Shown here: positions 1 through 64,000 of the stretch, in pieces
How the letters are laid out: each line of letters opens with the position of its first letter
Numbering within the stretch: the stretch's first letter is position 1
DNA from: Phycisphaerales bacterium
Lineage (GTDB): Bacteria; Planctomycetota; Phycisphaerae; Sedimentisphaerales; Anaerobacaceae
Length of the DNA: 64,000 nucleotides
Reading direction: 5' to 3'
Assembly: GCA_030602885.1 (NCBI GenBank)
Contig: JAUVYV010000003.1
Coordinates: forward strand, 1 to 64,000
The notes under the pieces: model-generated
The model's input: the letters and a program-made list of their open reading frames with translations, nothing else
What the model was told of the DNA's origin: nothing
The model's database searches: none
Made by a program: the position numbers and the translations under genes

Positions 1-129
1 AGGTGAGATGAATTGTGTTGAGCCATTTCTGTTTGTTTGATAGTCTTGCCATGGGTCATTCCTTTCAAATTAGGTTAGATTTGAGTCTTGTCATTTGCAC
101 AAATCATAACCGTTGAAGGGATGACCTTC

Positions 130-340
130 ATATTATCTAAACATGTCGCCTGCGTCCGTCTTCGCTCCCCGGCTTCACCAAAGGCTACGCCGAGACAAGT
201 GAAGCTACGCCGGGACAAGTGGCAGGCGAGGTGGGGGAAGCATTCCTCGCGTCTGCAACCCCCGGTGAAACCGAGGGCTAAATATGGATTCCGTGTCAAG
301 CACGGAATGACAGAGGCGGGGAAAATTTCACGGCCGGGAC
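130..340. repeat. Composite intergenic repeat (direct repeat plus hairpins)
   Basis: No convincing gene occupies 1-470. An 18-base unit reading GCTACGCCGRGACAAGTG occurs at 184-201 and again at 204-221 with one mismatch (period 20). A perfect 8-bp hairpin, ATTCCGTG/CACGGAAT with loop TCAAG, sits at 288-308 and is followed by GACA. A smaller hairpin, CGGT-GAA-ACCG, lies at 263-273. Such palindromes ending in GGAATGAC look like dispersed intergenic repeats; the element at 53138-53220 ends the same way. ORFs across this stretch are repeat translations rather than genes. Inference: a repeat mosaic left by small non-autonomous elements. Confidence 0.6.
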
Positions 341-470
341 GCCCATGCCACGATGGCAGGTGTGTGGTGGCTTTGGGTGGGTTTTGGCAGGCGGGGGGGT
401 TCGGGGGGCATTTGTTATAAGGTCTTATTTTAGCGGCAGTTGCGCTTGTGGATTTTGGCGGGAGGGGTAT

Positions 471-485
471 TGGCACAAGGTTTGC
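471..485 (+). promoter_or_regulatory. Sigma-54-like -24/-12 promoter
   Basis: TGGCAC (471-476), five bases, then TTGC (482-485), followed by T. This matches the sigma-54 consensus TGGCAC-N5-TTGC in every fixed position, with the right spacing. Transcription would start near 497, just before the ATG at 501. It would drive the receiver-domain gene and probably groES-groEL. A sigma-54 promoter normally needs an activator bound upstream; 1-470 is free to hold such sites, but I cannot identify one. No CIRCE operator is present upstream of groES. Confidence 0.5.
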
Positions 486-500
486 TGATTGATTAGGGCT

Positions 501-911
501 ATGGTAGCGGCGTGTGCACAAGCAGATGAGGTGAACGTGTTGGCCAGTGAGGCGGACTGGTGCTGGCCTGCTGCGCTTCGGGAGCTGTTTGCTCCTCGCG
601 GAGTGAATCTTTTGGTGGCGAGAGGGACGGGCGAGTTCGTAGATGTTCTGCATCAGCGGCGAGTTCATACGACGATAGTCGATATGGATTCGGGAGTCGG
701 GGGTCTGGCGACGATAAGGGTGATTCGGATGGAGTATCCTATGATGCCGTGTATCTTGTTGGCGAAGGAGGCGCCGGATGCGGTTCTTACCGAGGCGCTT
801 CGGCTTGAGGTGTTCAGTGTGATTGGCAAGCCGGTTGATATTGGTATATTGCAGGAGCAGTTAGACCGGCTTTTCGTCAAACGATATGCGAGTGATTTGT
901 TTTCAGTATAA
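501..911 (+). CDS. Divergent response-regulator receiver-domain protein
   Basis: A 136-residue protein that fits a single REC domain with no output domain. A probable phospho-acceptor Asp lies in IVDMDSG and the invariant-type Lys in IGKPVD, in the usual order. The Thr/Ser expected after the fourth strand is not evident (ILLAKEAPD), so phosphorylation-dependent switching is uncertain. I chose the ATG at 501 because an in-frame TTG at 489 would lie before the predicted start of the sigma-54-like transcript; with a very short leader this choice is still tentative. groES follows after 52 bases, so the two may be co-transcribed. Function unknown; it may be a stand-alone receiver or a structural REC-like adaptor. 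Confidence 0.6.
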   Translation: MVAACAQADEVNVLASEADWCWPAALRELFAPRGVNLLVARGTGEFVDVLHQRRVHTTIVDMDSGVGGLATIRVIRMEYPMMPCILLAKEAPDAVLTEALRLEVFSVIGKPVDIGILQEQLDRLFVKRYASDLFSV

Positions 912-963
912 GCAGAGAAGAACAGATAAACGTATTTGAGTTTTTGAAAGGAGTAAAGAGAAG

Positions 964-1254
964 ATGAAGATTCGACCATTGGCAGACAGGGTTCTTGTGC
1001 AGCGGGTAGAGGCGGAGAGCAAGACGGCAGGCGGGATTGTTCTTCCGGACACGGCGAAAGAGAAGCCGCAACGGGGCAAGATTGTAGCGGTCGGCGAGGG
1101 GAAGCTGCTTGACGACGGTAAACGTCAGAAGCCGCAGGTGAAGAAGGGTGATTTGGTGCTGTTTACGAGTTATGCGGGTACGGAGGTGAAGATAGACGGC
1201 AAAGAGTACATGATTATGAATGAGTCGGACATAATGGCGGTGATAGAGAAGTAG
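964..1254 (+). CDS. groES: Co-chaperonin GroES
   Basis: A 96-residue GroES/Hsp10, full length for the family. It starts [18 protein letters not shown], carries the mobile-loop segment [16 protein letters not shown] and ends in the beta-barrel strand [10 protein letters not shown]. It caps the GroEL cage in the cytoplasm and encloses folding substrates. A good ribosome-binding site (AAAGGAG) precedes the ATG. groEL follows after 66 bases, the standard operon order. No CIRCE inverted repeat is visible upstream, so HrcA control is not indicated. Confidence 0.98.
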
Positions 1255-1305
1255 CGTAGAGCGTACAGCGTTGATTGAGTTCGCTGAAGCCGAAGTTGAG
1301 TTTAA

Positions 1306-2946
<1,641 letters not shown>

Positions 2947-2961
2947 CGAAGATGAACGAGG

Positions 2962-2997
2962 GCGGGTCCCTGAGCGGGGCCCGCTTTTTTTGTTTTT
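2962..2997 (+). terminator. Rho-independent terminator of the groESL operon
   Basis: GCGGGTCCC (2962-2970), a five-base loop and GGGGCCCGC (2976-2984) form a 9-bp stem with one G-T pair, followed by a run of T interrupted by a single G (2985-2997). It stands 15 bases after the groEL stop. Confidence 0.9.
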
Positions 2998-3012
2998 GTG
3001 AAGGTGTGAGAT

Positions 3013-3303
3013 ATGAGCTTTCGGTTTTATTCGAATATGGTTTCTCAGGCGTCGCGGAATTTTGCGGGGGGCTTGTTTGCTACAGGGCTGCTGCTGATAG
3101 GGTTTGGGTTCCTTGTTTTTATATTCCGCGATATCTTCGCATTTCTGGCCGCTGCTTTGTTTTTCTTCGCCGGCGCAGGCTGTGGGGTGACGGCGTTTCG
3201 GATATGGTGGGCGCAGCGGCGGATAGACAAGATGCATTCCGGGGGTTCGGAGGGGTACAGGGAGAACGTTCGGATTCATATCGAAGAGTATCACGACGAA
3301 TAG
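3013..3303 (+). CDS. Small membrane protein, two predicted helices
   Basis: A 96-residue protein with two hydrophobic helices at about residues 20-38 and 41-62, separated by a short FRDI turn. A charged C-terminal tail follows (AQRRIDKMHSGG...IEEYHDE). The ribosome-binding site is weak (AAGGTGTGAG). It lies only 16 bases past the groEL terminator and ends before a hairpin that separates it from convergent genes. No family recognised; it is probably an inner-membrane protein with a cytoplasmic tail. Confidence 0.6.
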   Translation: MSFRFYSNMVSQASRNFAGGLFATGLLLIGFGFLVFIFRDIFAFLAAALFFFAGAGCGVTAFRIWWAQRRIDKMHSGGSEGYRENVRIHIEEYHDE

Positions 3304-3311
3304 GGGGACCG

Positions 3312-3327
3312 CTAAGCCGAAGCTTAG
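3312..3327. terminator. Short hairpin between convergent genes
   Basis: CTAAGC-CGAA-GCTTAG, a perfect 6-bp stem with a tetraloop, followed by GGGTTTAAAT. It sits nine bases after the stop of the membrane protein and about 50 bases from the stop of the convergent PIG-L gene. It may terminate either strand, but the T run is weak. Confidence 0.35.
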
Positions 3328-3376
3328 GGTTTAAATACTCAGCAGGGGTATTGTAGATGGAAGCAGCGGCGCAAGA

Positions 3377-4213
3377 TCAGAGATTATTTCTTGGTTGGAA
3401 CAGATGGGTGTAGAGGTCTGGTGAGTAGAGGTGGAAGTGGAGGTCTCGGATGTATTCGACGGGTCCTGCGTTTCTGATGACGTTGATTTCGGCCTCGATT
3501 TGACGTTGTGATTTGAATGCGAGCAGGGCGTCGAGTTTCTTGGCGAGCAAATCGGGCGAGGTGTTGATCTGGAGGTGCGGTGGGGCGGGGAAGTTGCAAT
3601 AGCAGGCGATTTCGTGGACGTATGGGATTCTTTCGATTGGGGTTCCAAGCTCGGGCCAGATTGCGCCGGCGGCGTGGTATAGGGAGATGAGCAATTCTTC
3701 GTGGACGATTTTGTGGTCGGGGTGGAGGTCGTTCGAGGTTGGGACGAAACACTGGGTGGGTCTTGCTTTTCGGATGTGATATGTGAATGTGTTCTGGAGT
3801 CCTGTGAAGGCGGCGACGGCGGCGGGGTCGGCATTTTCGGCGGGTCTTCTTCCGCGGTATTCGTTTAGTCGGCAGTCGGGGTAGCCGAGCCAGACAATGT
3901 TTTCTTTGGGGACGCCGAGGGACTGGTAGCAGTTGAAGGTCTCCTGTCGTCTGATTTCGGTGATGGTGTCCTTTTCTTCTTCGCTGCAATAGCCCATGGA
4001 GCCATCGGTGACGATGAGGATGTGGACGGGGACATTTTCGGAGACGGCGAGCTGTATGAGCAGGCCGGCACCGATGACGACATCGTCGTCGTGGGGGCTT
4101 ACGAAGAGGAATGATTCCTTATCGCCCTGCCAGTGTTTTGAGACGCCGTGGAGAGTCGGGGCGACGCGTCTTTCGTCGCCGACGAGGCGAACAACCTGGA
4201 ATTCTTCGGGCAC
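3377..4213 (-). CDS. PIG-L (LmbE-like) family deacetylase
   Basis: A 278-residue PIG-L/LmbE-type zinc N-deacetylase. The metal-binding signature PHDDD appears near residue 40 (FVSPHDDDVVIGAG) and the second ligand motif HPDH near residue 165. These enzymes remove acetyl groups from N-acetylglucosaminyl conjugates. No signal peptide is seen, so it should be cytoplasmic. It is the last gene of a four-gene minus-strand operon, 17 bases after the isomerase, and probably de-acetylates an intermediate of the same sugar pathway. The substrate cannot be read from sequence. Confidence 0.85.
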   Translation of the reverse strand: MPEEFQVVRLVGDERRVAPTLHGVSKHWQGDKESFLFVSPHDDDVVIGAGLLIQLAVSENVPVHILIVTDGSMGYCSEEEKDTITEIRRQETFNCYQSLGVPKENIVWLGYPDCRLNEYRGRRPAENADPAAVAAFTGLQNTFTYHIRKARPTQCFVPTSNDLHPDHKIVHEELLISLYHAAGAIWPELGTPIERIPYVHEIACYCNFPAPPHLQINTSPDLLAKKLDALLAFKSQRQIEAEINVIRNAGPVEYIRDLHFHLYSPDLYTHLFQPRNNL

Positions 4214-4230
4214 TTTGAATGCTCCTGTGT

Positions 4231-5043
4231 TTAAGCGGTGAAGGCGGTCAAGTTTTCGATTGCGGATTTGATGTCTGCGAGTCGGTTGTCGCCGGCTTCC
4301 CGTTCGACGGCGAGAGCACCGTTGAAGCCGATTTCTGCGAGCGTATTCAGGAATTCGGCGGTATTAACCTGGCCTGTGTCCCAGGGTACTTCTTCGCCCC
4401 AGCAGCCGGGTGTTGTGGTACGGTTTGCATCCTTGATGTGGCAGTGTTTTAGGTTTGGTGCGAGGGTCCTGAGCGCTTCGATGGGGTTTCCTTTGTCGTA
4501 GAGGATTATGTTTGCGGGGTCGAAGTTTATACCGAGGGCGGGGTGGTTGAGCATTTCGAAGAAGGTTTTCAATTCGTCGGCGGATTCCTGTCCTGTTTCG
4601 AGCAGGACCATGATTTGGTTGTCGGCGGCGGCATCGGCGATGATGCGTGTCCTTTCGAGGAGCTTGGTGGGGTTTTCGAGGTCGATGAATCCAAGGTGGA
4701 ATGTCAGATAGGGGACACCGAGCTGAGCGGTGAGGTCGATGGCGTCGAGGACGGTCTTTTTGTCGTCGGGCCAGTGGTCGTCGGGGACGATGCCACCTGT
4801 AATTTTGATGGAGTCGAGTGTTGAGTAGTCTTCGTGGGGGAAGTCTATCATGGTGGCGGAGATTTCCAGGCCGAGGGCTTCGACTTTATCGAGGTATGCT
4901 TTGCCGTCGGCGGCAAGGGCGGGTGAGAGGGCAAGGTGGAGATGGAAAGGGCCTGTTTGGTCAGCGAGGGTGTGCAGTTTTTCGAAGTCGTTTTGAAGCG
5001 ACCATGTGCAGACGGCTATCGGCCAATTACAGCATTTTACCAT
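4231..5043 (-). CDS. Sugar phosphate isomerase/epimerase family (AP endonuclease 2 TIM barrel)
   Basis: A 270-residue xylose-isomerase-like TIM barrel. Probable metal-site segments are LLETGQES, GINFDPANI, HCHIKDAN and VEREAGDN, in the order typical of the family. Its start overlaps the dehydrogenase stop by one base (TAATG), so translation is coupled. Proteins of this type isomerise or epimerise keto-sugars and inositols. Next to a Gfo/Idh/MocA dehydrogenase it probably acts on the oxidised product. Exact substrate unknown; no export signal. Confidence 0.85.
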   Translation of the reverse strand: MVKCCNWPIAVCTWSLQNDFEKLHTLADQTGPFHLHLALSPALAADGKAYLDKVEALGLEISATMIDFPHEDYSTLDSIKITGGIVPDDHWPDDKKTVLDAIDLTAQLGVPYLTFHLGFIDLENPTKLLERTRIIADAAADNQIMVLLETGQESADELKTFFEMLNHPALGINFDPANIILYDKGNPIEALRTLAPNLKHCHIKDANRTTTPGCWGEEVPWDTGQVNTAEFLNTLAEIGFNGALAVEREAGDNRLADIKSAIENLTAFTA

Positions 5044-6059
5044 TATATGCGTACCTCCTTTTTTGTTTCTGCGGCATATTTTTCTGCGTGGACGATTTTG
5101 ACGGCGTTCAGGGAGTCTTCGGGTGTAATTATGTCGGGGACATTTTGTCCTTTGATTTGTTTTATGAAGTGTGCGATTTCGCGTGAGTAGCCATCACCGG
5201 GTTCGACTTTGGGCGTGAATGGTTCGCCTTCGAGTGGATAGAGCGTGAAGGCGGGGTCTCTGGTGCAGTCATAGACTATCGCTCCACGTTCGAGGAGGAT
5301 ATTGAAGCTCATTTCGAATCGGAAGCATGGTGAGTTTACGAAGCCACCTTCGGCCACAATAGCTTTTTCTTCTGGGTAGATGTACTGCGTTGCGACGTAG
5401 TCGAAGCCACCTGTGGGGCCTGTGAGTGCCTGAGAGCGGACGGCTTTTGGCGGGCCGAAGAGGTACTGGACGTAATCGGTGTCGTGGATGTGGAGATCCA
5501 TGAGGGCGCCGCCGCTTTTTTCCTGGTCGATGAGCCAGTTTTGCCAGGACCAGGTGGGAGGAGCAGCGAGACGTCTGAATGAGCAGGCGACGGCGTCGCC
5601 GTGCTCGGCGGATTCGATGATTTGTTTTGTTTTTGCGTATTCGGGCCAGAATCGGATGCAGTGACCTATCTGGAGGGTTTTGCCGGTTTCTTCTGCCGTG
5701 GAGATCATGTCTTCGCACTGTGCGGTGTTGAGTGCCATTGGTTTTTCGCAGAGGACGTTGACGCCGGCTTTGAGTGCTTTTACGGTGAAGTCTCTGTGGA
5801 GGAAGGTAGGGAGGGTGATTGAGACGGCGTCGAGGTTTTCTTCTGCGAGCATTTTTTCGAAGTCGGTGTAGAGAGCAAGGCCGCTTAGGTCGAGGGGAGC
5901 TTCTGCGCCTTCGATATTACCTGCGGTGCCCTTTGTATCTGTGAGTCGTTTTTCGTCTGCGTCACAGATTGCGGTGACGATGACATCATCGAGAGCGTGG
6001 TAGCATCGGAGGTGCATTTTCCCCATGAATCCGAGGCCGATTAGGCCGACACGAGTCAT
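5043..6059 (-). CDS. Gfo/Idh/MocA family NAD(P)-dependent oxidoreductase
   Basis: A 338-residue two-domain dehydrogenase. The Rossmann signature GLIGLGFMGKMHLR opens the protein, the family motif CEKPMALN lies near residue 110, and the catalytic-type His is in DLHIHDTDYV near residue 195. These enzymes oxidise or reduce sugars, inositols and aminosugars at one hydroxyl. It follows the transporter by 39 bases and overlaps the isomerase by one base. Inference: import, oxidation, isomerisation and deacetylation of one sugar or cyclitol. Confidence 0.9.
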   Translation of the reverse strand: MTRVGLIGLGFMGKMHLRCYHALDDVIVTAICDADEKRLTDTKGTAGNIEGAEAPLDLSGLALYTDFEKMLAEENLDAVSITLPTFLHRDFTVKALKAGVNVLCEKPMALNTAQCEDMISTAEETGKTLQIGHCIRFWPEYAKTKQIIESAEHGDAVACSFRRLAAPPTWSWQNWLIDQEKSGGALMDLHIHDTDYVQYLFGPPKAVRSQALTGPTGGFDYVATQYIYPEEKAIVAEGGFVNSPCFRFEMSFNILLERGAIVYDCTRDPAFTLYPLEGEPFTPKVEPGDGYSREIAHFIKQIKGQNVPDIITPEDSLNAVKIVHAEKYAAETKKEVRI

Positions 6060-6098
6060 TTTTTGTGTTCCTTACTTATCGCGTTTTGTATTTGCTTT

Positions 6099-7268
6099 CT
6101 AACCCTTAAGGAAGACGATTAAGACGATTACGGAGACAAGTGTTATCACGGCTGGTACGGCAAAGACGGGTCGCCACTGGAATTTATCATCTTTCTTGAA
6201 ATGGTCCATAACAATGCCGGCGAAGTGGGTTCCGAGGAAGAGTCCAATGCCGGTGGTAGCGGCAAAGATGAGTGCCTGTACGGAGTTTATTATCTTCTCA
6301 GGGGCGAGTGAATTAGCATACTTCTGTCCGACGATGATAAAGAGGACATAGGCGAGTCCGTGCAGTGACTGAGAGACTATTACCAGTGGACGCGGTTTGC
6401 CGAGCACATATACAAAGTAGAGTATCATCCAGCACGCGGCACCGATAACCAACGTCCATTTATAGCCGACTGCATCAATCAGCCGCTGCATTACCAGGAA
6501 GGTGGCGATAGCCTGGCAGGCCTGGGCAATAGCCATGATGGCTGAGATATTTTTGGCTGGGATGCCGGAATCTATCATAAGCTGTGCTGAGCCGAGGAAA
6601 TAGAACTGCATCAGTCCGGCAACTACAAGCGAGACAATAACAAAGACAAGAAAGTCAGCGGCCTTGAGCATTGCCAGTGCATCGAGAACAGGCGTGCCGC
6701 CGGTGCCTGCGGGCTGAGTCTGTGGCAGCAGCAGGCAACAGCAGGCCATGACTATCGACAGAGCCGCGGCAAGGAAAAGGCAGTCGCGCCCTCGCTCTGC
6801 GGTCTTGAAGATATGCCGAATGCCGGTAAGTAAGTATCCAGTGAGCGCCCATCCAGTGGGAGCCCAAAAGAACACCCAGCCAATCCAGTAACCATCTGAG
6901 ACCTTTGAGAAGAGGACGGCATTTACGATTGGCAGTGTGCCGGCGAAGAAGACCGACCAGAGGAGCATGGCAATTAGTAAGGAGCCGAACTTTTCGCGTG
7001 TGGCGGCGAAGAAGAGCAGGCCGGCACCTATCAGATGTGAGACGACAAGTATCCACTCGGCATTAATCCACTTGTCCGCGATTTGCCCTGCAAGAAGTGG
7101 CGAGACGATGCAGGCAAGGGGGAGAGCTGCGTAGATCCAGCCGGTCTGTTTTCCTGAGAATTTGAGCGGGCCGAGGAGGCGGGCGGCGAGGACGGGCATC
7201 CAGGCGCCCCATATTGCGTATTCGAGGCCCATTACGAGTGATAGTTTGATGTAGAGAGCTGTGTCCAT
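6099..7268 (-). CDS. MFS transporter, nucleoside:H+ symporter-like
   Basis: A 389-residue membrane protein with about twelve hydrophobic segments, resembling the NupG/XapB-type major facilitator group (GLEYAIWGAWMPVLAARL at the start). I placed the start at 7268, where ATG is preceded by AAGGAG with six-base spacing; a longer reading frame to 7331 would begin inside the -35 region. It is the first gene of the sugar operon and has its own promoter at 7303-7331. Relatives in planctomycetes and Bacteroidetes often sit beside Gfo/Idh enzymes, so a sugar or cyclitol is as likely a substrate as a nucleoside. Confidence 0.8.
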   Translation of the reverse strand: MDTALYIKLSLVMGLEYAIWGAWMPVLAARLLGPLKFSGKQTGWIYAALPLACIVSPLLAGQIADKWINAEWILVVSHLIGAGLLFFAATREKFGSLLIAMLLWSVFFAGTLPIVNAVLFSKVSDGYWIGWVFFWAPTGWALTGYLLTGIRHIFKTAERGRDCLFLAAALSIVMACCCLLLPQTQPAGTGGTPVLDALAMLKAADFLVFVIVSLVVAGLMQFYFLGSAQLMIDSGIPAKNISAIMAIAQACQAIATFLVMQRLIDAVGYKWTLVIGAACWMILYFVYVLGKPRPLVIVSQSLHGLAYVLFIIVGQKYANSLAPEKIINSVQALIFAATTGIGLFLGTHFAGIVMDHFKKDDKFQWRPVFAVPAVITLVSVIVLIVFLKG

Positions 7269-7302
7269 TTTGTTCTCCTTAAAAAAATGGATAGATGGGC
7301 GG

Positions 7303-7331
7303 AGTATACAGGAGAGAAAAGGAGCGTACAA
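7303..7331 (-). promoter_or_regulatory. Sigma-70-type promoter of the sugar operon
   Basis: On the minus strand TTGTAC (7331-7326), a 17-base spacer and TATACT (7308-7303). It lies between the mraY stop and the MFS start, giving a leader of about 30 bases. This separates the sugar operon from the upstream mur genes. Confidence 0.65.
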
Positions 7332-7355
7332 GAATATATTGCGTGAATACGGGAA

Positions 7356-8495
7356 CTATCTGATTTTGAGGGTGGCGAGCGCGATTGCGGCGAAGGCGGC
7401 GGCGAGGAGCCAGAATCGGACGACTACCTGGGGTTCGGACCAGCCGGCGAGGTGGAAGTGGTGGTGGATGGGGGCGCATCTGAAGAGGCGCTTGCCGGAG
7501 GTGTATTTGAAGTAGCCGACCTGTAGTACGACGCTGAGCAGCTCGAAGATGAAGACGCCGCCTATGATGAGCAGTAGTATTTCGTTTCTGGTGACCAGCG
7601 CGCCGTAGCCCATGGCGGCGCCGAGCGGCAACGAGCCGACATCGCCCATGAAGACCTGAGCTGGGTGGCAGTTGTACCAGAGGAAGCCGAGGACGGCGCC
7701 GAGGATAGCGCAGTAGAATATGGCAAGTTCGCCGGCCTGGGGTATCGCGGGCAGGAGCAGATAGCTTGCCCATGTGGCGGGGCTGGTTCTGGTCATGGTT
7801 TCGGAGGCGACATAAGAGAGTATGGCCAAGACGAGCGCGACCATGCCGACGCAGCCGGCGGCGAGGCCGTCCATACCGTCGGTGAGGTTAACGGCGTTGC
7901 TGGTGGCGGAGATATAGAGAATAGCTATGAGGACGAAAATCCAGTTTGCGAGAGGCAGGCCGTGCTTGTAGAAGGGGAGCCAGAACTTTTTTCCGTCTTC
8001 GATATTTGCGAAGTCCATGTATAGGAATGATGCGATGAGGACGGCGCCGCCGAACTGGAAGAGGAGTTTTTCCCATGGTTTTAGGCCGTCCCTGCTTCTG
8101 TGTCGTGCGTCGGCGGTGAGTTTAAGCCAGTCATCGACGCCGCCGAGCGCACCGAACCAGATAATGACGATTATAGCTTTCTGTACGAAAGGATTGTTGA
8201 GCTTAGCCCAGAGAAGGGTGCTTGCGAGTACGGCGAGAATAATTATGAGGCCACCCATGGTTGGGGTGTTGGCCTTTTCTTTAGTAAGCTCGTTTAGGGT
8301 AGCGTGATGGAATTCGGGTCGGTCGCCGATTTTTTTTCTCATAAGCCAGCGGATGATTTTGGGGCCGAGGAGGACGGCGACGACGAGCGAGGTGAGCAGA
8401 GCGGCGATGGAGCGGAACATTACTTCCTGGTAGGCGTAGAAGCCGAGTCGGTGTGTAAAGATGTCACGCAGATACCATAACAGATGGTAGATCAT
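7356..8495 (-). CDS. mraY: Phospho-N-acetylmuramoyl-pentapeptide transferase
   Basis: A 379-residue polytopic membrane enzyme of normal length. It transfers phospho-MurNAc-pentapeptide to undecaprenyl phosphate, giving lipid I. Signature segments are intact: VDDWLKL near residue 120, NAVNLTDGMDGLAAG near 205, and the HHHFHLAGWSE loop near 340. The start overlaps the murF stop (ATGA), so it is the third gene of murE-murF-mraY. The bases just before its ATG belong to a heptamer tandem repeat (8497-8534), leaving no clean ribosome-binding site and suggesting coupling to murF. Confidence 0.97.
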   Translation of the reverse strand: MIYHLLWYLRDIFTHRLGFYAYQEVMFRSIAALLTSLVVAVLLGPKIIRWLMRKKIGDRPEFHHATLNELTKEKANTPTMGGLIIILAVLASTLLWAKLNNPFVQKAIIVIIWFGALGGVDDWLKLTADARHRSRDGLKPWEKLLFQFGGAVLIASFLYMDFANIEDGKKFWLPFYKHGLPLANWIFVLIAILYISATSNAVNLTDGMDGLAAGCVGMVALVLAILSYVASETMTRTSPATWASYLLLPAIPQAGELAIFYCAILGAVLGFLWYNCHPAQVFMGDVGSLPLGAAMGYGALVTRNEILLLIIGGVFIFELLSVVLQVGYFKYTSGKRLFRCAPIHHHFHLAGWSEPQVVVRFWLLAAAFAAIALATLKIR

Positions 8496-9937
8496 TTCGT
8501 GTCTTGTCTCTCGTCTCTCGTCTCTCGTGTCTCGCTGCGGGGCAGCCGGGACGCGGCCGAGGCGAAGATTTTTGTCAGCTTTTCTACCGCGCGTTCAAGC
8601 TCTGCGATTCTTGAGCCCTTGACGAGTATTATATCGGAATCTTCGATGAATTGGTGCAGATTATTGCAGAGTGCAGTGGTATCATCAAATGAGGTTGTGG
8701 ATATATTGTGGTCGGGGATTTTGCTCGCGGATTGTGCGGCGATTTTAGCAAGTTTTCCGACGGTGAGTAAAGCATCGATTTTTTTGTTTGCGATATCCAT
8801 TCCGAGCTCTGCGTGTAGGCGTTCTGCGTATTGGCCGAGCTCGGCCATGTCGCCGCAGATGAAGACGGCTCGGCGTTTTTGTGAGCGGGCGAGTTTGGCG
8901 AGGATATCGAGGGCATTTTTCATAGAGGCGGGGTTGGCGTTGTAGCAGTCGTTTATGACGGTCAGTGTGCCGAGTTGAAGCAGTTCTGTTCTCATTGGGA
9001 CAGGGGGCAGGGATTTTAGGGCGGAAGCGAAAGAAACGAGTGTTAGGCCGAGATGTTTGCAGATGGCCCAGGCGGCGAGTGCGTTTTGTGCGTATGCGAG
9101 TCCGGGCAGTGGGATGCGAATTTTGGTGCCGTCAATAGTTAAGGAGGCGGTGAGGCCGTCGGATTTGAGGTTTTTGGCGCGGCAATCGGCGGTATCGGAT
9201 TGGCCGAAGGTAAGGAACGGACGGTGGAGTTTTTTGGCGGCGTCGAGGAGTTGTGGGCAATCGGCGTTGATAAAGAGTGAGCCGTCTTTGCGAAGGCCTT
9301 TGGCGATGGCGAGTTTTTCGGCTGTTATGGTTTCGAGTGAGCCGAAACCGTGGAGGTGTGCGTTCGTGACGTTGGTTATGAGGGCGATATCGGGGGCGGC
9401 GATTTTAGAGAGGTATGCGATTTCGCCGGGGTGATTTGCGCCGAGCTCGACGAGGACGATGTCGTCGTCGGGTTGTGCGGCGAGCAGTGAGAGCGGCAGG
9501 CCTATTTGGTTGTTGAAGTTTTTGGGTGCCTGTGAACATTTGAAGTGTTTGCTGAGGACGTGGTAAATGAAGTGTCTTGTTGTTGTTTTTCCGACGGAGC
9601 CGGTGACGGCGACGACTTTGAAATTGCAGATTCGGCGGTAGTATGCTGCGAGCGTGCCGAGGGCTTTTATGGTATCGGGTACTTTGAGTAAGATTTTGCC
9701 GGGGAAGAGTGCAGGATTGATATCCTTACCGACGACGGCGCAGGCGGCACCTTTTTGGAAGGCATCAGCGAGGTAATCGTGGCCGTCGAAGTTTTCACCG
9801 GGGATGGCGAAGAAGCAGTCGTCGGGTTTTGTGGTTCGCGAGTCGGTGCTTACTCGTATTGCGTATTGAGTATCGCGTATCGCGTTGAGCGAAGCGTCTA
9901 TTATTGCAGCCAGTTTTGTAGTCGAGAGTTTTTTCAT
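8492..9937 (-). CDS. murF: UDP-MurNAc-tripeptide--D-Ala-D-Ala ligase
   Basis: A 481-residue Mur ligase that adds D-Ala-D-Ala to the UDP-MurNAc-tripeptide in the cytoplasm. The ATP-binding loop VTGSVGKTTT is near residue 115, and the downstream NDCYNANPASM and GDMAELG motifs are present. The start at 9937 is set by an ATGA overlap with murE; an upstream in-frame ATG at 9955 would only lengthen that overlap. Two heptamer repeats lie inside the frame: one encodes DTQYAIR at residues 22-28, in the loop before the N-terminal TDSR motif, and another forms the last 13 or so residues, rich in E, T, R and D. Confidence 0.96.
   Translation of the reverse strand: MKKLSTTKLAAIIDASLNAIRDTQYAIRVSTDSRTTKPDDCFFAIPGENFDGHDYLADAFQKGAACAVVGKDINPALFPGKILLKVPDTIKALGTLAAYYRRICNFKVVAVTGSVGKTTTRHFIYHVLSKHFKCSQAPKNFNNQIGLPLSLLAAQPDDDIVLVELGANHPGEIAYLSKIAAPDIALITNVTNAHLHGFGSLETITAEKLAIAKGLRKDGSLFINADCPQLLDAAKKLHRPFLTFGQSDTADCRAKNLKSDGLTASLTIDGTKIRIPLPGLAYAQNALAAWAICKHLGLTLVSFASALKSLPPVPMRTELLQLGTLTVINDCYNANPASMKNALDILAKLARSQKRRAVFICGDMAELGQYAERLHAELGMDIANKKIDALLTVGKLAKIAAQSASKIPDHNISTTSFDDTTALCNNLHQFIEDSDIILVKGSRIAELERAVEKLTKIFASAASRLPRSETRETRDERQDTK
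8497..8534. repeat. Heptamer tandem repeat at the murF 3' end
   Basis: Five 7-base units on the plus strand: TCGTGTC, TTGTCTC, TCGTCTC, TCGTCTC, TCGTGTC, then TCG. They encode the C-terminal tail of MurF (ETRETRDERQDT) and end two bases before the mraY ATG. Confidence 0.85.
9858..9885. repeat. Heptamer tandem repeat inside murF
   Basis: Four 7-base units: ATTGCGT, ATTGAGT, ATCGCGT, ATCGCGT. Read on the minus strand they give AIRDTQYAIR near the MurF N-terminus. The unit matches the repeat inside murE (10114-10141), and both are read in the same frame. Confidence 0.85.
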
Positions 9938-11421
9938 GTTATTGCATGAAGGCAATCGAGTGCGGTTTCTTTGTCGCTGAAGTGGAATTTCGTTTTGCCG
10001 ATTATCTGGTAGGTTTCGTGGCCTTTTCCTGCGATTAGGACGGTGTCATCTTTTTGGGCCAGCCGTATTGCTAATGCAACCGCCTTTTTTCTGTCTGGCT
10101 GGATTATTATCGTATTGCGTATTGCGTATTGCGTATCGCGCAGGTCGCTGCTTGTTATGCAGGGGCCTTTTTCAAAGCCGGTTACTATTTCGCTGATTAT
10201 TTGATGGGGGTTTTCGGTTCTTGGGTTGTCGTTTGTTACGATTATGCAGTCTGCGAATTTTTCGGCTGCTTTTGCCATTCTGGGTCTTTTTGTTCTGTCT
10301 CTGTCACCGCCGCAGCCGAAGACGACTATGAGTTTCTTCGGGGAGAGGGGTTTTAGAGTTGAGAGGACGTTGGTGAGGGCGTCGTCGGTGTGGGCGTAGT
10401 CGATGATAACGGTGAATGGCGCGGTTGAGTCGAGTTTTTCGAGTCGGCCCGGGATGGATTTGAGGGCAGAGAGTCCTACGGTGATGGTTTTCAGGTCGAG
10501 GCCTGCGGCGAGTGCGAGGCCCGCGGCGGCGAGGTGGTTTTCGACGTTGTATTTTCCGAGCAGTGGTGTTTTGACTTTTTGCTGTTTGCGCTCGCAGCTG
10601 ATGGTAAAGGTGGTTTGGGTTATGTCCATAGATTCGATGTGTGCGGTCAGGTTTGCAGGGGCATCGATTGCGAAGAAGAGGATTCTTGCTTTTGTGCGTT
10701 TTGCTATTTGCATAGCTTCGGGTGATTGAGCATTGAGGACGGCGGTTGCATGTGGTGTGAGGTTTTCGAAGAGCTTTGCTTTTGCGTCGAGGTAATTTTG
10801 TTTTGTTTTGTGGTAGTCGAGGTGGTCTCCGGAGAGGTTGGTGAATGCGGCGGCTTTGAAGGATATTTCGGCGAGACGGTTCTGGTCGATGGCGTGAGAG
10901 CTCGCTTCGATGACCATGAATTTAGCGCCGGCTTTTAGCATTTGGGCCTGGTGGTGTGCTATGGTGAGGCAGTCGGGAGTTGTAAGGTTTGCTTCGGAGA
11001 GCAGTTGGCCGGTGTCGTAGAAGACTGTTCCGATGAGGCCACATTTTTTTCCTGCTGAGCGGATTATGGAGGATAAGAGGAAGGCGACGGTAGTTTTTCC
11101 GTTTGTGCCTGTTACGGCGAGGTTGGTGAGTTTTTCTGAAGGCTTGCCGAATGAAGCCTGGGCGAGGGCAGCGGCAGCAACACTCGAATCTTCGACCCAG
11201 CACCAATTTAGTGCGGTTTGGGAAAATTGGTGCTGGGGTGGATGTTCGCAGAGGATGTAAGCGGCGCCGTTTTCGAGTGCCTGGTCGATAAAATCGTGGC
11301 CATCGCATAGGGTGCCTTTGAGTGCGATGAAGATGTCGCCTTTTTTTACGAGGCGAGAATCGGTGCGAAGCTGCGGGGCGTTGGGTAAACAGAGCAGGAG
11401 TATGAGTTTTTCGAAGTCCAT
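9934..11421 (-). CDS. murE: UDP-MurNAc-L-Ala-D-Glu--meso-diaminopimelate ligase
   Basis: A 495-residue Mur ligase. GTNGKT is at residues 105-110, and the substrate-selecting motif DNPR (near 398) points to meso-diaminopimelate rather than lysine. AGKGHETYQ closes the C-terminal domain. I placed the start at 11421: a -10 element covers 11459-11464, so alternative starts at 11460 and 11487 lie within the promoter. DTQYAIR near residue 429 is encoded by a heptamer repeat and enlarges the loop between DNPR and GKGHE by roughly 15 residues compared with E. coli MurE. It is the first gene of the mur operon. Confidence 0.95.
   Translation of the reverse strand: MDFEKLILLLCLPNAPQLRTDSRLVKKGDIFIALKGTLCDGHDFIDQALENGAAYILCEHPPQHQFSQTALNWCWVEDSSVAAAALAQASFGKPSEKLTNLAVTGTNGKTTVAFLLSSIIRSAGKKCGLIGTVFYDTGQLLSEANLTTPDCLTIAHHQAQMLKAGAKFMVIEASSHAIDQNRLAEISFKAAAFTNLSGDHLDYHKTKQNYLDAKAKLFENLTPHATAVLNAQSPEAMQIAKRTKARILFFAIDAPANLTAHIESMDITQTTFTISCERKQQKVKTPLLGKYNVENHLAAAGLALAAGLDLKTITVGLSALKSIPGRLEKLDSTAPFTVIIDYAHTDDALTNVLSTLKPLSPKKLIVVFGCGGDRDRTKRPRMAKAAEKFADCIIVTNDNPRTENPHQIISEIVTGFEKGPCITSSDLRDTQYAIRNTIIIQPDRKKAVALAIRLAQKDDTVLIAGKGHETYQIIGKTKFHFSDKETALDCLHAIT
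10114..10141. repeat. Heptamer tandem repeat inside murE
   Basis: Three copies of ATTGCGT (10114-10134) and one degenerate unit ATCGCGC (10135-10141). The minus-strand reading gives RDTQYAIRNT, in a loop between two conserved MurE motifs. Confidence 0.88.
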
Positions 11422-11458
11422 AATCGCGAAGCCCAAGGGGAAAGTGCTTTTTGTGAGC

Positions 11459-11487
11459 ATTTTAGTGCAGCGGCATGGATAATGCAA
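11459..11487 (-). promoter_or_regulatory. Sigma-70-type promoter of murE-murF-mraY
   Basis: Minus strand: TTGCAT (11487-11482), 17 bases, TAAAAT (11464-11459). The predicted start of transcription near 11452 leaves a leader of about 30 bases before the chosen murE ATG and rules out the two upstream in-frame ATGs. Confidence 0.6.
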
Positions 11488-11546
11488 CAGAGCGGAAGAA
11501 AGAGCAGGGTTTCGGCGAAAGGGAGGGGAGGTGATTGATTATTGGG

Positions 11547-11575
11547 GTGAAAATCCGGCGGTGATTGTTTATAAT
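11547..11575 (+). promoter_or_regulatory. Sigma-70-type promoter of the transglutaminase-like gene
   Basis: GTGAAA (11547-11552), 17 bases, then a perfect TATAAT (11570-11575). It is divergent from the mur promoter, and the leader would be about 54 bases. Confidence 0.5.
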
Positions 11576-11635
11576 TATGAATGAAGGCAAATAGTTGTCG
11601 GAGATTGCGACGGAGTTTAGGAAAGGGGCGTTATT

Positions 11636-13114
11636 ATGAAGCCGAAGTATATCGTTTGTTTTTTGCTGATGCCGGCGTTGGCCGGTGTTTTGAGGGCGGA
11701 GTCAGAGGAGGAGTACTATGCGGTGTTTTTGGAGGGAGCGAAGGTCGGTCATGCGATTCACAGCAGGGCTGTTACCGGGAACAGGGTGACGACATCGGAG
11801 ATGGTGAACATCACAATGAGCAGGATGGGTGTTGAGATAAGCGTGACGATGACGGAGACGAGCGTTGAGACGGCAAGAGGAGAGCCGTTAGGTTTTGCGG
11901 TGGAGCAGGACCTTGGGATGATGGTGATGAAGAGCGTGGGGACGGTCAACCAAGACGGGACGGTTACTGTGAGACGGAAGTCGATGGGTGGTGAGCAAAC
12001 GAGGAGTTTTATCTGGCCGAGGGGGGCGGTAATGGCGGAGGGTCTTCGGCTGTTGGTGCTGCGTAAGGGTCTGAAGGAAGGGACGAGTTATACGGCGAAG
12101 GTGTTCAGTCCGGGGATAATGCAGGCGGTGGACTCGGAGATAGTGATTGGGGCAAAGGAGGATATCGACCTTCTGGGGCGGATTGTGAATCTGACGAAGG
12201 TTGAGATTGTTATGAGCATGCCGGGGATGGGTCAGGTGGTGACGACGAGCTATGTGGACGACGAGTTCAATGCGTTGAAAAGCATCACTCCGATGGCAGG
12301 GATGGTTCTTGAATTGGTTTCGTGTCCGAAGGAATTCGCGATGGCCGGGAACGACATGTTTGACATTGTCGATAAGATGTTCGTGGCCAGTCCGGAGCCG
12401 CTGGGAAACGTGGGGTCGGCAAAATCGATAGCGTACAATTTGAAGCTGGTGGTAGGGGCACAAGATTTAATCATACCGGCCAGCGACAACCAGAGAGTCA
12501 AAAAGCTGGATGACGGTTCGGTGATAGTTGTGGTTGAGCCGGTGTTTGAGACACGAATCGGCAGATATCCTTACAGGGGGCGAGACAAAGAGTTGTTGGA
12601 GGCGCTCGAGGCGACACGTTTTTTGCAGAGCGACGATAAGAAGGTCGTGGAACTTGCCAGAGGCGCAGTGCGCGGGGCGAAAGACGCAGGTGAAGCGGCG
12701 CGAAAGATTGAGAGATTTGTGGCAGATTACATTGATGAGGTGAGTTTGTCGGTGGGGTATGCGTCGGCGTCGGAGGTTGTCCAGAGCAGGCGAGGGGACT
12801 GCAGTGAGTTTGCGGTGCTGACGGCGGCAATGTGTCGTGCTGTCGGGATACCGTCGCGGGTGGTTATGGGAGTGGCATACGTGGATGACTGGGGAGGATA
12901 TCAGGGTTTTGGCGGACATGCGTGGACGGAGGCATACGTGGGGGACCGATGGATAGGTCTGGATGCGGCGTTTAAGAGCGGCGGCAGAGGCGGATACGAT
13001 GCGGGTCATATTGCGCTTGCGATAGGCAATGGTGAGCCGGGTGATTTTTTCAATCTGGCGGCTACGTTGGGCCAGTTCAGGATAACTAAGGTGATGGTGA
13101 ATCGCGGTCAGTGA
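11636..13114 (+). CDS. Exported transglutaminase-like (cysteine protease fold) protein
   Basis: A 492-residue protein with a signal peptide (MKPKYIVCFLLMPALAGVLRA). A long N-terminal beta-rich region of unknown family precedes a C-terminal transglutaminase-like domain. Its Cys-His-Asp triad is visible: RRGDCSEFAVLTAAMCRAVGIPSR, GGHAWTEAYV and DRWIGLDAAF. The likely site is the periplasm or cell surface; bacterial members usually act as peptidases or amide hydrolases rather than cross-linkers. The ribosome-binding site is good (AGGAAAGGGG). It has its own promoter and is divergent from the mur operon, which hints at, but does not prove, a wall-related role. Confidence 0.85.
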   Translation: MKPKYIVCFLLMPALAGVLRAESEEEYYAVFLEGAKVGHAIHSRAVTGNRVTTSEMVNITMSRMGVEISVTMTETSVETARGEPLGFAVEQDLGMMVMKSVGTVNQDGTVTVRRKSMGGEQTRSFIWPRGAVMAEGLRLLVLRKGLKEGTSYTAKVFSPGIMQAVDSEIVIGAKEDIDLLGRIVNLTKVEIVMSMPGMGQVVTTSYVDDEFNALKSITPMAGMVLELVSCPKEFAMAGNDMFDIVDKMFVASPEPLGNVGSAKSIAYNLKLVVGAQDLIIPASDNQRVKKLDDGSVIVVVEPVFETRIGRYPYRGRDKELLEALEATRFLQSDDKKVVELARGAVRGAKDAGEAARKIERFVADYIDEVSLSVGYASASEVVQSRRGDCSEFAVLTAAMCRAVGIPSRVVMGVAYVDDWGGYQGFGGHAWTEAYVGDRWIGLDAAFKSGGRGGYDAGHIALAIGNGEPGDFFNLAATLGQFRITKVMVNRGQ

Positions 13115-13154
13115 GTGCGGTGTCTTGGCAAGGTAAGCTGAAAGGCGCGGGGGT

Positions 13155-14009
13155 TCAATTCTGCAAGCAAGGTTCGTCGGTAAGGACAGCGTCGATGCGC
13201 AGGTTTGCGATTTGCGGGCCTTTGTCGGCCATTGTGATCCAGACGACGTGGTCGAGTCGGCATTTGTCGTCCTCTTCCATTTCGCCGCCGGTGGTTGCGA
13301 GTACGTAGTAGCTGCGGTCATTAGAAACGGACTTCTGGTAATGGTGTTCGTGACCGGCGAAGACAGTATATGGTCTGTCTTTGAGCAGTGGTCTGAGCTG
13401 CCGCCAACCGGGGATGCTTCTTCCTTTCCAGATTGGCTTGTGCATAAAGACGAAGGTCCATCGAACGTTTTTGTTTGATTTGAGGACGTCACGGAAATAT
13501 TTAACTTGCCTGTCACTGATGCGACTGGAGGGCGGGTCTTCGGTATTGAGGCAGAGGAAGAGGACGTTTCGGTAGAGGAAGTGGTAGTAGCTTCGGCCGA
13601 GGCGTTTTTGCCATATTTGCGCCATTGCTTGGTTGCTGATGTCGTGGTTGCCGGGCAGATAGAAGAAGGGCATTTGGAGTTTGTCAACTATAGCGTCAAA
13701 CTCGTCCCATTCGGTGTTTAGCTCATTTACGTCTTCGGTATAGCCCTCAATGAGGTCTCCGATGCACATAACGAATTCGGGTTTTAGCAGGTTGAGCTTG
13801 TCGATGGCGGAGGCGAAGACGCCGGGCCGGTGGCCTCCTGTACGGTCGGAGACGACGGCGAACTGAAAGTTTTCGGGATTGTTGTAAAGATTTAGATGGG
13901 TCCATGGGTTTGCTGTTGGCGAGGTATCAATTGTGAGGTTGGAGTCAGCGGCGCAACCAGCGACGATAATTGCCAAGAATATGATGATGAAGTCTTTGAG
14001 CAATTTCAT
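13155..14009 (-). CDS. Metallophosphoesterase lipoprotein
   Basis: A 284-residue calcineurin-like phosphoesterase. Motifs in order are SDRTGG (an altered first motif: DRTGG where DxH is usual), GDLIEG, GNHD, FMHKPIW and GHEHHY. The N-terminus MKLLKDFIIIFLAIIVAGC is a lipoprotein signal with lipobox VAGC, so the enzyme should be membrane-anchored outside the cytoplasm. I chose 14009 rather than 14084 because it starts the signal peptide and does not overlap recJ. It follows recJ by 25 bases, so co-transcription is likely. The substrate is unknown. Confidence 0.85.
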   Translation of the reverse strand: MKLLKDFIIIFLAIIVAGCAADSNLTIDTSPTANPWTHLNLYNNPENFQFAVVSDRTGGHRPGVFASAIDKLNLLKPEFVMCIGDLIEGYTEDVNELNTEWDEFDAIVDKLQMPFFYLPGNHDISNQAMAQIWQKRLGRSYYHFLYRNVLFLCLNTEDPPSSRISDRQVKYFRDVLKSNKNVRWTFVFMHKPIWKGRSIPGWRQLRPLLKDRPYTVFAGHEHHYQKSVSNDRSYYVLATTGGEMEEDDKCRLDHVVWITMADKGPQIANLRIDAVLTDEPCLQN

Positions 14010-14034
14010 GGGTCTTGGCCTGTTTAAGCGAGGG

Positions 14035-15855
14035 TTAGTCGAACCGGATATCGGTAACGACGAGCTGTACGCCTCGATTGGCATTGTAGGTATCGAGCTG
14101 TGGGTTGTATGCGACGCTGAAGCATTCTTTTTCGAGGAGTTTCTTTTCGAGCCGGCCGAAACGGAAGGCGATACATCTGATTGAATTGGTGTTGTCGGTT
14201 ATAGCGAGCTGGAGGTGGTCGCCGTTTGCACCGACTCTTCTTGGAGGGGCGATGAGCCGGACAGCTTTTGTGGCGAAGATTGGTTGTGGGTTTCCCTGTC
14301 CGAATGGGCCGAGGAGCTGTAGCTCGTTGACGGAGTGGTAGGTGAATTTGCTGAGGGGGACGAGTGCATCGATGTGGAGCCGGGGCACGCAGTCTTGAAA
14401 GGTGAGATTTTCCTTAGCGTAGGTCTCGAGGTCGTCAGCGAATTCGGTGACTTTTAGAGGATCGAGGGTGATTCCGGCTGCCATTTTATGTCCGCCGAAG
14501 CTGAGGAGGTGTTCGGAACAGGCGTTGATTGCTTTTAGGATATCGAAGCCGGGGATGGAGCGGGCGGAGCCCTGAGCGAGTCCGTTGGCGGTGTTAATCA
14601 TAATTGTGGGCCGGTAGAACTTTTCAACAATTCTTGAAGCGACGATTCCGATGACACCTGTGTGCCAGTTTTCGTCGGCGAGGAGAAAAGTTTTTCGGTC
14701 CGGGTGGTTGAGGTTTTGGGAGACGATAATTTCGCAGGCATGCTTGAAGATTTTTCTTTCGACTTGCTGCCTCTGGGTGTTTTGCTGTTTGAGGTATTCC
14801 GCGATTTGCGTAGAGCGGACGGTGCTATCGGAGGTGAGGAGCTCTACGGCGAGTCGTGCGTGTCCGAGTCGTCCTGCGGCGTTTAGCATTGGTGCGAGGC
14901 GGAAGCCGATGTGGAAGCTGTCGAGACCCTTGCCGGTGAGCTCTGCCGATTCGATGAGAGCGTGAACGCCGGGGAGCTTGCAGTCGGGGAGGGACTTTAG
15001 GCCGAAGCTTGCGAGGATTCTGTTTTCGCCTCGCAGGTCCATAATGTCGGCGATGGTTCCCATGGCGGCGAGCGAAGTGGCGTTTATTAGAAAATCGCGT
15101 ATTTCGTCGCTGAGGCGTGCGCCTTTTTTGAATTCGTTTGCGATGGCCCATCCGAGCTTGAATGCGACCATAGAGCCGGAGGAGTCCTGGTTCGGATAAT
15201 CGGGGTCGATGGCGGGGTGGACGATGGCGAGTGCGGGGGGGAGTTTATCATCGGGCCGGTGGTGGTCGGTGATAATGAGGTCGAGCCGGAGGTTGTGCGC
15301 AAGAGATGCGGAGTCGTGTGCGGTTATTCCGCAATCGACGGTGATGAGCAGCGAGGTGCCGGCTTTTGCGATGGAGCGGATGGCGTCGTTGTTTAGGCCG
15401 TAGCCCTCTTCGATGCGATGTGGGATGTAGTAGTCAACGTCGGCGCCGAGGAGTTTCAGGATTTCGGTAAGGATAGCGACGGAGGTGATACCATCGACGT
15501 CGTAATCGCCGTAGATGGTGATTTTTTCCTTGTCGGTGATTGCCTTTTTGATTCTGGGGACGGCATCGGCTATGCCCGGCAGTTGTTCGGGGCTGATGAG
15601 GTCGGCGAGTTTTGGTCTGAGGAAGACGGCGGCACCGGGCACGTCGGTGATTTGGCGGTTGATTAGAAGCTGTGCGAGGAGGGGTGAGACTTTCAATCTT
15701 TTTGCGAGGTTTTCGCTGCGGCCGTCGGGCGGCTGAATAACCCATTGCTTTTCGCGGGTGGCGAGAGAGGATTTGGCCCGCCTTGCGTGGTCGGGCTTGT
15801 GGAGCAACTCGTGGGTGCGTGAACTGTACTTTTGCATCCTTGCAGATGTTTGCAT
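14035..15855 (-). CDS. recJ: Single-stranded-DNA-specific exonuclease RecJ
   Basis: A 606-residue RecJ of normal length. The DHH phosphoesterase motifs are complete: YGDYDVDGITS, VDCGI and TDHHRP. The DHHA1 segment GGHKMAAG and a C-terminal OB-type region follow. It degrades single-stranded DNA 5' to 3' in mismatch and recombination repair. Either ATG, 15855 or 15837, is possible; AAGGA before the first favours it. It lies downstream of the glycoside hydrolase run in the same direction. Confidence 0.95.
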   Translation of the reverse strand: MQTSARMQKYSSRTHELLHKPDHARRAKSSLATREKQWVIQPPDGRSENLAKRLKVSPLLAQLLINRQITDVPGAAVFLRPKLADLISPEQLPGIADAVPRIKKAITDKEKITIYGDYDVDGITSVAILTEILKLLGADVDYYIPHRIEEGYGLNNDAIRSIAKAGTSLLITVDCGITAHDSASLAHNLRLDLIITDHHRPDDKLPPALAIVHPAIDPDYPNQDSSGSMVAFKLGWAIANEFKKGARLSDEIRDFLINATSLAAMGTIADIMDLRGENRILASFGLKSLPDCKLPGVHALIESAELTGKGLDSFHIGFRLAPMLNAAGRLGHARLAVELLTSDSTVRSTQIAEYLKQQNTQRQQVERKIFKHACEIIVSQNLNHPDRKTFLLADENWHTGVIGIVASRIVEKFYRPTIMINTANGLAQGSARSIPGFDILKAINACSEHLLSFGGHKMAAGITLDPLKVTEFADDLETYAKENLTFQDCVPRLHIDALVPLSKFTYHSVNELQLLGPFGQGNPQPIFATKAVRLIAPPRRVGANGDHLQLAITDNTNSIRCIAFRFGRLEKKLLEKECFSVAYNPQLDTYNANRGVQLVVTDIRFD

Positions 15856-15944
15856 TGCGAGCGAGTCCTTCCTTGTGTTAGTGTCTGTTATATCGACAGG
15901 GTTGTTTATACCAAAGGGGTGAGCGTGAATGCAAGTGTTGTTTT

Positions 15945-16709
15945 TCAGGCGCGCATGTATAGTCCGCCATTGACGGCGATGTATTCGCCGGTGATGAAGG
16001 AGGCGGCATCGTTACTGGCGAGGAAGAGGACTGCTTTTGCGACATCCCGGGCTGTGCCATTTCTGCCGAGCGGCGTTTGTTGGGCGACTTTCTGTTTTCG
16101 TTCGGGGGTGGAGTATCTTTCGTGGAAGCGGGTTTCGATGAGGCCGGGGAGGACGGAGTTGACGCGTATGCCGTAGGTGGCGAATTCTTTTGCCATAGCG
16201 ATGGTTTCGGTTGCGACGGCGGCTTTTGCGGCGGCGTAGATACCTGAGCCGTGGCCTCCGCCGTGGTGGCCTGCGACCGAGCCGATGTTGACGATACAGC
16301 CCTTATTCTTTTTCAGGTACGGCAAGGCGGCGCGGGTAACGAGGAAAATGGAGCGGACATTTGTGGCGAAGATGTCCTCGTGGTATTCGAGGGTTGCAGT
16401 TTCGAAGGGTTGACGGTCGATAAGGTCGCCGGCGTTGTTGACGAGTATATCGATGCCGGCAGCGGCTTTGGCGAAGGCGTTGACCATTTCGGTGACCTGT
16501 TTTTGGTCGCGGATGTCTGCCTGGAGCAGATTGGCGTCGCTGTGTTTTTTGACCTCGGCAAGTGTTTTTTCGCCGCCTTGTTTTGTTTTGAAGTAGTGTA
16601 CGCCGACGAAGCATCGCTGCTTTGCGAACTCAATGGCGATGGCTGCGCCGATTCCGGAGCTGGAGCCGGTGACGAGGACTTTCTTGTCTTTGAGGTCTTC
16701 GTAAATCAT
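15945..16709 (-). CDS. Short-chain dehydrogenase/reductase (FabG-like)
   Basis: A 254-residue classical SDR. The cofactor motif TGSSSGIG is at residues 14-21, NNAG near 90, and the YAAAK active-site pair near 160. The C-terminal segment GEYIAVNGGLYM is typical. It starts one base after the GH106-like stop, so it belongs to the saccharolytic operon. In that setting a sugar dehydrogenase (for example for rhamnose or another released sugar) is more likely than fatty acid synthesis, but the sequence alone does not decide. Confidence 0.88.
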   Translation of the reverse strand: MIYEDLKDKKVLVTGSSSGIGAAIAIEFAKQRCFVGVHYFKTKQGGEKTLAEVKKHSDANLLQADIRDQKQVTEMVNAFAKAAAGIDILVNNAGDLIDRQPFETATLEYHEDIFATNVRSIFLVTRAALPYLKKNKGCIVNIGSVAGHHGGGHGSGIYAAAKAAVATETIAMAKEFATYGIRVNSVLPGLIETRFHERYSTPERKQKVAQQTPLGRNGTARDVAKAVLFLASNDAASFITGEYIAVNGGLYMRA

Positions 16710-16710
16710 T

Positions 16711-19512
16711 TCATTCGGCCTTTGATTTTGTTTTCAGCAATTTGACCGGGCCCTGGAGGCCTGCGGGTCTGGGGGGGTGCCAGTGGGCGTATCGCATGGC
16801 GTTGGGGTTGTCTTTAAGCGAGCGAACGTAGTTGTCGAGGGTGGTTGTGACTTTTATTTCGAGGATGTTTTTGCCGGCCTTGATAGCATCTGCGGTGTCA
16901 TACGTGTGTCGGCCATACCATTTCAGGCCCAGTGCTTTGCCGTTGAGGGTGACTTCGGATATGTCATATACTCTGCCGAGGTCGAGGATTGTTCGGGTGG
17001 TGTCGGTGAGGTCGAATTCGGTGCGGTACGCAGCGGTGCCGGCGAAGGTGAATAGTTGCGTGTCGTTGTTGGCGTCGGCAAAGTTTATGAGCTTATCGAA
17101 GGTGCGCGAGAATTTCTCGCCAGTGACGCAGTGCGTGAATTCGGCCTGCCAGGGCCCATCGATTTTGACAAAGCTGCCAAAATCGATTGCGGGTTTCGGT
17201 TTCGATGGTGGTGCGGGCATATTTGGTTCGAAGACGAGCAGGAGGGATTCGAGTGGGCCGAGGTCTATATCGAGCTCGTTTTTTTTGTCCGCGTAAGGAT
17301 ACACGGAACGTTGGCCTGTTTCAGGGTTCCAGAGCCATGGGGTTTTGTCGGCTGTATCGAATTTTGCGGTGAAGGAGAGGGGGTCGGTGCGGTTGGAGCT
17401 TGTGAAGAAGAAGATGTCACGGTTGTCGGCGGTGTAGTTGACGAAGAGGAGTTTTTCGTTTGGTTTTGAGATTTCGACGGTGGGTTCTATTTTGAATGCC
17501 TGCATTATGGCGTGTGTCCATTGTATAAGATTGGTGTTCTGTTTGGGTGCGCGAACGGCGACGACGTTTTTTTCGGCTGCGCGGAGGATTTGCCGGACGG
17601 TCATTTGTACGGAGACGGAGTTTTTGAGGAGGTCCTTGAAGCCGGGTGAGCGGTGTGGGATCGAGCCGAGGAACATAACCATTCCGCCCTGCCGTGCGAA
17701 GGAGCGGATTTTCTGCGCGGTCTTGAGCTCAATTGATTTTGAATCAGGTATGATGAGGACGTCGTATGCCTGTGGGCCGAAGCAGAGTTTTGCGTCTTTG
17801 AATTTAGCTTTTTGAATAACTTTTTCGGTGACGTAGTCGGTTGTGTAGCCGTTACTGTTAAGCGCATGCCAGAGCGGGTATAGATACCAGACGTAGTCAA
17901 CGTATCTGAATTTTGACAGGCCATGGTCGCTCCAGAGGTCGGCGGTGGGCGGGAGGATGGCGATTTTGGCCTGGTGTTTCGAGTTCTGGAAGAGGAAAGA
18001 GAAACGAGCGTTTCTGTCGGAGAAGAGCTTGAAGCAGGGCCACCAGGAGTTGTGCTCGCTGAAGTAGGAGCCGAACTGTACCCAGCCGGGGAAACCGGCT
18101 TTCGGCGGGGAATAGTTGAAGCCGTGCAGGACGGAGTGGTTGACGCCGGAGATGAAGTTGAGGTCGTCGGACTCTTTGAGGTATTCGAGGGTGACCCAGA
18201 AGACGCCGATGGTGTTTGTCATTGCTTCGCAGCTTACGATTGGTTTGCCGGTGAGGTGTGCCGCGGAGGAGGCGGTTTTGTTCCAGATGCGGTAGTGGAT
18301 TTCGGTGGTTCTGTGTGGTTCGAATGGTTCTTCGCCGGAGACTATCCAGCCGTCGCCTTCGGGGATATCGGGAATCATAAAGCCATTCAGCATATCGATA
18401 TGCCAGGGATTACCGTTGGCCTGGAATCGGCTGAGGACGCTGTTTTCGTTACAGAATTTGTGGAAGGTTTGTGCGAATCGTTCGTGGAAGAGCTCGGCGA
18501 ATGTTCTGTAGTAGTCGTATCTGACTCTGCGGACTGTGTCGTGCAGTCTGTCCTTGTCACCAGTGATTTCCGTGTCGAGGACGAGCGGCAGATATGGTCG
18601 GAGTTCATAGCCGCGTCGTTGCTCGAACTGCTGGGGGAAGTCGGTGGTCCAGTTTGCGCCGGACAGCTCGATGCTGTCGCAGAACATGGCGCGGAGGGCT
18701 GGCCCAAGCTTTCCGCCGAGCGCCGGGGCGAGCTTGGCGGACATATTGTTGAGGTATTTTTCGACGGCGGCTTTGTTTAAGTGGTCGAGGACGGGTCCGT
18801 CGGCACCGGGCGCACCACCGGTAACGGAGCGGAAGTTTTCGCGCCAAGTACCGATGTACAGTGTATGATTTCCATCCGGGACATCGAATTGGATTGAGCC
18901 GTCGGGATTGATTTTGTCCTTGAGCTCAATTCCGGATTTGAAGGTTTCCAAGCCATCGGGGACAACTCGGAGGAACATGAGCCGGCGTTTTGTACCGGGT
19001 CCGACGGGGCGAGCGGGGTCGGGGAGGTTCATAAGTTCGGTTGCGTTTGATTCGAAGAGGGCTGGGCCGGTGAGGTGTTTTTTGGCAAGGGTAACTATTT
19101 GTATCTGCTCGCCGGATTTGAGGAAGGGGGCGCCAAATGGCCAGCCGGAGCCGACGATGAGGTCGGCGAGCATGCCGCGTTGTTTTGCGCCATCGCAGGT
19201 GGCTTTTACTATCCGGTTCCATTCGTCGCTGAGCCATACGAGGGGTTTGGCGTCGATGTTTTCGAACTGCTGTTGGCCGCCGGGCATTGCAATGGGGTTG
19301 ATTTCGACGCCGCCTATGCCGGCGGCTTTCATCACATCGAGCTCACGGAGGACTTCGTGTTCGGTCGGGCAGTTTCCGTTCCACCACCATCGGACGAAGG
19401 GACGTGCGGAGGCGGGCGGGCTTTCGAAGCCGTCGTAGAGTTTATCGACAGCGAAGGCGGGCGCAGGGATGATGAATGCCAGCATGAGGCAGAAGCAGTT
19501 TTTCTTTTTCAT
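16711..19512 (-). CDS. Exported GH106-like glycoside hydrolase, copy 2
   Basis: A 933-residue protein. The signal peptide starts at MKKKNCFCLMLAFIIPAPAFA; I moved the start to 19512, where AAGGAA precedes the ATG. After it comes the GH106-type opening ARPFVRWWWNGN, with ELDVMKAAGIGGVEINP and LIVGSGWPFG, and a C-terminal galactose-binding-like region (SEVTLNGKALGLKWYGRHTYD). GH106 enzymes are alpha-L-rhamnosidases. It is a clear paralogue of the next gene upstream, with the same motif order. Probably periplasmic or surface; the rhamnoside substrate is inferred from the family. Confidence 0.78.
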   Translation of the reverse strand: MKKKNCFCLMLAFIIPAPAFAVDKLYDGFESPPASARPFVRWWWNGNCPTEHEVLRELDVMKAAGIGGVEINPIAMPGGQQQFENIDAKPLVWLSDEWNRIVKATCDGAKQRGMLADLIVGSGWPFGAPFLKSGEQIQIVTLAKKHLTGPALFESNATELMNLPDPARPVGPGTKRRLMFLRVVPDGLETFKSGIELKDKINPDGSIQFDVPDGNHTLYIGTWRENFRSVTGGAPGADGPVLDHLNKAAVEKYLNNMSAKLAPALGGKLGPALRAMFCDSIELSGANWTTDFPQQFEQRRGYELRPYLPLVLDTEITGDKDRLHDTVRRVRYDYYRTFAELFHERFAQTFHKFCNENSVLSRFQANGNPWHIDMLNGFMIPDIPEGDGWIVSGEEPFEPHRTTEIHYRIWNKTASSAAHLTGKPIVSCEAMTNTIGVFWVTLEYLKESDDLNFISGVNHSVLHGFNYSPPKAGFPGWVQFGSYFSEHNSWWPCFKLFSDRNARFSFLFQNSKHQAKIAILPPTADLWSDHGLSKFRYVDYVWYLYPLWHALNSNGYTTDYVTEKVIQKAKFKDAKLCFGPQAYDVLIIPDSKSIELKTAQKIRSFARQGGMVMFLGSIPHRSPGFKDLLKNSVSVQMTVRQILRAAEKNVVAVRAPKQNTNLIQWTHAIMQAFKIEPTVEISKPNEKLLFVNYTADNRDIFFFTSSNRTDPLSFTAKFDTADKTPWLWNPETGQRSVYPYADKKNELDIDLGPLESLLLVFEPNMPAPPSKPKPAIDFGSFVKIDGPWQAEFTHCVTGEKFSRTFDKLINFADANNDTQLFTFAGTAAYRTEFDLTDTTRTILDLGRVYDISEVTLNGKALGLKWYGRHTYDTADAIKAGKNILEIKVTTTLDNYVRSLKDNPNAMRYAHWHPPRPAGLQGPVKLLKTKSKAE

Positions 19513-19538
19513 CGTGTCCGTTCCTTGATAGTGACGAA

Positions 19539-22316
19539 TCATTTTGTTTTGCAGAGTCGGACGGGGCCGAGCATTCCCACGGGTTCGACGGGATACCACC
19601 AGGCATATCGTCCTGCGGGGGTGTTTCTTTCTGCCTTGCGGACAAAGTTGCCGAGATGGGTGGTCAACTTCACTTCAAGGGTGTTGGTTCCTTTTTTGAG
19701 TTCTGTCCGCGTATAGTAGATGTGTCTTCCGTACCATCGGACGCCGAGGTTTTTGCCGTTAAGGGTGACTTCCGATACGCCGTGCACTTTACCGAGATCA
19801 AGCATTCTAAGACTGGTGTCGGCAAGATCGAATGTTGCCTTGTATGTTATGGTTCCGGCGAAGGTGTTGAGCTTTTCGTCGTCTGATTTCCCGATGTCGA
19901 TGAGTTTGGGCATCGGGTGAGGAAATTCTTCGTTGGTTACGGCGTGGTCGAACCGGACCTGCCAGCTTGGATTTAGTTTGATGAATTGTTTTTCATCTAT
20001 TCCCGGCTTTGAGAATTGCGCGCCGATTTGGTCCGGCTGGAATACGAGCAGCAGAGATTCGAGTGGTTCGAGATGGATTTGGAGCTTGTTGGGCGTGTCT
20101 GAGGCATAGAGAAACGAGCTGCCGGTTTCGGGGTCCCACTGCCAAGGAATCATGTTGACATCAGTATTGAACCGGGCTTGGAAATCTATTGATTCTTCCA
20201 TATCAGACCATGCGAAGAAGAAGATGTCACGGTCGGCGATTTTGTGGTGGATTTGTGAGAGGTTTTGGTTTGGCGATGAGATTTTGACGTCAGGCTGGAC
20301 GCCGAACTTAGCCATGGTTTTGCCTGCCCAGGCGACGATGTTGTCTTTTGTGGGTGGGGGTACAACGGCGACGTTGTCGGGATTTTCGGCGAGGGCGGAG
20401 TTGATTGCCTCTTTTACGAGCTGGTCGTTTTGCTCAGCATTGTTGAACGAGGGTGAGCGATGCGGGGCTTTGCCGACGAAGGCGATTTTGCCACCTGCCT
20501 TTGCGTATTCGGCGAGTCGTTTTGCGGTTTTTGGCAAGATGGTTTCGACATTTTCGAGGATGAGGATTTCGTAGGCGCGTGGGCCGACGCGGATTTTCCC
20601 ATCGTCGAATTTTGCCTGAGCGAGTACGTTGTCGCTGGTATATTCGACGTTGTAGCCGTTCTGATGGAGTGCTTCCCAGATACGATAGAGGTACCATGGT
20701 GATGAGACTTCGCCTTCAGCAAATGGATGATAGGGTCTGCCTACGGTGGACCAGATATCGGCATCTGGGGTGAGAATAGCGACGTTTGCCTGGGCGTATG
20801 AGCCCTGTAGTACGGCGGAGATTCTGGCGTTGTAGTCGGCCCATTTTCTAAAATACGGCCACCATGGATTTTTTTCGTTGAAGTAGCAGCCGAACTGCAC
20901 CCAGCCCGGGAAGCCGGCGAGCGGCGGGGTGTAGTTGAAGCCGTGGAGGATCGAGTGAGTAACGCCTGAGATGAAGTTGAGGTCGTCGGCTCTTTTGATG
21001 TGCTCGGGCAGGACACGAAATACTGTGACAGTATTGGTCATAGCCTCGCAGCTTACCTCTGTTTTGCGCATCAGATGTGCCGCCGAGGCGACGTAGCGGT
21101 TGATGGTGGTCGGGTGCGCAGACTTGTTTACGTCGCGGATCCACATTTCACATTCGGGGATATCGACGAGCAAACTGGTGTCGAGTGGGTGCGATTCTCG
21201 ACCGTAGGCCTGGGCGCGGCTTTTGACGCCATTGGCATGACACCATTCGGTGAAGGTCGTCATAAAACGTTCCATGAACAGCTCGATGACCGTTATGTTG
21301 AAATCATATCTCAGTCGTTTGAGGGTATCGTGGAACTCGGTGTCACCTTTGACGGGGTCGAGGTCGGCCATGTAGTGCAGATAGGGATTGGGGTCGTAGC
21401 CGCGTCGTTTCCTGAACTGTTCAGGGAAGTCGCCTGTCCAGTTTGTGTGTCCCAACTCGAGTGAATCGCAGAACATGGCGCGGAGGTGATTTCCCATTTT
21501 GCCGTCGAGGACGGGATTGAGGGCATCGGACATTTTGTTGAGGTACTTGAGGACGGATGCTTTGTTGAGATGGTCCACGACGGGCCCGTCTGCGCCGGGG
21601 CCGCCTCGCGAGACGTGTCTGTACCCTTCTCGCCAGGCGCCGGCATAGAGGATGTGGTTTCCGGGAGGGATATCGAATTTGATGGAACCGTCAGAATTTA
21701 TCTTGCTCATCATATCAGTGCCCGGCTGTAGCTTCTGTGTTTCAGCAGGAACGAGTTTAAGGAAGACAAGTTTCGGCTCTGAGCCGACCTCTATTCTCTG
21801 TCTTCGTCTGCCGCCACTGAGGGCAATGGCGGCCTCAGCGAGCTCTTTTGACGTGCCTTCGAAGGTGCCGGGGCCGGAAAGCTTTTTCTTGTTGACGGTG
21901 ATAATCTGTATTTGCTCGCCAGATTCGAGGAAACGTCCGCCGAAGGGCCAGCCGGAGCCGACTATGAGGTCGGGTATCATGCCGCGTTCGCGCGCGGCTT
22001 TGGCGGTGGCTTTTACGACCTCGTTCCATTCGCCGCTGAGCCAGTCAAGGGGCGTTGTCGCATCGAGGCTATCCTGGGTTGCTGCGGGCATGGCGATCGG
22101 GTTCATCTCGAAGCCACCGATTCCCGCTTCTTTCATTACGTCCAGCTCACGGAGTGTTTCTTCGGTGGTGACACGGTTGCCATTCCACCACCATCGGACA
22201 AAGGGTCTGGCCTGTGCGGGTGGGTTTTTGAAGACTTCATAGAGCGGGTCGGCAGCGATGGACGGGACGGTGGTGAGCACTATTAGGGTCAGCATGGATA
22301 ACTTGACTTTTCTCAT
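19539..22316 (-). CDS. Exported GH106-like glycoside hydrolase, copy 1
   Basis: A 925-residue paralogue of the downstream gene. It has a signal peptide (MRKVKLSMLTLIVLTTVPSIAA), then ARPFVRWWWNGNRVTTEETLRELDV, LIVGSGWPFGGRF and the C-terminal SEVTLNGKNLGVRWYGRHIY domain. The two copies share motifs along their whole length but are well diverged, which fits different linkages or subsites in one glycan. It lies 25 bases after the LacZ-like gene and 26 before copy 2. The GH106 alpha-L-rhamnosidase assignment is by recognised motifs only. Confidence 0.78.
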   Translation of the reverse strand: MRKVKLSMLTLIVLTTVPSIAADPLYEVFKNPPAQARPFVRWWWNGNRVTTEETLRELDVMKEAGIGGFEMNPIAMPAATQDSLDATTPLDWLSGEWNEVVKATAKAARERGMIPDLIVGSGWPFGGRFLESGEQIQIITVNKKKLSGPGTFEGTSKELAEAAIALSGGRRRQRIEVGSEPKLVFLKLVPAETQKLQPGTDMMSKINSDGSIKFDIPPGNHILYAGAWREGYRHVSRGGPGADGPVVDHLNKASVLKYLNKMSDALNPVLDGKMGNHLRAMFCDSLELGHTNWTGDFPEQFRKRRGYDPNPYLHYMADLDPVKGDTEFHDTLKRLRYDFNITVIELFMERFMTTFTEWCHANGVKSRAQAYGRESHPLDTSLLVDIPECEMWIRDVNKSAHPTTINRYVASAAHLMRKTEVSCEAMTNTVTVFRVLPEHIKRADDLNFISGVTHSILHGFNYTPPLAGFPGWVQFGCYFNEKNPWWPYFRKWADYNARISAVLQGSYAQANVAILTPDADIWSTVGRPYHPFAEGEVSSPWYLYRIWEALHQNGYNVEYTSDNVLAQAKFDDGKIRVGPRAYEILILENVETILPKTAKRLAEYAKAGGKIAFVGKAPHRSPSFNNAEQNDQLVKEAINSALAENPDNVAVVPPPTKDNIVAWAGKTMAKFGVQPDVKISSPNQNLSQIHHKIADRDIFFFAWSDMEESIDFQARFNTDVNMIPWQWDPETGSSFLYASDTPNKLQIHLEPLESLLLVFQPDQIGAQFSKPGIDEKQFIKLNPSWQVRFDHAVTNEEFPHPMPKLIDIGKSDDEKLNTFAGTITYKATFDLADTSLRMLDLGKVHGVSEVTLNGKNLGVRWYGRHIYYTRTELKKGTNTLEVKLTTHLGNFVRKAERNTPAGRYAWWYPVEPVGMLGPVRLCKTK

Positions 22317-22341
22317 CGTACACTCCTTCTATTGAACGGAC

Positions 22342-26516
<4,175 letters not shown>

Positions 26517-26547
26517 GTTCTTGTCCTTTCAAAACCGAGAAAATGTC

Positions 26548-28437
26548 TCATCTTCGTTTGTGGTCTCCTTTAGGGATGACTTTGCCGAGTTTGAGGACTC
26601 TGTAGTGGTCGAGAGGGATGTCGTTTATGCCGCCATCCCATTCGCGGAGTACGCCGTCCCATGATTTGTCCGGGTGGCCGTAGAGTCCCTCTGCATAGAT
26701 TGGGCTGCCGCCGGCGTTATCGACATTGACCATGCCGTATTTCTGCAGTGCTCTTGCGACAACCTTCTCGCCGGGCAGCAAGTCAAACTGTTCGAGGTCG
26801 AGGTTGGGGTCAAGTTGTATGACAGCACCTTCCGGTATCCCGCCTTTGGTGCGGCCATCGGTCCAGGCGGCAGGGAAAACAAACTCCTGCAGGGCATTAA
26901 ATCGCGTAGCAAAAGACAGCTTGTGTCTTATCTCGCCCGCCTGCACCTCATCATACATAATCAGCCCTGCGATGATGGGGACACCGGCTGCTCGACCGGG
27001 GCCGTGAAAGTGGATGCTCTCGCCGGTCTTCGCATCGAAATCTTCCCGGTTGAAAACACCAGGCCCGTCCAACGGATAGACCATACCGGTAAACGAAGCC
27101 CAGGAGCCGTCCGGCTGTTTCTCGGTGTACCACATGTCCCAGACCATCATTCGCTTCCAATCTACGATTGCCATGTGGTGGTCGGTTTCGGGATCGGGGG
27201 TCGCGTTGTCAGGAATAGGAACGTCCTTTCCGAATCCGGGACCATGATTGAAGCGGGACGTCCTCTCATAACGCCTGTTGCCGGGTTCGAGGCCTCTTCG
27301 CTTGACCATAATCGGGGCCAGCCGCTTGACGTCATACGTCGGTGTATAGCTGTCGACTTCATACACAGGTATTGCAAAATCGGTGGTGTTGATGCCGAAC
27401 CTGTTGCCGGTTGGTTCGGTCTTTAGCAGGCCGAGCCAGTAGTCGCTTTTGGGGTCGATTTCGGGATTTTCAGGCAGCGGCTGGTTCCAGAAGCTGTCGT
27501 CGGAGAAGAATCTCCGCGGCTTTTTGGCAGTGGCGGTTTCGCCTTTGACTTTGAAGTTTCTGTAGCTGAGCAGTTTGATGCTGCGTCTTTTGATTACCTC
27601 TTTTACCTTTTCGCTTGTGAAGGCATAGACTTCGCCGTAGCGTTCGTTGGCAACCGTGTAATATTTTTCGTGGCCTATTGCCCTTGTTTCGGGGGTATCC
27701 ATAGCGGGATGTCCGCCAATCTGGTAGGTGCCGGGTGTGAGGTTTTCGAGGAGCTCGACGAGCTTTTCTTCTCTCTGCTGCGGCGTATCGGCCCCTCTGC
27801 CGAAGCGGCCGGCGCGTTTTACGGAGGACATGTCAACGACGAGATTGTATTCGCGGGCGAGGCAGTCGATGAGCTCTTTCATTTTCGGGTCGATGCCGGA
27901 CAGTCCCATGTGGCCGGTGAGGTGAGAGACCTGACTTGGCAGCTCTTTGAGGGCCAACTCGATTTGGGCGCGAAGCTCGGCTTCGACTTCCTTCATATCC
28001 GGCTTTGCGTTCCAGAAGGCGTCTTTGGCATCGGGATCATCCCAGTTTTTGGTCTTGGGATAGAAATTACCCCGGGCGTCAACGAGTGTCGGGGCCTGTG
28101 TCATCGGCCCCCATTTGTAGTTGTCCCATTCGCTGGTGAGCGTAAGGTGTATGCCGACGTCGAGCATGGGGTTTTCATTGAGCATTTTGGCAGCTTCTTT
28201 AAACCAGGGACAAGGGGCCATAACTTCGCATGTGCGGAGGATTCCTTCTTTGTAGCATTTGATGATTCCGACATTCGAGGCATGACAGTAGCCGATATCG
28301 TCGCCGCGGACGATGAGGTAGATACTGTTATCAGCACTGGTGTCGGCGGCGAATGTCGCGGTTATGGCTAACATCGAAATAGTAAGGGAAAACGCACCGA
28401 GCATAAAACTGCATCTCGTCAAATTTTTGTGAACCAT
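26548..28437 (-). CDS. Exported ChbG/YdjC deacetylase fused to an uncharacterised C-terminal domain
   Basis: A 629-residue two-domain protein with a signal peptide ending near residue 31. Residues about 38-300 form a ChbG/YdjC deacetylase (RGDDIG with Asp at 46-47, GIHLTLTSEW, TGHMG). After a KKPRR linker, residues about 310-629 form a second domain beginning SDDSFWNQPL and containing GINTTDFAIPVY, DHHMAIVDW, FHGPGRAAGVP and GEIRHKLSFA. Secreted actinobacterial proteins carry a similar FW..PL/GIN.T/GEIRHA pattern, but I know no function for it. It lies 17 bases after rmuC and 31 before the second deacetylase. Confidence 0.8.
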   Translation of the reverse strand: MVHKNLTRCSFMLGAFSLTISMLAITATFAADTSADNSIYLIVRGDDIGYCHASNVGIIKCYKEGILRTCEVMAPCPWFKEAAKMLNENPMLDVGIHLTLTSEWDNYKWGPMTQAPTLVDARGNFYPKTKNWDDPDAKDAFWNAKPDMKEVEAELRAQIELALKELPSQVSHLTGHMGLSGIDPKMKELIDCLAREYNLVVDMSSVKRAGRFGRGADTPQQREEKLVELLENLTPGTYQIGGHPAMDTPETRAIGHEKYYTVANERYGEVYAFTSEKVKEVIKRRSIKLLSYRNFKVKGETATAKKPRRFFSDDSFWNQPLPENPEIDPKSDYWLGLLKTEPTGNRFGINTTDFAIPVYEVDSYTPTYDVKRLAPIMVKRRGLEPGNRRYERTSRFNHGPGFGKDVPIPDNATPDPETDHHMAIVDWKRMMVWDMWYTEKQPDGSWASFTGMVYPLDGPGVFNREDFDAKTGESIHFHGPGRAAGVPIIAGLIMYDEVQAGEIRHKLSFATRFNALQEFVFPAAWTDGRTKGGIPEGAVIQLDPNLDLEQFDLLPGEKVVARALQKYGMVNVDNAGGSPIYAEGLYGHPDKSWDGVLREWDGGINDIPLDHYRVLKLGKVIPKGDHKRR

Positions 28438-28454
28438 TTTCTTCTCCCGAGCGG

Positions 28455-29543
28455 TTAGCCCCGGGTTTCACCCAGGGTTGAATTTGAACTCGATTCGCTG
28501 CCCACTGCGACCGGTTTTTCTTCGCTTTGCTCTTCGGCCTGGATCTGGTCGAGATGGAGAGTGAATCGGTCGAGTTTTTTCTGGCTGTCCTCATATTTGT
28601 TGTAGGCGTTTCTCAGGTGCGCGCCGAGTGTTTCCCAGCTGTTGGTGAAGTCCTTAAACGAGAAGTTGAGCTTTTTTAGGTTTTGTCTTATTTCGGCGGC
28701 CTGTTTTTCGATTTGGAGGCCATGCAGGCCCATTACGACGGTCATCAGATAGGCGTAGAGCAGGTTCGGGGAGACGGGTATTACTTTCTTATCGAGTGCA
28801 TATTGGAGGATATCAAGAGTATCATCCTGGTGCTTTACGATTGTCTGGTAATAGACGTTTTCGGCGGGGATGTACATAAGGGCAAAATCCAGTGTCCCTT
28901 CATCCGGCCTGATATAGTTAGAGGCGATTTTGTCGATATGGATGGTTACATCCTTTAGCAGTTGTTTTCGCTGGCGGAGTTTTTCGTCGTCGGTCTGGGC
29001 GTTTGCGAGCCGTTCGAAACTGGGCAGCGGGAATTTCGCATCTATAGGCGCGGAGAAGTCGGCCATTTTCACAAGCGCATCGACTCTCTGGCCATCTCTG
29101 AAGGAGTACTGGAGCTCGTAGCTGTCTTTTGGCAGGACCTGGCTGAGCATGTGTTCGAGCGACCATTCGCCCATCTGGCCTCGCAGCTTTGGTGAGCTGA
29201 GGATATCCTGGAGTCGTTTGACATCGGAGCCAAGCTGGAGCATTTGCTTGTTTGTGCCCTGGAGCTCGCCTATCTGGGCGATGAGTCGGCCGAGGACTTC
29301 CTGGCTGGACCGGAGGCCCTGTGTGAGCGCAGTCTGGCCTGTCTGGAGTGAGGCCTGCATCGACTCGGTGGTCTTGTCCTGGGCGATTTTCAGGGTGTCG
29401 AGCTGCTCCTGAAGGTGGTAGATGCCGGCGGACTGACCTGCGATTTTTTCTCTGCTGGCGGAACTGGAGACGATAAGCCAGATTAAGAAGCCCACAACCA
29501 GAACGCTCAGCACGGCACTTACGATGATAAGTATCTGTTCCAT
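28455..29543 (-). CDS. rmuC: DNA recombination protein RmuC
   Basis: A 362-residue RmuC. One N-terminal membrane helix (about residues 4-25) is followed by a coiled coil to about residue 110, then the nuclease-like domain: LRGQMGEWSLEHML, RVDALVKM and SAPIDAKFPLPSFERL. RmuC limits inversions at short inverted repeats. It is the first gene of the long minus-strand run and has a strong promoter at 29570-29598. Only 17 bases separate it from the deacetylase fusion, so read-through into the saccharolytic genes is likely. Confidence 0.93.
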   Translation of the reverse strand: MEQILIIVSAVLSVLVVGFLIWLIVSSSASREKIAGQSAGIYHLQEQLDTLKIAQDKTTESMQASLQTGQTALTQGLRSSQEVLGRLIAQIGELQGTNKQMLQLGSDVKRLQDILSSPKLRGQMGEWSLEHMLSQVLPKDSYELQYSFRDGQRVDALVKMADFSAPIDAKFPLPSFERLANAQTDDEKLRQRKQLLKDVTIHIDKIASNYIRPDEGTLDFALMYIPAENVYYQTIVKHQDDTLDILQYALDKKVIPVSPNLLYAYLMTVVMGLHGLQIEKQAAEIRQNLKKLNFSFKDFTNSWETLGAHLRNAYNKYEDSQKKLDRFTLHLDQIQAEEQSEEKPVAVGSESSSNSTLGETRG

Positions 29544-29569
29544 TTTTTTATCCTCGCAAAATCGCAGCC

Positions 29570-29598
29570 ATTATAGGTTTTCGGTTGGCGGTCGTCAA
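29570..29598 (-). promoter_or_regulatory. Strong sigma-70-type promoter of rmuC and the operon behind it
   Basis: Minus strand: TTGACG (29598-29593), 17 bases, perfect TATAAT (29575-29570). Eleven of twelve consensus positions match. It stands back to back with the plus-strand promoter at 29637. Confidence 0.75.
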
Positions 29599-29636
29599 AA
29601 GGAGAATGTGTGCAGCCGGAAAGGTGAGGATAAAGC

Positions 29637-29665
29637 TTGATATAAGGGCGGCGGGCCGCTATTCT
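29637..29665 (+). promoter_or_regulatory. Sigma-70-type promoter of the HAD hydrolase
   Basis: TTGATA (29637-29642), 17 bases, TATTCT (29660-29665). The ATG at 29677 lies only 11 bases after the -10 element, so the transcript would be leaderless or nearly so. Confidence 0.5.
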
Positions 29666-29676
29666 CCTAAGGAGCT

Positions 29677-30318
29677 ATGGGTAAGATAAAGGGTGTAATA
29701 TTTGACGGAGGAGGGGTTTTAATAAACGACCCGGCGCCGGGCCTGGTGAGCTATTGCGCCAAAGGGCTTGGGGTAAGTGAAGAGGACTTTTGCAAGGCAT
29801 TTGAGAAATTCCTGCACGGGTTCCAGACGGGCAAGACAAGCCATCGGCAGTTCATGGAACAGATAGCCAGCGAGTTAGGGGTTGAGATGCCAGAGGCGGA
29901 ATGCCTGTGGCATGAGGCGTTTATATCAGCGTACAGGGAAAGGCAAGAGATGTTCGAGCTGGCCAGGAGGGTCGGGGCGAATGGGTACCGGACAGCGTTA
30001 TTGACGAATACGGAGAGGCCGGTGATGGATTTCTTTGCCAAGCAGGTGGATGGTTTGTTTGATGTTTATGTTTTTTCGTGTGTTGAAGGTACGGCCAAGC
30101 CGGAAAGGCGAATCTACGAGGTGACGCTGGAACGGCTCGGGACTAAGGCAGAGGAGTCGGTTTTTATCGACGACAGGGAGGACTATATCGAGGGGGCAAA
30201 GCGTGTGGGGCTTAGAACGATTCTTTTTGAGGGTGTTGAGCAGGTGAAAAATGAGTTTGGGCGGTTTGGGGTGAGGATAGAAAAGAGCGGTGCGGGCGGG
30301 GAAGGAAAGAAAATCTGA
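29677..30318 (+). CDS. HAD-superfamily (HAD-IA) phosphatase
   Basis: A 213-residue HAD hydrolase. Motif I reads VIFDGGGVLI, with the nucleophile Asp kept and Gly in place of the usual second Asp, as in the YihX sugar-phosphatase group. Motif II is LLTNTE, the Lys is in TAKPERRIYEVTLERLG, and motif IV is FIDDREDYIEGAK. It dephosphorylates a small phosphorylated metabolite, probably a sugar phosphate, in the cytoplasm. AAGGAG lies only two bases from the ATG, which would be weak on a leadered transcript. Confidence 0.88.
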   Translation: MGKIKGVIFDGGGVLINDPAPGLVSYCAKGLGVSEEDFCKAFEKFLHGFQTGKTSHRQFMEQIASELGVEMPEAECLWHEAFISAYRERQEMFELARRVGANGYRTALLTNTERPVMDFFAKQVDGLFDVYVFSCVEGTAKPERRIYEVTLERLGTKAEESVFIDDREDYIEGAKRVGLRTILFEGVEQVKNEFGRFGVRIEKSGAGGEGKKI

Positions 30319-30394
30319 GAGGTAATTGATAACATATATGCAGGCAACCGTTTTTATTGTCACACCCTGACCTGAGTTAGTGAGGAGCAGATTT

Positions 30395-31405
30395 ATGTCG
30401 GAAAAGATTAATCGTCGCGGGTTTTTGAGGGGTTCGGTTGTTGCCGGTGCTGCTGCGGGGTTTGTGGGGCTGGAGGAGAGAATACTCTTAGCGGCGCTGC
30501 GAGAGGGGGCGGACAAGAAGGTAAACGAGCAGAAGCAAGCGGGCAGCTTCGAGATGCCGAAGGGCAAGATTGGGGAGCTTTCTATCAGCAGGCTGACTAT
30601 TGGGGGCAATTTGATAGGCGGCTGGGCTCATGCGAGGGACTTGCTTTATACGTCGGCGCTTTTTCAGGCATACAATACGGAGGAGAAGATTTTCGAGACG
30701 CTGGAATTGGCGGAGCAGCGGGGCATCAATTCGATAGTGATAGACTGGAGGCAGCTTGACCTCATCAATAAATACAAGAAGGAACGCGGTGGTAAGATAC
30801 AGGCGATTACGTCGGTGATGCCGGCAGATAACAATCCGAAGACGAATATCGATGAGGTAGTGGATAAGGGGGCGGCGACGATATATCTGCACGGCGCGGT
30901 TTGCGATGTTACGGTTCAGCGCGGGCGAATTGACGTGCTGGAGAAGGCGCTGGAGCATATACGCAAGCAGGGGCTGTTGGCGGGGATTGGGGGACATTCG
31001 TTATTTGTTCCGATGGAATGCGAGGAGCAGGGAATCAAGCCGGATTACTATGTGAAGACGCTGCATCACGACAAATACTGGTCGGCGCATCCGAAGGAGA
31101 ACCGCAAGCCGTTCAGCGTGGATGGGCAAGTTCAGGATGAGCACGATGAGTTCCACGATAATATGTTTTGTCTGAATCCGGAGGAGACGGTCGAGTTTAT
31201 GAGGAAGGTGGAGGCGCCGTGGATAGCGTTCAAGACGTTGGCTGCGGGTGCGATTCATCCGCGAGACGGATTCAAATATGCGTTCGAGAATGGGGCCGAC
31301 TTTATTGCGGTGGGGATGTTCGACTTTCAGATTGTCGAAGATGCGGTTATCGCCAAAGAAGTCTTGGCCGGCGTCAAAGAGAGGAACCGTCCCTGGCGGG
31401 CATGA
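30395..31405 (+). CDS. Tat-exported aldo/keto reductase-like TIM-barrel protein
   Basis: A 336-residue protein. The start at 30395 has GAGGAG eight bases upstream and opens directly on a twin-arginine signal (NRRGFLRGSVVAGAAAGFVGL). The rest resembles aldo/keto reductases: LSISRLTIGGNLIGGW at the start of the barrel and AFKTLAAGAIHPRDGFKYAFENGADFIAVGMFD at its end. I do not see the canonical Asp-Tyr-Lys-His tetrad, so catalysis is unproved. Tat export implies folding, possibly cofactor binding, before transport. Confidence 0.6.
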   Translation: MSEKINRRGFLRGSVVAGAAAGFVGLEERILLAALREGADKKVNEQKQAGSFEMPKGKIGELSISRLTIGGNLIGGWAHARDLLYTSALFQAYNTEEKIFETLELAEQRGINSIVIDWRQLDLINKYKKERGGKIQAITSVMPADNNPKTNIDEVVDKGAATIYLHGAVCDVTVQRGRIDVLEKALEHIRKQGLLAGIGGHSLFVPMECEEQGIKPDYYVKTLHHDKYWSAHPKENRKPFSVDGQVQDEHDEFHDNMFCLNPEETVEFMRKVEAPWIAFKTLAAGAIHPRDGFKYAFENGADFIAVGMFDFQIVEDAVIAKEVLAGVKERNRPWRA

Positions 31406-31414
31406 ATTCGTACG

Positions 31415-31834
31415 GTGAACTATCATCTGGCAATTCTGAAAAGGCCTTATCTGGAAGCGATATTAGCCGGTCGTAAAAGGGTGGAGTCGCGTTTTACGCG
31501 GACGAGACGCGGGGCATTCGGCGAGGTTGAAGTTGGGGACACTTTGTTTTTGAAGGAAAGTTCCGGGCCTGTGCGGGCGAAGGCGACTGTGTGCGGGGTC
31601 AAGAGGTTTGAGAACCTGACGGCGAAACAGATTGGGCAACTGGAAGAAGAATACAATCATCTGATATGTGGTGACAAAGAATACTGGGAGGGCAGAAGGG
31701 GATGTCATTTCGGTGTTCTGGTATGGCTGAGGGATGTGCGAAGGATTGAGTCGGTGTGGATAGCAAAAAGAGACTGGCGGGCGTGGGTTGTATTGACGGA
31801 GAGGGAGGACTTCGGGCTGTTGAAACGGTGTTGA
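31415..31834 (+). CDS. ASCH-domain protein
   Basis: A 139-residue protein starting at GTG, nine bases after the preceding stop. The segment KRPYLEAILAGRKRVESRFTRTRRGAFGEVEVGDTLFLKESSGPV carries the ASCH RNA-binding fold pattern: conserved K/R-x-ES-R and the GD-x-L-x-L-K strand. ASCH proteins bind RNA or act as small amidohydrolases such as YqfB. No gene of known RNA metabolism is adjacent. Probably co-transcribed with the upstream gene. Confidence 0.75.
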   Translation: MNYHLAILKRPYLEAILAGRKRVESRFTRTRRGAFGEVEVGDTLFLKESSGPVRAKATVCGVKRFENLTAKQIGQLEEEYNHLICGDKEYWEGRRGCHFGVLVWLRDVRRIESVWIAKRDWRAWVVLTEREDFGLLKRC

Positions 31835-31847
31835 GAGGGGTAAAAAG

Positions 31848-31935
31848 GCACGTTTTTGCGTAATTTTTGGGGTTTTTCTCAAAAACCGCAATAAATAGGG
31901 AGGGGTTTTGCGTCTAAAGACATGAAAAAACGTGC
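31848..31935. other. Nested inverted repeats in an AT-rich intergenic gap
   Basis: GCACGTTTTT (31848-31857) pairs with AAAAACGTGC (31926-31935) over about 70 bases. Inside it GGTTTTT-CTC-AAAAACC (31871-31887) forms a second perfect stem. The gap (31835-31991) is visibly richer in A and T than its neighbours. It could be a terminator for the ASCH gene or a structured leader for the next gene. No known riboswitch pattern is recognised. Confidence 0.4.
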
Positions 31936-31991
31936 GAAAAACTGCGAAAAATTGGCTTAGACCGCAAAAATATTGCTGAAAGGAGCAAGAG

Positions 31992-32702
31992 ATGTTGAGG
32001 AAAATGATGGTTTGTGTGGTGTCGGTTGTTTTGCTGGTCGGGGGTATGAGTATTGCGGCCGAGCCCCTCAGGGGCGAGCAGGGCAAGGGCAAAGGCGAGG
32101 CGAGGCAGGGTCAGGTACAGAAGGGGGCCGGCCAGCGTGTGGACCTGGTTGGTCAGCTTATAAAGGCGTACAAGGCAGGCGATAAGCAAAAGGTCGGTCA
32201 GCTTATCGGTAAGATTGAGCAGCGACGAGAAAAGGTGCGCGAGGGCAGGGGAGGCGGTCGGAAGGCCGGCGTAGGTAGAGGCGGTTGGCACAAGGGTGCG
32301 ATGGTTGGTGGTATGGCTTGGCACGGCAGGGATATGCAAGCAAGAGGCCGTGGTTGGCAAGGGTCCGGGATGCGAGGCGGAGGCGGTTGGCAGAGGGGTG
32401 CGATTGCCGGTGGTATGGCTCGGTGGGACCGCGGCAGGCTTGGTGCTGGTCGGATGTGGAACGGTGCGAGACTGGGACGTGAGGGATTTGGTGGGTCGAG
32501 GCGTGCGGCGGTCTGTCCGCGAGGTTTTCGTGGTGCCGGGCGCGGCAGGAATGGAAGCTGCGGGGCGTGGGGACGCGGGCAGCAGTGGCATGCGCGCGGT
32601 CCGTTCGGTCGTGGACAAGGCGCCCGGGGAGCACGAGGTATGAGAGGGAAGGGACGGGCCTTGCCGAGGATTCCCGAAGCGCGGTTTGAGTGGGACTGGT
32701 AG
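31992..32702 (+). CDS. Exported Gly/Arg-rich low-complexity protein
   Basis: A 236-residue protein with a signal peptide (MLRKMMVCVVSVVLLVGGMSIAA). Residues about 48-80 form a helical segment with an internal repeat (LVGQLIKAYKAGDKQKV / VGQLIGKIEQRREKV). The rest is rich in Gly, Arg and Trp, with two copies of a GGW-x-[KR]-GA-[MI]-x-GGMA motif, visible also as DNA repeats at 32280-32318 and 32382-32420. Ribosome-binding site AAAGGAG; a strong terminator follows. It resembles strongly basic RNA- or polyanion-binding proteins, but export suggests an envelope role. No family recognised. Confidence 0.65.
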   Translation: MLRKMMVCVVSVVLLVGGMSIAAEPLRGEQGKGKGEARQGQVQKGAGQRVDLVGQLIKAYKAGDKQKVGQLIGKIEQRREKVREGRGGGRKAGVGRGGWHKGAMVGGMAWHGRDMQARGRGWQGSGMRGGGGWQRGAIAGGMARWDRGRLGAGRMWNGARLGREGFGGSRRAAVCPRGFRGAGRGRNGSCGAWGRGQQWHARGPFGRGQGARGARGMRGKGRALPRIPEARFEWDW

Positions 32703-32761
32703 AAGAGAAGTGCACAAGGCATAAGAGCATAAGTCACAAGTTCCAGGTTAATGAGAAGCGA

Positions 32762-32797
32762 ACGGCTGGGCAGATGAGTGCCCGGCCGTTTTTTTTT
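32762..32797 (+). terminator. Rho-independent terminator
   Basis: ACGGCTGGGCA (32762-32772), six-base loop, TGCCCGGCCGT (32779-32789), 11-bp stem with one G-T pair, followed by eight more T. It closes the transcript of the Gly/Arg-rich protein. Confidence 0.9.
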
Positions 32798-32890
32798 GAC
32801 GACGAATAGAAACCACCGCCGCACACAGATAGATGGAGCGGTGGGGACGAAGTCCCGCCGTGCCTATCGCGGAGAATCCACAGAGGATGT

Positions 32891-32919
32891 TTGACGTGAG
32901 GGGTGGGTTCGGTTACAAT
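32891..32919 (+). promoter_or_regulatory. Sigma-70-type promoter ahead of a LacI-family relic
   Basis: TTGACG (32891-32896), 17 bases, TACAAT (32914-32919). Ten of twelve consensus positions match with ideal spacing. A palindromic operator begins at the next base. Confidence 0.7.
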
Positions 32920-32939
32920 CAGCACAAACGATTGTGCTG
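32920..32939. promoter_or_regulatory. LacI-type palindromic operator
   Basis: CAGCACAAAC / GATTGTGCTG is an inverted repeat with 9 of 10 matching positions per half and a central CG step, the signature of LacI/GalR-family operators. It covers the predicted transcription start, where a bound repressor would block initiation. The truncated LacI-type reading frame at 32990 suggests an autoregulated regulator gene originally stood here. Confidence 0.6.
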
Positions 32940-32989
32940 TGTATCAGGGAAAGCAAGGCGATTCACAGAGCAGAGAGGATACCGGTTGG

Positions 32990-33100
32990 ATGGCAAAGAA
33001 GCAACAGGTGACGTTTAGGATGATAGCGGAGGAATTAGGGGTATCGGTTTCGACGGTATCTCAGGGCTTTGGATGGCGTTTTGGTGAGCGGGGATATTGA
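32990..33100 (+). pseudogene. LacI-family regulator truncated after the helix-turn-helix
   Basis: A 36-codon frame: MAKKQQVTFRMIAEELGVSVSTVSQ is a clear LacI/GalR N-terminal helix-turn-helix, then GFGWRFGERGY and a stop. The hinge and the roughly 270-residue ligand-binding domain are missing. A heptamer repeat starts at the stop codon and a hairpin repeat lies beyond it, so the rest of the gene was probably lost by recombination or insertion. Promoter and operator are intact. Whether the stub is still made or binds DNA is unknown; without the dimerising domain, stable repression is unlikely. Confidence 0.7.
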
Positions 33101-33140
33101 CTATTGATTATTGACAGTGTTAATCTGCGTTAATCAGTGT
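33096..33140. repeat. Heptamer and decamer tandem repeats
   Basis: ATTGACT, ATTGATT, ATTGACA (33096-33116) is another period-7 array. It is followed at about 33119-33138 by two near-copies of a 10-base unit (TTAATCTGCG, TTAATCAGTG). The array overlaps the end of the truncated LacI frame. Confidence 0.65.
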
Positions 33141-33153
33141 CTAAAAAATGAAG

Positions 33154-33184
33154 CCTGTGCCCGCGAAAGCGGGTAGTTGACAGG
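33154..33184. repeat. Nested hairpin repeat upstream of the ADP-ribosylglycohydrolase gene
   Basis: Outer stem CCTGT (33154-33158) with ACAGG (33180-33184); inner stem CCCGC-GAAA-GCGGG (33160-33173) closed by a GNRA tetraloop. It ends nine bases before the AAGGAGG ribosome-binding site of the next gene. Probably a dispersed palindromic repeat; it may act as a 5' leader hairpin. Confidence 0.6.
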
Positions 33185-33209
33185 TACAAATTTTAAGGAG
33201 GTTTATGTC

Positions 33210-34493
33210 ATGTTATTGAGAAGTGCAGGCACAAAGGTATTGGGTATTGTTCCGCTGGCGCTGGTATGCATTCTTTTTGGCTGTCATGGCGAGGACAAGT
33301 GCAAGCTGAGCAGTCGCAAAGCGGTGGGGGAGGTGAAGATGAAGAAAAGCGTTGTGGAGGACAAGATAAGGGGAGGGTGGCTTGGCAAGACGGCGGGAGT
33401 GTGCATCGGCGGTCCTACTGAGTTTAAGGCAAAGGGCAGGATGTACACAGGGAGGTTGAACTTTTATCCGAATTTCAGCGACGGCTTTGGTCAGGATGAT
33501 ATCTATGTGCAGATAACCTTTGTCGAGGCGATGGACAAGAAGCTGGGTGAGTCGGGCGGTATTTTTGCAGCGACGATGGCAGACTATGGCGAGGCATTCA
33601 AGAACAGCGGGTACAAGCTTTGGCATGCGAACAAGGGTGGTCGAGAGAACCTTAAAAAGGGGATAAAGCCGCCTGAGTCGGGGATGTGGGCGGGTGAAGG
33701 CAAACGGTTTAACAGGTGTGCGAACGATATTGACTGGCAGATAGAGTGCGACTGGGTGGGGCTGATGTGTCCGGCGATGCCGATGACGGCGGTGCAGATT
33801 AGTGACAGAGTGGGCCACGTGATGAATTATGGGGACGGTGTGTATGGTGGTCATTTTGTCAGCACGATGATTTCGCTGGCGTTTGTGGAGAACGATGTCG
33901 AGACGATAGTGAAAACGGCGATAGAGTCGGTGCCGAGGCAGTCGCAGTACTATGCGGTGCTCAAAGACGTTATCGATTATTACGACCAGCATCCGGAGGA
34001 CTTCAAGGGTTGCTGGAAGCAGATAAACGACAAGTGGTTGCGTGAGGCGATAGATTGCAGCGGGCCTGCGGACAATTTCAATATTGCGGCGTCACTAAAC
34101 GGAGCGTTCATTGCGATAGGTTTGCTATACGGCGATGGTGACATAATGAAGACGATCGAGTATTCGACTCGTTGCGGGCAGGATTCGGACTGCAACCCGG
34201 CGAACGCAGGGGCGATTGTGGGGACAATGCTGGGCTATGAGAAGCTGCCGCAGGAGTGGAAGGACGATATTGAGAAGTATCCGAATAACCGGTACAGTCA
34301 CACGAGCTACACGTACACGGACCTGATAAACAGCAGTTTCAAACGTGCGGAGAAGGCGATTTTGCAGACGGGCGGCGCGCTTTCGGGCGATACGTACGTA
34401 ATTAAGCGTGAGCCGGTCCGTCAGCCGAAGATGTTAGAGCAGTACGGGCAAGACCCTGTGGCGAATCCGGATTATTCAAGCTCGCGGGAATGA
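33210..34493 (+). CDS. ADP-ribosylglycohydrolase-family lipoprotein
   Basis: A 427-residue protein. The start at 33210 has AAGGAGG nine bases upstream and opens a lipoprotein signal with lipobox ILFGC. The mature part fits the ADP-ribosyl-[dinitrogen reductase] hydrolase fold: KIRGGWLGKTAGVCIGGPTEF at the start and the metal-site motif GQDSDCNPANAGAIVGTMLG near residue 335. Family members cleave ADP-ribose from proteins in the cytoplasm; an exported form suggests a different N- or O-glycoside substrate, possibly released glycans. It ends nine bases from a convergent gene. Confidence 0.85.
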   Translation: MLLRSAGTKVLGIVPLALVCILFGCHGEDKCKLSSRKAVGEVKMKKSVVEDKIRGGWLGKTAGVCIGGPTEFKAKGRMYTGRLNFYPNFSDGFGQDDIYVQITFVEAMDKKLGESGGIFAATMADYGEAFKNSGYKLWHANKGGRENLKKGIKPPESGMWAGEGKRFNRCANDIDWQIECDWVGLMCPAMPMTAVQISDRVGHVMNYGDGVYGGHFVSTMISLAFVENDVETIVKTAIESVPRQSQYYAVLKDVIDYYDQHPEDFKGCWKQINDKWLREAIDCSGPADNFNIAASLNGAFIAIGLLYGDGDIMKTIEYSTRCGQDSDCNPANAGAIVGTMLGYEKLPQEWKDDIEKYPNNRYSHTSYTYTDLINSSFKRAEKAILQTGGALSGDTYVIKREPVRQPKMLEQYGQDPVANPDYSSSRE

Positions 34494-34502
34494 CTGTTTG
34501 GT

Positions 34503-35051
34503 TTATCGCCAGGTGCGCGGGTAGTAGATGTCGTTGGGGCGGATGTTGAATTTTCTGCAGAGCGATTCGACGAGGGCTTCGGTGCGTTTTATCTGGGAGT
34601 CGGTTGGGAGTGTTGTTTTTGCGTCGGCTATGAGGCAGATACGGATGGTCTGAGCGGTTCCGTACCATGAGAGGTCGGTGGTTAGCGACCATTGTTTCTG
34701 CCATTTTTCGGTGGTCTGAATCCGGCCGTCGGCAGCTCCGAGGCCGTTGCCGATAACGAAGTGGCAGTTGAGGTCATCGGGATTTGCCAGGCCGCTGAGG
34801 GAGGCAAGCTGTTCGAGATTTCCGGCCTTCGTTCCGCTGTAGTGTATCTCGATGCACTGCCAGCGGTTCGGTGCCGGAGTGAGCCGTGAGGTGACAGCCC
34901 TTTCGACGGGGTCGAGTCGGTAATAGGTTGAGAGACAGAACGGGCCTGCGGAAGGGGGATTATTGCCGAGCGCCATCAGGACAATGGCCCCCGTTGTCAT
35001 CGAGGCCAGTAACGCGGCCAGCACTCTTGCCACCCTTGGCTGATCAGACAT
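34503..35051 (-). CDS. N-acetylmuramoyl-L-alanine amidase/PGRP-like protein
   Basis: A 182-residue protein with one N-terminal hydrophobic anchor (ALLASMTTGAIVLMALG). The remainder matches the amidase_2/PGRP fold: WQCIEIHYSGTKAGN (first metal His), NCHFVIGNGLGAADGRIQTTEKW, then IRICLIADA and a C-terminal IKRTEALVESLCRKFNI helix. Expected to bind or cleave peptidoglycan stem peptides in the periplasm. The second metal His and catalytic residues are not all certain, so it might be a binding protein only. Confidence 0.75.
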   Translation of the reverse strand: MSDQPRVARVLAALLASMTTGAIVLMALGNNPPSAGPFCLSTYYRLDPVERAVTSRLTPAPNRWQCIEIHYSGTKAGNLEQLASLSGLANPDDLNCHFVIGNGLGAADGRIQTTEKWQKQWSLTTDLSWYGTAQTIRICLIADAKTTLPTDSQIKRTEALVESLCRKFNIRPNDIYYPRTWR

Positions 35052-35403
35052 TGTTACATCCCTGCAAAAAAGACCTGCGATGGCCGATCATAGAAGATAT
35101 GACCGGTTATATACAGAACATCGGCGGCTTCCAATGAAATACTGTAAATTTTGCGGAAAATTTTGCCGTTTGCAGATGATCAGGGAGCGAGGGGGAGAAG
35201 ATTGGCGGCGCGCAGAGAAAAGTCTTGACCGGAGAGTTCGGGTCTGTTAGAGAAAATCGGCGGACAGGGCGGTTGTTATTTGAGACGGTGTCCGGTCAAT
35301 TAAGGCTTTGCGGTGTGGGGCCGGTGGGAAAGAGCCTGTTGGCGGAGGTATCGGTAGAGAGGTGGTACGGGACAAAAGTCCAATAAAAACGGGAGAGTAT
35401 GAG
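35052..35403. other. Intergenic region between divergent genes
   Basis: No gene is seen in 352 bases. A weak promoter pair TTGACC (35225-35230), 17 bases, TAGAGA (35248-35253) points toward the DUF4954 gene. A direct repeat AAATTTTGC with two close copies lies near 35150-35175. The upstream extension of the DUF4954 frame into this region lacks a ribosome-binding site. Confidence 0.35.
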
Positions 35404-37395
35404 ATGGCATTGGAATTGCGTTCGTTGACCGGCGAGGAAATCAGCGATTTAGGCAAGCAGGGGTGCAGTTGTGATGATTGGTCGAAGGTGCGCGTTGCAG
35501 AAGGTTTCATGCCCGAACGCGTGCGAGCAACGCACTTTTCGGGAGACGTGCAATTGGGGGTTTTTAAGAAGGAGGTTGCGTTTTGCGGCGGGGTGAGCAA
35601 GCCGGTGGGCATCAGCAACGCGACGATTCACAACTGCCGGATAGGCAACAACGTGTATATTAACCAGGTGAAGAGCTATATCGCCAACTATGTGATTGCC
35701 GATGACGTGGTTGTAGAGAACGTTGATTTGCTTGCGGTGGAAAGCGAGAGCAGCTTCGGCAACGGGACGGAGGTGGCGGTCATCAACGAGGCGGGCGGCA
35801 GAGAGATACCGATTTATGACCACTTATCGGCCCAGTTAGCTTACATAATTGCGCTGTATCGGAACCGGCCTAAGGTAATAGAGAAGCTTTGCGGTATGAT
35901 AGGGGAGTACACGAAGTCGGTCAGGTCTTCGATGGGGTTTATAGGGGCCGGTGTTAAGCTTTTGAACTGCCGGATAATCAAGAACGTGAAGGTTGGCCCG
36001 GCGGCGGTCATCGAGGCGGTAAATCGGCTTGAGAACGGTTCGGTGAACAGTTGTGCCGAGGATTCTGTGTATATCGGGTCGGGTGTTTTTGCAGAAGATT
36101 TCATTGCCTGCAGCGGGTCGAATATCACGGACGGTGTCATCATATCCAAATGCTTTGTGGGCCAGGGCACGAAGCTGGCGAAGCAGTATTCGGCTGAGAA
36201 TTCGGTGTTCTTCGCCAATTGTGGGGGCTTTCATGGGGAGGCGTGTTCGATATTCGCCGGGCCTTACACGGTAACGCATCACAAGTCAACGTTGCTTATT
36301 GCGGGTCTGTTTAGCTTTCTGAATGCAGGCAGCGGTACAAATCAGAGCAATCACATGTACAAGCTTGGGCCGGTGCACCAAGGCATAGTGGAGCGCGGCT
36401 CTAAGACGGCCAGTGATTCTTATATGCTCTGGCCTATGAAGGTCGGGGCATTTACGGTGGTGATGGGCAGGCACTACAGGAACTCGGACACGTCGGATTT
36501 GCCGTTTTCGTATCTGATAGAGCACGAAGACGAGAGTATTCTTGCTCCCGGCGTGAATCTGCGGAGCGTGGGGATGGTGCGAGATGCGAGGAAGTGGCCC
36601 AAGCGCGACAAGCGGAAAGACTCAAACAAACTGGACTTGATAAACTTCAAGCTTCTGAGTCCCTACACAATTCAGAAGATGCTCAATGGTTGTGAGATAC
36701 TTGCGAACCTCAAGGCCACATCGGGTGAGACGAGCGAGCACTTTACGTATCACAGTGTGAAGATTCCCAACGCTTCGTTAGAGAGGGGCATCAAACTGTA
36801 CAGAAACGGGATTGACAAGTTTTTAGGCAACTGCCTGATAAGGCGGCTAAAGGGCAAAACGTTCAAGAGCGTCGATGAACTTCGCGAATCGCTGAAGGCG
36901 GAGACGGAGGCAGGGCCTGGCAAATGGGTGGATTTGGCGGGGATGTTTGCGCCCGAGCAGAAGGTTCACAAACTGCTTGATGAGATTGAAGGCGGCCTCT
37001 TAGGCAGTTTAGAGCAGGTAACGGAGGCATTCAATTCGATCCACGAAGAGTACGCTGCTTTCGAATGGGCATGGGCGGTGAATGTGCTGCAACGTGGTGT
37101 TGGCAAGACAATCGAGAGGATAGGGCCTGCGGATATCATAGAGATAGCGAAGAGGTGGAAAACGGCTGTTGTGGAACTCGACGGCATGCTCGAGTCCGAC
37201 GCAAAAAAGGAATTTACTGCGCTTGCACAGACCGGCTATGGTATCGACGGCGGCGCAGCAGACAGACAGGCGGACTTTGCGCAGGTGAGAGGCGCGTTCG
37301 AGGAGAACGGCTTCGTCAGCGATATTGAAAAACACATAGAAGAGAAGACCAAGCTCGGTGATGAGCTCATAGGTCAGATGGAAAAACTTCTTTAA
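35404..37395 (+). CDS. DUF4954-family left-handed beta-helix protein
   Basis: A 663-residue DUF4954 protein. The N-terminal two thirds show hexapeptide-like turns (ATIHNCRIGNNVYINQVKSYIANYVIADDVVVENVDLL; GSNITDGVIISKCFVGQGTKL), as in sugar-nucleotide acyl- and nucleotidyltransferases. A helical C-terminal third follows. The start at 35404 has GGGAGAG just upstream. The biochemical role of the family is not established. A decayed nagB start follows 29 bases after the stop, which links the locus to aminosugar metabolism. Confidence 0.85.
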   Translation: MALELRSLTGEEISDLGKQGCSCDDWSKVRVAEGFMPERVRATHFSGDVQLGVFKKEVAFCGGVSKPVGISNATIHNCRIGNNVYINQVKSYIANYVIADDVVVENVDLLAVESESSFGNGTEVAVINEAGGREIPIYDHLSAQLAYIIALYRNRPKVIEKLCGMIGEYTKSVRSSMGFIGAGVKLLNCRIIKNVKVGPAAVIEAVNRLENGSVNSCAEDSVYIGSGVFAEDFIACSGSNITDGVIISKCFVGQGTKLAKQYSAENSVFFANCGGFHGEACSIFAGPYTVTHHKSTLLIAGLFSFLNAGSGTNQSNHMYKLGPVHQGIVERGSKTASDSYMLWPMKVGAFTVVMGRHYRNSDTSDLPFSYLIEHEDESILAPGVNLRSVGMVRDARKWPKRDKRKDSNKLDLINFKLLSPYTIQKMLNGCEILANLKATSGETSEHFTYHSVKIPNASLERGIKLYRNGIDKFLGNCLIRRLKGKTFKSVDELRESLKAETEAGPGKWVDLAGMFAPEQKVHKLLDEIEGGLLGSLEQVTEAFNSIHEEYAAFEWAWAVNVLQRGVGKTIERIGPADIIEIAKRWKTAVVELDGMLESDAKKEFTALAQTGYGIDGGAADRQADFAQVRGAFEENGFVSDIEKHIEEKTKLGDELIGQMEKLL

Positions 37396-37424
37396 GTCAC
37401 CCCAATGCCGATAAGGAGGGATGC

Positions 37425-37520
37425 ATGCGAGTCATAATTGAGCCGCACTATGCACTTGTGTCGTGACGGGCAACGAACCACGTTGCCAGAACAATCAATG
37501 AGTGCAAGCCGACAAAAAGT
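37425..37520 (+). pseudogene. Relic of the nagB 5' end
   Basis: A strong ribosome-binding site (AAGGAGG, 37413-37419) precedes ATG with five-base spacing. The frame reads MRVIIEPHYALVS, then a TGA stop at 37464, then RATNHVARTINECKPTK. Across the stop it lines up with the N-terminus of glucosamine-6-phosphate deaminases (MRLIIxPxYxxVSxWAAxYVAxxINxxxPT). Beyond about 37520 the similarity fades into a terminator-like hairpin. The initiation signals survive but only about 30 codons of the gene remain. This is an alignment from memory of the family. Confidence 0.55.
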
Positions 37521-37525
37521 AACAG

Positions 37526-37570
37526 GGTTCCCGGAGCCGTGGGGCATCTGGGAACCGGTGTTTGTTTTTA
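37526..37570 (+). terminator. Possible terminator after DUF4954 and the nagB relic
   Basis: GGTTCCC (37526-37532) pairs with GGGAACC (37550-37556) around a 17-base loop and is followed by the T-rich stretch GGTGTTTGTTTTT. The convergent isomerase gene ends 30 bases further on. Confidence 0.45.
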
Positions 37571-37586
37571 CTATTCGACCACTTAG

Positions 37587-38684
37587 TTATTTAGACGCTG
37601 GTGCCGGCTGAACCATTGGATTCTGGGCGGCGGGGGCGTCAGGGATTGGCTCTTTGCCTGGGGGGTACACGATGTCGGCCTCAGCTTTTAGCTTTTCGAC
37701 ATAGCCCTTATAAAACTCAGTCTGCTTTTTCTGCGTTAACATCTGAGTTATCTTTTCTTTAGCCTCTTCAAAAGGTGTGCTGCCCGCCTGAGTTTTCTCT
37801 GTGACCTTTATGATGTGATATCCAAACTGAGTTTCGACTACGTCACTGACCTGGCCCGGTTCGAGTGCGAAAGCGGCATCTTCGAATGCTTTGACCATTT
37901 GCCCTCTTTTGAAGAGCCCGAGGTCGCCGCCTTTTGAGCTGGATGGGCAGTCGGAATGCTCTTTAGCGAGGGCGGCGAAATCGCCCCCGTCTTTGACCTG
38001 CTTTAAGAGGTCTTCGGCCTTGGCTCTGGCTTTTTGCTTATCTTCGTCTGAAGCAGAGCGGTCGGTTTTTATCAGGATGTGGCTTGCCTTGACCTGTTCG
38101 GGGGTTTCGGACTGTTTTTTATTCTGCTCATAATATTCTTTAGCCTCTGCTTCGTTGACATCGATTTTTCCGGCCCACTGTGTTTTCATGAACATTTCGT
38201 ACCGGAGGCCTTTTTTGATTTGCTCTTTTACCTGGTTGAAGTCTTGTCCCTGGGCCTGCATCATCCCTTTAATTTTTTCGACGGTGGAGCCCTGTTGAGC
38301 GGCGATTTCTTTGAGCTTATCGTCCACATCCTTGTTGGTGACATTTATGCCAGCCTGCTTTACCTTTTCACTCAGAATTTTTTCGATAATCATACCCTCG
38401 AGGGCCTGTTTCTTAAGGCGTTTCTTCATTTGGTTGAGGTAGTTTGGCGCCATCTGTGAGCCCCATCTGTCGATTTGCGGTTTGATTCTGGCGTCAATAT
38501 CGGCTTCGGTGATAGCAGCGCCGTTGACAGTTACGGCGACTTCGGTTTTTTCGGAATCAGCCACGGCCTTGGAAGCGACTGCGGGCTGAGCAGCAGGCAT
38601 TTCGGGCTCTTCGGCGGCGAGGGCCAGGCCGCAGGCGGCGCAGAACGACAGAAACAGGGCCGAGATTTTCACCAAGTTGCTCAT
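37587..38684 (-). CDS. Exported SurA/PrsA-type parvulin peptidyl-prolyl isomerase
   Basis: A 365-residue protein. The start at 38684 (AAAGGAT upstream) opens a signal peptide ending GLALAAEE. A SurA-N-like chaperone region (NGAAITEADIDARIKPQI to about residue 190) precedes one parvulin domain (about 195-310): KASHILIK, LAKEHSDCPSSSKGGDLGLFKRGQMVKAFEDAAF, QFGYHIIKV. The tail is rich in Ala and Pro. Expected to assist folding of exported or outer-membrane proteins. Monocistronic and convergent with DUF4954. Confidence 0.9.
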   Translation of the reverse strand: MSNLVKISALFLSFCAACGLALAAEEPEMPAAQPAVASKAVADSEKTEVAVTVNGAAITEADIDARIKPQIDRWGSQMAPNYLNQMKKRLKKQALEGMIIEKILSEKVKQAGINVTNKDVDDKLKEIAAQQGSTVEKIKGMMQAQGQDFNQVKEQIKKGLRYEMFMKTQWAGKIDVNEAEAKEYYEQNKKQSETPEQVKASHILIKTDRSASDEDKQKARAKAEDLLKQVKDGGDFAALAKEHSDCPSSSKGGDLGLFKRGQMVKAFEDAAFALEPGQVSDVVETQFGYHIIKVTEKTQAGSTPFEEAKEKITQMLTQKKQTEFYKGYVEKLKAEADIVYPPGKEPIPDAPAAQNPMVQPAPASK

Positions 38685-38991
38685 AGGGTTATCCTTTCGC
38701 GGATTTAAGATGTTAAAAATTGTTAGAGGCATAGGCCAAAGGTTTAATATGTCAACAGACAGCGTTCAAGTCAATGCTTAACCGGCGGTGAAATGGTTTT
38801 TTCTTTGGACTTACGTTCGGTTTTATACCGCTATATCGGCCGGGCGGTTCGTCAAATTAAGGTTTTTAAGCTGAAAACGGGCAAAAAACAGTCGGCAGGC
38901 AAGGGGAGAATTTTTCACAAGAGGTTTTAGCGGCGGCCGGAGCGTCTGAGCGGTTCGCGGCGCAGCGGCCTGGATTCGGCAGAAAAGACAA
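38685..38991. other. Intergenic region with a candidate promoter for the isomerase
   Basis: On the minus strand a perfect TTGACA (38755-38750) stands 16 bases before a weak TATGCC (38733-38728), upstream of the isomerase gene. No gene, tRNA or repeat is recognised in the remaining 240 bases. Confidence 0.35.
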
Positions 38992-39020
38992 TTGCTGGCA
39001 GGGGCGGTCCGGCCTATGAT
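38992..39020 (+). promoter_or_regulatory. Sigma-70-type promoter of the second carbohydrate locus
   Basis: TTGCTG (38992-38997), 17 bases, TATGAT (39015-39020). The ATG of the first gene lies at 39029, eight bases after the -10 element, so the message would be essentially leaderless. No ribosome-binding site precedes that ATG, which agrees. Confidence 0.5.
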
Positions 39021-39028
39021 ACGGAGCT

Positions 39029-40282
39029 ATGAGGCCAAGAGAAAGGGTACAGGCGGCATTGGAACACAGGCGGGCAGACCGTGTTCCGGTGGATTTGGGC
39101 GGGACGTTCTGCTCGGGGGCGCATATCAGCGTTGTGACGGGGCTGCGCAAGGCGCTTGGTCTTGATGGGGGTCTTGTGCGGGTTTATGATCCGTATCAGA
39201 TGTTGGGTGAGATTGGGCCGGACCTGATTGAAGCGATGGAGCTTGACGTGGTGCTTTTGCCGGGGCCGAAGAATTTTTTCGGTATGGAGAACACCGGCTG
39301 GAAGAGGTGGCGGACGTTCGACGGAACGGAGGTGCTGGTGCCGGGGGCGTTCAATACCGAACCGGAGCCGAACGGGGACATACTCCAGTATCCCGAGGGA
39401 GACAGGTCTGCGCCGGCTTCGGCGAGGATGCCGAAAGGCGGATACTATTTCGACACGATTGTGCGGCAGGAGCCGATTGACGATTCGAAGCTGAATCCGG
39501 AAGATAATTTACAGGAGTTCGGGCCAATCAGCGATGAAGACCTGAAATACTTCGAGAGGCGGGCGGATGAGCTTTACAGCGGAACCGGCCTTGCGATTGC
39601 CAGCGGCATCGGCGGGACGGCGTTCGGGGATATTGCGCTTGTGCCGGCACCGTTCCTGAAGCACCCCAAAGGTATCCGTGACATCGAGGAATGGTATATC
39701 AGCACGGTGACACGGAGGGACTACATAAGCGAAGTATTTGCCGGACAGGCGGATATTGCGATTGAGAATTTGAAGCGGTTTTACCAGGCGGTCGGGGACA
39801 AGATACAGTTAATCTGGATGGACGGGACGGACCTTGCGAGTCAGAATTCACTGTTCTGCAGCCCGGATGGGTACAAGGAGCTTTATCTGCCGCACGCGAA
39901 GAAGCTAAACGACTGGATACACGCCAATACGGGCTGGAAGACGATTAAGCACTGCTGTGGGGGGTGCGAGTCGCTGATAGACGGATTTATTGAAGCGGGT
40001 TATGATGTTCTGAATCCGGTTCAGTGTTCGGCGAGGGGGATGGAGCCGGAGGGACTCGTGGACAAGTACGGTGACAAGATTGTCTTCTGGGGCGGCGGGG
40101 TGGATACACAGAAGACACTTCCGTTCGGGACACCTGATGAGGTGGAGAGGGAGGTGAAAGAGCGGGTTGAGATTTTCAGCCAAAAGAACGGCTATGTGTT
40201 TAACAACATTCATAACATCCAGTGCAAGACGCCGGTTGATAACGTGCTGGCAATGTACAGGGCGCTGGGCAGGGATGTCTGA
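39029..40282 (+). CDS. Uroporphyrinogen decarboxylase (URO-D) family protein
   Basis: A 417-residue URO-D-fold protein (MRPRERVQAALEHRRADRVPVDLGG at the start). The C-terminal half holds HCCGGCESLIDGFIEAGYDVLNPVQ and FWGGGVDTQ, as in the corrinoid methyltransferase branch (MtaA/CmuA-like) rather than HemE. The His/Cys cluster HCCGGC may bind zinc. In planctomycetes such proteins are common next to glycoside hydrolases; their role there is not settled. First gene of a six-gene plus-strand cluster, 16 bases before the GH2 gene. Confidence 0.8.
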   Translation: MRPRERVQAALEHRRADRVPVDLGGTFCSGAHISVVTGLRKALGLDGGLVRVYDPYQMLGEIGPDLIEAMELDVVLLPGPKNFFGMENTGWKRWRTFDGTEVLVPGAFNTEPEPNGDILQYPEGDRSAPASARMPKGGYYFDTIVRQEPIDDSKLNPEDNLQEFGPISDEDLKYFERRADELYSGTGLAIASGIGGTAFGDIALVPAPFLKHPKGIRDIEEWYISTVTRRDYISEVFAGQADIAIENLKRFYQAVGDKIQLIWMDGTDLASQNSLFCSPDGYKELYLPHAKKLNDWIHANTGWKTIKHCCGGCESLIDGFIEAGYDVLNPVQCSARGMEPEGLVDKYGDKIVFWGGGVDTQKTLPFGTPDEVEREVKERVEIFSQKNGYVFNNIHNIQCKTPVDNVLAMYRALGRDV

Positions 40283-40298
40283 AGTTGAGGGAAGTACA

Positions 40299-42566
40299 AT
40301 GGGAAAAAAAGTAAGCCTTTGGTGTGTTGTGACGGTAGCGGCTTCACTTGCGGCGTTTGGGGCGGTTTGTGGGGCTGTTGAGCTGAGGTACACGATGAAT
40401 CTTAACGGCAGATGGGAGTTTGAGCAGACGAAGACGGCATTTCCGCCGGAGAGATTTAGTCGTACGATTCCTGTGCCGGGGCTGATTGGGTTAGCACGGC
40501 CTAAGTTGGGTGATTATGACAAGCTATTTAGAAGGCCTGAGGCAGTCGAGCACACAGAGCAGTATGATTTGCTCGAGTCGAAGCTGGAGCCGAAGTACAA
40601 CTGGTATCGGCGAGAAATCAAGGTTCCCAAGGGTCTGGATGGGAGAGAGGCGGTCCTCACAATTCTCAAGAGCAAGTATGTCACGACGGTTTATGTCAAC
40701 GGGATCGATGTGGGAACATCGATGGCGTGTTATACGCCGATAGATGTAGTTGTTACCGGCGCACTGAAGTTTGGCAAAGGAAATGAAATTCTGATTCGGG
40801 TTGGGGATCGGTTGTGGCTTCCGAGTGCGGCGGCGGGCAGTACGGACAAGGAGAAGGTCAACTATATTTCAGGGATATGGGATGACGTGTACCTGTCGTT
40901 CACGGGTAAGCAACGGCTGCATCGGGTGCTCATGCTGCCGGATGCCAAGGGCAGGAAGGCGACGGCGAAGGTACTGGTGCGGAGCTTCCATTCTGCACAG
41001 ACACTGTACGGCGGGCAGATGCAGGACGTGAGCAAGATAGAGGTGACGGTAAAGGAAAAGAAAAGCGGCAAGGTTGTTAAGGCAGTCGGCAGGCAGTTCT
41101 CGGCGAAGCGGGACAACCTTACACAGATTGCGCTTAAGATACCGGTGGTCGGTGCTCATCTGTGGAGTCCAGATGAGCCGTTTCTTTATACAGCAGAGGT
41201 GAAGCTTTATGACGGACAAAAGCTGAGTGACAGTACGGAAGTGAATTTCGGGATGCGTGACTTCGGGCGTAACGGCAAACATTTCACTTTGAACGGCAGG
41301 AAGATTCTGCTGCGGGGGACAAACATTACGCTGCACCGGTTTTTCGAGGACCCGGACTGCCAGGGATTGCCGTGGGACCGCGAGTGGGTTACGAGACTAT
41401 TGCACGAGATACCGAAGCAGTTGAATTGGAATGCGATGCGGGTGTGCGTCGGGATAGCGCCGAAGATGTGGTACGATATTGCGGACGAATCGGGGCTGTT
41501 GCTGCAGAACGAATGGCTTTACTGGCAAACGCACGGGTGGGACGAGGAAATCAAAAGGGAATATACCGACTGGGTGTGGGCGGACGGCAGCCATCCGAGC
41601 ATTGCTATATGGGATGCAATCAATGAGAACTGGGACTCGTATATCGGCAATGTGTTAATACCCGAGCTGAAGGAGCTGGACCCGACGCGGATATGGGATG
41701 CGGGTTATATGACTTCTTCGGATATGGCGCTGGACGAGATGGACGAGCCGCACCCGTATATGGTCTGGGGCGGGAAGGAGAACTTTGCAAAGTATATGAA
41801 CGCCCATCCGTATCCGTTGGGTGATTTGCAGTACCGGCCGGAACGGCTGAGGACGGCAATCGGCTCAAGCGCCGCACAGCTTGTCAACGAGTACGGCTGG
41901 ATATGGCTCTGGCGAGACGGCAGGCCGGCGAAGCTGACGGTGAACAATTACGGGTATTATCTCGGCGCCGGCGCAACGGCGCAGCAGCGAAGACGGCTTC
42001 AGGCGTACTGGCTGCAGTGCCAGACGGAGTGGCTTCGCAGTGAGCGGTCGTTGGCCGGCGTGCTGGCATTCTGCTATTTGACGAACAATTACGGTTTTAC
42101 GGGCGACTGGTTTGTCGGCGACATCGCCGATTTGCAGCCGGGGCCGACGCTTGAGTGGTTCAGCAACTGCTTTGCGCCGGCGGCGGTTTTTATCGACCTT
42201 GTCGATGAGCGATATACGAAATATGTGAAGCCGCACAGGCCGGGTGAGGAGTTGACGTTTAACCTTGTGGGTGTCAACGACTATGGACGAGAGGTCGCCG
42301 GCGAGGTGGTGGTTCGGCTGCTGGACGAGCTGGGCAGGCCGGCGGGCGGCACAAGTGCGCCGATAGTTATCGATGCGTACGGCAGGCGGGTTGTGCCGGT
42401 GAGTGTTAAGCTGCCGGGGCAGGCGGGCGGTTATCTATTACTGGCCGAGCTCACAGCCCAAATTAACAGACAGCCGTCCACCGTAATTAGCAGGCGCTAT
42501 ATTAAGGTGGGCGAGCAGGACAAATACAGGTTTTATGAATATGAGCCGGAACCGTTGGAGGATTAG
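40299..42566 (+). CDS. Exported GH2-family glycoside hydrolase
   Basis: A 755-residue protein with a signal peptide (VSLWCVVTVAASLAAFGAVCG). Domains: GH2 sugar-binding (LNGRWEFEQ; YNWYRREIKVPKGLDGREAVLTI; VNGIDVGTS), an immunoglobulin-like domain, then a barrel with NGRKILLRGTNITLHRF and the acid/base motif DAINENWD near residue 440. The start at 40299 follows GAGGGAAG. The specificity cannot be told from motifs; beta-galactosidase, beta-glucuronidase or beta-mannosidase are all possible. Two bases separate it from the sulfatase, so the pair probably act on the same sulfated glycan. Confidence 0.82.
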   Translation: MGKKVSLWCVVTVAASLAAFGAVCGAVELRYTMNLNGRWEFEQTKTAFPPERFSRTIPVPGLIGLARPKLGDYDKLFRRPEAVEHTEQYDLLESKLEPKYNWYRREIKVPKGLDGREAVLTILKSKYVTTVYVNGIDVGTSMACYTPIDVVVTGALKFGKGNEILIRVGDRLWLPSAAAGSTDKEKVNYISGIWDDVYLSFTGKQRLHRVLMLPDAKGRKATAKVLVRSFHSAQTLYGGQMQDVSKIEVTVKEKKSGKVVKAVGRQFSAKRDNLTQIALKIPVVGAHLWSPDEPFLYTAEVKLYDGQKLSDSTEVNFGMRDFGRNGKHFTLNGRKILLRGTNITLHRFFEDPDCQGLPWDREWVTRLLHEIPKQLNWNAMRVCVGIAPKMWYDIADESGLLLQNEWLYWQTHGWDEEIKREYTDWVWADGSHPSIAIWDAINENWDSYIGNVLIPELKELDPTRIWDAGYMTSSDMALDEMDEPHPYMVWGGKENFAKYMNAHPYPLGDLQYRPERLRTAIGSSAAQLVNEYGWIWLWRDGRPAKLTVNNYGYYLGAGATAQQRRRLQAYWLQCQTEWLRSERSLAGVLAFCYLTNNYGFTGDWFVGDIADLQPGPTLEWFSNCFAPAAVFIDLVDERYTKYVKPHRPGEELTFNLVGVNDYGREVAGEVVVRLLDELGRPAGGTSAPIVIDAYGRRVVPVSVKLPGQAGGYLLLAELTAQINRQPSTVISRRYIKVGEQDKYRFYEYEPEPLED

Positions 42567-42568
42567 CA

Positions 42569-44470
42569 ATGCGAAGGCGTGAGTTTCTAAAGAGTGCGGG
42601 GACGTTTGCATCGGGACTGGCGTTCGGGCAGATTGCACAGGCGGCTAAGAGCGGCAGCGACAGGCCGAACATATTGTGGATTACGTGCGAGGATATCTGC
42701 CCGTATCTCGGCTGTTACGGGGATGTCGAGGCGACGACTCCCAATCTTGACAAGCTGGCAGGGGCGGGCATGCTTTATACGAACGCCTATTCGACGGCGC
42801 CGGTCTGTGCGCCGGTGAGGTCGTGTCTTATTACGGGGGTCTATGCGACGAGTATGGGCACACAGCACCTGAGAAGCCACGTGGAACTTCCCTCGCATAT
42901 CAAGTGCTTCACGCAGTATCTGCGTGAGGCCGGGTATTATTGCACGAATAACGACAAGAAGGATTACAACTTCACTGATGTGGGTGCGTGGGATGAATCA
43001 AGCAAGGAGGCACACTGGCGAAAGCGAAAGCCGGGCCAGCCGTTCTTCAGCGTCTTCAATTTTGAATCGACCCATCAGGGTAAAATTAACGGCAGCGACG
43101 AGGAGTTTTTCGCAAAGTACCGCTCGAAATTAAGGCCCGACGAGCGGCACAGGCCGGAGGATATTACCCTGCCGCCCTATTATCCCGATACGCCTGTCGC
43201 GCGCAAGATATGGGCGAGGTACTACGATTTGATTACGTATATGGACCACGAGGTCGGGGATTTGTTAGGCCAACTCGAGGCGGACGGGCTGAGCGAGGAT
43301 ACGATTGTGTTCTTTTTTGCCGACCACGGGATGGGTCTGCCGCGGTTCAAGCGGACGCTTTACGATTCGGGACTTCACGTACCGTTAATTGTGAAATTTC
43401 CGAAGAGGTTCGCGTCTCTGTCGCCGGCGGCGGGGCAGAGAATCGACCGGCTGGTTAGTTTCGTTGATTTTGCGCCGACGATACTGAGTATCCTTGGTTT
43501 GGCGATACCTGAATATATGCAGGGGCGGGCGTTTCTCGGCCCGGCTGCGGGGGCGGGGCATGAGTATATTTTCGGTACGGCCAGCCGGGTCGATGAGGCA
43601 TACGAGATGAGCCGGTGCGTGCGGGACAAACGTTACAAGTACATCCGCAATTATATGCCGCACTTGCCGTACTTTCCGCCGAGCGAGTATCCCGACCGCG
43701 CGGAGATTATGCAGGAGCTTAGGCGGGCAGCAAAATCGGGGCCGATGACGGCGGTACAGCAACAGTACTGGCGGGCGGACAAGCCGCTCGAGGAGCTTTA
43801 CGATACGCAGAGCGACCAGTATGAGATTCACAATCTGGTGGATTCGGCGAGTTACCGCAGCGTCCTTGTTCGGCTTCGCAAACGCCTTCGGAAATGGATG
43901 TTAGATACGCGGGACATCGGTCTGTTGCCGGAGGCGGAGATGCACATTCGCAGCGAAGGTTCAACTCCATACGAAATCGCCCGCGATGCGGGGAAATATC
44001 CGCTGGAAAGGATTTTGTCGGCTGCCGAGCTTGTCGGGCGGGGTGAGGACAAGATAGACGAGATGGAAAAGATGCTCGGCGACAGTGACGGGGCGGCGAG
44101 ATACTGGGCTGCTGTGGCGCTGGGTGCGCTCGGCGGCAAGGCGGCGTCGGCAGCGGATGCTCTGAGCAATGCCCTTGACGATAGCTGCCCGAATGTCCGG
44201 TTTGCGGCGGCCGGGGCGTTGTGCCGGCTCAATATGTGTGATGGGGCGCTGGCTGTGCTGGCTGAGGGGTTGGAGGAGAAACAAGAGGAGACGGTGCTGG
44301 CCGCGGCCCGCGAAATCCAGTGGGCCGGCGACAGGGCATGTTCAATTGTGCCGCAGATAAAGGCGGCACAGGCGCGCTGTCGAAAACCGGACGGTACATA
44401 CAAGAACCAGAACCACGCGTGGTTTATCGACTGGGCACTAAAGTACGCGTTGCAGAATTGTGAACGTTAA
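42569..44470 (+). CDS. Tat-exported sulfatase with C-terminal HEAT repeats
   Basis: A 633-residue type I sulfatase. A twin-arginine-like signal (MRRREFLKSAGTFASGLAFG) precedes PNILWITCEDICPYLGCYGD and the formylglycine motif CAPVR, with Cys at residue 80 as the residue to be oxidised. FFFADHGMGLPR gives further metal ligands. Residues about 515-620 form HEAT-like repeats (DGAARYWAAVALGALG; CPNVRFAAAGALCRL). It is similar to heparan N-sulfatase-like planctomycete enzymes. It removes sulfate from an external glycan and needs a formylglycine-generating or anSME enzyme, not encoded in this window. Confidence 0.92.
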   Translation: MRRREFLKSAGTFASGLAFGQIAQAAKSGSDRPNILWITCEDICPYLGCYGDVEATTPNLDKLAGAGMLYTNAYSTAPVCAPVRSCLITGVYATSMGTQHLRSHVELPSHIKCFTQYLREAGYYCTNNDKKDYNFTDVGAWDESSKEAHWRKRKPGQPFFSVFNFESTHQGKINGSDEEFFAKYRSKLRPDERHRPEDITLPPYYPDTPVARKIWARYYDLITYMDHEVGDLLGQLEADGLSEDTIVFFFADHGMGLPRFKRTLYDSGLHVPLIVKFPKRFASLSPAAGQRIDRLVSFVDFAPTILSILGLAIPEYMQGRAFLGPAAGAGHEYIFGTASRVDEAYEMSRCVRDKRYKYIRNYMPHLPYFPPSEYPDRAEIMQELRRAAKSGPMTAVQQQYWRADKPLEELYDTQSDQYEIHNLVDSASYRSVLVRLRKRLRKWMLDTRDIGLLPEAEMHIRSEGSTPYEIARDAGKYPLERILSAAELVGRGEDKIDEMEKMLGDSDGAARYWAAVALGALGGKAASAADALSNALDDSCPNVRFAAAGALCRLNMCDGALAVLAEGLEEKQEETVLAAAREIQWAGDRACSIVPQIKAAQARCRKPDGTYKNQNHAWFIDWALKYALQNCER

Positions 44471-44488
44471 AGTGAAAGGGAGTGTGAT

Positions 44489-45880
44489 TTGGAAGACAGT
44501 AACATTGTAAGTTCGCAGAGGGGCAGTATTGTTTACGTATCGCTGGTTTGCGCTGTGGCGGCGTTGGGGGGACTGCTATTCGGGTACGATACGGGTGTGA
44601 TTTCGGGTGCGATAGGGCCTTTGGAGGTAAGGTTTGACCTGAACCCGAAGATGGTCGGCTGGGCGGCATCGTGCGCTTTAGTTGGGTGCATATTTGGAGC
44701 GGCCTTTGCGGGTACGGTAAGCGACCGGATGGGGCGCAAGAAGGTCCTGATAATATCGGCAGTTCTATTTCTTGTCTCGGCTGTGGGTACTGCGCTGCCG
44801 AGGAATCTCGTTGAGTTCATTATTTTTCGGTTTCTCGGCGGCCTGGGTGTGGGGGCGGCGTCGATGATAAGTCCTATGTATATAGCGGAAATCAGCCCGG
44901 CGCGGATTCGCGGGCGGATGGTTTCAGTCAATCAGTTGGCAATCGTTTCCGGATTTCTGGTCGTGTACTTTGTGAACTACTTCATAGCCCTGGGGCAAAG
45001 CGAGGAGTGGATTGTGCAGACGGGCTGGCGGTGGATGTTCGGGTCGGAGTCGCTGCCGGCGCTTTTGCTGTTAGTGCTGGCGTTTTTTGTTCCGGAGAGT
45101 CCTCGCTGGCTGACAAAACAAGGTAGAGAGGACGAAGCGACAGGCATTCTTACGAAAGTCAACGGTCCCGAGCATGCGCAGAGAGAGATGACAGCAATCA
45201 AAGATGCACTTGCACATGAAAGCGGTTCGATTCTGCAGTTGTTTCAGCCGGGAATGAGAATCGCTTTGGCGATTGGTATTGTCCTTGCGATTTTGCAGCA
45301 GGTGACGGGTATAAATGCGGTTCTGTATTATGCTCCTGAGATTTTCAAGAACATAGGGGCAGGGACAGAGTCGGCGCTGCTTCAGACGGTCATCGTCGGG
45401 GTGGTCAACGCCGGTTTTACAGTCGTGGCGATATGGGCGGTTGATACGCTTGGGCGCAGGCCGCTGATGCTGATTGGAGCAAGCGGGATGGGGGTGGCAC
45501 TTGCGACCATCGGTCTTGCGTTTTATTTCAATCAGCAGGGTATCTGGGTTCTGATCGCGGTGCTTGTGTACATAGCGTGCTTTGCGTCTTCGATGGGGCC
45601 GGTGTTCTGGGTGATTGCCTCTGAGATATTCCCGACGCGGATTCGGGGCAGAGCGATGTCAATCGCGACGGTGGCTATCTGGGTATCGTGCTATTTAGTT
45701 TCGCAGACCTTTCCGATGATGGACAAGAACGAGTGGCTGGTAGAGAGATTTAATCACGGGTTTTCGTTCTGGCTTTATGGAGTGTTCTGCGTGGTGACGG
45801 TACTTTTTGTCACTGCGTTCTTACCTGAGACGAAGGGCAAGACGCTTGAGGAGATTGAAAGCAGCTGGATGCAACGGTAG
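44489..45880 (+). CDS. Sugar-porter family MFS transporter
   Basis: A 463-residue twelve-helix sugar porter. Signature motifs: LLFGYDTGVISGA in helix 1, DRMGRKK, RFLGGLGVGAASMISPMYIAEISPARIRGRMVS, PESPRWL, and the C-terminal PETKGKTLEEIE. It starts at TTG with AAAGGGAG upstream. It imports monosaccharides by proton symport. It follows the sulfatase by 18 bases and presumably takes up the sugar freed by the exported hydrolases. Confidence 0.92.
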   Translation: MEDSNIVSSQRGSIVYVSLVCAVAALGGLLFGYDTGVISGAIGPLEVRFDLNPKMVGWAASCALVGCIFGAAFAGTVSDRMGRKKVLIISAVLFLVSAVGTALPRNLVEFIIFRFLGGLGVGAASMISPMYIAEISPARIRGRMVSVNQLAIVSGFLVVYFVNYFIALGQSEEWIVQTGWRWMFGSESLPALLLLVLAFFVPESPRWLTKQGREDEATGILTKVNGPEHAQREMTAIKDALAHESGSILQLFQPGMRIALAIGIVLAILQQVTGINAVLYYAPEIFKNIGAGTESALLQTVIVGVVNAGFTVVAIWAVDTLGRRPLMLIGASGMGVALATIGLAFYFNQQGIWVLIAVLVYIACFASSMGPVFWVIASEIFPTRIRGRAMSIATVAIWVSCYLVSQTFPMMDKNEWLVERFNHGFSFWLYGVFCVVTVLFVTAFLPETKGKTLEEIESSWMQR

Positions 45881-45981
45881 TATTGATGAGAAAAGATGTC
45901 AAGGCGAATGAATCGGGCAAGAGACAAACGAGTCGATGTTAATTGAGCCACACCCGATTTAGTAAACCGAAAGGGGGCGTT

Positions 45982-48279
45982 ATGAAACGTCGGTATTGCG
46001 TGTTAAGAACTGTTTTTGCAGGAGTTATGGTGGCGGCTCTGTTTTCTGGAGTCAGGGTGTGGGGGCAGGAAGCTGCTGGGGGGGCGGGTGCGGCGGAGTT
46101 TGACGAGGCGGATACGTGGGTGTTCAATCCGCCTGAAGACGAGTTCAGCGACGAGGCCGTTATTGACCTGCGATATCTCAACGAGAAAGAAGCGGGCCAG
46201 AGCGGCTTTATCGGGCTGAGCAAGGACGGTATGAGTTTCGTCAAAGGTGACGGTACGCCTATTCGCTTCTGGTCGGTCGTGGACGGCGGCTGGAATATGG
46301 AGCCGGAAAAGATGGACCGACACGTTCGCTGGCTGGCTAAATTAGGCGTTAATATGGTTCGCGTTCACGCGCAACTGTGCAAGAGCAAAGAGGGCGACAA
46401 GATTACCGATATAAATGAGAAGCAGATAGATGGGATACTGCGGTACGTGGCTACGTGTAAGAAGCTCGGCATCTATGTCACCATCTCGCCGTTCTGGGCC
46501 CACATACAGAAAATCCCTGCAAGCTGGGAAATCGAAGGTTACACCGGGGAAAGCGGGCCGACAAATCTGCTGTTCTTCGACGAGCGAATGCAGGAAGGCT
46601 ACAGGAGCTGGGTCCGCCCTCTATACACACGCACCAACCCGCACACGGGCATCGCGCTCAAAGATGATCCGGCTGTGGCGATCATACAGATTCAGAATGA
46701 AGACAGCATGTTTTTCTGGACGTTTAACACGCTCAGGGAGCCGCACAAGGGGCATCTGCGCAAGCTTTTCGGCGACTGGCTTACAAAGAAATACGGCTCT
46801 ATGAAAAGGGCCAAGGCCGTGTGGAAAGACCTAAGCCACGGCGAGGACAATTTCGATGCGGGCGAGGCAGGTCTGTACAACATTTGGGACTTCACTTCAC
46901 AGGCGCCGCGTCCAGATGCGAACAAGGCGCGGCGGATGGCCGAGGAGTTGAATTTCCTTGCGGAGCTGCAATACAAGTTCCACGCCGAAATGGGCGAGTA
47001 TTACCGAAACGAGCTGGGCTGCAAGCAGATCATCAATGCAAGCAACTGGAGGAGCGCCGACCCTGTGCTGCTCGAAGATGTGGAACGCTGGACGTACACC
47101 GCCAACGAGGTTGCAGCTATGAATCGCTACACGGGCGGGGTCCACAGCGGGCCGATGAACGGCTGGCGAGTTGACCCGGGACATATCTTCATCAGCGAAT
47201 CCTGCCTGAAGAATCCCGAGGCGTTTCCAGGGGCGCTGAAGCAGACTGTGGGCCAGCCGATGATAATCACCGAGAGCGCCTGGGTACACCCGACGCTGTA
47301 TCAGAGCGAAGGGCCTTTCATGATGGCCGCGTATCATTCGCTCACCGGGGTGGATTCACTTTACTGGTTTGCCTACGGCGACGAAGCCACGTGGACGGTT
47401 GACCCGGTGTGGCCCTACTGGAAGGTCGAGGGCAAGAACTCACTGAAGAAATGGTACGGCTCTTACCCGATGCAGGCAGGGATGTTTCCGGCGACGGCGA
47501 TTGCGTACCGGCTGGGTTACATAAGGCCGGCAGATGAACCCATAGTCTATGAGCAGCGCAGCCAGAGGAGCTTGTGGTACCGGCAGGTGCCGATTATCGC
47601 CGAGGCGGGCAAGTTTGATGTCAATCGCGACAAAGGTGACTTTGCACCGCAGTCGCCCATCAAGCAGGAGGTTGATCGGCTTAGCTTTATGGTCGGCCCT
47701 GTGCATGTGAAGTTCGGCGGCAGCGAGCGCAACAGCAAGGTGGCGAAGCTCTCCGATTATATCGACCGGGACAAAGGAGTCGTCAAAAGCGTCACCGGTC
47801 AGATCGCACTTAACTACAAAACGGGTGTCTGCACAGTAAACGCACCCAAGTTCCAGGGCGTGAGCGGCTTTTTGAAAGATGCGGGCGGTTCTTTCAAATT
47901 CGACGATGTCACCATCGAATCCGACAATGACTATGCAACCATTGCCGTGGCCGCTATGGACGATAGACCGCTTGCGCAGTCAGGCAAGGTTCTGATTCAG
48001 GTCGGTACGGTCTGCAGACTGACCGGCTGGCGTGTGTGCGATACCGAGTTCAAGGGCGGCGGCCAGGTTCTGGCTGCAAAGCAAATCGTAGAGGCAGGAA
48101 GGGCGCCCTGGCTTGTGGTCAATACAAAAGCGAAGGTGATGATCAAAAACTCTACCGTCAAGCAAGCTACCTTGATTGATCCGAACGGCTATCCGGTAAA
48201 AGAAATCGACGTCGCAAAGGCCGGCGGGATGGTTTCGGTGAAGCTGCCCGGTAACGCCATGTATGTTATGCTGCAGTGA
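45982..48279 (+). CDS. Exported clan GH-A (GH5-like) glycoside hydrolase
   Basis: A 765-residue protein. The start at 45982 has AAAGGGGG just upstream and opens a signal peptide (RTVFAGVMVAALFSGVRVWG). The barrel begins IRFWSVVDGGWNMEPEKMDRHVRWLAKLGVNMVRVHAQL. The candidate acid/base is Glu in IIQIQNEDS (near 238) and the nucleophile Glu in IITESAW (near 429), both typical of clan GH-A. A beta-rich C-terminal region of about 200 residues follows. The family number is uncertain. It lies between the two transporters of the locus. Confidence 0.78.
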   Translation: MKRRYCVLRTVFAGVMVAALFSGVRVWGQEAAGGAGAAEFDEADTWVFNPPEDEFSDEAVIDLRYLNEKEAGQSGFIGLSKDGMSFVKGDGTPIRFWSVVDGGWNMEPEKMDRHVRWLAKLGVNMVRVHAQLCKSKEGDKITDINEKQIDGILRYVATCKKLGIYVTISPFWAHIQKIPASWEIEGYTGESGPTNLLFFDERMQEGYRSWVRPLYTRTNPHTGIALKDDPAVAIIQIQNEDSMFFWTFNTLREPHKGHLRKLFGDWLTKKYGSMKRAKAVWKDLSHGEDNFDAGEAGLYNIWDFTSQAPRPDANKARRMAEELNFLAELQYKFHAEMGEYYRNELGCKQIINASNWRSADPVLLEDVERWTYTANEVAAMNRYTGGVHSGPMNGWRVDPGHIFISESCLKNPEAFPGALKQTVGQPMIITESAWVHPTLYQSEGPFMMAAYHSLTGVDSLYWFAYGDEATWTVDPVWPYWKVEGKNSLKKWYGSYPMQAGMFPATAIAYRLGYIRPADEPIVYEQRSQRSLWYRQVPIIAEAGKFDVNRDKGDFAPQSPIKQEVDRLSFMVGPVHVKFGGSERNSKVAKLSDYIDRDKGVVKSVTGQIALNYKTGVCTVNAPKFQGVSGFLKDAGGSFKFDDVTIESDNDYATIAVAAMDDRPLAQSGKVLIQVGTVCRLTGWRVCDTEFKGGGQVLAAKQIVEAGRAPWLVVNTKAKVMIKNSTVKQATLIDPNGYPVKEIDVAKAGGMVSVKLPGNAMYVMLQ

Positions 48280-48310
48280 TTATCAAAAGGAAGCTCAGGG
48301 GCCTGTATTA

Positions 48311-49933
48311 GTGAACGTGACGATTCTGCTGGTGGTGGGGATTTACTTTGCGGTGTCGCTCGGCATCGGGTTCTGGGTCGCGCGCAAGGAGAGTAACGTA
48401 GCGGACGATTATTTTTTAGCGGGCCGCAAGCTGCCCTGGTATGCGGTTGCGCTGTCGATGACCGGCTCGAACATCGGGACCGAGCATTTTATCGGGATGG
48501 TGGGGACGGCGTATGCGGTCGGGCTGGCGCCGGCGACGTTCGAGTGGGGCAATTTTCTGCCTTACTCGATTCTGTGCTGGATATTTCTGCCTTACTTTTT
48601 TCGTAAGAAGCTCTACACCGTCCCTGAGTTTTTAGAGAGGCGGTATTCGCCGGGCACACGCGGGGTCTTTGCGGGCCTCACGATGCTGCATATGGTGGTG
48701 GGTGTGCTGGCGCCGGCGCTGTATGCGGGGGGAAGGATTGTCTATGAGATGGCACTGCAGCAGCAAGCAAGCTCGTTCAACTGGGGCTTTATGGGCTGTG
48801 TGCTGATTATATCGGGTGTTACAGCGGCATATTGCATTTACGGGGGGCTGCTGTCGGTGGTGTGGACGGACGTTCTGCAGGTCGGCGTTCTAGTGGTCGG
48901 CGGGTTGATGCTGGTCATCGTCGGGGCAGGCAACGCAGGTGGGATAAAGTCGGTAATCGATACAAACCTTGCCGCAGACGCGACACGATTCAGCTTAATC
49001 CAGTCGGCCTCGCACCCGGTCTCGCCCTGGCCCGGCGTGGCGACGTTCTGGCTGACACTGTCGCTGTGGTACGTGGGGACGAATCAGTTTTACATCCAGC
49101 GCTGTCTGGGCGCAAAGAGCGAGTGGGACGCCAAGATGGGCGTCATCGGCTGTGCATTTATCAAGTTCTTTTTGCCGTTCATCATTGTATTTCCGGGACT
49201 GGTTGCGTTTGCGATGTTTGGCCCGGGGCTGAAGGAGGATTCGGTATATATAAAGATGGTCAACGAGCTGCTGCCGCCTTTCGGCAGGGGTGTTTTGTTA
49301 GCGGCGCTGATAGCTGCGATAATGAGCACGGTGAGCAGCGTCCTGAACTCTGCTTCGACGATATGGTCGATGGACGTTCACAAACGGCTGCTGCATCCGG
49401 AGGCCAGTGAGGCAGAGCTTGTAAGAGTTGGGCGGTGGTCAACGCTTCTGATAATAGTAATCGGCACGGCCCTTGCGCCGCTTCTGTTGTGGTGGAAGGG
49501 CGGGATTTTCATTTACATACAGGATATGGCGGCGTTTTTTGCACCGCCTATTACGGTGATATTTTTGGCGGCATTTCTGTGGCCTCGCGCACATGGACGA
49601 GCTGCGACTTTTACTTTGGTATTTGGCATTATGAGCGGTATTGTACTGAAGGTTACTGCTGAGCGTTACGGGTCTGAGGGGATAGCCCAGTTGAAACCGC
49701 TGCTGAATCGTGCAGCGGTCAACTGGGCGATATGCCTTGCGGCGCTGATTATTGCAACGTTCGGGATTCGGCGTAGCAAAGATGAATCCTATGACCCGGA
49801 TGCGATATGGAATTTGCGGTGGGCGCGGCTGCCCGAGAACGAGCGGCCGAGAAATCGCGGTCTGCGGAATCTAATGTTCTGGTGGATAGTGATGATAAGC
49901 GTTTCGGCCGCATTGTTCGTATTCTTTCGTTAA
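48311..49933 (+). CDS. Sodium:solute symporter (SSS) family transporter
   Basis: A 540-residue protein with about thirteen membrane segments. Motifs: ADDYFLAGRKLPWYAVALSMTGSNIGTEHFIGMVG and YTVPEFLERRYSPGTRG, as in SGLT-type sugar:Na+ symporters. I chose the GTG at 48311, with AGGGG nine bases upstream; an ATG at 48263 would overlap the preceding gene by 17 bases and add a non-hydrophobic leader (MLCCSDYQKEAQ). It likely imports a sugar released by this locus, alongside the MFS porter. Confidence 0.88.
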   Translation: MNVTILLVVGIYFAVSLGIGFWVARKESNVADDYFLAGRKLPWYAVALSMTGSNIGTEHFIGMVGTAYAVGLAPATFEWGNFLPYSILCWIFLPYFFRKKLYTVPEFLERRYSPGTRGVFAGLTMLHMVVGVLAPALYAGGRIVYEMALQQQASSFNWGFMGCVLIISGVTAAYCIYGGLLSVVWTDVLQVGVLVVGGLMLVIVGAGNAGGIKSVIDTNLAADATRFSLIQSASHPVSPWPGVATFWLTLSLWYVGTNQFYIQRCLGAKSEWDAKMGVIGCAFIKFFLPFIIVFPGLVAFAMFGPGLKEDSVYIKMVNELLPPFGRGVLLAALIAAIMSTVSSVLNSASTIWSMDVHKRLLHPEASEAELVRVGRWSTLLIIVIGTALAPLLLWWKGGIFIYIQDMAAFFAPPITVIFLAAFLWPRAHGRAATFTLVFGIMSGIVLKVTAERYGSEGIAQLKPLLNRAAVNWAICLAALIIATFGIRRSKDESYDPDAIWNLRWARLPENERPRNRGLRNLMFWWIVMISVSAALFVFFR

Positions 49934-50006
49934 ATTGCTCTGCCAAGATGAAACAATGGCGTTAAACGGGTTGCTTTGGAAACGCACCTTTTGTATTCTA
50001 CGGCCT

Positions 50007-50471
50007 ATGGACAGAAGTGCAGAGGTGAAGTTTCCGGAACGAACGACAGTTCACAGTCGTACGATAACCATAATACCCCGGTACTCGGAGACCGACCAGG
50101 GCCAGGTGGTGCATCACAGCGTTTTTGCCGTCTATTTCGAGATGGGCAGGACCGAGCTTTTACGTGCAAACGGGCTGGCATACAAGGACCTTGAGGCGGC
50201 GGGTGTGTTCTTCGTCCTTGCGGAGCTGCGCATCAAATATCGCAAGCCGGCCTACTACGATGAGCAGCTCGAATTAGAGACCACCTGTTCGAACGTAACG
50301 GCCAGCAAGGTCGAACACACGTACAGAATGACCAGAAAGAGCGATGGGACGGTCATAGCAGAGGGTTCAAGCGTTCTGGCGTGCATAAGTGACGAGGGCA
50401 AGGTTCGTCGCATACCTGAATTTATGTATCCTGACTCGCAAAAAAGCAACACCGAACACAATGGGAGTTGA
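50007..50471 (+). CDS. 4-hydroxybenzoyl-CoA thioesterase (YbgC/hot-dog) family protein
   Basis: A 154-residue hot-dog thioesterase. The active-site segment PRYSETDQGQVVHHSVFAVYFEMGRTELLR holds the Asp and the VVHH pair of the YbgC/4HBT type. It hydrolyses acyl-CoA or acyl-ACP. The start is unsure: 50007 gives a family-sized protein but has no clear ribosome-binding site, and an in-frame ATG at 49956 is possible. No obvious partner among its neighbours. Confidence 0.85.
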   Translation: MDRSAEVKFPERTTVHSRTITIIPRYSETDQGQVVHHSVFAVYFEMGRTELLRANGLAYKDLEAAGVFFVLAELRIKYRKPAYYDEQLELETTCSNVTASKVEHTYRMTRKSDGTVIAEGSSVLACISDEGKVRRIPEFMYPDSQKSNTEHNGS

Positions 50472-50548
50472 CTCGGTCTGGTCAAATCACTAAGCTATGA
50501 TTTTGCCGTGCGTGATACGGCAAGGACGGATAGCAGGGGTGTATCTGA

Positions 50549-52012
50549 ATGCTTCACGAAAGCGAAGGGTTTGGCCTGGAGGCAGATAGGAAAGAGAGTT
50601 GTGGTCTCTTCGGCATCTTCGGAGACGCGGACGCCGTTCAGAAAACATACTTCGGGATATTCAGTCTTCAACACAGGGGCCAGGAATCCGCCGGTATTGC
50701 GTCGAGCGACGGCGATTTCATCCAGTGCTACACGGCCATGGGAACGGTGCAGCGTGTTTTCCGGACGGGCTCCGATATCCTGGAGCGGTTAGCCAATCCA
50801 ATTGCCATCGGGCACGTGCGATATTCGACGGCGGGCTCAACCAAGGCGGTCAACAGCCAGCCGTTCTTTGTCGAGTACTCTCGTGGGCAGGTGGCGATAG
50901 CGCATAACGGCAACCTGATAAATGCCGCGTTGCTTCGTGATGAATACGAGGCGTACGGCAGCATATTCAAGTCCACCACCGACACCGAGGTCATCGCGCA
51001 TCTGCTTGCCAAGCCCACGCACGTCAGCCGTGGCGACCCTCTCGCCCACGTTCTGAATCATCTGCAGGGAGCATATTGCCTTTTGTTTCTCTTTGCCGAT
51101 AGGATTGAGGCGGCACGTGACCCCTACGGGATACGTCCTTTGTGCATTGGCCAGACCAAAGAGGGCTGCTTCGTTGTCGCCAGTGAGACCTGCGCGTTCG
51201 ACGCTGTCGAGGCAAAGTTCATACGCGAGGTCGAGCCGGGAGAAATCGTAACAATTAACAAAGACGGTTTGTCGAGCAGATTCTTCGCCAGGCCCGGCTC
51301 GGTTACGCCGGCACACTGCATCTTCGAGCACATATATTTCGCCAAGCAAACCAGTACGATTTTCGGCGAGAACGTCCACGAGTTCAGGAAGAAACTCGGC
51401 AGGCAGCTTGCGATAGAGCATCCGGTCGAGGCGGACGTTGTGATACCCATACCCGATTCCGGGACGTCAGCAGCCATCGGATACGCAGAACAGAGCGGCT
51501 TGCCTTTTGATATGGGAATGGTCAGAAGCCACTACATAGGCAGAACGTTTATCTCGCCGGACCAGAAGCTGAGGGAACTCGCAGTTAAGATTAAACTTGC
51601 CGTGGTGAAAGAGGTTGTAAAAGGCAAACGCATTGTCGTGGTTGACGACTCGATTGTTCGAGGCACCACCACCAGGGGCAAGATTAGAAGCTTGCGCCAG
51701 GCCGGCGCTAAAGAAATCCATATGCGAGTGAGCTGTCCACCGATTCGATTCCCGTGTTTTTACGGCGTGGACTTTCCCACCAAAGAAGAGCTTCTGGCGA
51801 ACAATCGTGATCTCGAACAAATCCGGGACTTCCTCGATGTTGACAGTGTCGGCTATATGTCGCTCGAGGGGCTGCTATCGTGCGCGAACCTGCCAGCGGA
51901 CCACTACTGCACCGCCTGCTGGTCCGGGGTGTACAAAATACCGGTTGACACTGCAGTTACCAAGTTCACTATGGAACGCTACCAGATGAGAATGTTCGAC
52001 GAGCTTGAGTGA
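50549..52012 (+). CDS. purF: Amidophosphoribosyltransferase
   Basis: A 487-residue PurF, first step of purine synthesis (PRPP + glutamine to phosphoribosylamine). The glutaminase nucleophile is Cys18 (SCGLFGIFGDADAVQ), so a 17-residue propeptide must be removed. Further motifs: GHVRYSTAGSTKAVNSQPF, HNGNLINA, and the PRPP loop VVDDSIVRGTTTRGKI. C-terminal cysteines (LLSCANLPADHYCTACWSG) match the Fe-S ligating type known from Bacillus PurF. purM follows 46 bases later. Confidence 0.97.
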   Translation: MLHESEGFGLEADRKESCGLFGIFGDADAVQKTYFGIFSLQHRGQESAGIASSDGDFIQCYTAMGTVQRVFRTGSDILERLANPIAIGHVRYSTAGSTKAVNSQPFFVEYSRGQVAIAHNGNLINAALLRDEYEAYGSIFKSTTDTEVIAHLLAKPTHVSRGDPLAHVLNHLQGAYCLLFLFADRIEAARDPYGIRPLCIGQTKEGCFVVASETCAFDAVEAKFIREVEPGEIVTINKDGLSSRFFARPGSVTPAHCIFEHIYFAKQTSTIFGENVHEFRKKLGRQLAIEHPVEADVVIPIPDSGTSAAIGYAEQSGLPFDMGMVRSHYIGRTFISPDQKLRELAVKIKLAVVKEVVKGKRIVVVDDSIVRGTTTRGKIRSLRQAGAKEIHMRVSCPPIRFPCFYGVDFPTKEELLANNRDLEQIRDFLDVDSVGYMSLEGLLSCANLPADHYCTACWSGVYKIPVDTAVTKFTMERYQMRMFDELE

Positions 52013-52058
52013 GGCGTTGGAATTTTGAGAAGTTCGTTGTCTGTTGGAACAGCGAATA

Positions 52059-53135
52059 ATGAAAGATGCGCAGCGACCAATCACGTACAGGCAATCGGGG
52101 GTTGACATCGACGCCAACGACGAGATGGTCGAGCGGATATACTCGCACGTGGGGAGCACGTTCGGGCCTCGGGTGATGCAGCTCAAGGGCGGCTTTGCGG
52201 GTCTTTTCCGGCTGGACTATGACGAGCGGCTTTTCAAGAAAAACTACAAGAGCCCCGTGCTGGTCGCCTGCACTGACGGGGTGGGAAGCAAGATTCAACT
52301 GGCAGCCGAAATAAAGAAATACGACACCGTTGGAATCGACCTTGTGGCAATGAACGTCAATGACATGCTCGCGTTGGGGGCAGAGCCGTTGTTCTTCCTC
52401 GACTATGTTGCCGTCAACAAGCTCGTTCCGGAGATAATCGCCGAACTGGTAAAAGGCATGGCCAAGGGCTGTCGAATGGCCGATTGTGCACTGATAGGCG
52501 GCGAGACCGCTGAGATGCCGGACACTTACAGGAAAGATGACTTCGATCTGGCCGGCTTTGCGGTTGGGGTCATCGAGCGAAGAAAAATCATCAAAGGAGA
52601 CAACGTCAGAAGGGGTGACATTATTCTGGGGCTGGCATCGAGCGGGCTTCACAGCAACGGTTATACGCTGGTGCGCAATATCTGCTTTAAGCAGCTCGGT
52701 CTGAAGATGACCGACAGGATTGATGAGCTCGACGGTGCTGTGCTCGGTGACGTGCTGCTGGAGCCGACACGGATTTATGTTCGGTCGATTGTTAAGCTGC
52801 TCGGCCAGTACAAAGTCAAGCGGGTCGTTCACGGGATGGCGCATATTACGGGAGGCGGTCTGGTCGGCAATATCCCGCGAGTGCTGCCGAGAAACTGTGA
52901 CGCGGTCCTCAAAAAATCGAGCTGGCCGGTGCCGAAGATATTTACCTTCCTGCAGGAGAAGGGGCCGGTCGAAGAAGACGAGATGTTCAGGGTTTTTAAC
53001 ATGGGCGTCGGCTTTGTGTTGATAGTGGCCGAGGACTTTGCCGGCTCGATGCAGAGGAAACTGACGCGATACGGCGAGAAGGTCTATTCTCTCGGCAGAA
53101 TCACGTCAGGCAGCGGAAAAGTGGTCATCAAATAG
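52059..53135 (+). CDS. purM: Phosphoribosylformylglycinamidine cyclo-ligase
   Basis: A 358-residue AIR synthetase, fifth step of purine synthesis. Motifs: YKSPVLVACTDGVGSKIQLA, GIDLVAMNVNDMLALGAEPLFFLDY, LIGGETAEMPDTY, GLASSGLHSNGY and HITGGGLVGNIPRVLP. Full length. No strong ribosome-binding site; translation may depend on purF upstream. It ends directly before a multi-hairpin repeat. Confidence 0.97.
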   Translation: MKDAQRPITYRQSGVDIDANDEMVERIYSHVGSTFGPRVMQLKGGFAGLFRLDYDERLFKKNYKSPVLVACTDGVGSKIQLAAEIKKYDTVGIDLVAMNVNDMLALGAEPLFFLDYVAVNKLVPEIIAELVKGMAKGCRMADCALIGGETAEMPDTYRKDDFDLAGFAVGVIERRKIIKGDNVRRGDIILGLASSGLHSNGYTLVRNICFKQLGLKMTDRIDELDGAVLGDVLLEPTRIYVRSIVKLLGQYKVKRVVHGMAHITGGGLVGNIPRVLPRNCDAVLKKSSWPVPKIFTFLQEKGPVEEDEMFRVFNMGVGFVLIVAEDFAGSMQRKLTRYGEKVYSLGRITSGSGKVVIK

Positions 53136-53137
53136 TC

Positions 53138-53220
53138 AACCACAGGATGTGGTTTCCTGCTCCCCGCTTTTACGGGGACCCCTGCCTACAGCATGCAGGG
53201 GCAGGCAAGTTTTGCAGGAA
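53138..53220. repeat. Multi-hairpin palindromic element covering a ribosome-binding site
   Basis: Four stems can be drawn: AACCACA-GGA-TGTGGTT (53138-53154), CCCCG/CGGGG (53162-53177), CCCCTGC/GCAGGGG (53179-53201), and an outer stem TTCCTGC (53154-53160) with GCAGGAA (53214-53220) that encloses the middle two. AGGA within the last arm lies seven bases before the ATG at 53227 and is the only candidate ribosome-binding site. The element follows the purM stop by two bases. It is a dispersed-repeat candidate and might also act as a terminator or translational lid. Confidence 0.6.
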
Positions 53221-53226
53221 TGACCA

Positions 53227-54237
53227 ATGAGGAAGAACATCATCAAGCTGTTAGCAGCGGCGGTTGTTTACGCCGCATTTGCCGTCTATCTCTATCAGCC
53301 GTATTTCGACAGGTTCAGTCCAACTCAGTTTCTCATCCTCATTAATGTCACCTTGGCTGCCCTGGGGGGTTTTGTCTTGAGCAGACGGTGGGTGGGCTTG
53401 TTCGCCGGCTCATTCTTTGCCGGGGCGATTTACGGTTTCGGGCCGTTCTTTCTCTGGTTCAGCAGCTATCATGCCTCCGTTTCTCTTTTGGCTGCTGCAG
53501 TGCCGTGGCTGTTTTGTCCCGCGGCATTTGTTCCGAGAACGAAGCGATGGAATTGGCTGAGCCGGCCGCTGTCCGCCCTGCCGTTTGCAGTAATCGTTCT
53601 GTTCTTTGAAGTCTCGGCCAAACTGCGATTGTTCGCGATACCGATGCAGACAAGCCTTCAACTGTCGGACCTTTCCGGCCTGCTGGCTCCGCTGGTCATG
53701 GCTCAAAAAGGTTCGCTGACTCTTGGCTTCTATCACGTCCCGGTAGCGATGCTTGTCATGGGAGTTGCGATGCTCTTTGCAGCAAGGCGATTCGGAATAA
53801 TGGCGATATTCGTACTGGGGACAATACCTGCCTTTTGCCCTGCCGTGCTGAACGTAAGTCCTTTGATATGGCTGACCATACCCACCTTGTGCTGTGCCGG
53901 TCTTGTGGGGGCAGGGATGCAGGGACTCATCTTCGCCGGCGCCGCCGACAGAAAAATGATACTTGCAATTGCAATCTTCATCGCTGCTATTTCGATAGGG
54001 GCACTTCTTGCGGCGACGGGGTACTGTAAGGTGTCTGCAGACCTGGCAGAGGAATACGGGAAGCTGTTAACTATGACCGCTAAGATGTATATGCTCAGTG
54101 CAGTGGCGATGGCGATGCTTTTCTTCGTTGCCTGGGCCAAGTTGCGCATCCACTGGCTTCGTCTGGCGATACTGTGCTCACTGGCAGCACTGGATATATT
54201 CCTTGGTGCAAGGTTCATCGTGGATAAGGTCTTCTGA
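53227..54237 (+). CDS. Polytopic membrane protein of unknown function
   Basis: A 336-residue protein with about nine or ten hydrophobic segments: residues 7-25, 35-53, 56-76, 82-100, 115-132, 165-190 and further pairs to the C-terminus. Soluble loops are short and rich in basic residues, and there is no signal or enzymatic motif I recognise. It stands alone after purM, and its ATG lies just behind a palindromic repeat whose last arm supplies the AGGA. Probably an inner-membrane protein. Confidence 0.6.
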   Translation: MRKNIIKLLAAAVVYAAFAVYLYQPYFDRFSPTQFLILINVTLAALGGFVLSRRWVGLFAGSFFAGAIYGFGPFFLWFSSYHASVSLLAAAVPWLFCPAAFVPRTKRWNWLSRPLSALPFAVIVLFFEVSAKLRLFAIPMQTSLQLSDLSGLLAPLVMAQKGSLTLGFYHVPVAMLVMGVAMLFAARRFGIMAIFVLGTIPAFCPAVLNVSPLIWLTIPTLCCAGLVGAGMQGLIFAGAADRKMILAIAIFIAAISIGALLAATGYCKVSADLAEEYGKLLTMTAKMYMLSAVAMAMLFFVAWAKLRIHWLRLAILCSLAALDIFLGARFIVDKVF

Positions 54238-54263
54238 GCATGTGCAATAATTGATATTCTTAT

Positions 54264-54289
54264 GGGGTAAGAGATGGGGCAGTTACCCC
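54264..54289. terminator. Hairpin between convergent genes
   Basis: GGGGTAA (54264-54270) pairs with TTACCCC (54283-54289) over a 12-base loop, directly between the ends of two convergent genes. No T run follows on either strand, so the terminator role is only likely by position. Confidence 0.4.
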
Positions 54290-54290
54290 G

Positions 54291-54578
54291 TCAGGCGTTG
54301 AAGGTTTCGCGTTCGATTTGGCCAAGGTAAAATCGGCCGTCGCGGCGCATAAACGAGATGACGACATCGAGCTGACTGTCGATGAAGCCGGCCTCGTTGG
54401 CGGCAATCGAGATGCCGATGACCGCACTTGTTTTGCTGTCGTTGTGGTCAACCTCGGAAATGGAGATATTAAACCGGCTTTGGAGCCGGCCGATAAGGCT
54501 TTTTACGATACTTCGCTTTGCCTTCAGCGAGCCGATGCCCTGCAGGTGCAGCTTAGCTGTCATCACGCCTACTATCAT
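54291..54578 (-). CDS. DUF503 (YlxP-like) family protein
   Basis: A 95-residue DUF503 protein: MIVGVMTAKLHLQGIGSLKAKRSIVKSLIGRLQSRFNISISEVDHND... covers the family fully. Relatives include YlxP, found beside rbfA and infB in other bacteria; the function is not settled and RNA or ribosome binding has been proposed. It is not in an infB operon here. The frame is open further upstream, but the family starts at this ATG. No clear ribosome-binding site. Confidence 0.85.
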   Translation of the reverse strand: MIVGVMTAKLHLQGIGSLKAKRSIVKSLIGRLQSRFNISISEVDHNDSKTSAVIGISIAANEAGFIDSQLDVVISFMRRDGRFYLGQIERETFNA

Positions 54579-54733
54579 ACGGAGCGTGAATATAGTATCT
54601 TCCGGCGGCGATTGCAACTGTTCTGCACAACCTTTGAGCGCGCCACCTGTGCAACAAAAGAGCTTGAGAATTATAATCACCGATGCTACCCTGAGTTTTT
54701 CAACTAAGCCAAATATAGCAGGAGATAAGGTCG

Positions 54734-55699
54734 ATGAAAGACATTCGTGTTGCTTCAGTTCAATTCGAGCACAAACCGGCGGATAAGCGGGTGAATCTGG
54801 CCAGGATAAAGCATTTCGTCGAGCAGGCAGCAAAGCAAAAAGTCGAGATAATTGTATTCCCCGAGTGCTGCATAACGGGTTACTGGTTCCTGCGGAAGCT
54901 CTCACGCGACGAGCTGACAGAACTGGCTGAACCGGTCTTCGACGGCCCATCATCGCAGTTTCTTATGGCCCTGGCGAAAGAGCATAATATAACTATTGGG
55001 GCGGGGCTGGTCGAGAAGACCAGCGAAGGAGCGATGTTCAATGCATACGTAGTGGCAATGCCAAACGGCTGGTTTCAGCGCCACCGCAAGATTCACTGTT
55101 TCATCAGCGAGCACTTATCGTCCGGCTCGGAGTTTACGGTATTCGATACGCCCGGCGGCTGCCGGCTCGGCGTGCTGACCTGCTACGACAACAACTTAGG
55201 TGAGAACGTTCGCATCACCGCTCTGAAGGGTGCCGAGATTCTGCTGGCACCGCACCAGACCGGCGGATGCAATTCGCCAAGTCCATTTTGCATGGGGCTT
55301 GTTGATAAATCGCTCTGGGAACATCGCAAAGAAAATCCTGATGCGATAGAGGCCGAGTTCAAAGGGCCCAAGGGCCGCGAGTGGCTTTTGACCTGGCTGT
55401 GCGCCCGCGCTCACGATAACGGGCTGTTTTTGATCTTCAGCAACGGAGTAGGGGTAGATGACGATGAGATCAGAACAGGTAATGCCATGATACTGGACCC
55501 ATACGGGCGGGTGCTGGCGGAGACGTGCAAGGCCGAGGATTACATGGTCGTTGCCGACCTGGACGCGTCACTGCGTGAGAACTGCACAGGTGCCAGGTGG
55601 ATAAAGACACGTCGGCCTGAATTGTATAAGCCGTTGACTATTCCCACCGGCAGAGAACGGGATACGCGGACGGTTCGCTTCGAGGGCAAGCGGCTGTAA
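54734..55699 (+). CDS. Carbon-nitrogen hydrolase (nitrilase superfamily)
   Basis: A 321-residue amidase of the nitrilase superfamily. The catalytic triad is intact: Glu44 (VFPECCITGY), Lys119 (QRHRKIH) and Cys150 (GVLTCYDNN). The start has AGGAG nine bases upstream. Family enzymes hydrolyse carbon-nitrogen bonds of amides or carbamoyl compounds. Compared with plain family members it has an insertion after the Cys (about residues 175-210, KSLWEHRKENPDAIEAEFKG). Substrate unknown, cytoplasmic. Confidence 0.88.
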   Translation: MKDIRVASVQFEHKPADKRVNLARIKHFVEQAAKQKVEIIVFPECCITGYWFLRKLSRDELTELAEPVFDGPSSQFLMALAKEHNITIGAGLVEKTSEGAMFNAYVVAMPNGWFQRHRKIHCFISEHLSSGSEFTVFDTPGGCRLGVLTCYDNNLGENVRITALKGAEILLAPHQTGGCNSPSPFCMGLVDKSLWEHRKENPDAIEAEFKGPKGREWLLTWLCARAHDNGLFLIFSNGVGVDDDEIRTGNAMILDPYGRVLAETCKAEDYMVVADLDASLRENCTGARWIKTRRPELYKPLTIPTGRERDTRTVRFEGKRL

Positions 55700-55713
55700 A
55701 GCCCGGCAAAACC

Positions 55714-55742
55714 TTGCAATTTGGGCGGCAATCTGCTATTAT
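55714..55742 (+). promoter_or_regulatory. Sigma-70-type promoter of the prepilin gene
   Basis: TTGCAA (55714-55719), 17 bases, TATTAT (55737-55742). The leader to the ATG at 55789 is about 40 bases. It lies 15 bases after the nitrilase stop. Confidence 0.6.
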
Positions 55743-55788
55743 AGCAGAACCGCAGGATTACGCGGCGCAGCACACCTGCCCGACGGAA

Positions 55789-56517
55789 ATGGATATGAAC
55801 AGCCCCAAGGCATTCACACTCATTGAACTGCTTGTGGTAATTGCCATAATCGGCCTGCTGATGGCCATTCTCATGCCGGCACTGAGCAGGGCTCGCGAGC
55901 ACGGCAAGCGTGCGGTCTGCCTGAGCAATCTGAGGCAGTTGACAGCCGCCTGGATTATGTACGCCGACGGAAACAGTGATAGGATTGTCAACGGCGCCCC
56001 CATCGGTGTCTCCGGCAAAGCGAGCCCGCCGAGCCCCTCCAGTTGGGACTATGAATACTGTGTAACTGAGGGCCCCAGCGCATATCTCTTTGAAGTTAAG
56101 TCGGGCCAATTGAGTAATATCGAGAACTTCCTGGCCTCGGACCAATTCCCAATGCCCGCTTGCACCGCTCAATATCAGCACGCATTCCACCGTCCCTGTC
56201 GGCAAGCAGCACCTTCTCCCGCAACCCGATACCAGACAGGCTCAGAATCCGGTACAGTATTGCAAGATACCTTTCCTTCACCTCGCCCTTGGCTTTACCC
56301 TACCCGCACATCTTCGCAGCAGCTTCTGTTATGTAAAGCCGAGTGTCACTATACTCTTTTCCCCCATTCTCCTTGCCATCTACGACTTCATCTCTGCCAC
56401 TATCTGGCGGGTAAGTGCCGATTGATTCCTGTGCGTGTCCTTAAAGGCTTGGGCGTACTCTGTGTTTGTCTTCTTGAAGAGCTCATTGCCAAGGACAATC
56501 TCCTTCAGCGCATTTGA
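55789..56517 (+). pseudogene. Type II secretion/pilin-like prepilin, interrupted after about 100 codons
   Basis: The frame opens with a perfect prepilin cleavage/methylation motif (SPKAFTLIELLVVIAIIGLLMAILMPALSRARE) and continues CLSNLRQLTAAWIMYADGNSDRIVNGAP, typical of planctomycete DUF1559-like pseudopilins. After about residue 100 (near 56090-56110) the normal globular domain stops. The frame runs on to 56517 as Pro-, Cys- and His-rich translation antisense to phage-type genes. I read this as a prepilin cut by the incoming phage-like module. A rearrangement or assembly join would look the same. Confidence 0.65.
56096..56281 (-). CDS. Small ORF at the edge of the phage-like module
   Basis: A 61-residue frame starting at GTG with AAGGGCGAG upstream. 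The first half is amphipathic (KERYLAILYRILSLSGIGLREKVLL), and the rest is basic and glycine-rich. No family recognised. It follows the module lipoprotein in the same direction and its stop coincides with the point where the prepilin frame breaks. It may be the last gene of the module or a fragment. Confidence 0.3.
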   Translation of the reverse strand: MKERYLAILYRILSLSGIGLREKVLLADRDGGMRADIERCKRALGIGPRPGSSRYYSIGPT

Positions 56518-56958
56518 CTTTACCTTCGCCTCTCGCAGGAATCGAACCGCTTTTGTCCCGTACACGCCACCCAGAAGCGCACAAACACCTATCCCCAGCT
56601 CAATCGCAGCATCAGCAACCTCCCACGCATCAGGCCGCTCGCTCGCATCACTTGTCGCCGTCCTCGCAAGCTGCACATTCGATTCGCTCAACACATCCTC
56701 AGCCGACTCCGCCTTTGGAAACTCTGCCGGCAAGCCGCAGTACGCCACAAACGCCCGACTCTGCAGCTCCGAAAGCTTCGTCAACTCCTGAAGCTGCTGC
56801 GAAGTAAACTCATCCTCCGCTGCCTCAGCCGCCAACGCCGCCGTGCGATTATGCACCCACGCATTTCGCTTCTGCACCTGCCCCGGCCCAAATCGCAAGC
56901 TCTCACAACCGCAGGCCAACACACACAGAACCGCAACTGTAGCTATCACCCTTCTCAT
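56380..56958 (-). CDS. Lipoprotein of the phage-like module
   Basis: A 192-residue protein. The start at 56958 is favoured by AAAGGAG six bases upstream. Signal MRRVIATVAVLCVLAC with lipobox VLAC, then a helical region (VHNRTAALAAEAAEDEFTSQQLQELTKLSELQSRAF), a hydrophobic Gly-rich segment (AIELGIGVCALLGGVYG) and a charged tail. No family recognised. By position after tail genes and a membrane coiled-coil protein it may serve in lysis or superinfection exclusion, but that is inference. Confidence 0.6.
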   Translation of the reverse strand: MRRVIATVAVLCVLACGCESLRFGPGQVQKRNAWVHNRTAALAAEAAEDEFTSQQLQELTKLSELQSRAFVAYCGLPAEFPKAESAEDVLSESNVQLARTATSDASERPDAWEVADAAIELGIGVCALLGGVYGTKAVRFLREAKVKSNALKEIVLGNELFKKTNTEYAQAFKDTHRNQSALTRQIVAEMKS

Positions 56959-57069
56959 CAGACTTCTCCTTTCCCCAAAATATTCAGAGTTGAAATGCAT
57001 CCGTTTCATTCCTTACAATACCTTTAGGCTCCGTCACGTATTCGGAATTGCTGATACCGAGGCTAAACA

Positions 57070-58164
57070 TTGGACACTGCCAGAACATTCAAACCCCGAA
57101 CCATATTGCTGTGGCGAAAAATTGCAGACCAGCCGCAAGCACAGCGAATCCTTTCCCGCTTTCCAGACGCCTCGGTCCGGCTTATAGAACATCAACGCCA
57201 CCCCACGCAACACTCGGTCCCCAGCGGCAAAGCCGTCGTCGAAGGAAAGCGAACACTGATGATAGGCCAAACCAGCTCTTTCATAGGTTGCTTCGATGGC
57301 CGGCTCGGCCACAACGTCCGCTGCTGTCCTTACTACAAACTCACCCCTCTATCGAACGGCTGTCCCTACTACTGCACATACTGCTACCTCGCGTTCGTCT
57401 ATCGAAAGTATTCCCCCTTCATCAAAATCAACATCAACTATGACACCATGTTCAAACAGATCAGAAAAGCCGCTGCTGCTTCTAATGGTATAGCAAGCTT
57501 CAACATGGGTGAGATGCTCGACAGCCTCGCCCTCGACCACATCACAAAGCTTACAACTATGCTCGTCCCCTTCTTCGGCGGATTCTCTAACGCATACCTC
57601 ATGCTCTTGACCAAGAGTTCTAACATCGACAACCTGCTCTCTGTTGAACCGAACAGGCAAACGGTCGTCTCGTGGAGCCTCAACTCCGACAAAGCCGTAA
57701 CCGACTTTGAACCAGGCACCGCAAGTCTTGACGAGCGGGTAAATGCCGCAAGACGTTGCCAACAGCATGGCTACCGAATACGCTTTCGAATTGACCCCGG
57801 CATTTTTCATGAGAACTGGAAAGATGAATACGCCGCTCTTATCGAGAAGATGTTCACTAATACCCGACCTGAGAACATTACGATCGGAATGCTAAGACTC
57901 CTGCCCGGACACGCGCGACTCGCTGCCCAAGCATATCCGCACCGTGCAAAGCAACTCCTTACAGACCCATTGCTCAAAGGCGCATCAGACAGGAAACTGC
58001 GATATCCCCCTGAAAAACGCATTGAATTCTACTCGTTCCTCATTGGCATTATAAGAAGCTTCAACCGAAACGTATCAATCAGTCTCTGCAGAGAAACACC
58101 CGATGTATGGCACGCTCTCAGAGACCGCTGCACCGCTGGCAAGTGCAACTGCATCGCATGGTGA
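57070..58164 (+). CDS. Spore-photoproduct-lyase-family radical SAM protein
   Basis: A 364-residue protein starting at TTG. The Fe-S motif CxxxCxxC is Cys98-Cys102-Cys105 (NGCPYYCTYCYLAF). The surroundings match SplB: FIKININYDTMFKQI, LLTKSSNIDNLL, SWSLNSDKAVTDFEPGTASLDERVNAARRCQQHGYRIRFRIDPGI. SplB repairs UV spore photoproduct in DNA. The cysteine that donates hydrogen in SplB (in its SCTSD segment) has no counterpart: residues 141-150 read IASFNMGEML. The C-terminus has a Cys-rich CTAGKCNC tail. It is the only plus-strand gene of the module and ends two bases from the convergent methyltransferase. Likely a nucleic-acid or protein modifying radical enzyme rather than a true lyase. Confidence 0.75.
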   Translation: MDTARTFKPRTILLWRKIADQPQAQRILSRFPDASVRLIEHQRHPTQHSVPSGKAVVEGKRTLMIGQTSSFIGCFDGRLGHNVRCCPYYKLTPLSNGCPYYCTYCYLAFVYRKYSPFIKININYDTMFKQIRKAAAASNGIASFNMGEMLDSLALDHITKLTTMLVPFFGGFSNAYLMLLTKSSNIDNLLSVEPNRQTVVSWSLNSDKAVTDFEPGTASLDERVNAARRCQQHGYRIRFRIDPGIFHENWKDEYAALIEKMFTNTRPENITIGMLRLLPGHARLAAQAYPHRAKQLLTDPLLKGASDRKLRYPPEKRIEFYSFLIGIIRSFNRNVSISLCRETPDVWHALRDRCTAGKCNCIAW

Positions 58165-58166
58165 CT

Positions 58167-59066
58167 TTATGCTGCATGACTTATTTCGTTCTGTGATTTC
58201 TGTGGACTGTACAAGCAGTGGTAGTATGAATACGATCGCACAGAAGTCTCGCCTCGTTCAGGATATACTTCCTGCACAAGCTCTGCCTGCTTAACAGGTT
58301 CGCCAATTACCCTGCCTATCCGTCGCATGAGTTGCTCTCGATACTTGTCCTGAAGAATAAGAACTTGCCCTTTGGTGTTACACAGCCCTTCAACAAGTCT
58401 CAATCCTCGCTTTAGGCCATCAACCCCTTCGCTTTCATGCAGGGGTCTGACAACATAGGATAACAGAACAATGTCATACTTACCCTGGTTCGACGCAATG
58501 CGGTTCAACTGACCAATGTTATCCGGGAACTGTCTCTGAACCTGCAAAATCCGTCCTGCTTCAAGATTCCTGCTGCGCTGGATAAGTTTGAAGTAGTTCT
58601 CCAACATACGCCGTCCAGTCCCCAAACTCAGACCGCACGTGTCATTCAGGATACAGTCAACTTTCACAGACCTTTGCGTCGTATACCCATATGTGCCAAG
58701 TAGCGCAGCAACCATGTCGATAATTGCCAGCGAACCAACAGCCGGGCCACACCCAACGTCCAGTATCCGCACTGCCCCTCTTGCCATGACATCAGTAAAT
58801 TCATCGGATGAGATGTATCCCATCAGGCTATTCTGAACCTGGAAGTAATGCCTAGAAAAAAAAGTGGCAAGAAACGCTCGCATTCCTGCCGGTGTTGTCG
58901 GATATAGTGTCTCAGTCTCTGAAACGTCTCTCTTCGGCAACCGCAACATCGCCCGACGCAACATAGTTCTGACCGGTTCAGACAACCTGAAGACGTCTCC
59001 AGGACATAACCGTTTGGATATGTTATTCGACCCACTCTCCCACATCATAAACCTCTGCGAATCCAT
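58167..59066 (-). CDS. Class I SAM-dependent methyltransferase
   Basis: A 299-residue protein with a Rossmann methyltransferase core. Motif I is RILDVGCGPAVGSLAI (residues about 100-115); an acidic second strand (VDCILNDTCG) and YDIVLLSYVVRPLHES follow. The N-terminal 90 residues are helical. No DNA-methylase DPPY motif is seen, so an RNA, protein or small-molecule target is more likely. I prefer the ATG at 59066 to the TTG at 59075. It follows the module's membrane coiled-coil gene by 31 bases, on the same strand as the tail genes, and is tail-to-tail with the radical SAM gene. Confidence 0.75.
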   Translation of the reverse strand: MDSQRFMMWESGSNNISKRLCPGDVFRLSEPVRTMLRRAMLRLPKRDVSETETLYPTTPAGMRAFLATFFSRHYFQVQNSLMGYISSDEFTDVMARGAVRILDVGCGPAVGSLAIIDMVAALLGTYGYTTQRSVKVDCILNDTCGLSLGTGRRMLENYFKLIQRSRNLEAGRILQVQRQFPDNIGQLNRIASNQGKYDIVLLSYVVRPLHESEGVDGLKRGLRLVEGLCNTKGQVLILQDKYREQLMRRIGRVIGEPVKQAELVQEVYPERGETSVRSYSYYHCLYSPQKSQNEISHAA

Positions 59067-59097
59067 TAACAACAAACTTATGAACTGCGAGCGACCG

Positions 59098-59385
59098 TCA
59101 GTTGCTCATCGCAGAACCTGTAATATCAGCACCCGGCACTTGTCGCTCTATCGCTCGCAAGCGATATTCAAAGCTGATGCTTCTCTCCTGTACCGTCCCC
59201 AGCTTTGATTGAAACTCCTTCTGGCATTGGATAAGCTGAGTGACATCCCGCTGCAATAAATCGAGCTGTCTTTGCAAATTGACCCAGCTTCCCACAATCA
59301 GCGATGCTAAGAATACAAGCTGGATAAGCACCGACAGATTCACCGTCCGATTCAGCCGCCAGCCCTTGCCGTTCTCTTCTGCCAT
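59098..59385 (-). CDS. Single-pass membrane coiled-coil protein of the phage-like module
   Basis: A 95-residue protein with one hydrophobic helix (about residues 15-35, LSVLIQLVFLASLIVGSWV). A coiled coil follows (LQRQLDLLQRDVTQLIQCQKEFQSKL...RLRAIERQV). The ribosome-binding site is AGGGGGG. Small proteins of this build often sit behind tail genes in phages, as holin accessories or spanin-like parts; that role here is inferred from position. Confidence 0.6.
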   Translation of the reverse strand: MAEENGKGWRLNRTVNLSVLIQLVFLASLIVGSWVNLQRQLDLLQRDVTQLIQCQKEFQSKLGTVQERSISFEYRLRAIERQVPGADITGSAMSN

Positions 59386-59400
59386 TTTTGCCCCCCTGTC

Positions 59401-59724
59401 TTACACCGGCGCATAGAAAACATTCCTGTCCCCCACGCGGTGCATCACCACGTATGTCCCCGAAGCCAATTGTCCGGCCTGCAGAAAATCCTCCGCCAGA
59501 TTCACCGCCTCCATCTCGTCCCCAATCTCATCCGGCAGCATCCCCGGCCCGCCTATCGTAACCGCACGAACGTTATAGACATTGTACGCAAAATTGCCTT
59601 CAACCTTAACCGCCCAGGCCACTGCCATCCCACCTGGTGAGACAAGCATCGACACCTCCTTCGGCCCCGCATCGCCGGCCCTCGCCAGCCGCTCCAATAC
59701 CTGCTGCTTCTCAAAATCGCTCAT
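59401..59724 (-). CDS. Small conserved-looking phage-module protein
   Basis: A 107-residue soluble protein (MSDFEKQQVLERLARAG...). It begins with an amphipathic helix and continues as a beta-rich part with GGPGMLPDEIGDEMEAVNLAEDF and a C-terminal TYVVMHRVGDRNVFYAPV. Its ATG overlaps the stop of the large tail gene (ATGA), so the two are co-translated. No family recognised; probably a tail or chaperone-type part. Confidence 0.6.
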   Translation of the reverse strand: MSDFEKQQVLERLARAGDAGPKEVSMLVSPGGMAVAWAVKVEGNFAYNVYNVRAVTIGGPGMLPDEIGDEMEAVNLAEDFLQAGQLASGTYVVMHRVGDRNVFYAPV

Positions 59725-61556
59725 ACATCCACCCTTCGCCTGCGAACCACACGCAGTTCTGTCAACTGCCGCTCAAAATCCATCCGAACACGCTCAACAC
59801 AGCAGATGCTCCGATTGTCGCTGCGAACACTCAACACGTCCCTGCTCTCGCAACTCGCACTGACAATGTCCCCAACGTCAAAGCCAATACACAGATAAGG
59901 CGTCTGCAGGTCCGTGCGCTCAATCACCGCAGCCCCCGCCAGTGCCAGCCGCCTCACATACCCATACAGAGCATCTGCGTCATCAACCTCATCTGCATCG
60001 CCCGGTGGCTCGTACGTATTTGCAAAGATGCTCTCCCCCGTCACCTCACGATACTTAAACCGCCTCGGCAGCGTGACAATACTGTCAACCACCGGCACCG
60101 TCGAACCAACCGGCCCGTCCGCAACCACACAGTTCAGCCGTTCGTCGCTCACCACCGAAGCCGTCATCCGCAGCCGCAGCACCCCCTTCAACGCCGCCAC
60201 CCACACATACGGATCAAGCCTGTCACTACTCAGCCATATCCCGCATTCGTCAAGTAACATGTTAAACGCAAATGGATAAGGCCACCAGTGCTGCCCGTCG
60301 TTGTACGAAATCTCCAGATAGTACCCCAGCGACTTGCCCGCACTGTCACGCGTCAACGCAGGCCAAAACCGCCTCCGCCTGTGAACATACTCGCTTGTCC
60401 CGAATATCTTCGAAAAGTCAAACGGCTCACCCTGATTGTACGGCTCATTTGTGTAATCTGCCGCCTCGTTCAAACACCACTTGCGGTAAACATCCTTTAT
60501 CTGAACAAAATCAGGATTCGTCGAAGGACTAAACTGGTCATAGTCCCAGCTCTCCAGGCCTGGGTCCCACGCCTTGACCAGATCAAACGTCGCCTCAAAA
60601 ACCTTGTAATCCCCCTGTCCGATATAGCGATGTGTCGCCGGCCAAAAATCTCGCTCACTTTCCAGCTTAAATATGTTCGTCTTCGATATACTAAACTGCT
60701 CACCACGCCCCTGCAAGTCAAGTTCAACCTCTCTGCCTCGACCCACCCTGTACAAGACTATTCGCTCCTCAGGCCCCGTCTCACACAACCGCGGCACGAA
60801 CTTAAATTCCAGCCCCGCCCGTTCGCAGCACCGCCGCAACGCTTCAAGAATACTCAGCCCCGTAACATCAAGGTCCCGAACCTCCTGGTCCTCAGTCAAA
60901 GCTCGCAACTGCCCGACTCCCGGCAACCCCAACTGCCCTGCCGGCACATACTCACTAAGCAGGTAATGAATAACGTCCGCATAGCTCCACCGCATCACGC
61001 CCAAGCCGCCGGCTGCAAAAAGCCGCACGCTGCTGCCGTTGTGCTCGACGATCTCAACTGTCGCGTTGCACTCGCCGTTCTCATTGAAAACCGTATCCGC
61101 ACCAGCCAAAAAAACAATCCGCCCGTCAACGTCACACACCCACCGCCCATACACGATGACACGCTCCAACACCGCACTAAAGTCCCTGGCTATGACTTCC
61201 ACAAACTCACCGTCAGGCCCAATCTTAGTCTCAACTCTCTCCACGTGACCGGCAAATATCGGCAAGCTGTGCGCCGATGCACCCGGGAAAGTCCCGTTGT
61301 AAACAACTCCTATCCGAACCCGACTGCCAATCGCTATCTTACGCTCAATCTCCTCGGGCGACGCCGATTCGCCTTGCGGGTATGACGAGCAATTGCACGC
61401 CAGCCTTGCTTGACTAAACTCCCCCCACCCGCCGCGAACAACCTCCACTACCTCTAAGCACGGACACAATACCCCCTCAACATAAACACAAACCCTCCCA
61501 GCCGGAACGGCAGGCCTCTCTTGAGACGGCTGAAAAAAATCAACTCTGTTCGACAT
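59721..61556 (-). CDS. Phage tail/baseplate-hub-like protein
   Basis: A 611-residue protein. The first 150 residues resemble the gpD/gp27 hub fold of contractile tails: RVRIGVVYNG, PIFAGHVERVETKIGPDGEFVEVIARDFSAVLERVIVYGRW. The middle contains LSILEALRRCCERAGLEFKFVPRL, as in late-control D proteins that define the tail-tube base. The C-terminal 250 residues are beta-rich and of unknown family. It is followed with an ATGA overlap by the 107-residue gene. The assignment rests on fold-pattern recognition and needs a profile search. Confidence 0.55.
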   Translation of the reverse strand: MSNRVDFFQPSQERPAVPAGRVCVYVEGVLCPCLEVVEVVRGGWGEFSQARLACNCSSYPQGESASPEEIERKIAIGSRVRIGVVYNGTFPGASAHSLPIFAGHVERVETKIGPDGEFVEVIARDFSAVLERVIVYGRWVCDVDGRIVFLAGADTVFNENGECNATVEIVEHNGSSVRLFAAGGLGVMRWSYADVIHYLLSEYVPAGQLGLPGVGQLRALTEDQEVRDLDVTGLSILEALRRCCERAGLEFKFVPRLCETGPEERIVLYRVGRGREVELDLQGRGEQFSISKTNIFKLESERDFWPATHRYIGQGDYKVFEATFDLVKAWDPGLESWDYDQFSPSTNPDFVQIKDVYRKWCLNEAADYTNEPYNQGEPFDFSKIFGTSEYVHRRRRFWPALTRDSAGKSLGYYLEISYNDGQHWWPYPFAFNMLLDECGIWLSSDRLDPYVWVAALKGVLRLRMTASVVSDERLNCVVADGPVGSTVPVVDSIVTLPRRFKYREVTGESIFANTYEPPGDADEVDDADALYGYVRRLALAGAAVIERTDLQTPYLCIGFDVGDIVSASCESRDVLSVRSDNRSICCVERVRMDFERQLTELRVVRRRRVDV

Positions 61557-61574
61557 GATAAAACCTACCTGATC

Positions 61575-62267
61575 TCAAACTGCTTGAACATCAAGAATTT
61601 CAATCTCTGACGGGCTTCTCTCATCAAGTTCGACCGTCACTTGCAACGGTGAACCATCGACAATCCCGTCGACGTCCTCTGCCTGCACGGCAAACAAATA
61701 CCTGCCTGCATCAAGCGCATTACTGTCAAAGCCGTAGAACCTTCGCCCTCTGTACGCAATCACAGCGATAGGATTCTCATAATCGATTTGCCCCGTCCCC
61801 CCGTCACCGTAAACCTTAAAACGCACCGGCCGCATCTCTTGGTTAATCGGACAATACCACCAGACAAACCGAACCCGATTCCCGTCCACTTGCTCTGCGT
61901 TAACTTCAAAAACGCTGTTCGGCTTCAGGGCAGCTAACGCACCATCCGCACCTATCGGGACCTTCACCGCCGCCGATAGAGTCCGCTCTATCTGCCCGCA
62001 GCAGTTCGCACGCCGCATAACATAAAAATACGTAGTGTCACTCTCATGCAGCATATAATCAGGAACAGTCATCTCGCTCGCATCCACATCAGCAACAGCT
62101 AGCACATCGTCAAAGTCAACAGAATCCATGCCGGCCCCGCGATACAGAAGACAGCAGCCGTTCACCCTCGACCAGAACCACCCCAACGAAAGCACAGTCC
62201 CAAGCTTATACCCGTTCGCCGTCTGCCCGGCAAACAACGCCTCTTTCAACCACAACCGCTCCATCAA
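61575..62267 (-). CDS. Phage-module structural protein with a fibronectin-III-like part
   Basis: A 230-residue protein. The centre (DTTYFYVMRRANCCGQIERTLSAAVKV) and the C-terminal half (RYLFAVQAEDVDGIVDGSPLQVTVELDERSP) have the strand pattern of fibronectin type III or similar beta-sandwich domains of tail proteins. Its ATG overlaps the stop of the beta-helix gene (ATGA). Probably part of the tail tip or fibre. Confidence 0.5.
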   Translation of the reverse strand: MMERLWLKEALFAGQTANGYKLGTVLSLGWFWSRVNGCCLLYRGAGMDSVDFDDVLAVADVDASEMTVPDYMLHESDTTYFYVMRRANCCGQIERTLSAAVKVPIGADGALAALKPNSVFEVNAEQVDGNRVRFVWWYCPINQEMRPVRFKVYGDGGTGQIDYENPIAVIAYRGRRFYGFDSNALDAGRYLFAVQAEDVDGIVDGSPLQVTVELDERSPSEIEILDVQAV

Positions 62268-63379
62268 CTCGGCGTCCTCGTAATGCTTGATTCACCCTCG
62301 GCAGGCGTATGTGTCAATATCACTGTCTCACCGTCGTCATCGTAATACTCAATTGCACCGCTAAGCTTGTCCTGCACCGCCTTGTTCACTAACATCTTCG
62401 CCGCCTTATCAAGACCGATTTCTGTCAACTCCCCCTTGATACCCTCCGACCAGCCATCCCCGCCCTGAGTTATCGTCCCGCTAACTGTCTCGTAGCTGCA
62501 CCCCGACACCACAATCTTCCCGTTGACCTGCCATAAGTCAAAAGGCCCGAAACTCGGACTGCCCGACGACGCCGAATACACCGAGCAGTTCTTTAGCACC
62601 GCAGCAGCGTTTGTGCCGTAACTATAAATACCACCAACTGGCCCTGTGTGATTTGAACCCGCCGAGACATCAAATACGCAGTTTGTGAACACAGCCCGCG
62701 CATTATTTGACAGATACACAGCGAGCAGGAATTGGTCAGAAACATCATTACGCTTGGCAAGAAAAACGCAGTTCAGAAAACTTCCTCTGCCGATCCCGTA
62801 AACGGCTCTACAGGGACTACTTGTGGCGTATGTGCCCAGGCCCTGAAAAATGCAGTTTTCGGCGACAATGCCCTCGGCTGAACCGGCATTCCACCCGTCG
62901 TACTTGCCACGAACCCTGCTGTTGCGCAAAAAGACGTGCTTAGCACTATTGGCGTATAACCCATCGTATGCCCCGTAGATGTCACAATCCTCAATGACGA
63001 TATTTTCCTTCGCCAAGAAGCTGATGCCCTTGGCGTTAGTCGCCAAAGCCTCGACGGCGAGGTTCCTGACAACACAGTCATTTGCCAGTGACAATGCATC
63101 TCCCGCAGCCGGGATAATCTTCGACTTGTTTCGATGAGTCCCTATAAATGTTAACGCCTTACTGCCGGCGCTAACGTTCTCGGCATAGTCGCCGGGCCAG
63201 ATGATAATTGTGTCCCCGGAAGACACAGCCGACACAGCCGCGCCAATCGTCAGCTTCGCGTCATTGCCTAAGTTGACCGGATATTGCCCCGCATGACCGT
63301 TGTTGGCATCACTGCCTGCCTTTGAAACGTGCCACACCCTGCTCGAATCATTTAAATAAATCATCCTCATGTCCCTCAT
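62264..63379 (-). CDS. Right-handed beta-helix (tailspike-like) protein
   Basis: A 371-residue protein. It opens with WHVSKAGSDANNGHAGQYPVNL, the usual entry to parallel beta-helix proteins, and continues in about ten coils with regular N, C and V ladders (VVRNLAVEAL / IVIEDCDIYGAYDGLYANS / VFLRNSRVRGKYDGWNAGS / IVAENCIFQGLG). A non-helical tail of 60 residues follows. Such proteins serve as phage tailspikes that bind or cut surface polysaccharide; similar folds occur in chromosomal pectate lyases, but the neighbours favour a phage role. ATG at 63379 or 63364. Confidence 0.65.
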   Translation of the reverse strand: MRDMRMIYLNDSSRVWHVSKAGSDANNGHAGQYPVNLGNDAKLTIGAAVSAVSSGDTIIIWPGDYAENVSAGSKALTFIGTHRNKSKIIPAAGDALSLANDCVVRNLAVEALATNAKGISFLAKENIVIEDCDIYGAYDGLYANSAKHVFLRNSRVRGKYDGWNAGSAEGIVAENCIFQGLGTYATSSPCRAVYGIGRGSFLNCVFLAKRNDVSDQFLLAVYLSNNARAVFTNCVFDVSAGSNHTGPVGGIYSYGTNAAAVLKNCSVYSASSGSPSFGPFDLWQVNGKIVVSGCSYETVSGTITQGGDGWSEGIKGELTEIGLDKAAKMLVNKAVQDKLSGAIEYYDDDGETVILTHTPAEGESSITRTPS

Positions 63380-63415
63380 AACTTCTTAGCTGCATTCCCT
63401 CAATTGTGATCTGTT

Positions 63416-64000
63416 TTACGTCTCTTCCGTCCACGTCCCGTTCTTCGCAATTACTGCCCAGGCACCGTTACTGTCCGCCACAAGCTTAAGACAGGCACCA
63501 ATAACACTGGCCGCCTTGTACTTGCCAGCAGTCTGCCCACTATCGTCACGAATCGCCGCAGACCCGGGAGCAATTCGAAGCTCCGTTGCCGTCTGAACTG
63601 CAAAGGTAAATACCGTCCCCTCGACGGCTGAATCAGGCAAAGTAAGCGTAACCGTCCCCGTCGCCCCCAGGTTTGTATGAACACTGCCCGACTCCGAAGC
63701 CCCAAGCGTATCATCGCTCGTGTGCGCTTCTATCGCCTGCGTAATACCACCTGCCCCGTAAGGCACAGCAAAACTATGGCCCCCGCGACAATCGGTTATC
63801 GATGTTATGTCACCATTTGATGTGGTCACTATCGCAAGCCGAATATGAGGCACCTGCGCCATATCCGGAAAGCCGCTGTATTCATCTGTAATGAGATTGC
63901 CTCCCGCATCTATGTATAGATAGATGTTCGCCTTGTCATCCACTAATGTATTACCCGACGAACCGGCGCAGCTTACCAGCTCCGTTCCCAGCCAGAACGC
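63416..64000 (-). CDS. Phage tail-fibre-like protein, 5' end outside the window
   Basis: The frame stays open to the right edge (AFWLGTELVSCAGSSGNTLVDDKANIYLYIDAGG...), so the GTG at 63943 is probably internal. The repeat-like segment NIYLYIDAGGNLITDEYSGFPDMAQVPHIRLAIVTTSNGDITSITDCRGG resembles tail-fibre proteins. It continues into a small beta-sandwich (LPDSAVEGTVFTFAVQTATELRIAPG). About 195 codons are visible. It is the most upstream visible gene of the minus-strand module. Confidence 0.6.
   Translation of the reverse strand, partial: AFWLGTELVSCAGSSGNTLVDDKANIYLYIDAGGNLITDEYSGFPDMAQVPHIRLAIVTTSNGDITSITDCRGGHSFAVPYGAGGITQAIEAHTSDDTLGASESGSVHTNLGATGTVTLTLPDSAVEGTVFTFAVQTATELRIAPGSAAIRDDSGQTAGKYKAASVIGACLKLVADSNGAWAVIAKNGTWTEET

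Follow-up and report, generated by a model that had tools for sequence, protein, structure and literature searches.

Among described systems, the closest to the locus reported here are the autoregulated LacI-family repressor genes (PF00356). In the part of the study by Ravcheev et al. (2014, PMC4052901) cited here, 1251 of 1303 LacI motifs are even palindromes and 1173 have a central CG, autoregulation is given for 72% of the LacI regulators, and more than 75% of the sites lie 140 to 30 bp upstream of the start codon. The locus resembles such genes, as far as they are presented in that part of the source, in the position of its helix-turn-helix (HTH) at the extreme N-terminus of the encoded frame and in an even, CG-centred palindrome at the promoter, about 60 bp before the start codon. 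It differs from them in that the frame is truncated inside the headpiece and has no sensor domain, and in that no additional operator turned up in the genome.

The window, meaning the whole 64,000-nucleotide stretch of DNA analysed, lies on contig C17 in the draft genome of a Phycisphaerales bacterium (3.2 Mb in 128 contigs, 97.6% complete). Comparisons were made with 89 genomes of the family, among which the genus is represented by this genome only, and with a wider sample of 397 genomes of the class. Literature searches on truncated LacI pseudogenes or orphan operators and on LacI in Phycisphaerae gave no account of such a case among the matches listed. The features of the locus are collected in Table 1.

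Table 1. Features between the glycine-rich gene and the hydrolase gene, in window coordinates.
Feature	Position	Strand	Remarks
Intrinsic-terminator-like site after the glycine-rich gene	32760..32798	+	13-pair stem and T run; same place in relatives L025 and L026
Sigma-70-like promoter, TTGACG-N17-TACAAT	32891..32919	+	Sequence and consensus scans
Palindrome of 20 bp with central CG, covering the likely transcription start; probable LacI-type operator	32920..32939	+	
Possible ribosome-binding site, AGAGAGGAT	32972..32980	+	About 10 bases 5' of the ATG; proposed by eye
36-codon frame, very probable lacI relic	32990..33100	+	LacI-type HTH at residues ~7-25
+1-frame stretch ALDGVLVSGD	33066..33095	+	Resembles the next LacI residues; suggestive of a frameshift only
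Dispersed repeat	33095..33176	+	33114-33176 in many copies; 33095-33113 in one copy only
ADP-ribosylglycohydrolase-family protein, next gene	33210..34493	+	PF03747, 121.7 bits

Similarity of the short frame to LacI

An earlier note on this DNA, made from the letters alone, had described a 36-codon frame with a LacI-type HTH, and this was confirmed for the frame running from the ATG at 32990 to the TGA ending at 33100. A profile of 30 sequences, built from one LacI domain per locus in the 30 loci returned by a PF00356 search of the family, matched it with an E-value of 4.8e-8, the next best of the 1673 window frames of at least 20 aa reaching 1.1; with a 9-sequence profile the values were 3.1e-6 versus 2.7. 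With a frame of this length, Pfam does not tell LacI apart from the other HTH families: Sigma70_r4 (18.6 bits) and PF00356 (16.2 bits) were both below the cut-off, as were all other matches, and several other HTH families scored as high as PF00356 or higher. A search of the whole genome with PF00356 placed the site of the frame first of three weak matches (E-value 0.155), and a search of solved structures with the reading that passes into the +1 frame (see below) gave six weak matches, the best at 0.12. When the fragment in this +1 reading was searched against the 397 class genomes, 20 were matched at an E-value of 0.01 or better, its own included, and in each of the 19 loci returned for the remaining genomes the 30-sequence profile recognised a LacI domain (E-value ≤1e-9); these domains sit in frames of 236-441 aa, except for a 61-aa frame that extends as far as the edge of its locus.

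The full-length LacI paralogue for which the earlier note had proposed a search was not encountered, in that no LacI domain exceeded the PF00356 cut-off in the 97.6%-complete draft; as the frame itself lies below this cut-off, another divergent LacI could escape detection in the genome. A sensor-domain search with PF13377 alone returned one genomic match, C17:126314-126712. It was rejected as a LacI sensor, since by eye its N-terminus is hydrophobic and an HTH is absent; its product resembles a binding protein that is membrane-anchored or periplasmic.

Promoter and palindromic operator

Both upstream elements of the earlier note were found as claimed, with TTGACG at 32891-32896 separated by 17 bases from TACAAT at 32914-32919, and a 20-base CG-centred palindrome, CAGCACAA-ACGA-TTGTGCTG, directly following at 32920-32939 with 9 of 10 pairs. 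The promoter (10/12 consensus matches) is the sole site found by the consensus scan in 32700-33260; as shuffled sequences average 0.6 sites, it is by itself not beyond chance. It is also the only plus-strand site with at least 8/12 matches in 32799-33209 (spacing 15-19, with the -10 element required to have A at position 2 and T at position 6). Palindromes with 9 of 10 pairs occur twice in the 64 kb, the operator being one of them; when the 411-bp spacer was base-shuffled 2000 times, 17 of the shuffles contained one. Neither promoter nor palindrome is compelling singly, but their abutment, with a frame for a LacI-type HTH 50 bases further on, is. The palindrome, whose centre lies about 60 bp 5' of the ATG, is even, has a central CG and stands near a promoter, as LacI-type operators do in the part of the survey cited above (PMC4052901), and is predicted to be a probable LacI-type operator.

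The search for a regulon that the earlier note had asked for, run with the 20-mer, found no second site in the 3.2-Mb draft genome at up to 3 mismatches. Among the 397 class genomes, the pattern occurred within 2 mismatches in nine, including its own, compared with three for a reversed control. Each of the other eight sites is covered by an open frame, 191-889 aa long, and no LacI domain was found at these loci within about 1.5 kb on each side (best E-value 0.82 among 654 frames); the motif therefore marks no LacI gene elsewhere in the sample of 397 genomes. With neither a LacI domain over the cut-off nor a second operator, the operator counts as an orphan within this draft. The palindrome might instead be bound by another regulator that is intact and still controls the downstream hydrolase gene through it, and its 9 of 10 preserved pairs would suit such a role. 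The missing second copy within 3 mismatches and the lack of an over-cut-off LacI domain, the regulator survey being one of the LacI family, make this unlikely.

An RNA role for the palindrome was considered and rejected, since a transcript starting near 32926 would omit most of the 5' arm, and no Rfam match was found at 32600-33300 up to an E-value of 1. The presumed leader RNA (32926-33240) does have a better fold than the majority of its dinucleotide-shuffled versions (z = -2.66; equalled by 2 of 100), a property for which loss of the regulator gives no need and which counts against that reading. The very intactness of promoter and operator could also count against it, as a sign of selection. 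The 10-base direct repeats that surround the promoter appear to be due to chance.

End of the homology at a dispersed repeat

According to the earlier note, the frame stops where the hinge should begin. The similarity to LacI in fact ends earlier, at about residue 25, or about residue 32 in the +1 reading, which is short of what we take to be headpiece helix 3 and the hinge. Judged by this end and by a single-sequence structure model with two helices only, the frame contains no complete three-helix headpiece with hinge, nor does it contain a periplasmic-binding-protein-like sensor and dimerisation domain, as it ends at 33100.

The +1 reading outscored the in-frame reading with three profiles. 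With the 30-sequence profile it reached 35.7 versus 30.7 bits, a score equalled by 49 of 1000 shuffled tails, for which reason a frameshift is only suggested; with the 9-sequence profile, 155 of 1000 shuffled tails reached the +1 score. In the first frameshift test only 2 of 1000 shuffles scored as high, but that profile included sequences found via the +1 reading.

Beyond the frame lies a dispersed repeat. The segment 32880-33215 had at least 24 non-self matches in its own genome at E-values ≤1e-3 (40 of 56 candidates scored), all of them 25-47 bases long and within 33095-33176, with none in 32880-33094. Two copies are 100% identical, over 33114-33152 and over 33138-33175, and only one of the copies scored, C125:77800-77846, reaches left to 33095 (89% over 33095-33141). 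By this copy, on which the exact left edge of the repeat depends, the stop codon at 33098-33100 would fall inside the repeat. As in a pseudogene, the homology to LacI breaks off at a junction with unrelated sequence, here the dispersed repeat that begins at 33114, or at 33095 by one copy.

The repeat at 33095-33176 is intergenic, with the core ACAGTGTTAATCTGCGTTAATCAGTGTCTAAAAAATGAA, and several of its copies lie, by eye, within a longer common element (L008, L009, L011-L015, L017 and L018).

The profile match, the palindrome and the early end of similarity together support the claim of a truncated LacI-family gene with a promoter and operator of the autoregulation type. We consider it very probable that a LacI-family repressor gene has left the frame as its 5' remnant, the rest of the gene having been lost at the dispersed-repeat junction while promoter and operator survived.

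A repeat at the junction of a draft assembly also brings to mind a misjoin through which the rest of lacI was lost in silico. The non-self repeat matches, at 25-47 bases, are short compared with usual reads, and the hydrolase gene follows a similar glycine-rich gene in two relatives too, so we regard such an error as very improbable. Still less credible is a functional mini-regulator, that is, a translated 36-residue HTH peptide that binds, or competes at, the operator. The frame does have an ATG, a plausible ribosome-binding site and an intact HTH core, and its two helices are predicted with a mean pLDDT of 74; against this, the stub lacks the third headpiece helix, the hinge and the dimerisation part, the pTM of the single-sequence fold is 0.38, the genome holds no second operator within 3 mismatches, and no DNA copy was found in the 397 class genomes among the matches listed. 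Competition for operators by the stub, raised in the earlier note, is unlikely because most of the LacI protein is missing and there is no second operator to be found.

Relatives and the possible link to the hydrolase gene

DNA from 32799 to 33110 matched only itself across the 397 class genomes at E-values ≤0.001, among the matches listed and with at most two candidates per genome scored. The conserved stand-alone frame that the earlier note had named as speaking against its reading was not seen in these genomes. A comparable HTH-only lacI fragment exists in genome G027 (C70:2698-2800, within L087:2301-2800), where it forms a 39-aa open frame between genes. Unlike the frame described here, it has a different LacI HTH sequence, shares 93% DNA identity across 103 bp with a full-length lacI located elsewhere on its contig (L089), and adjoins about 398 bp that are 82.5% identical to the upstream region of that full-length gene, in permuted order.

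The gene upstream of the terminator encodes a glycine-rich protein (31992-32702) whose N-terminus is signal-like and for which neither Pfam nor NCBIfam gave a match up to an E-value of 1. The downstream gene, encoding an ADP-ribosylglycohydrolase-family protein, has by eye a good ribosome-binding site and an N-terminus resembling a lipoprotein signal. Synteny was assessed in two metagenome-assembled genomes labelled Phycisphaerales and found with the hydrolase protein, at loci L025 (genome G024) and L026 (genome G027). Both have the order glycine-rich gene, terminator, hydrolase gene, with a distance of about 200 bp from one gene to the other, hydrolase identities of 69 and 71%, and N-terminal similarities of the glycine-rich protein of 35% and 39%, respectively. 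Pairwise BLASTP of this N-terminal part gave 5e-15 and 9e-15 for G024 and G027, as single comparisons; phmmer gave weak values (5.7e-5 and 1.4e-6) with a large bias correction, and a search of the 89 family genomes at E-values ≤1e-6 matched the own genome, G026 and G007, and not G024 or G027. In G026, the glycine-rich gene is followed, by eye, by a gene other than the hydrolase. The common gene order is only moderate evidence, given the weak similarity in wider searches and the different arrangement in G026.

The hydrolase loci L025 and L026 showed no LacI domain, and genomes G024 and G027 contained no site within 2 mismatches of the operator. Hydrolase homologues occur in 56 of the 89 family genomes at an E-value of 1e-30, the own genome included. 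The 29 distinct loci around the best of them (31 returned, two of them doubles, own locus excluded; reach mostly 1.5 kb per side, some cut by contig ends) contain no LacI domain, the best E-value among 3511 frames being 0.13, and within the family no over-cut-off LacI match was seen by eye within 100 kb of a hydrolase match on one contig. With no lacI near the hydrolase gene in relatives, a LacI regulator is not apparent as its old partner in the loci examined, and the proposal that LacI was the former regulator of the hydrolase is not supported.

The earlier note also saw the hydrolase gene as left under the old promoter or deregulated. Between the upstream terminator and the hydrolase gene, the scans found no sigma-70-like site other than the remnant promoter, which may therefore now drive that gene unrepressed. 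The spacers of L025 and L026 align with each other at 81% and have no significant match to the spacer of the window, and they contain other candidate promoters. Capture of the remnant promoter, as the sole and derepressed promoter of the hydrolase gene, is a tentative reading to which we give a little less than an even chance. Somewhat more doubtful, though also possible, is that the hydrolase gene has an unrecognised promoter of its own and that the relic is silent debris. The two relatives share a weak candidate site in their spacers (TTGCCG-N17-TATTGT, 8/12) and have another candidate, TTGACA-18-CAAAAT (10/12), at the start of the hydrolase gene, and real promoters can be missed by consensus scans; against this stands the lack of a second plus-strand site with at least 8/12 matches at 32799-33209.

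Discussion

We take the frame to be a genuine, ordinary remnant of a regulator gene, of which the promoter, its own operator, the leader and the first ~25-32 codons would survive. With no repressor left, the promoter would be constitutive, and transcription would proceed through the remnant and the repeat into the hydrolase gene; any 36-residue peptide made on the way would be a non-functional by-product. LacI regulation as it is known is unchanged by this finding. The locus neatly illustrates how a regulator gene that represses itself can decay and leave its neighbour a usable promoter.

Follow-up and report, generated by a model that had tools for sequence, protein, structure and literature searches.

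A spore photoproduct lyase-like radical SAM protein and a convergent methyltransferase in a phage-derived capsid gene cluster of Phycisphaerae

Gene organization of the locus

The window analyzed here comprises the first 64,000 nucleotides of contig JAUVYV010000003.1 from a Phycisphaerales bacterium (assembly GCA_030602885.1). Close to its end, the SPLr gene (57070..58164, + strand) encodes an SPL-family radical SAM protein of 364 amino acids. SPLr opens with a TTG codon, a start that is backed by its orthologs, all of which begin with the pattern MD-x-A/S-x-x-F/Y. The SPLr stop codon ends at 58164, and the stop codon of the MT gene (58167-59075, - strand) starts at 58167 on the other strand, so that the two genes converge on a two-base gap. 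This gap is peculiar to the genome of the window, and elsewhere the two genes overlap or are separated by short gaps. MT is a class I SAM methyltransferase-like protein of 299-302 residues with an Rsm22/METTL17-like fold. The original prediction had placed a convergent class I methyltransferase two bases from SPLr and in line with tail genes, and the coordinates, the MT model and the strand of the neighboring genes all agree with it.

MT and the structural genes p95-p107-p611-p230-p371 form one line on the - strand. The p95 gene (59098..59385, -) is a core gene of the module and encodes a small membrane-anchored, coiled-coil-like protein whose architecture would suit a spanin or a holin. It is followed by p107 (59401..59724, -), p611 (59721..61556, -) and p230 (61575..62267, -). 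Both p107 and p230 are further genes of the module, and p611 encodes a large structural protein of the module that may be tail- or hub-like and that found no match in Pfam or PHROG. The p371 product (62264..63379, -) is a beta-helix protein with a weak match to a phage neck protein, and is probably a tail fibre or spike. Finally, p262 (63416..64000, continuing to contig position 64204, -) encodes a virion-like module protein. Beyond the window follow p257, p220, an SU10-type major capsid protein (MCP; 6e-87), then a scaffold and a portal of SPP1 type, with which the module closes at contig position 69413. The open reading frames of 56380-69413 include none recognized as an integrase, replication, repressor or tail-tube gene.

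On the other side of SPLr, and divergent from it, lies lipo209 (56380..57009, -), which encodes a putative lipoprotein with an LACGC lipobox identified by eye. This gene marks the end of the module and is kept even in minimal modules. Together, p95, with its membrane anchor and coiled coil, and the lipoprotein lipo209 resemble an inner/outer spanin pair, and a lysis function is possible. Two carbon-nitrogen-hydrolase-like genes (54734-55699 and G000:C17:70833-71561) flank the module in the genome of the window only, and none was seen in 20 other module stretches. The conserved order of the cluster is portal-scaffold-MCP-connector...p95-(MT)-(SPLr)-lipoprotein. At other loci, further accessory genes sit between SPLr and p95: one for a radical SAM protein (L008 11067-12029), which in this locus of genome G137 stands between SPLr and MT, and one for a DUF523-like protein (L021 11190-11648).

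Fold and cysteines of SPLr

SPLr matches the Pfam family SPL (PF20903) with an E-value of 1.4e-33 and 116.6 bits, against a cut-off of 27. Its scores of 137.7 bits with TIGR04070 and 75.2 bits with lyase_spl_fam (TIGR03886) do not reach the equivalog cut-offs of 400 and 437.55, respectively. The CxxxCxxC motif of SPLr is formed by C98, C102 and C105 (residues 98-105) and is kept in 27 of 27 orthologs; the Pfam SPL and TIGR04070 matches and the alignment thus confirm the SplB-like protein with this motif that had been predicted. Tyr104 and Tyr106, the counterparts of the relay residues Y97 and Y99 of the Bs enzyme, are present in all 27 orthologs, as are the catalytic residues of SPLr in general. 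The other invariant cysteines are Cys85, Cys230, Cys340, Cys359 and Cys361, of which Cys340, Cys359 and Cys361 are also invariant in a 44-member SPLr alignment.

A structure prediction had been proposed as a check of the assignment. The AlphaFold model of SPLr has a pLDDT of 90. Of its 364 residues, 326 can be superposed on SPL, with a Z of 35.1 at 2.6 Å, the next family reaching a Z of 15.2. According to this model, SPLr has the full-length SPL fold, including its C-terminal part. SPLr thus shares with spore photoproduct lyase (SplB; TIGR04070/PF20903; PDB 4fhc) the full-length fold, the radical SAM motif and both relay tyrosines, and its Lys182 stands where the G. thermodenitrificans enzyme (GtSPL) has K174. 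Unlike this lyase, to which it is 23% identical, SPLr has a glutamate in place of the donor cysteine (Cys140/141), its gene lies in a capsid cluster and it carries an extra CNC tail, with the invariant Cys340, Cys359 and Cys361, that has no counterpart in SPL.

In SPL, C141 gives a hydrogen atom and Y99 and Y97 relay the radical (PMC5368176, PMC3742179). The alignment of SPLr to GtSPL sets FNMGEMLD opposite FEA-A-C140-TSD, which brings Glu148 of SPLr to the donor position. A glutamate occupies this position (C141 in Bs, C140 in Gt) in all 27 SPLr orthologs and a cysteine in none; no alignment put a cysteine there, as had been anticipated from the window alone. The Gly147-Glu148 pair would resemble the usual GE motif of radical SAM proteins. 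In the lesion pocket, Leu150 replaces S142 of SPL, and Glu148 replaces C140.

The donor cysteine of the C. acetobutylicum SPL is C74, at a different position from C141 (PMC5368176). Cys85 of SPLr, invariant in 27 of 27 orthologs, lies in the stretch that corresponds to this C74. In a phmmer search, Cys85 was paired with the engineered S76C of PDB 4rh0, although the pairing shifts against sequences with the wild-type S76; from the 4rh0 mutant, we read S76 of GtSPL as the equivalent of C74 of C. acetobutylicum. Cys340 directly follows the last strand (336-339) of the predicted model, a position in the radical SAM barrel that would point to the active-site face. Cys340, Cys359 and Cys361 may serve as ligands of a metal or of a second cluster, or as hydrogen donor. 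Thus, the invariant Cys85, Cys340, Cys359 or Cys361 could act as the replacement hydrogen donor in SPLr.

SPLr might accordingly be a genuine thymine-photoproduct lyase of the spore-photoproduct type whose donor has moved to Cys85 or to the C-terminal cysteines, and which protects DNA in dormant cells or particles. The predicted full-length SPL fold with its matched C-terminal part, both relay tyrosines, the invariance of Cys85 with its pairing to S76C, and the precedent of C74 all speak for such an enzyme. We nevertheless regard it as unlikely, as the pairing of Cys85 is alignment-dependent, the family scores lie far under the equivalog cut-offs, two residues of the lesion pocket are replaced by Glu148 and Leu150, and the invariant C-terminal tail is foreign to SPL. 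The earlier claim that SPLr is not a true photoproduct lyase therefore stands in part: the missed equivalog cut-offs and the lack of a C141-type cysteine support it, but this lack alone does not rule out repair, since the C. acetobutylicum enzyme uses an alternative donor position and SPLr combines the invariant Cys85, Cys340, Cys359 and Cys361 with the whole SPL fold.

The C-terminal tail of SPLr reads CTAGKCNC, the cysteine-rich tail that had been noticed at first sight; it is common to the whole family and not special to SPLr. Almost every SPL-family paralog of the class combines a missing donor cysteine with a CNC tail. The absence of the donor cysteine together with a CxC is the normal state of the non-spore SPL clade and no marker of methyltransferase pairing. 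The forms that share both traits had been expected to make up a clade next to methyltransferases, an expectation at odds with the tree, in which both occur in paralogs outside the module. These non-spore paralogs of Phycisphaerae, such as G000:C27:16886-17608, are like SPLr in lacking the donor cysteine, in their LCxE...CNC tail and in their length. The paralog named differs in being only 34% identical to SPLr, in reading FYLGKLQDG instead of FNMGEMLDS, and in lying outside the capsid cluster and in a separate clade. It is a second SPL-family gene in the genome of the window (L001, L028). The presence of SPL-fold paralogs outside the module indicates that this type of enzyme is not tied to capsids.

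The SPLr orthologs, which are 56-69% identical (22 loci in Planctomycetota genomes, one of them in a bin labelled Verrucomicrobia), form one clade with a support of 100/99, apart from the paralogs outside the module. The only donor-cysteine forms, a full SPL-type protein of L029 and GtSPL, pair with each other; GtSPL was entered in the tree as its C140A sequence. Among phages, SPLr found only two remote matches (21-24% identity), which are not orthologs. The dN/dS of SPLr was 0.07-0.19 in the twelve closest pairs, values that point to purifying selection. Broken copies were seen in two loci, one split or shortened in L013 (10001-11092) and one likewise in L023 (10001-10642).

The methyltransferase MT and its radical SAM partners

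MT (METHYLTRANSFERASE) found no methyltransferase match in Pfam. Its model (pLDDT 88) is that of a class I methyltransferase whose best relatives are Rsm22/METTL17, with a Z of 19.3 over 246 residues, the next family reaching 15.1; the fold is also akin to that of protein N-terminal methyltransferases. MT thus shares with the mitoribosome assembly factors Rsm22/METTL17 a fold over about 246 residues. An Fe-S cluster is bound by METTL17 (PMC11046306). Unlike these factors, MT has radical SAM genes as neighbors, found no Rsm22 sequence-family match up to an E-value of 1, and has no invariant cysteine in its alignment, so that the cysteine set by which METTL17 binds its [4Fe-4S] cluster is missing. 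Recognizable DNA-methyltransferase motifs were not found in MT. Its motif region matches the N-terminal part of the PADLOC model RT_UG35 (7.9e-12), and RT_UG25 was also matched, which suggests that a related domain occurs in MT and in the RT_UG35 and RT_UG25 reverse transcriptases. Searches for MT gave no match in phages and, among viral contigs, a single one that also carries SPLr and looks like the same bacterial module. In a phylum sample with few genomes of the MT-bearing order, MT matched its own genome alone. Signs of MT decay comprise a fragment in L014 (11102-11476) and a reported in-frame stop in the G186 copy (L092 2603-3439).

Among 347 genomes of the class, SPLr is present in 16 and MT in 15. 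Both genes co-occur in eight, always close together, so that MT is near SPLr in half of the SPLr genomes; the predicted linkage of the SPL protein to a methyltransferase hence extends beyond one genome. The half of the SPLr loci without MT implies that SPLr can do without it and that joint action is not obligatory. Seven genomes have MT without SPLr, and in all of them its neighbor is another radical SAM gene, which encodes an SplB-like protein of about 370 residues with partial PA0069/Rv2578c matches (the pairs lie at L126 11852-13908, L127 15712-17798, L128 9824-11914, L129 675-2834, L130 2232-4257, L131 8104-10118 and L132 2990-4950). Six of these pairs are convergent and one is head-to-head next to lipo209; one, in G049, lies inside the capsid module and several others outside it. 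A radical SAM gene, of one family or another, is thus the neighbor of MT in all 15 of its genomes, an adjacency that would be far above chance. As MT has such a neighbor without exception, it may share the substrate or the pathway of SPLr. This repeated adjacency across families points to an unrecognized two-enzyme modification system.

The fold of MT also bears on the possibility that SPLr and MT modify a protein or peptide, such as one from the capsid or tail of the particle, in the manner of radical SAM maturases. The likeness to protein N-terminal methyltransferases would suit such a role, as would the location of SPLr among particle genes and the next-best folds to SPLr after SPL, those of the peptide-acting SuiB and PFL-activase (Z about 15). 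We hold this role to be quite improbable: the SPL fold is ahead of these by 20 Z units, a casual look beside SPLr noticed no small RiPP-like precursor gene, and most genomes that keep these capsid genes are without SPLr. The absence of SPLr from most capsid-cluster genomes also implies that particle assembly does not require it.

The capsid cluster and its possible relation to gene transfer agents

SPLr orthologs occupy the same spot of the cluster in about 20 Phycisphaerae/Sedimentisphaerales genomes. Of 22 loci, 21 have SPLr head-to-head with lipo209 and one is cut off; p611 and its neighbors are on the strand opposite SPLr in 18 of the 22. The order portal-scaffold-MCP-p220-...-p95-lipo209 recurs in 20 further module stretches. 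In nine loci (seven of the 22 SPLr loci, the window and L060), purF-purM and a membrane-protein gene flank the module. MCP is present in 145 of the 347 genomes, nearly always as one full-length copy; MCP identities lie mostly at 69-85% inside the family, at 57-77% across the order and at 53-66% across the class, and the nearest phage MCP is 32% identical. Minimal modules (L060, L066, L067, L073 and L074) hold only portal-scaffold-MCP-p220-(p95)-lipo209, without tail-like genes.

A solitary gene for the terminase large subunit, TerL, lies on another contig (L123:1240-2754 = G000:C12:8459-9973, 504 aa). It was found with a PHROG terminase profile (1.7e-17), and a search of the genome of the window with Terminase_6N (PF03237) gave no match; TerL has a GGGKT Walker A motif, identified by eye, and matches Terminase_6C (1.1e-7). 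TerL is present, mostly as a single copy, in 171 of the 347 genomes, 137 of which also carry MCP (Fisher p 2e-52, uncorrected for phylogeny). It is unlinked to the capsid cluster in the genome of the window and in complete genomes, and in a few deep lineages (G009, G019, G059 and G118) it is close by on the capsid contig.

The single copies, the identity that falls with rank, the conserved flanks and the correlated distances of module genes are strong indications that the capsid cluster is vertically inherited and domesticated throughout the class. The original prediction had taken SPLr and MT for cargo of a phage-like module, and we consider it very improbable that the pair is phage cargo in a prophage, whether decaying or ordinary. 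The portal, scaffold and capsid genes do derive from phages, but the cluster holds a fixed place beside purF-purM in many genomes, as a single copy that is intact in most of the 145; no integrase or replication genes were noticed in 56380-69413, and even the closest phage MCP is distant. That claim gives way to a capsid cluster that is probably domesticated, with SPLr as a long-term resident, half of the time without MT.

Among the 347 genomes, SPLr is restricted to two families of one order, that of the window and one other, and each of its 16 genomes has MCP or the terminase. Mantel tests of SPLr distances against lipo209, p611 and p230 gave r 0.83-0.90 (p 0.0001), nearly the level of these three genes among themselves (0.90-0.92), so by sequence distances SPLr co-diversifies with the module genes. 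From its restricted spread, the Mantel correlations and the low dN/dS, SPLr is an old, selected and accessory resident. SPLr and MT could instead be morons, a defence or host-fitness cassette in a landing site between p95 and lipo209 that has nothing to do with the particle. SPLr is indeed on the strand opposite the module, MT and the other radical SAM gene are outside the module in several genomes, other accessory genes share the gap (the radical SAM gene of L008 and the DUF523-like gene of L021), and MT matches the N-terminal part of RT_UG35. We doubt this alternative, as SPLr keeps to one site and one orientation and co-diversifies with module genes, and SPLr matched no PADLOC model. Nor did PADLOC assign a defence family to the other radical SAM proteins.

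In our proposal, which we place at even chances, SPLr belongs as a resident accessory enzyme to a phage-derived, vertically inherited capsid cluster of the whole class, one that resembles a gene transfer agent; it would act on nucleic acid, and MT on the same substrate or pathway. A [4Fe-4S] cluster on Cys98, Cys102 and Cys105 would cleave SAM, and the 5'-deoxyadenosyl radical would take a hydrogen from the substrate, in a pocket matching the dinucleotide-lesion site of SPL. As in SPL, Tyr104 and Tyr106 could pass the radical on. A C141-type cysteine would not quench the product radical; Cys85 or the Cys340/Cys359/Cys361 set may do so, or the reaction may end as a modification and not as repair. 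Our best guess for the substrate is a nucleic acid, be it DNA, whether packaged or incoming, or RNA, on which, or on whose pathway, MT would also act. The choice of donor cysteine, joint action with MT and DNA-carrying particles are parts of the proposal that we infer. A bolder version, in which Phycisphaerae have an undescribed, class-wide gene transfer agent made from the capsid cluster and the unlinked terminase, with a radical SAM/MT pair in one order that edits or repairs the particle DNA and a radical quenched by the C-terminal cysteine tail, seems to us unlikely. How an SPL-fold enzyme without the donor cysteine ends its reaction is a chemical question raised by this protein, and, if the cluster forms particles, a large uncharacterized clade of non-spore SPL proteins would gain a biological setting.

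On the criteria for gene transfer agents (viriforms) taken from PMC9662315, the head genes are of caudoviricete origin (portal, scaffold, SU10-type MCP and TerL) and the genes are spread over loci, TerL being unlinked. The capsid cluster with its unlinked terminase, as read from gene content and sequence, thus fits a class-wide gene-transfer-agent-like element. No tail-tube or tape-measure genes were recognized in it. In a literature search that covered few subscription papers, neither a gene transfer agent of planctomycetes nor an SPL protein in such an agent turned up. Should the cluster produce particles, they would represent a gene transfer agent of ancient vertical descent, with a split terminase, in a phylum for which we found none reported. 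As in the gene transfer agents BhGTA and RcGTA, the genes of the Phycisphaerae element are split over loci and no replication genes were recognized, and its capsid genes are probably vertically inherited. The terminase outside the main cluster is shared with the Brachyspira agent BhGTA, which keeps its terL there (PMC9662315). The Phycisphaerae element, a candidate agent, differs from these agents in its planctomycete lineage, its SU10-type MCP, its SPP1-type portal and its accessory radical SAM and methyltransferase genes.
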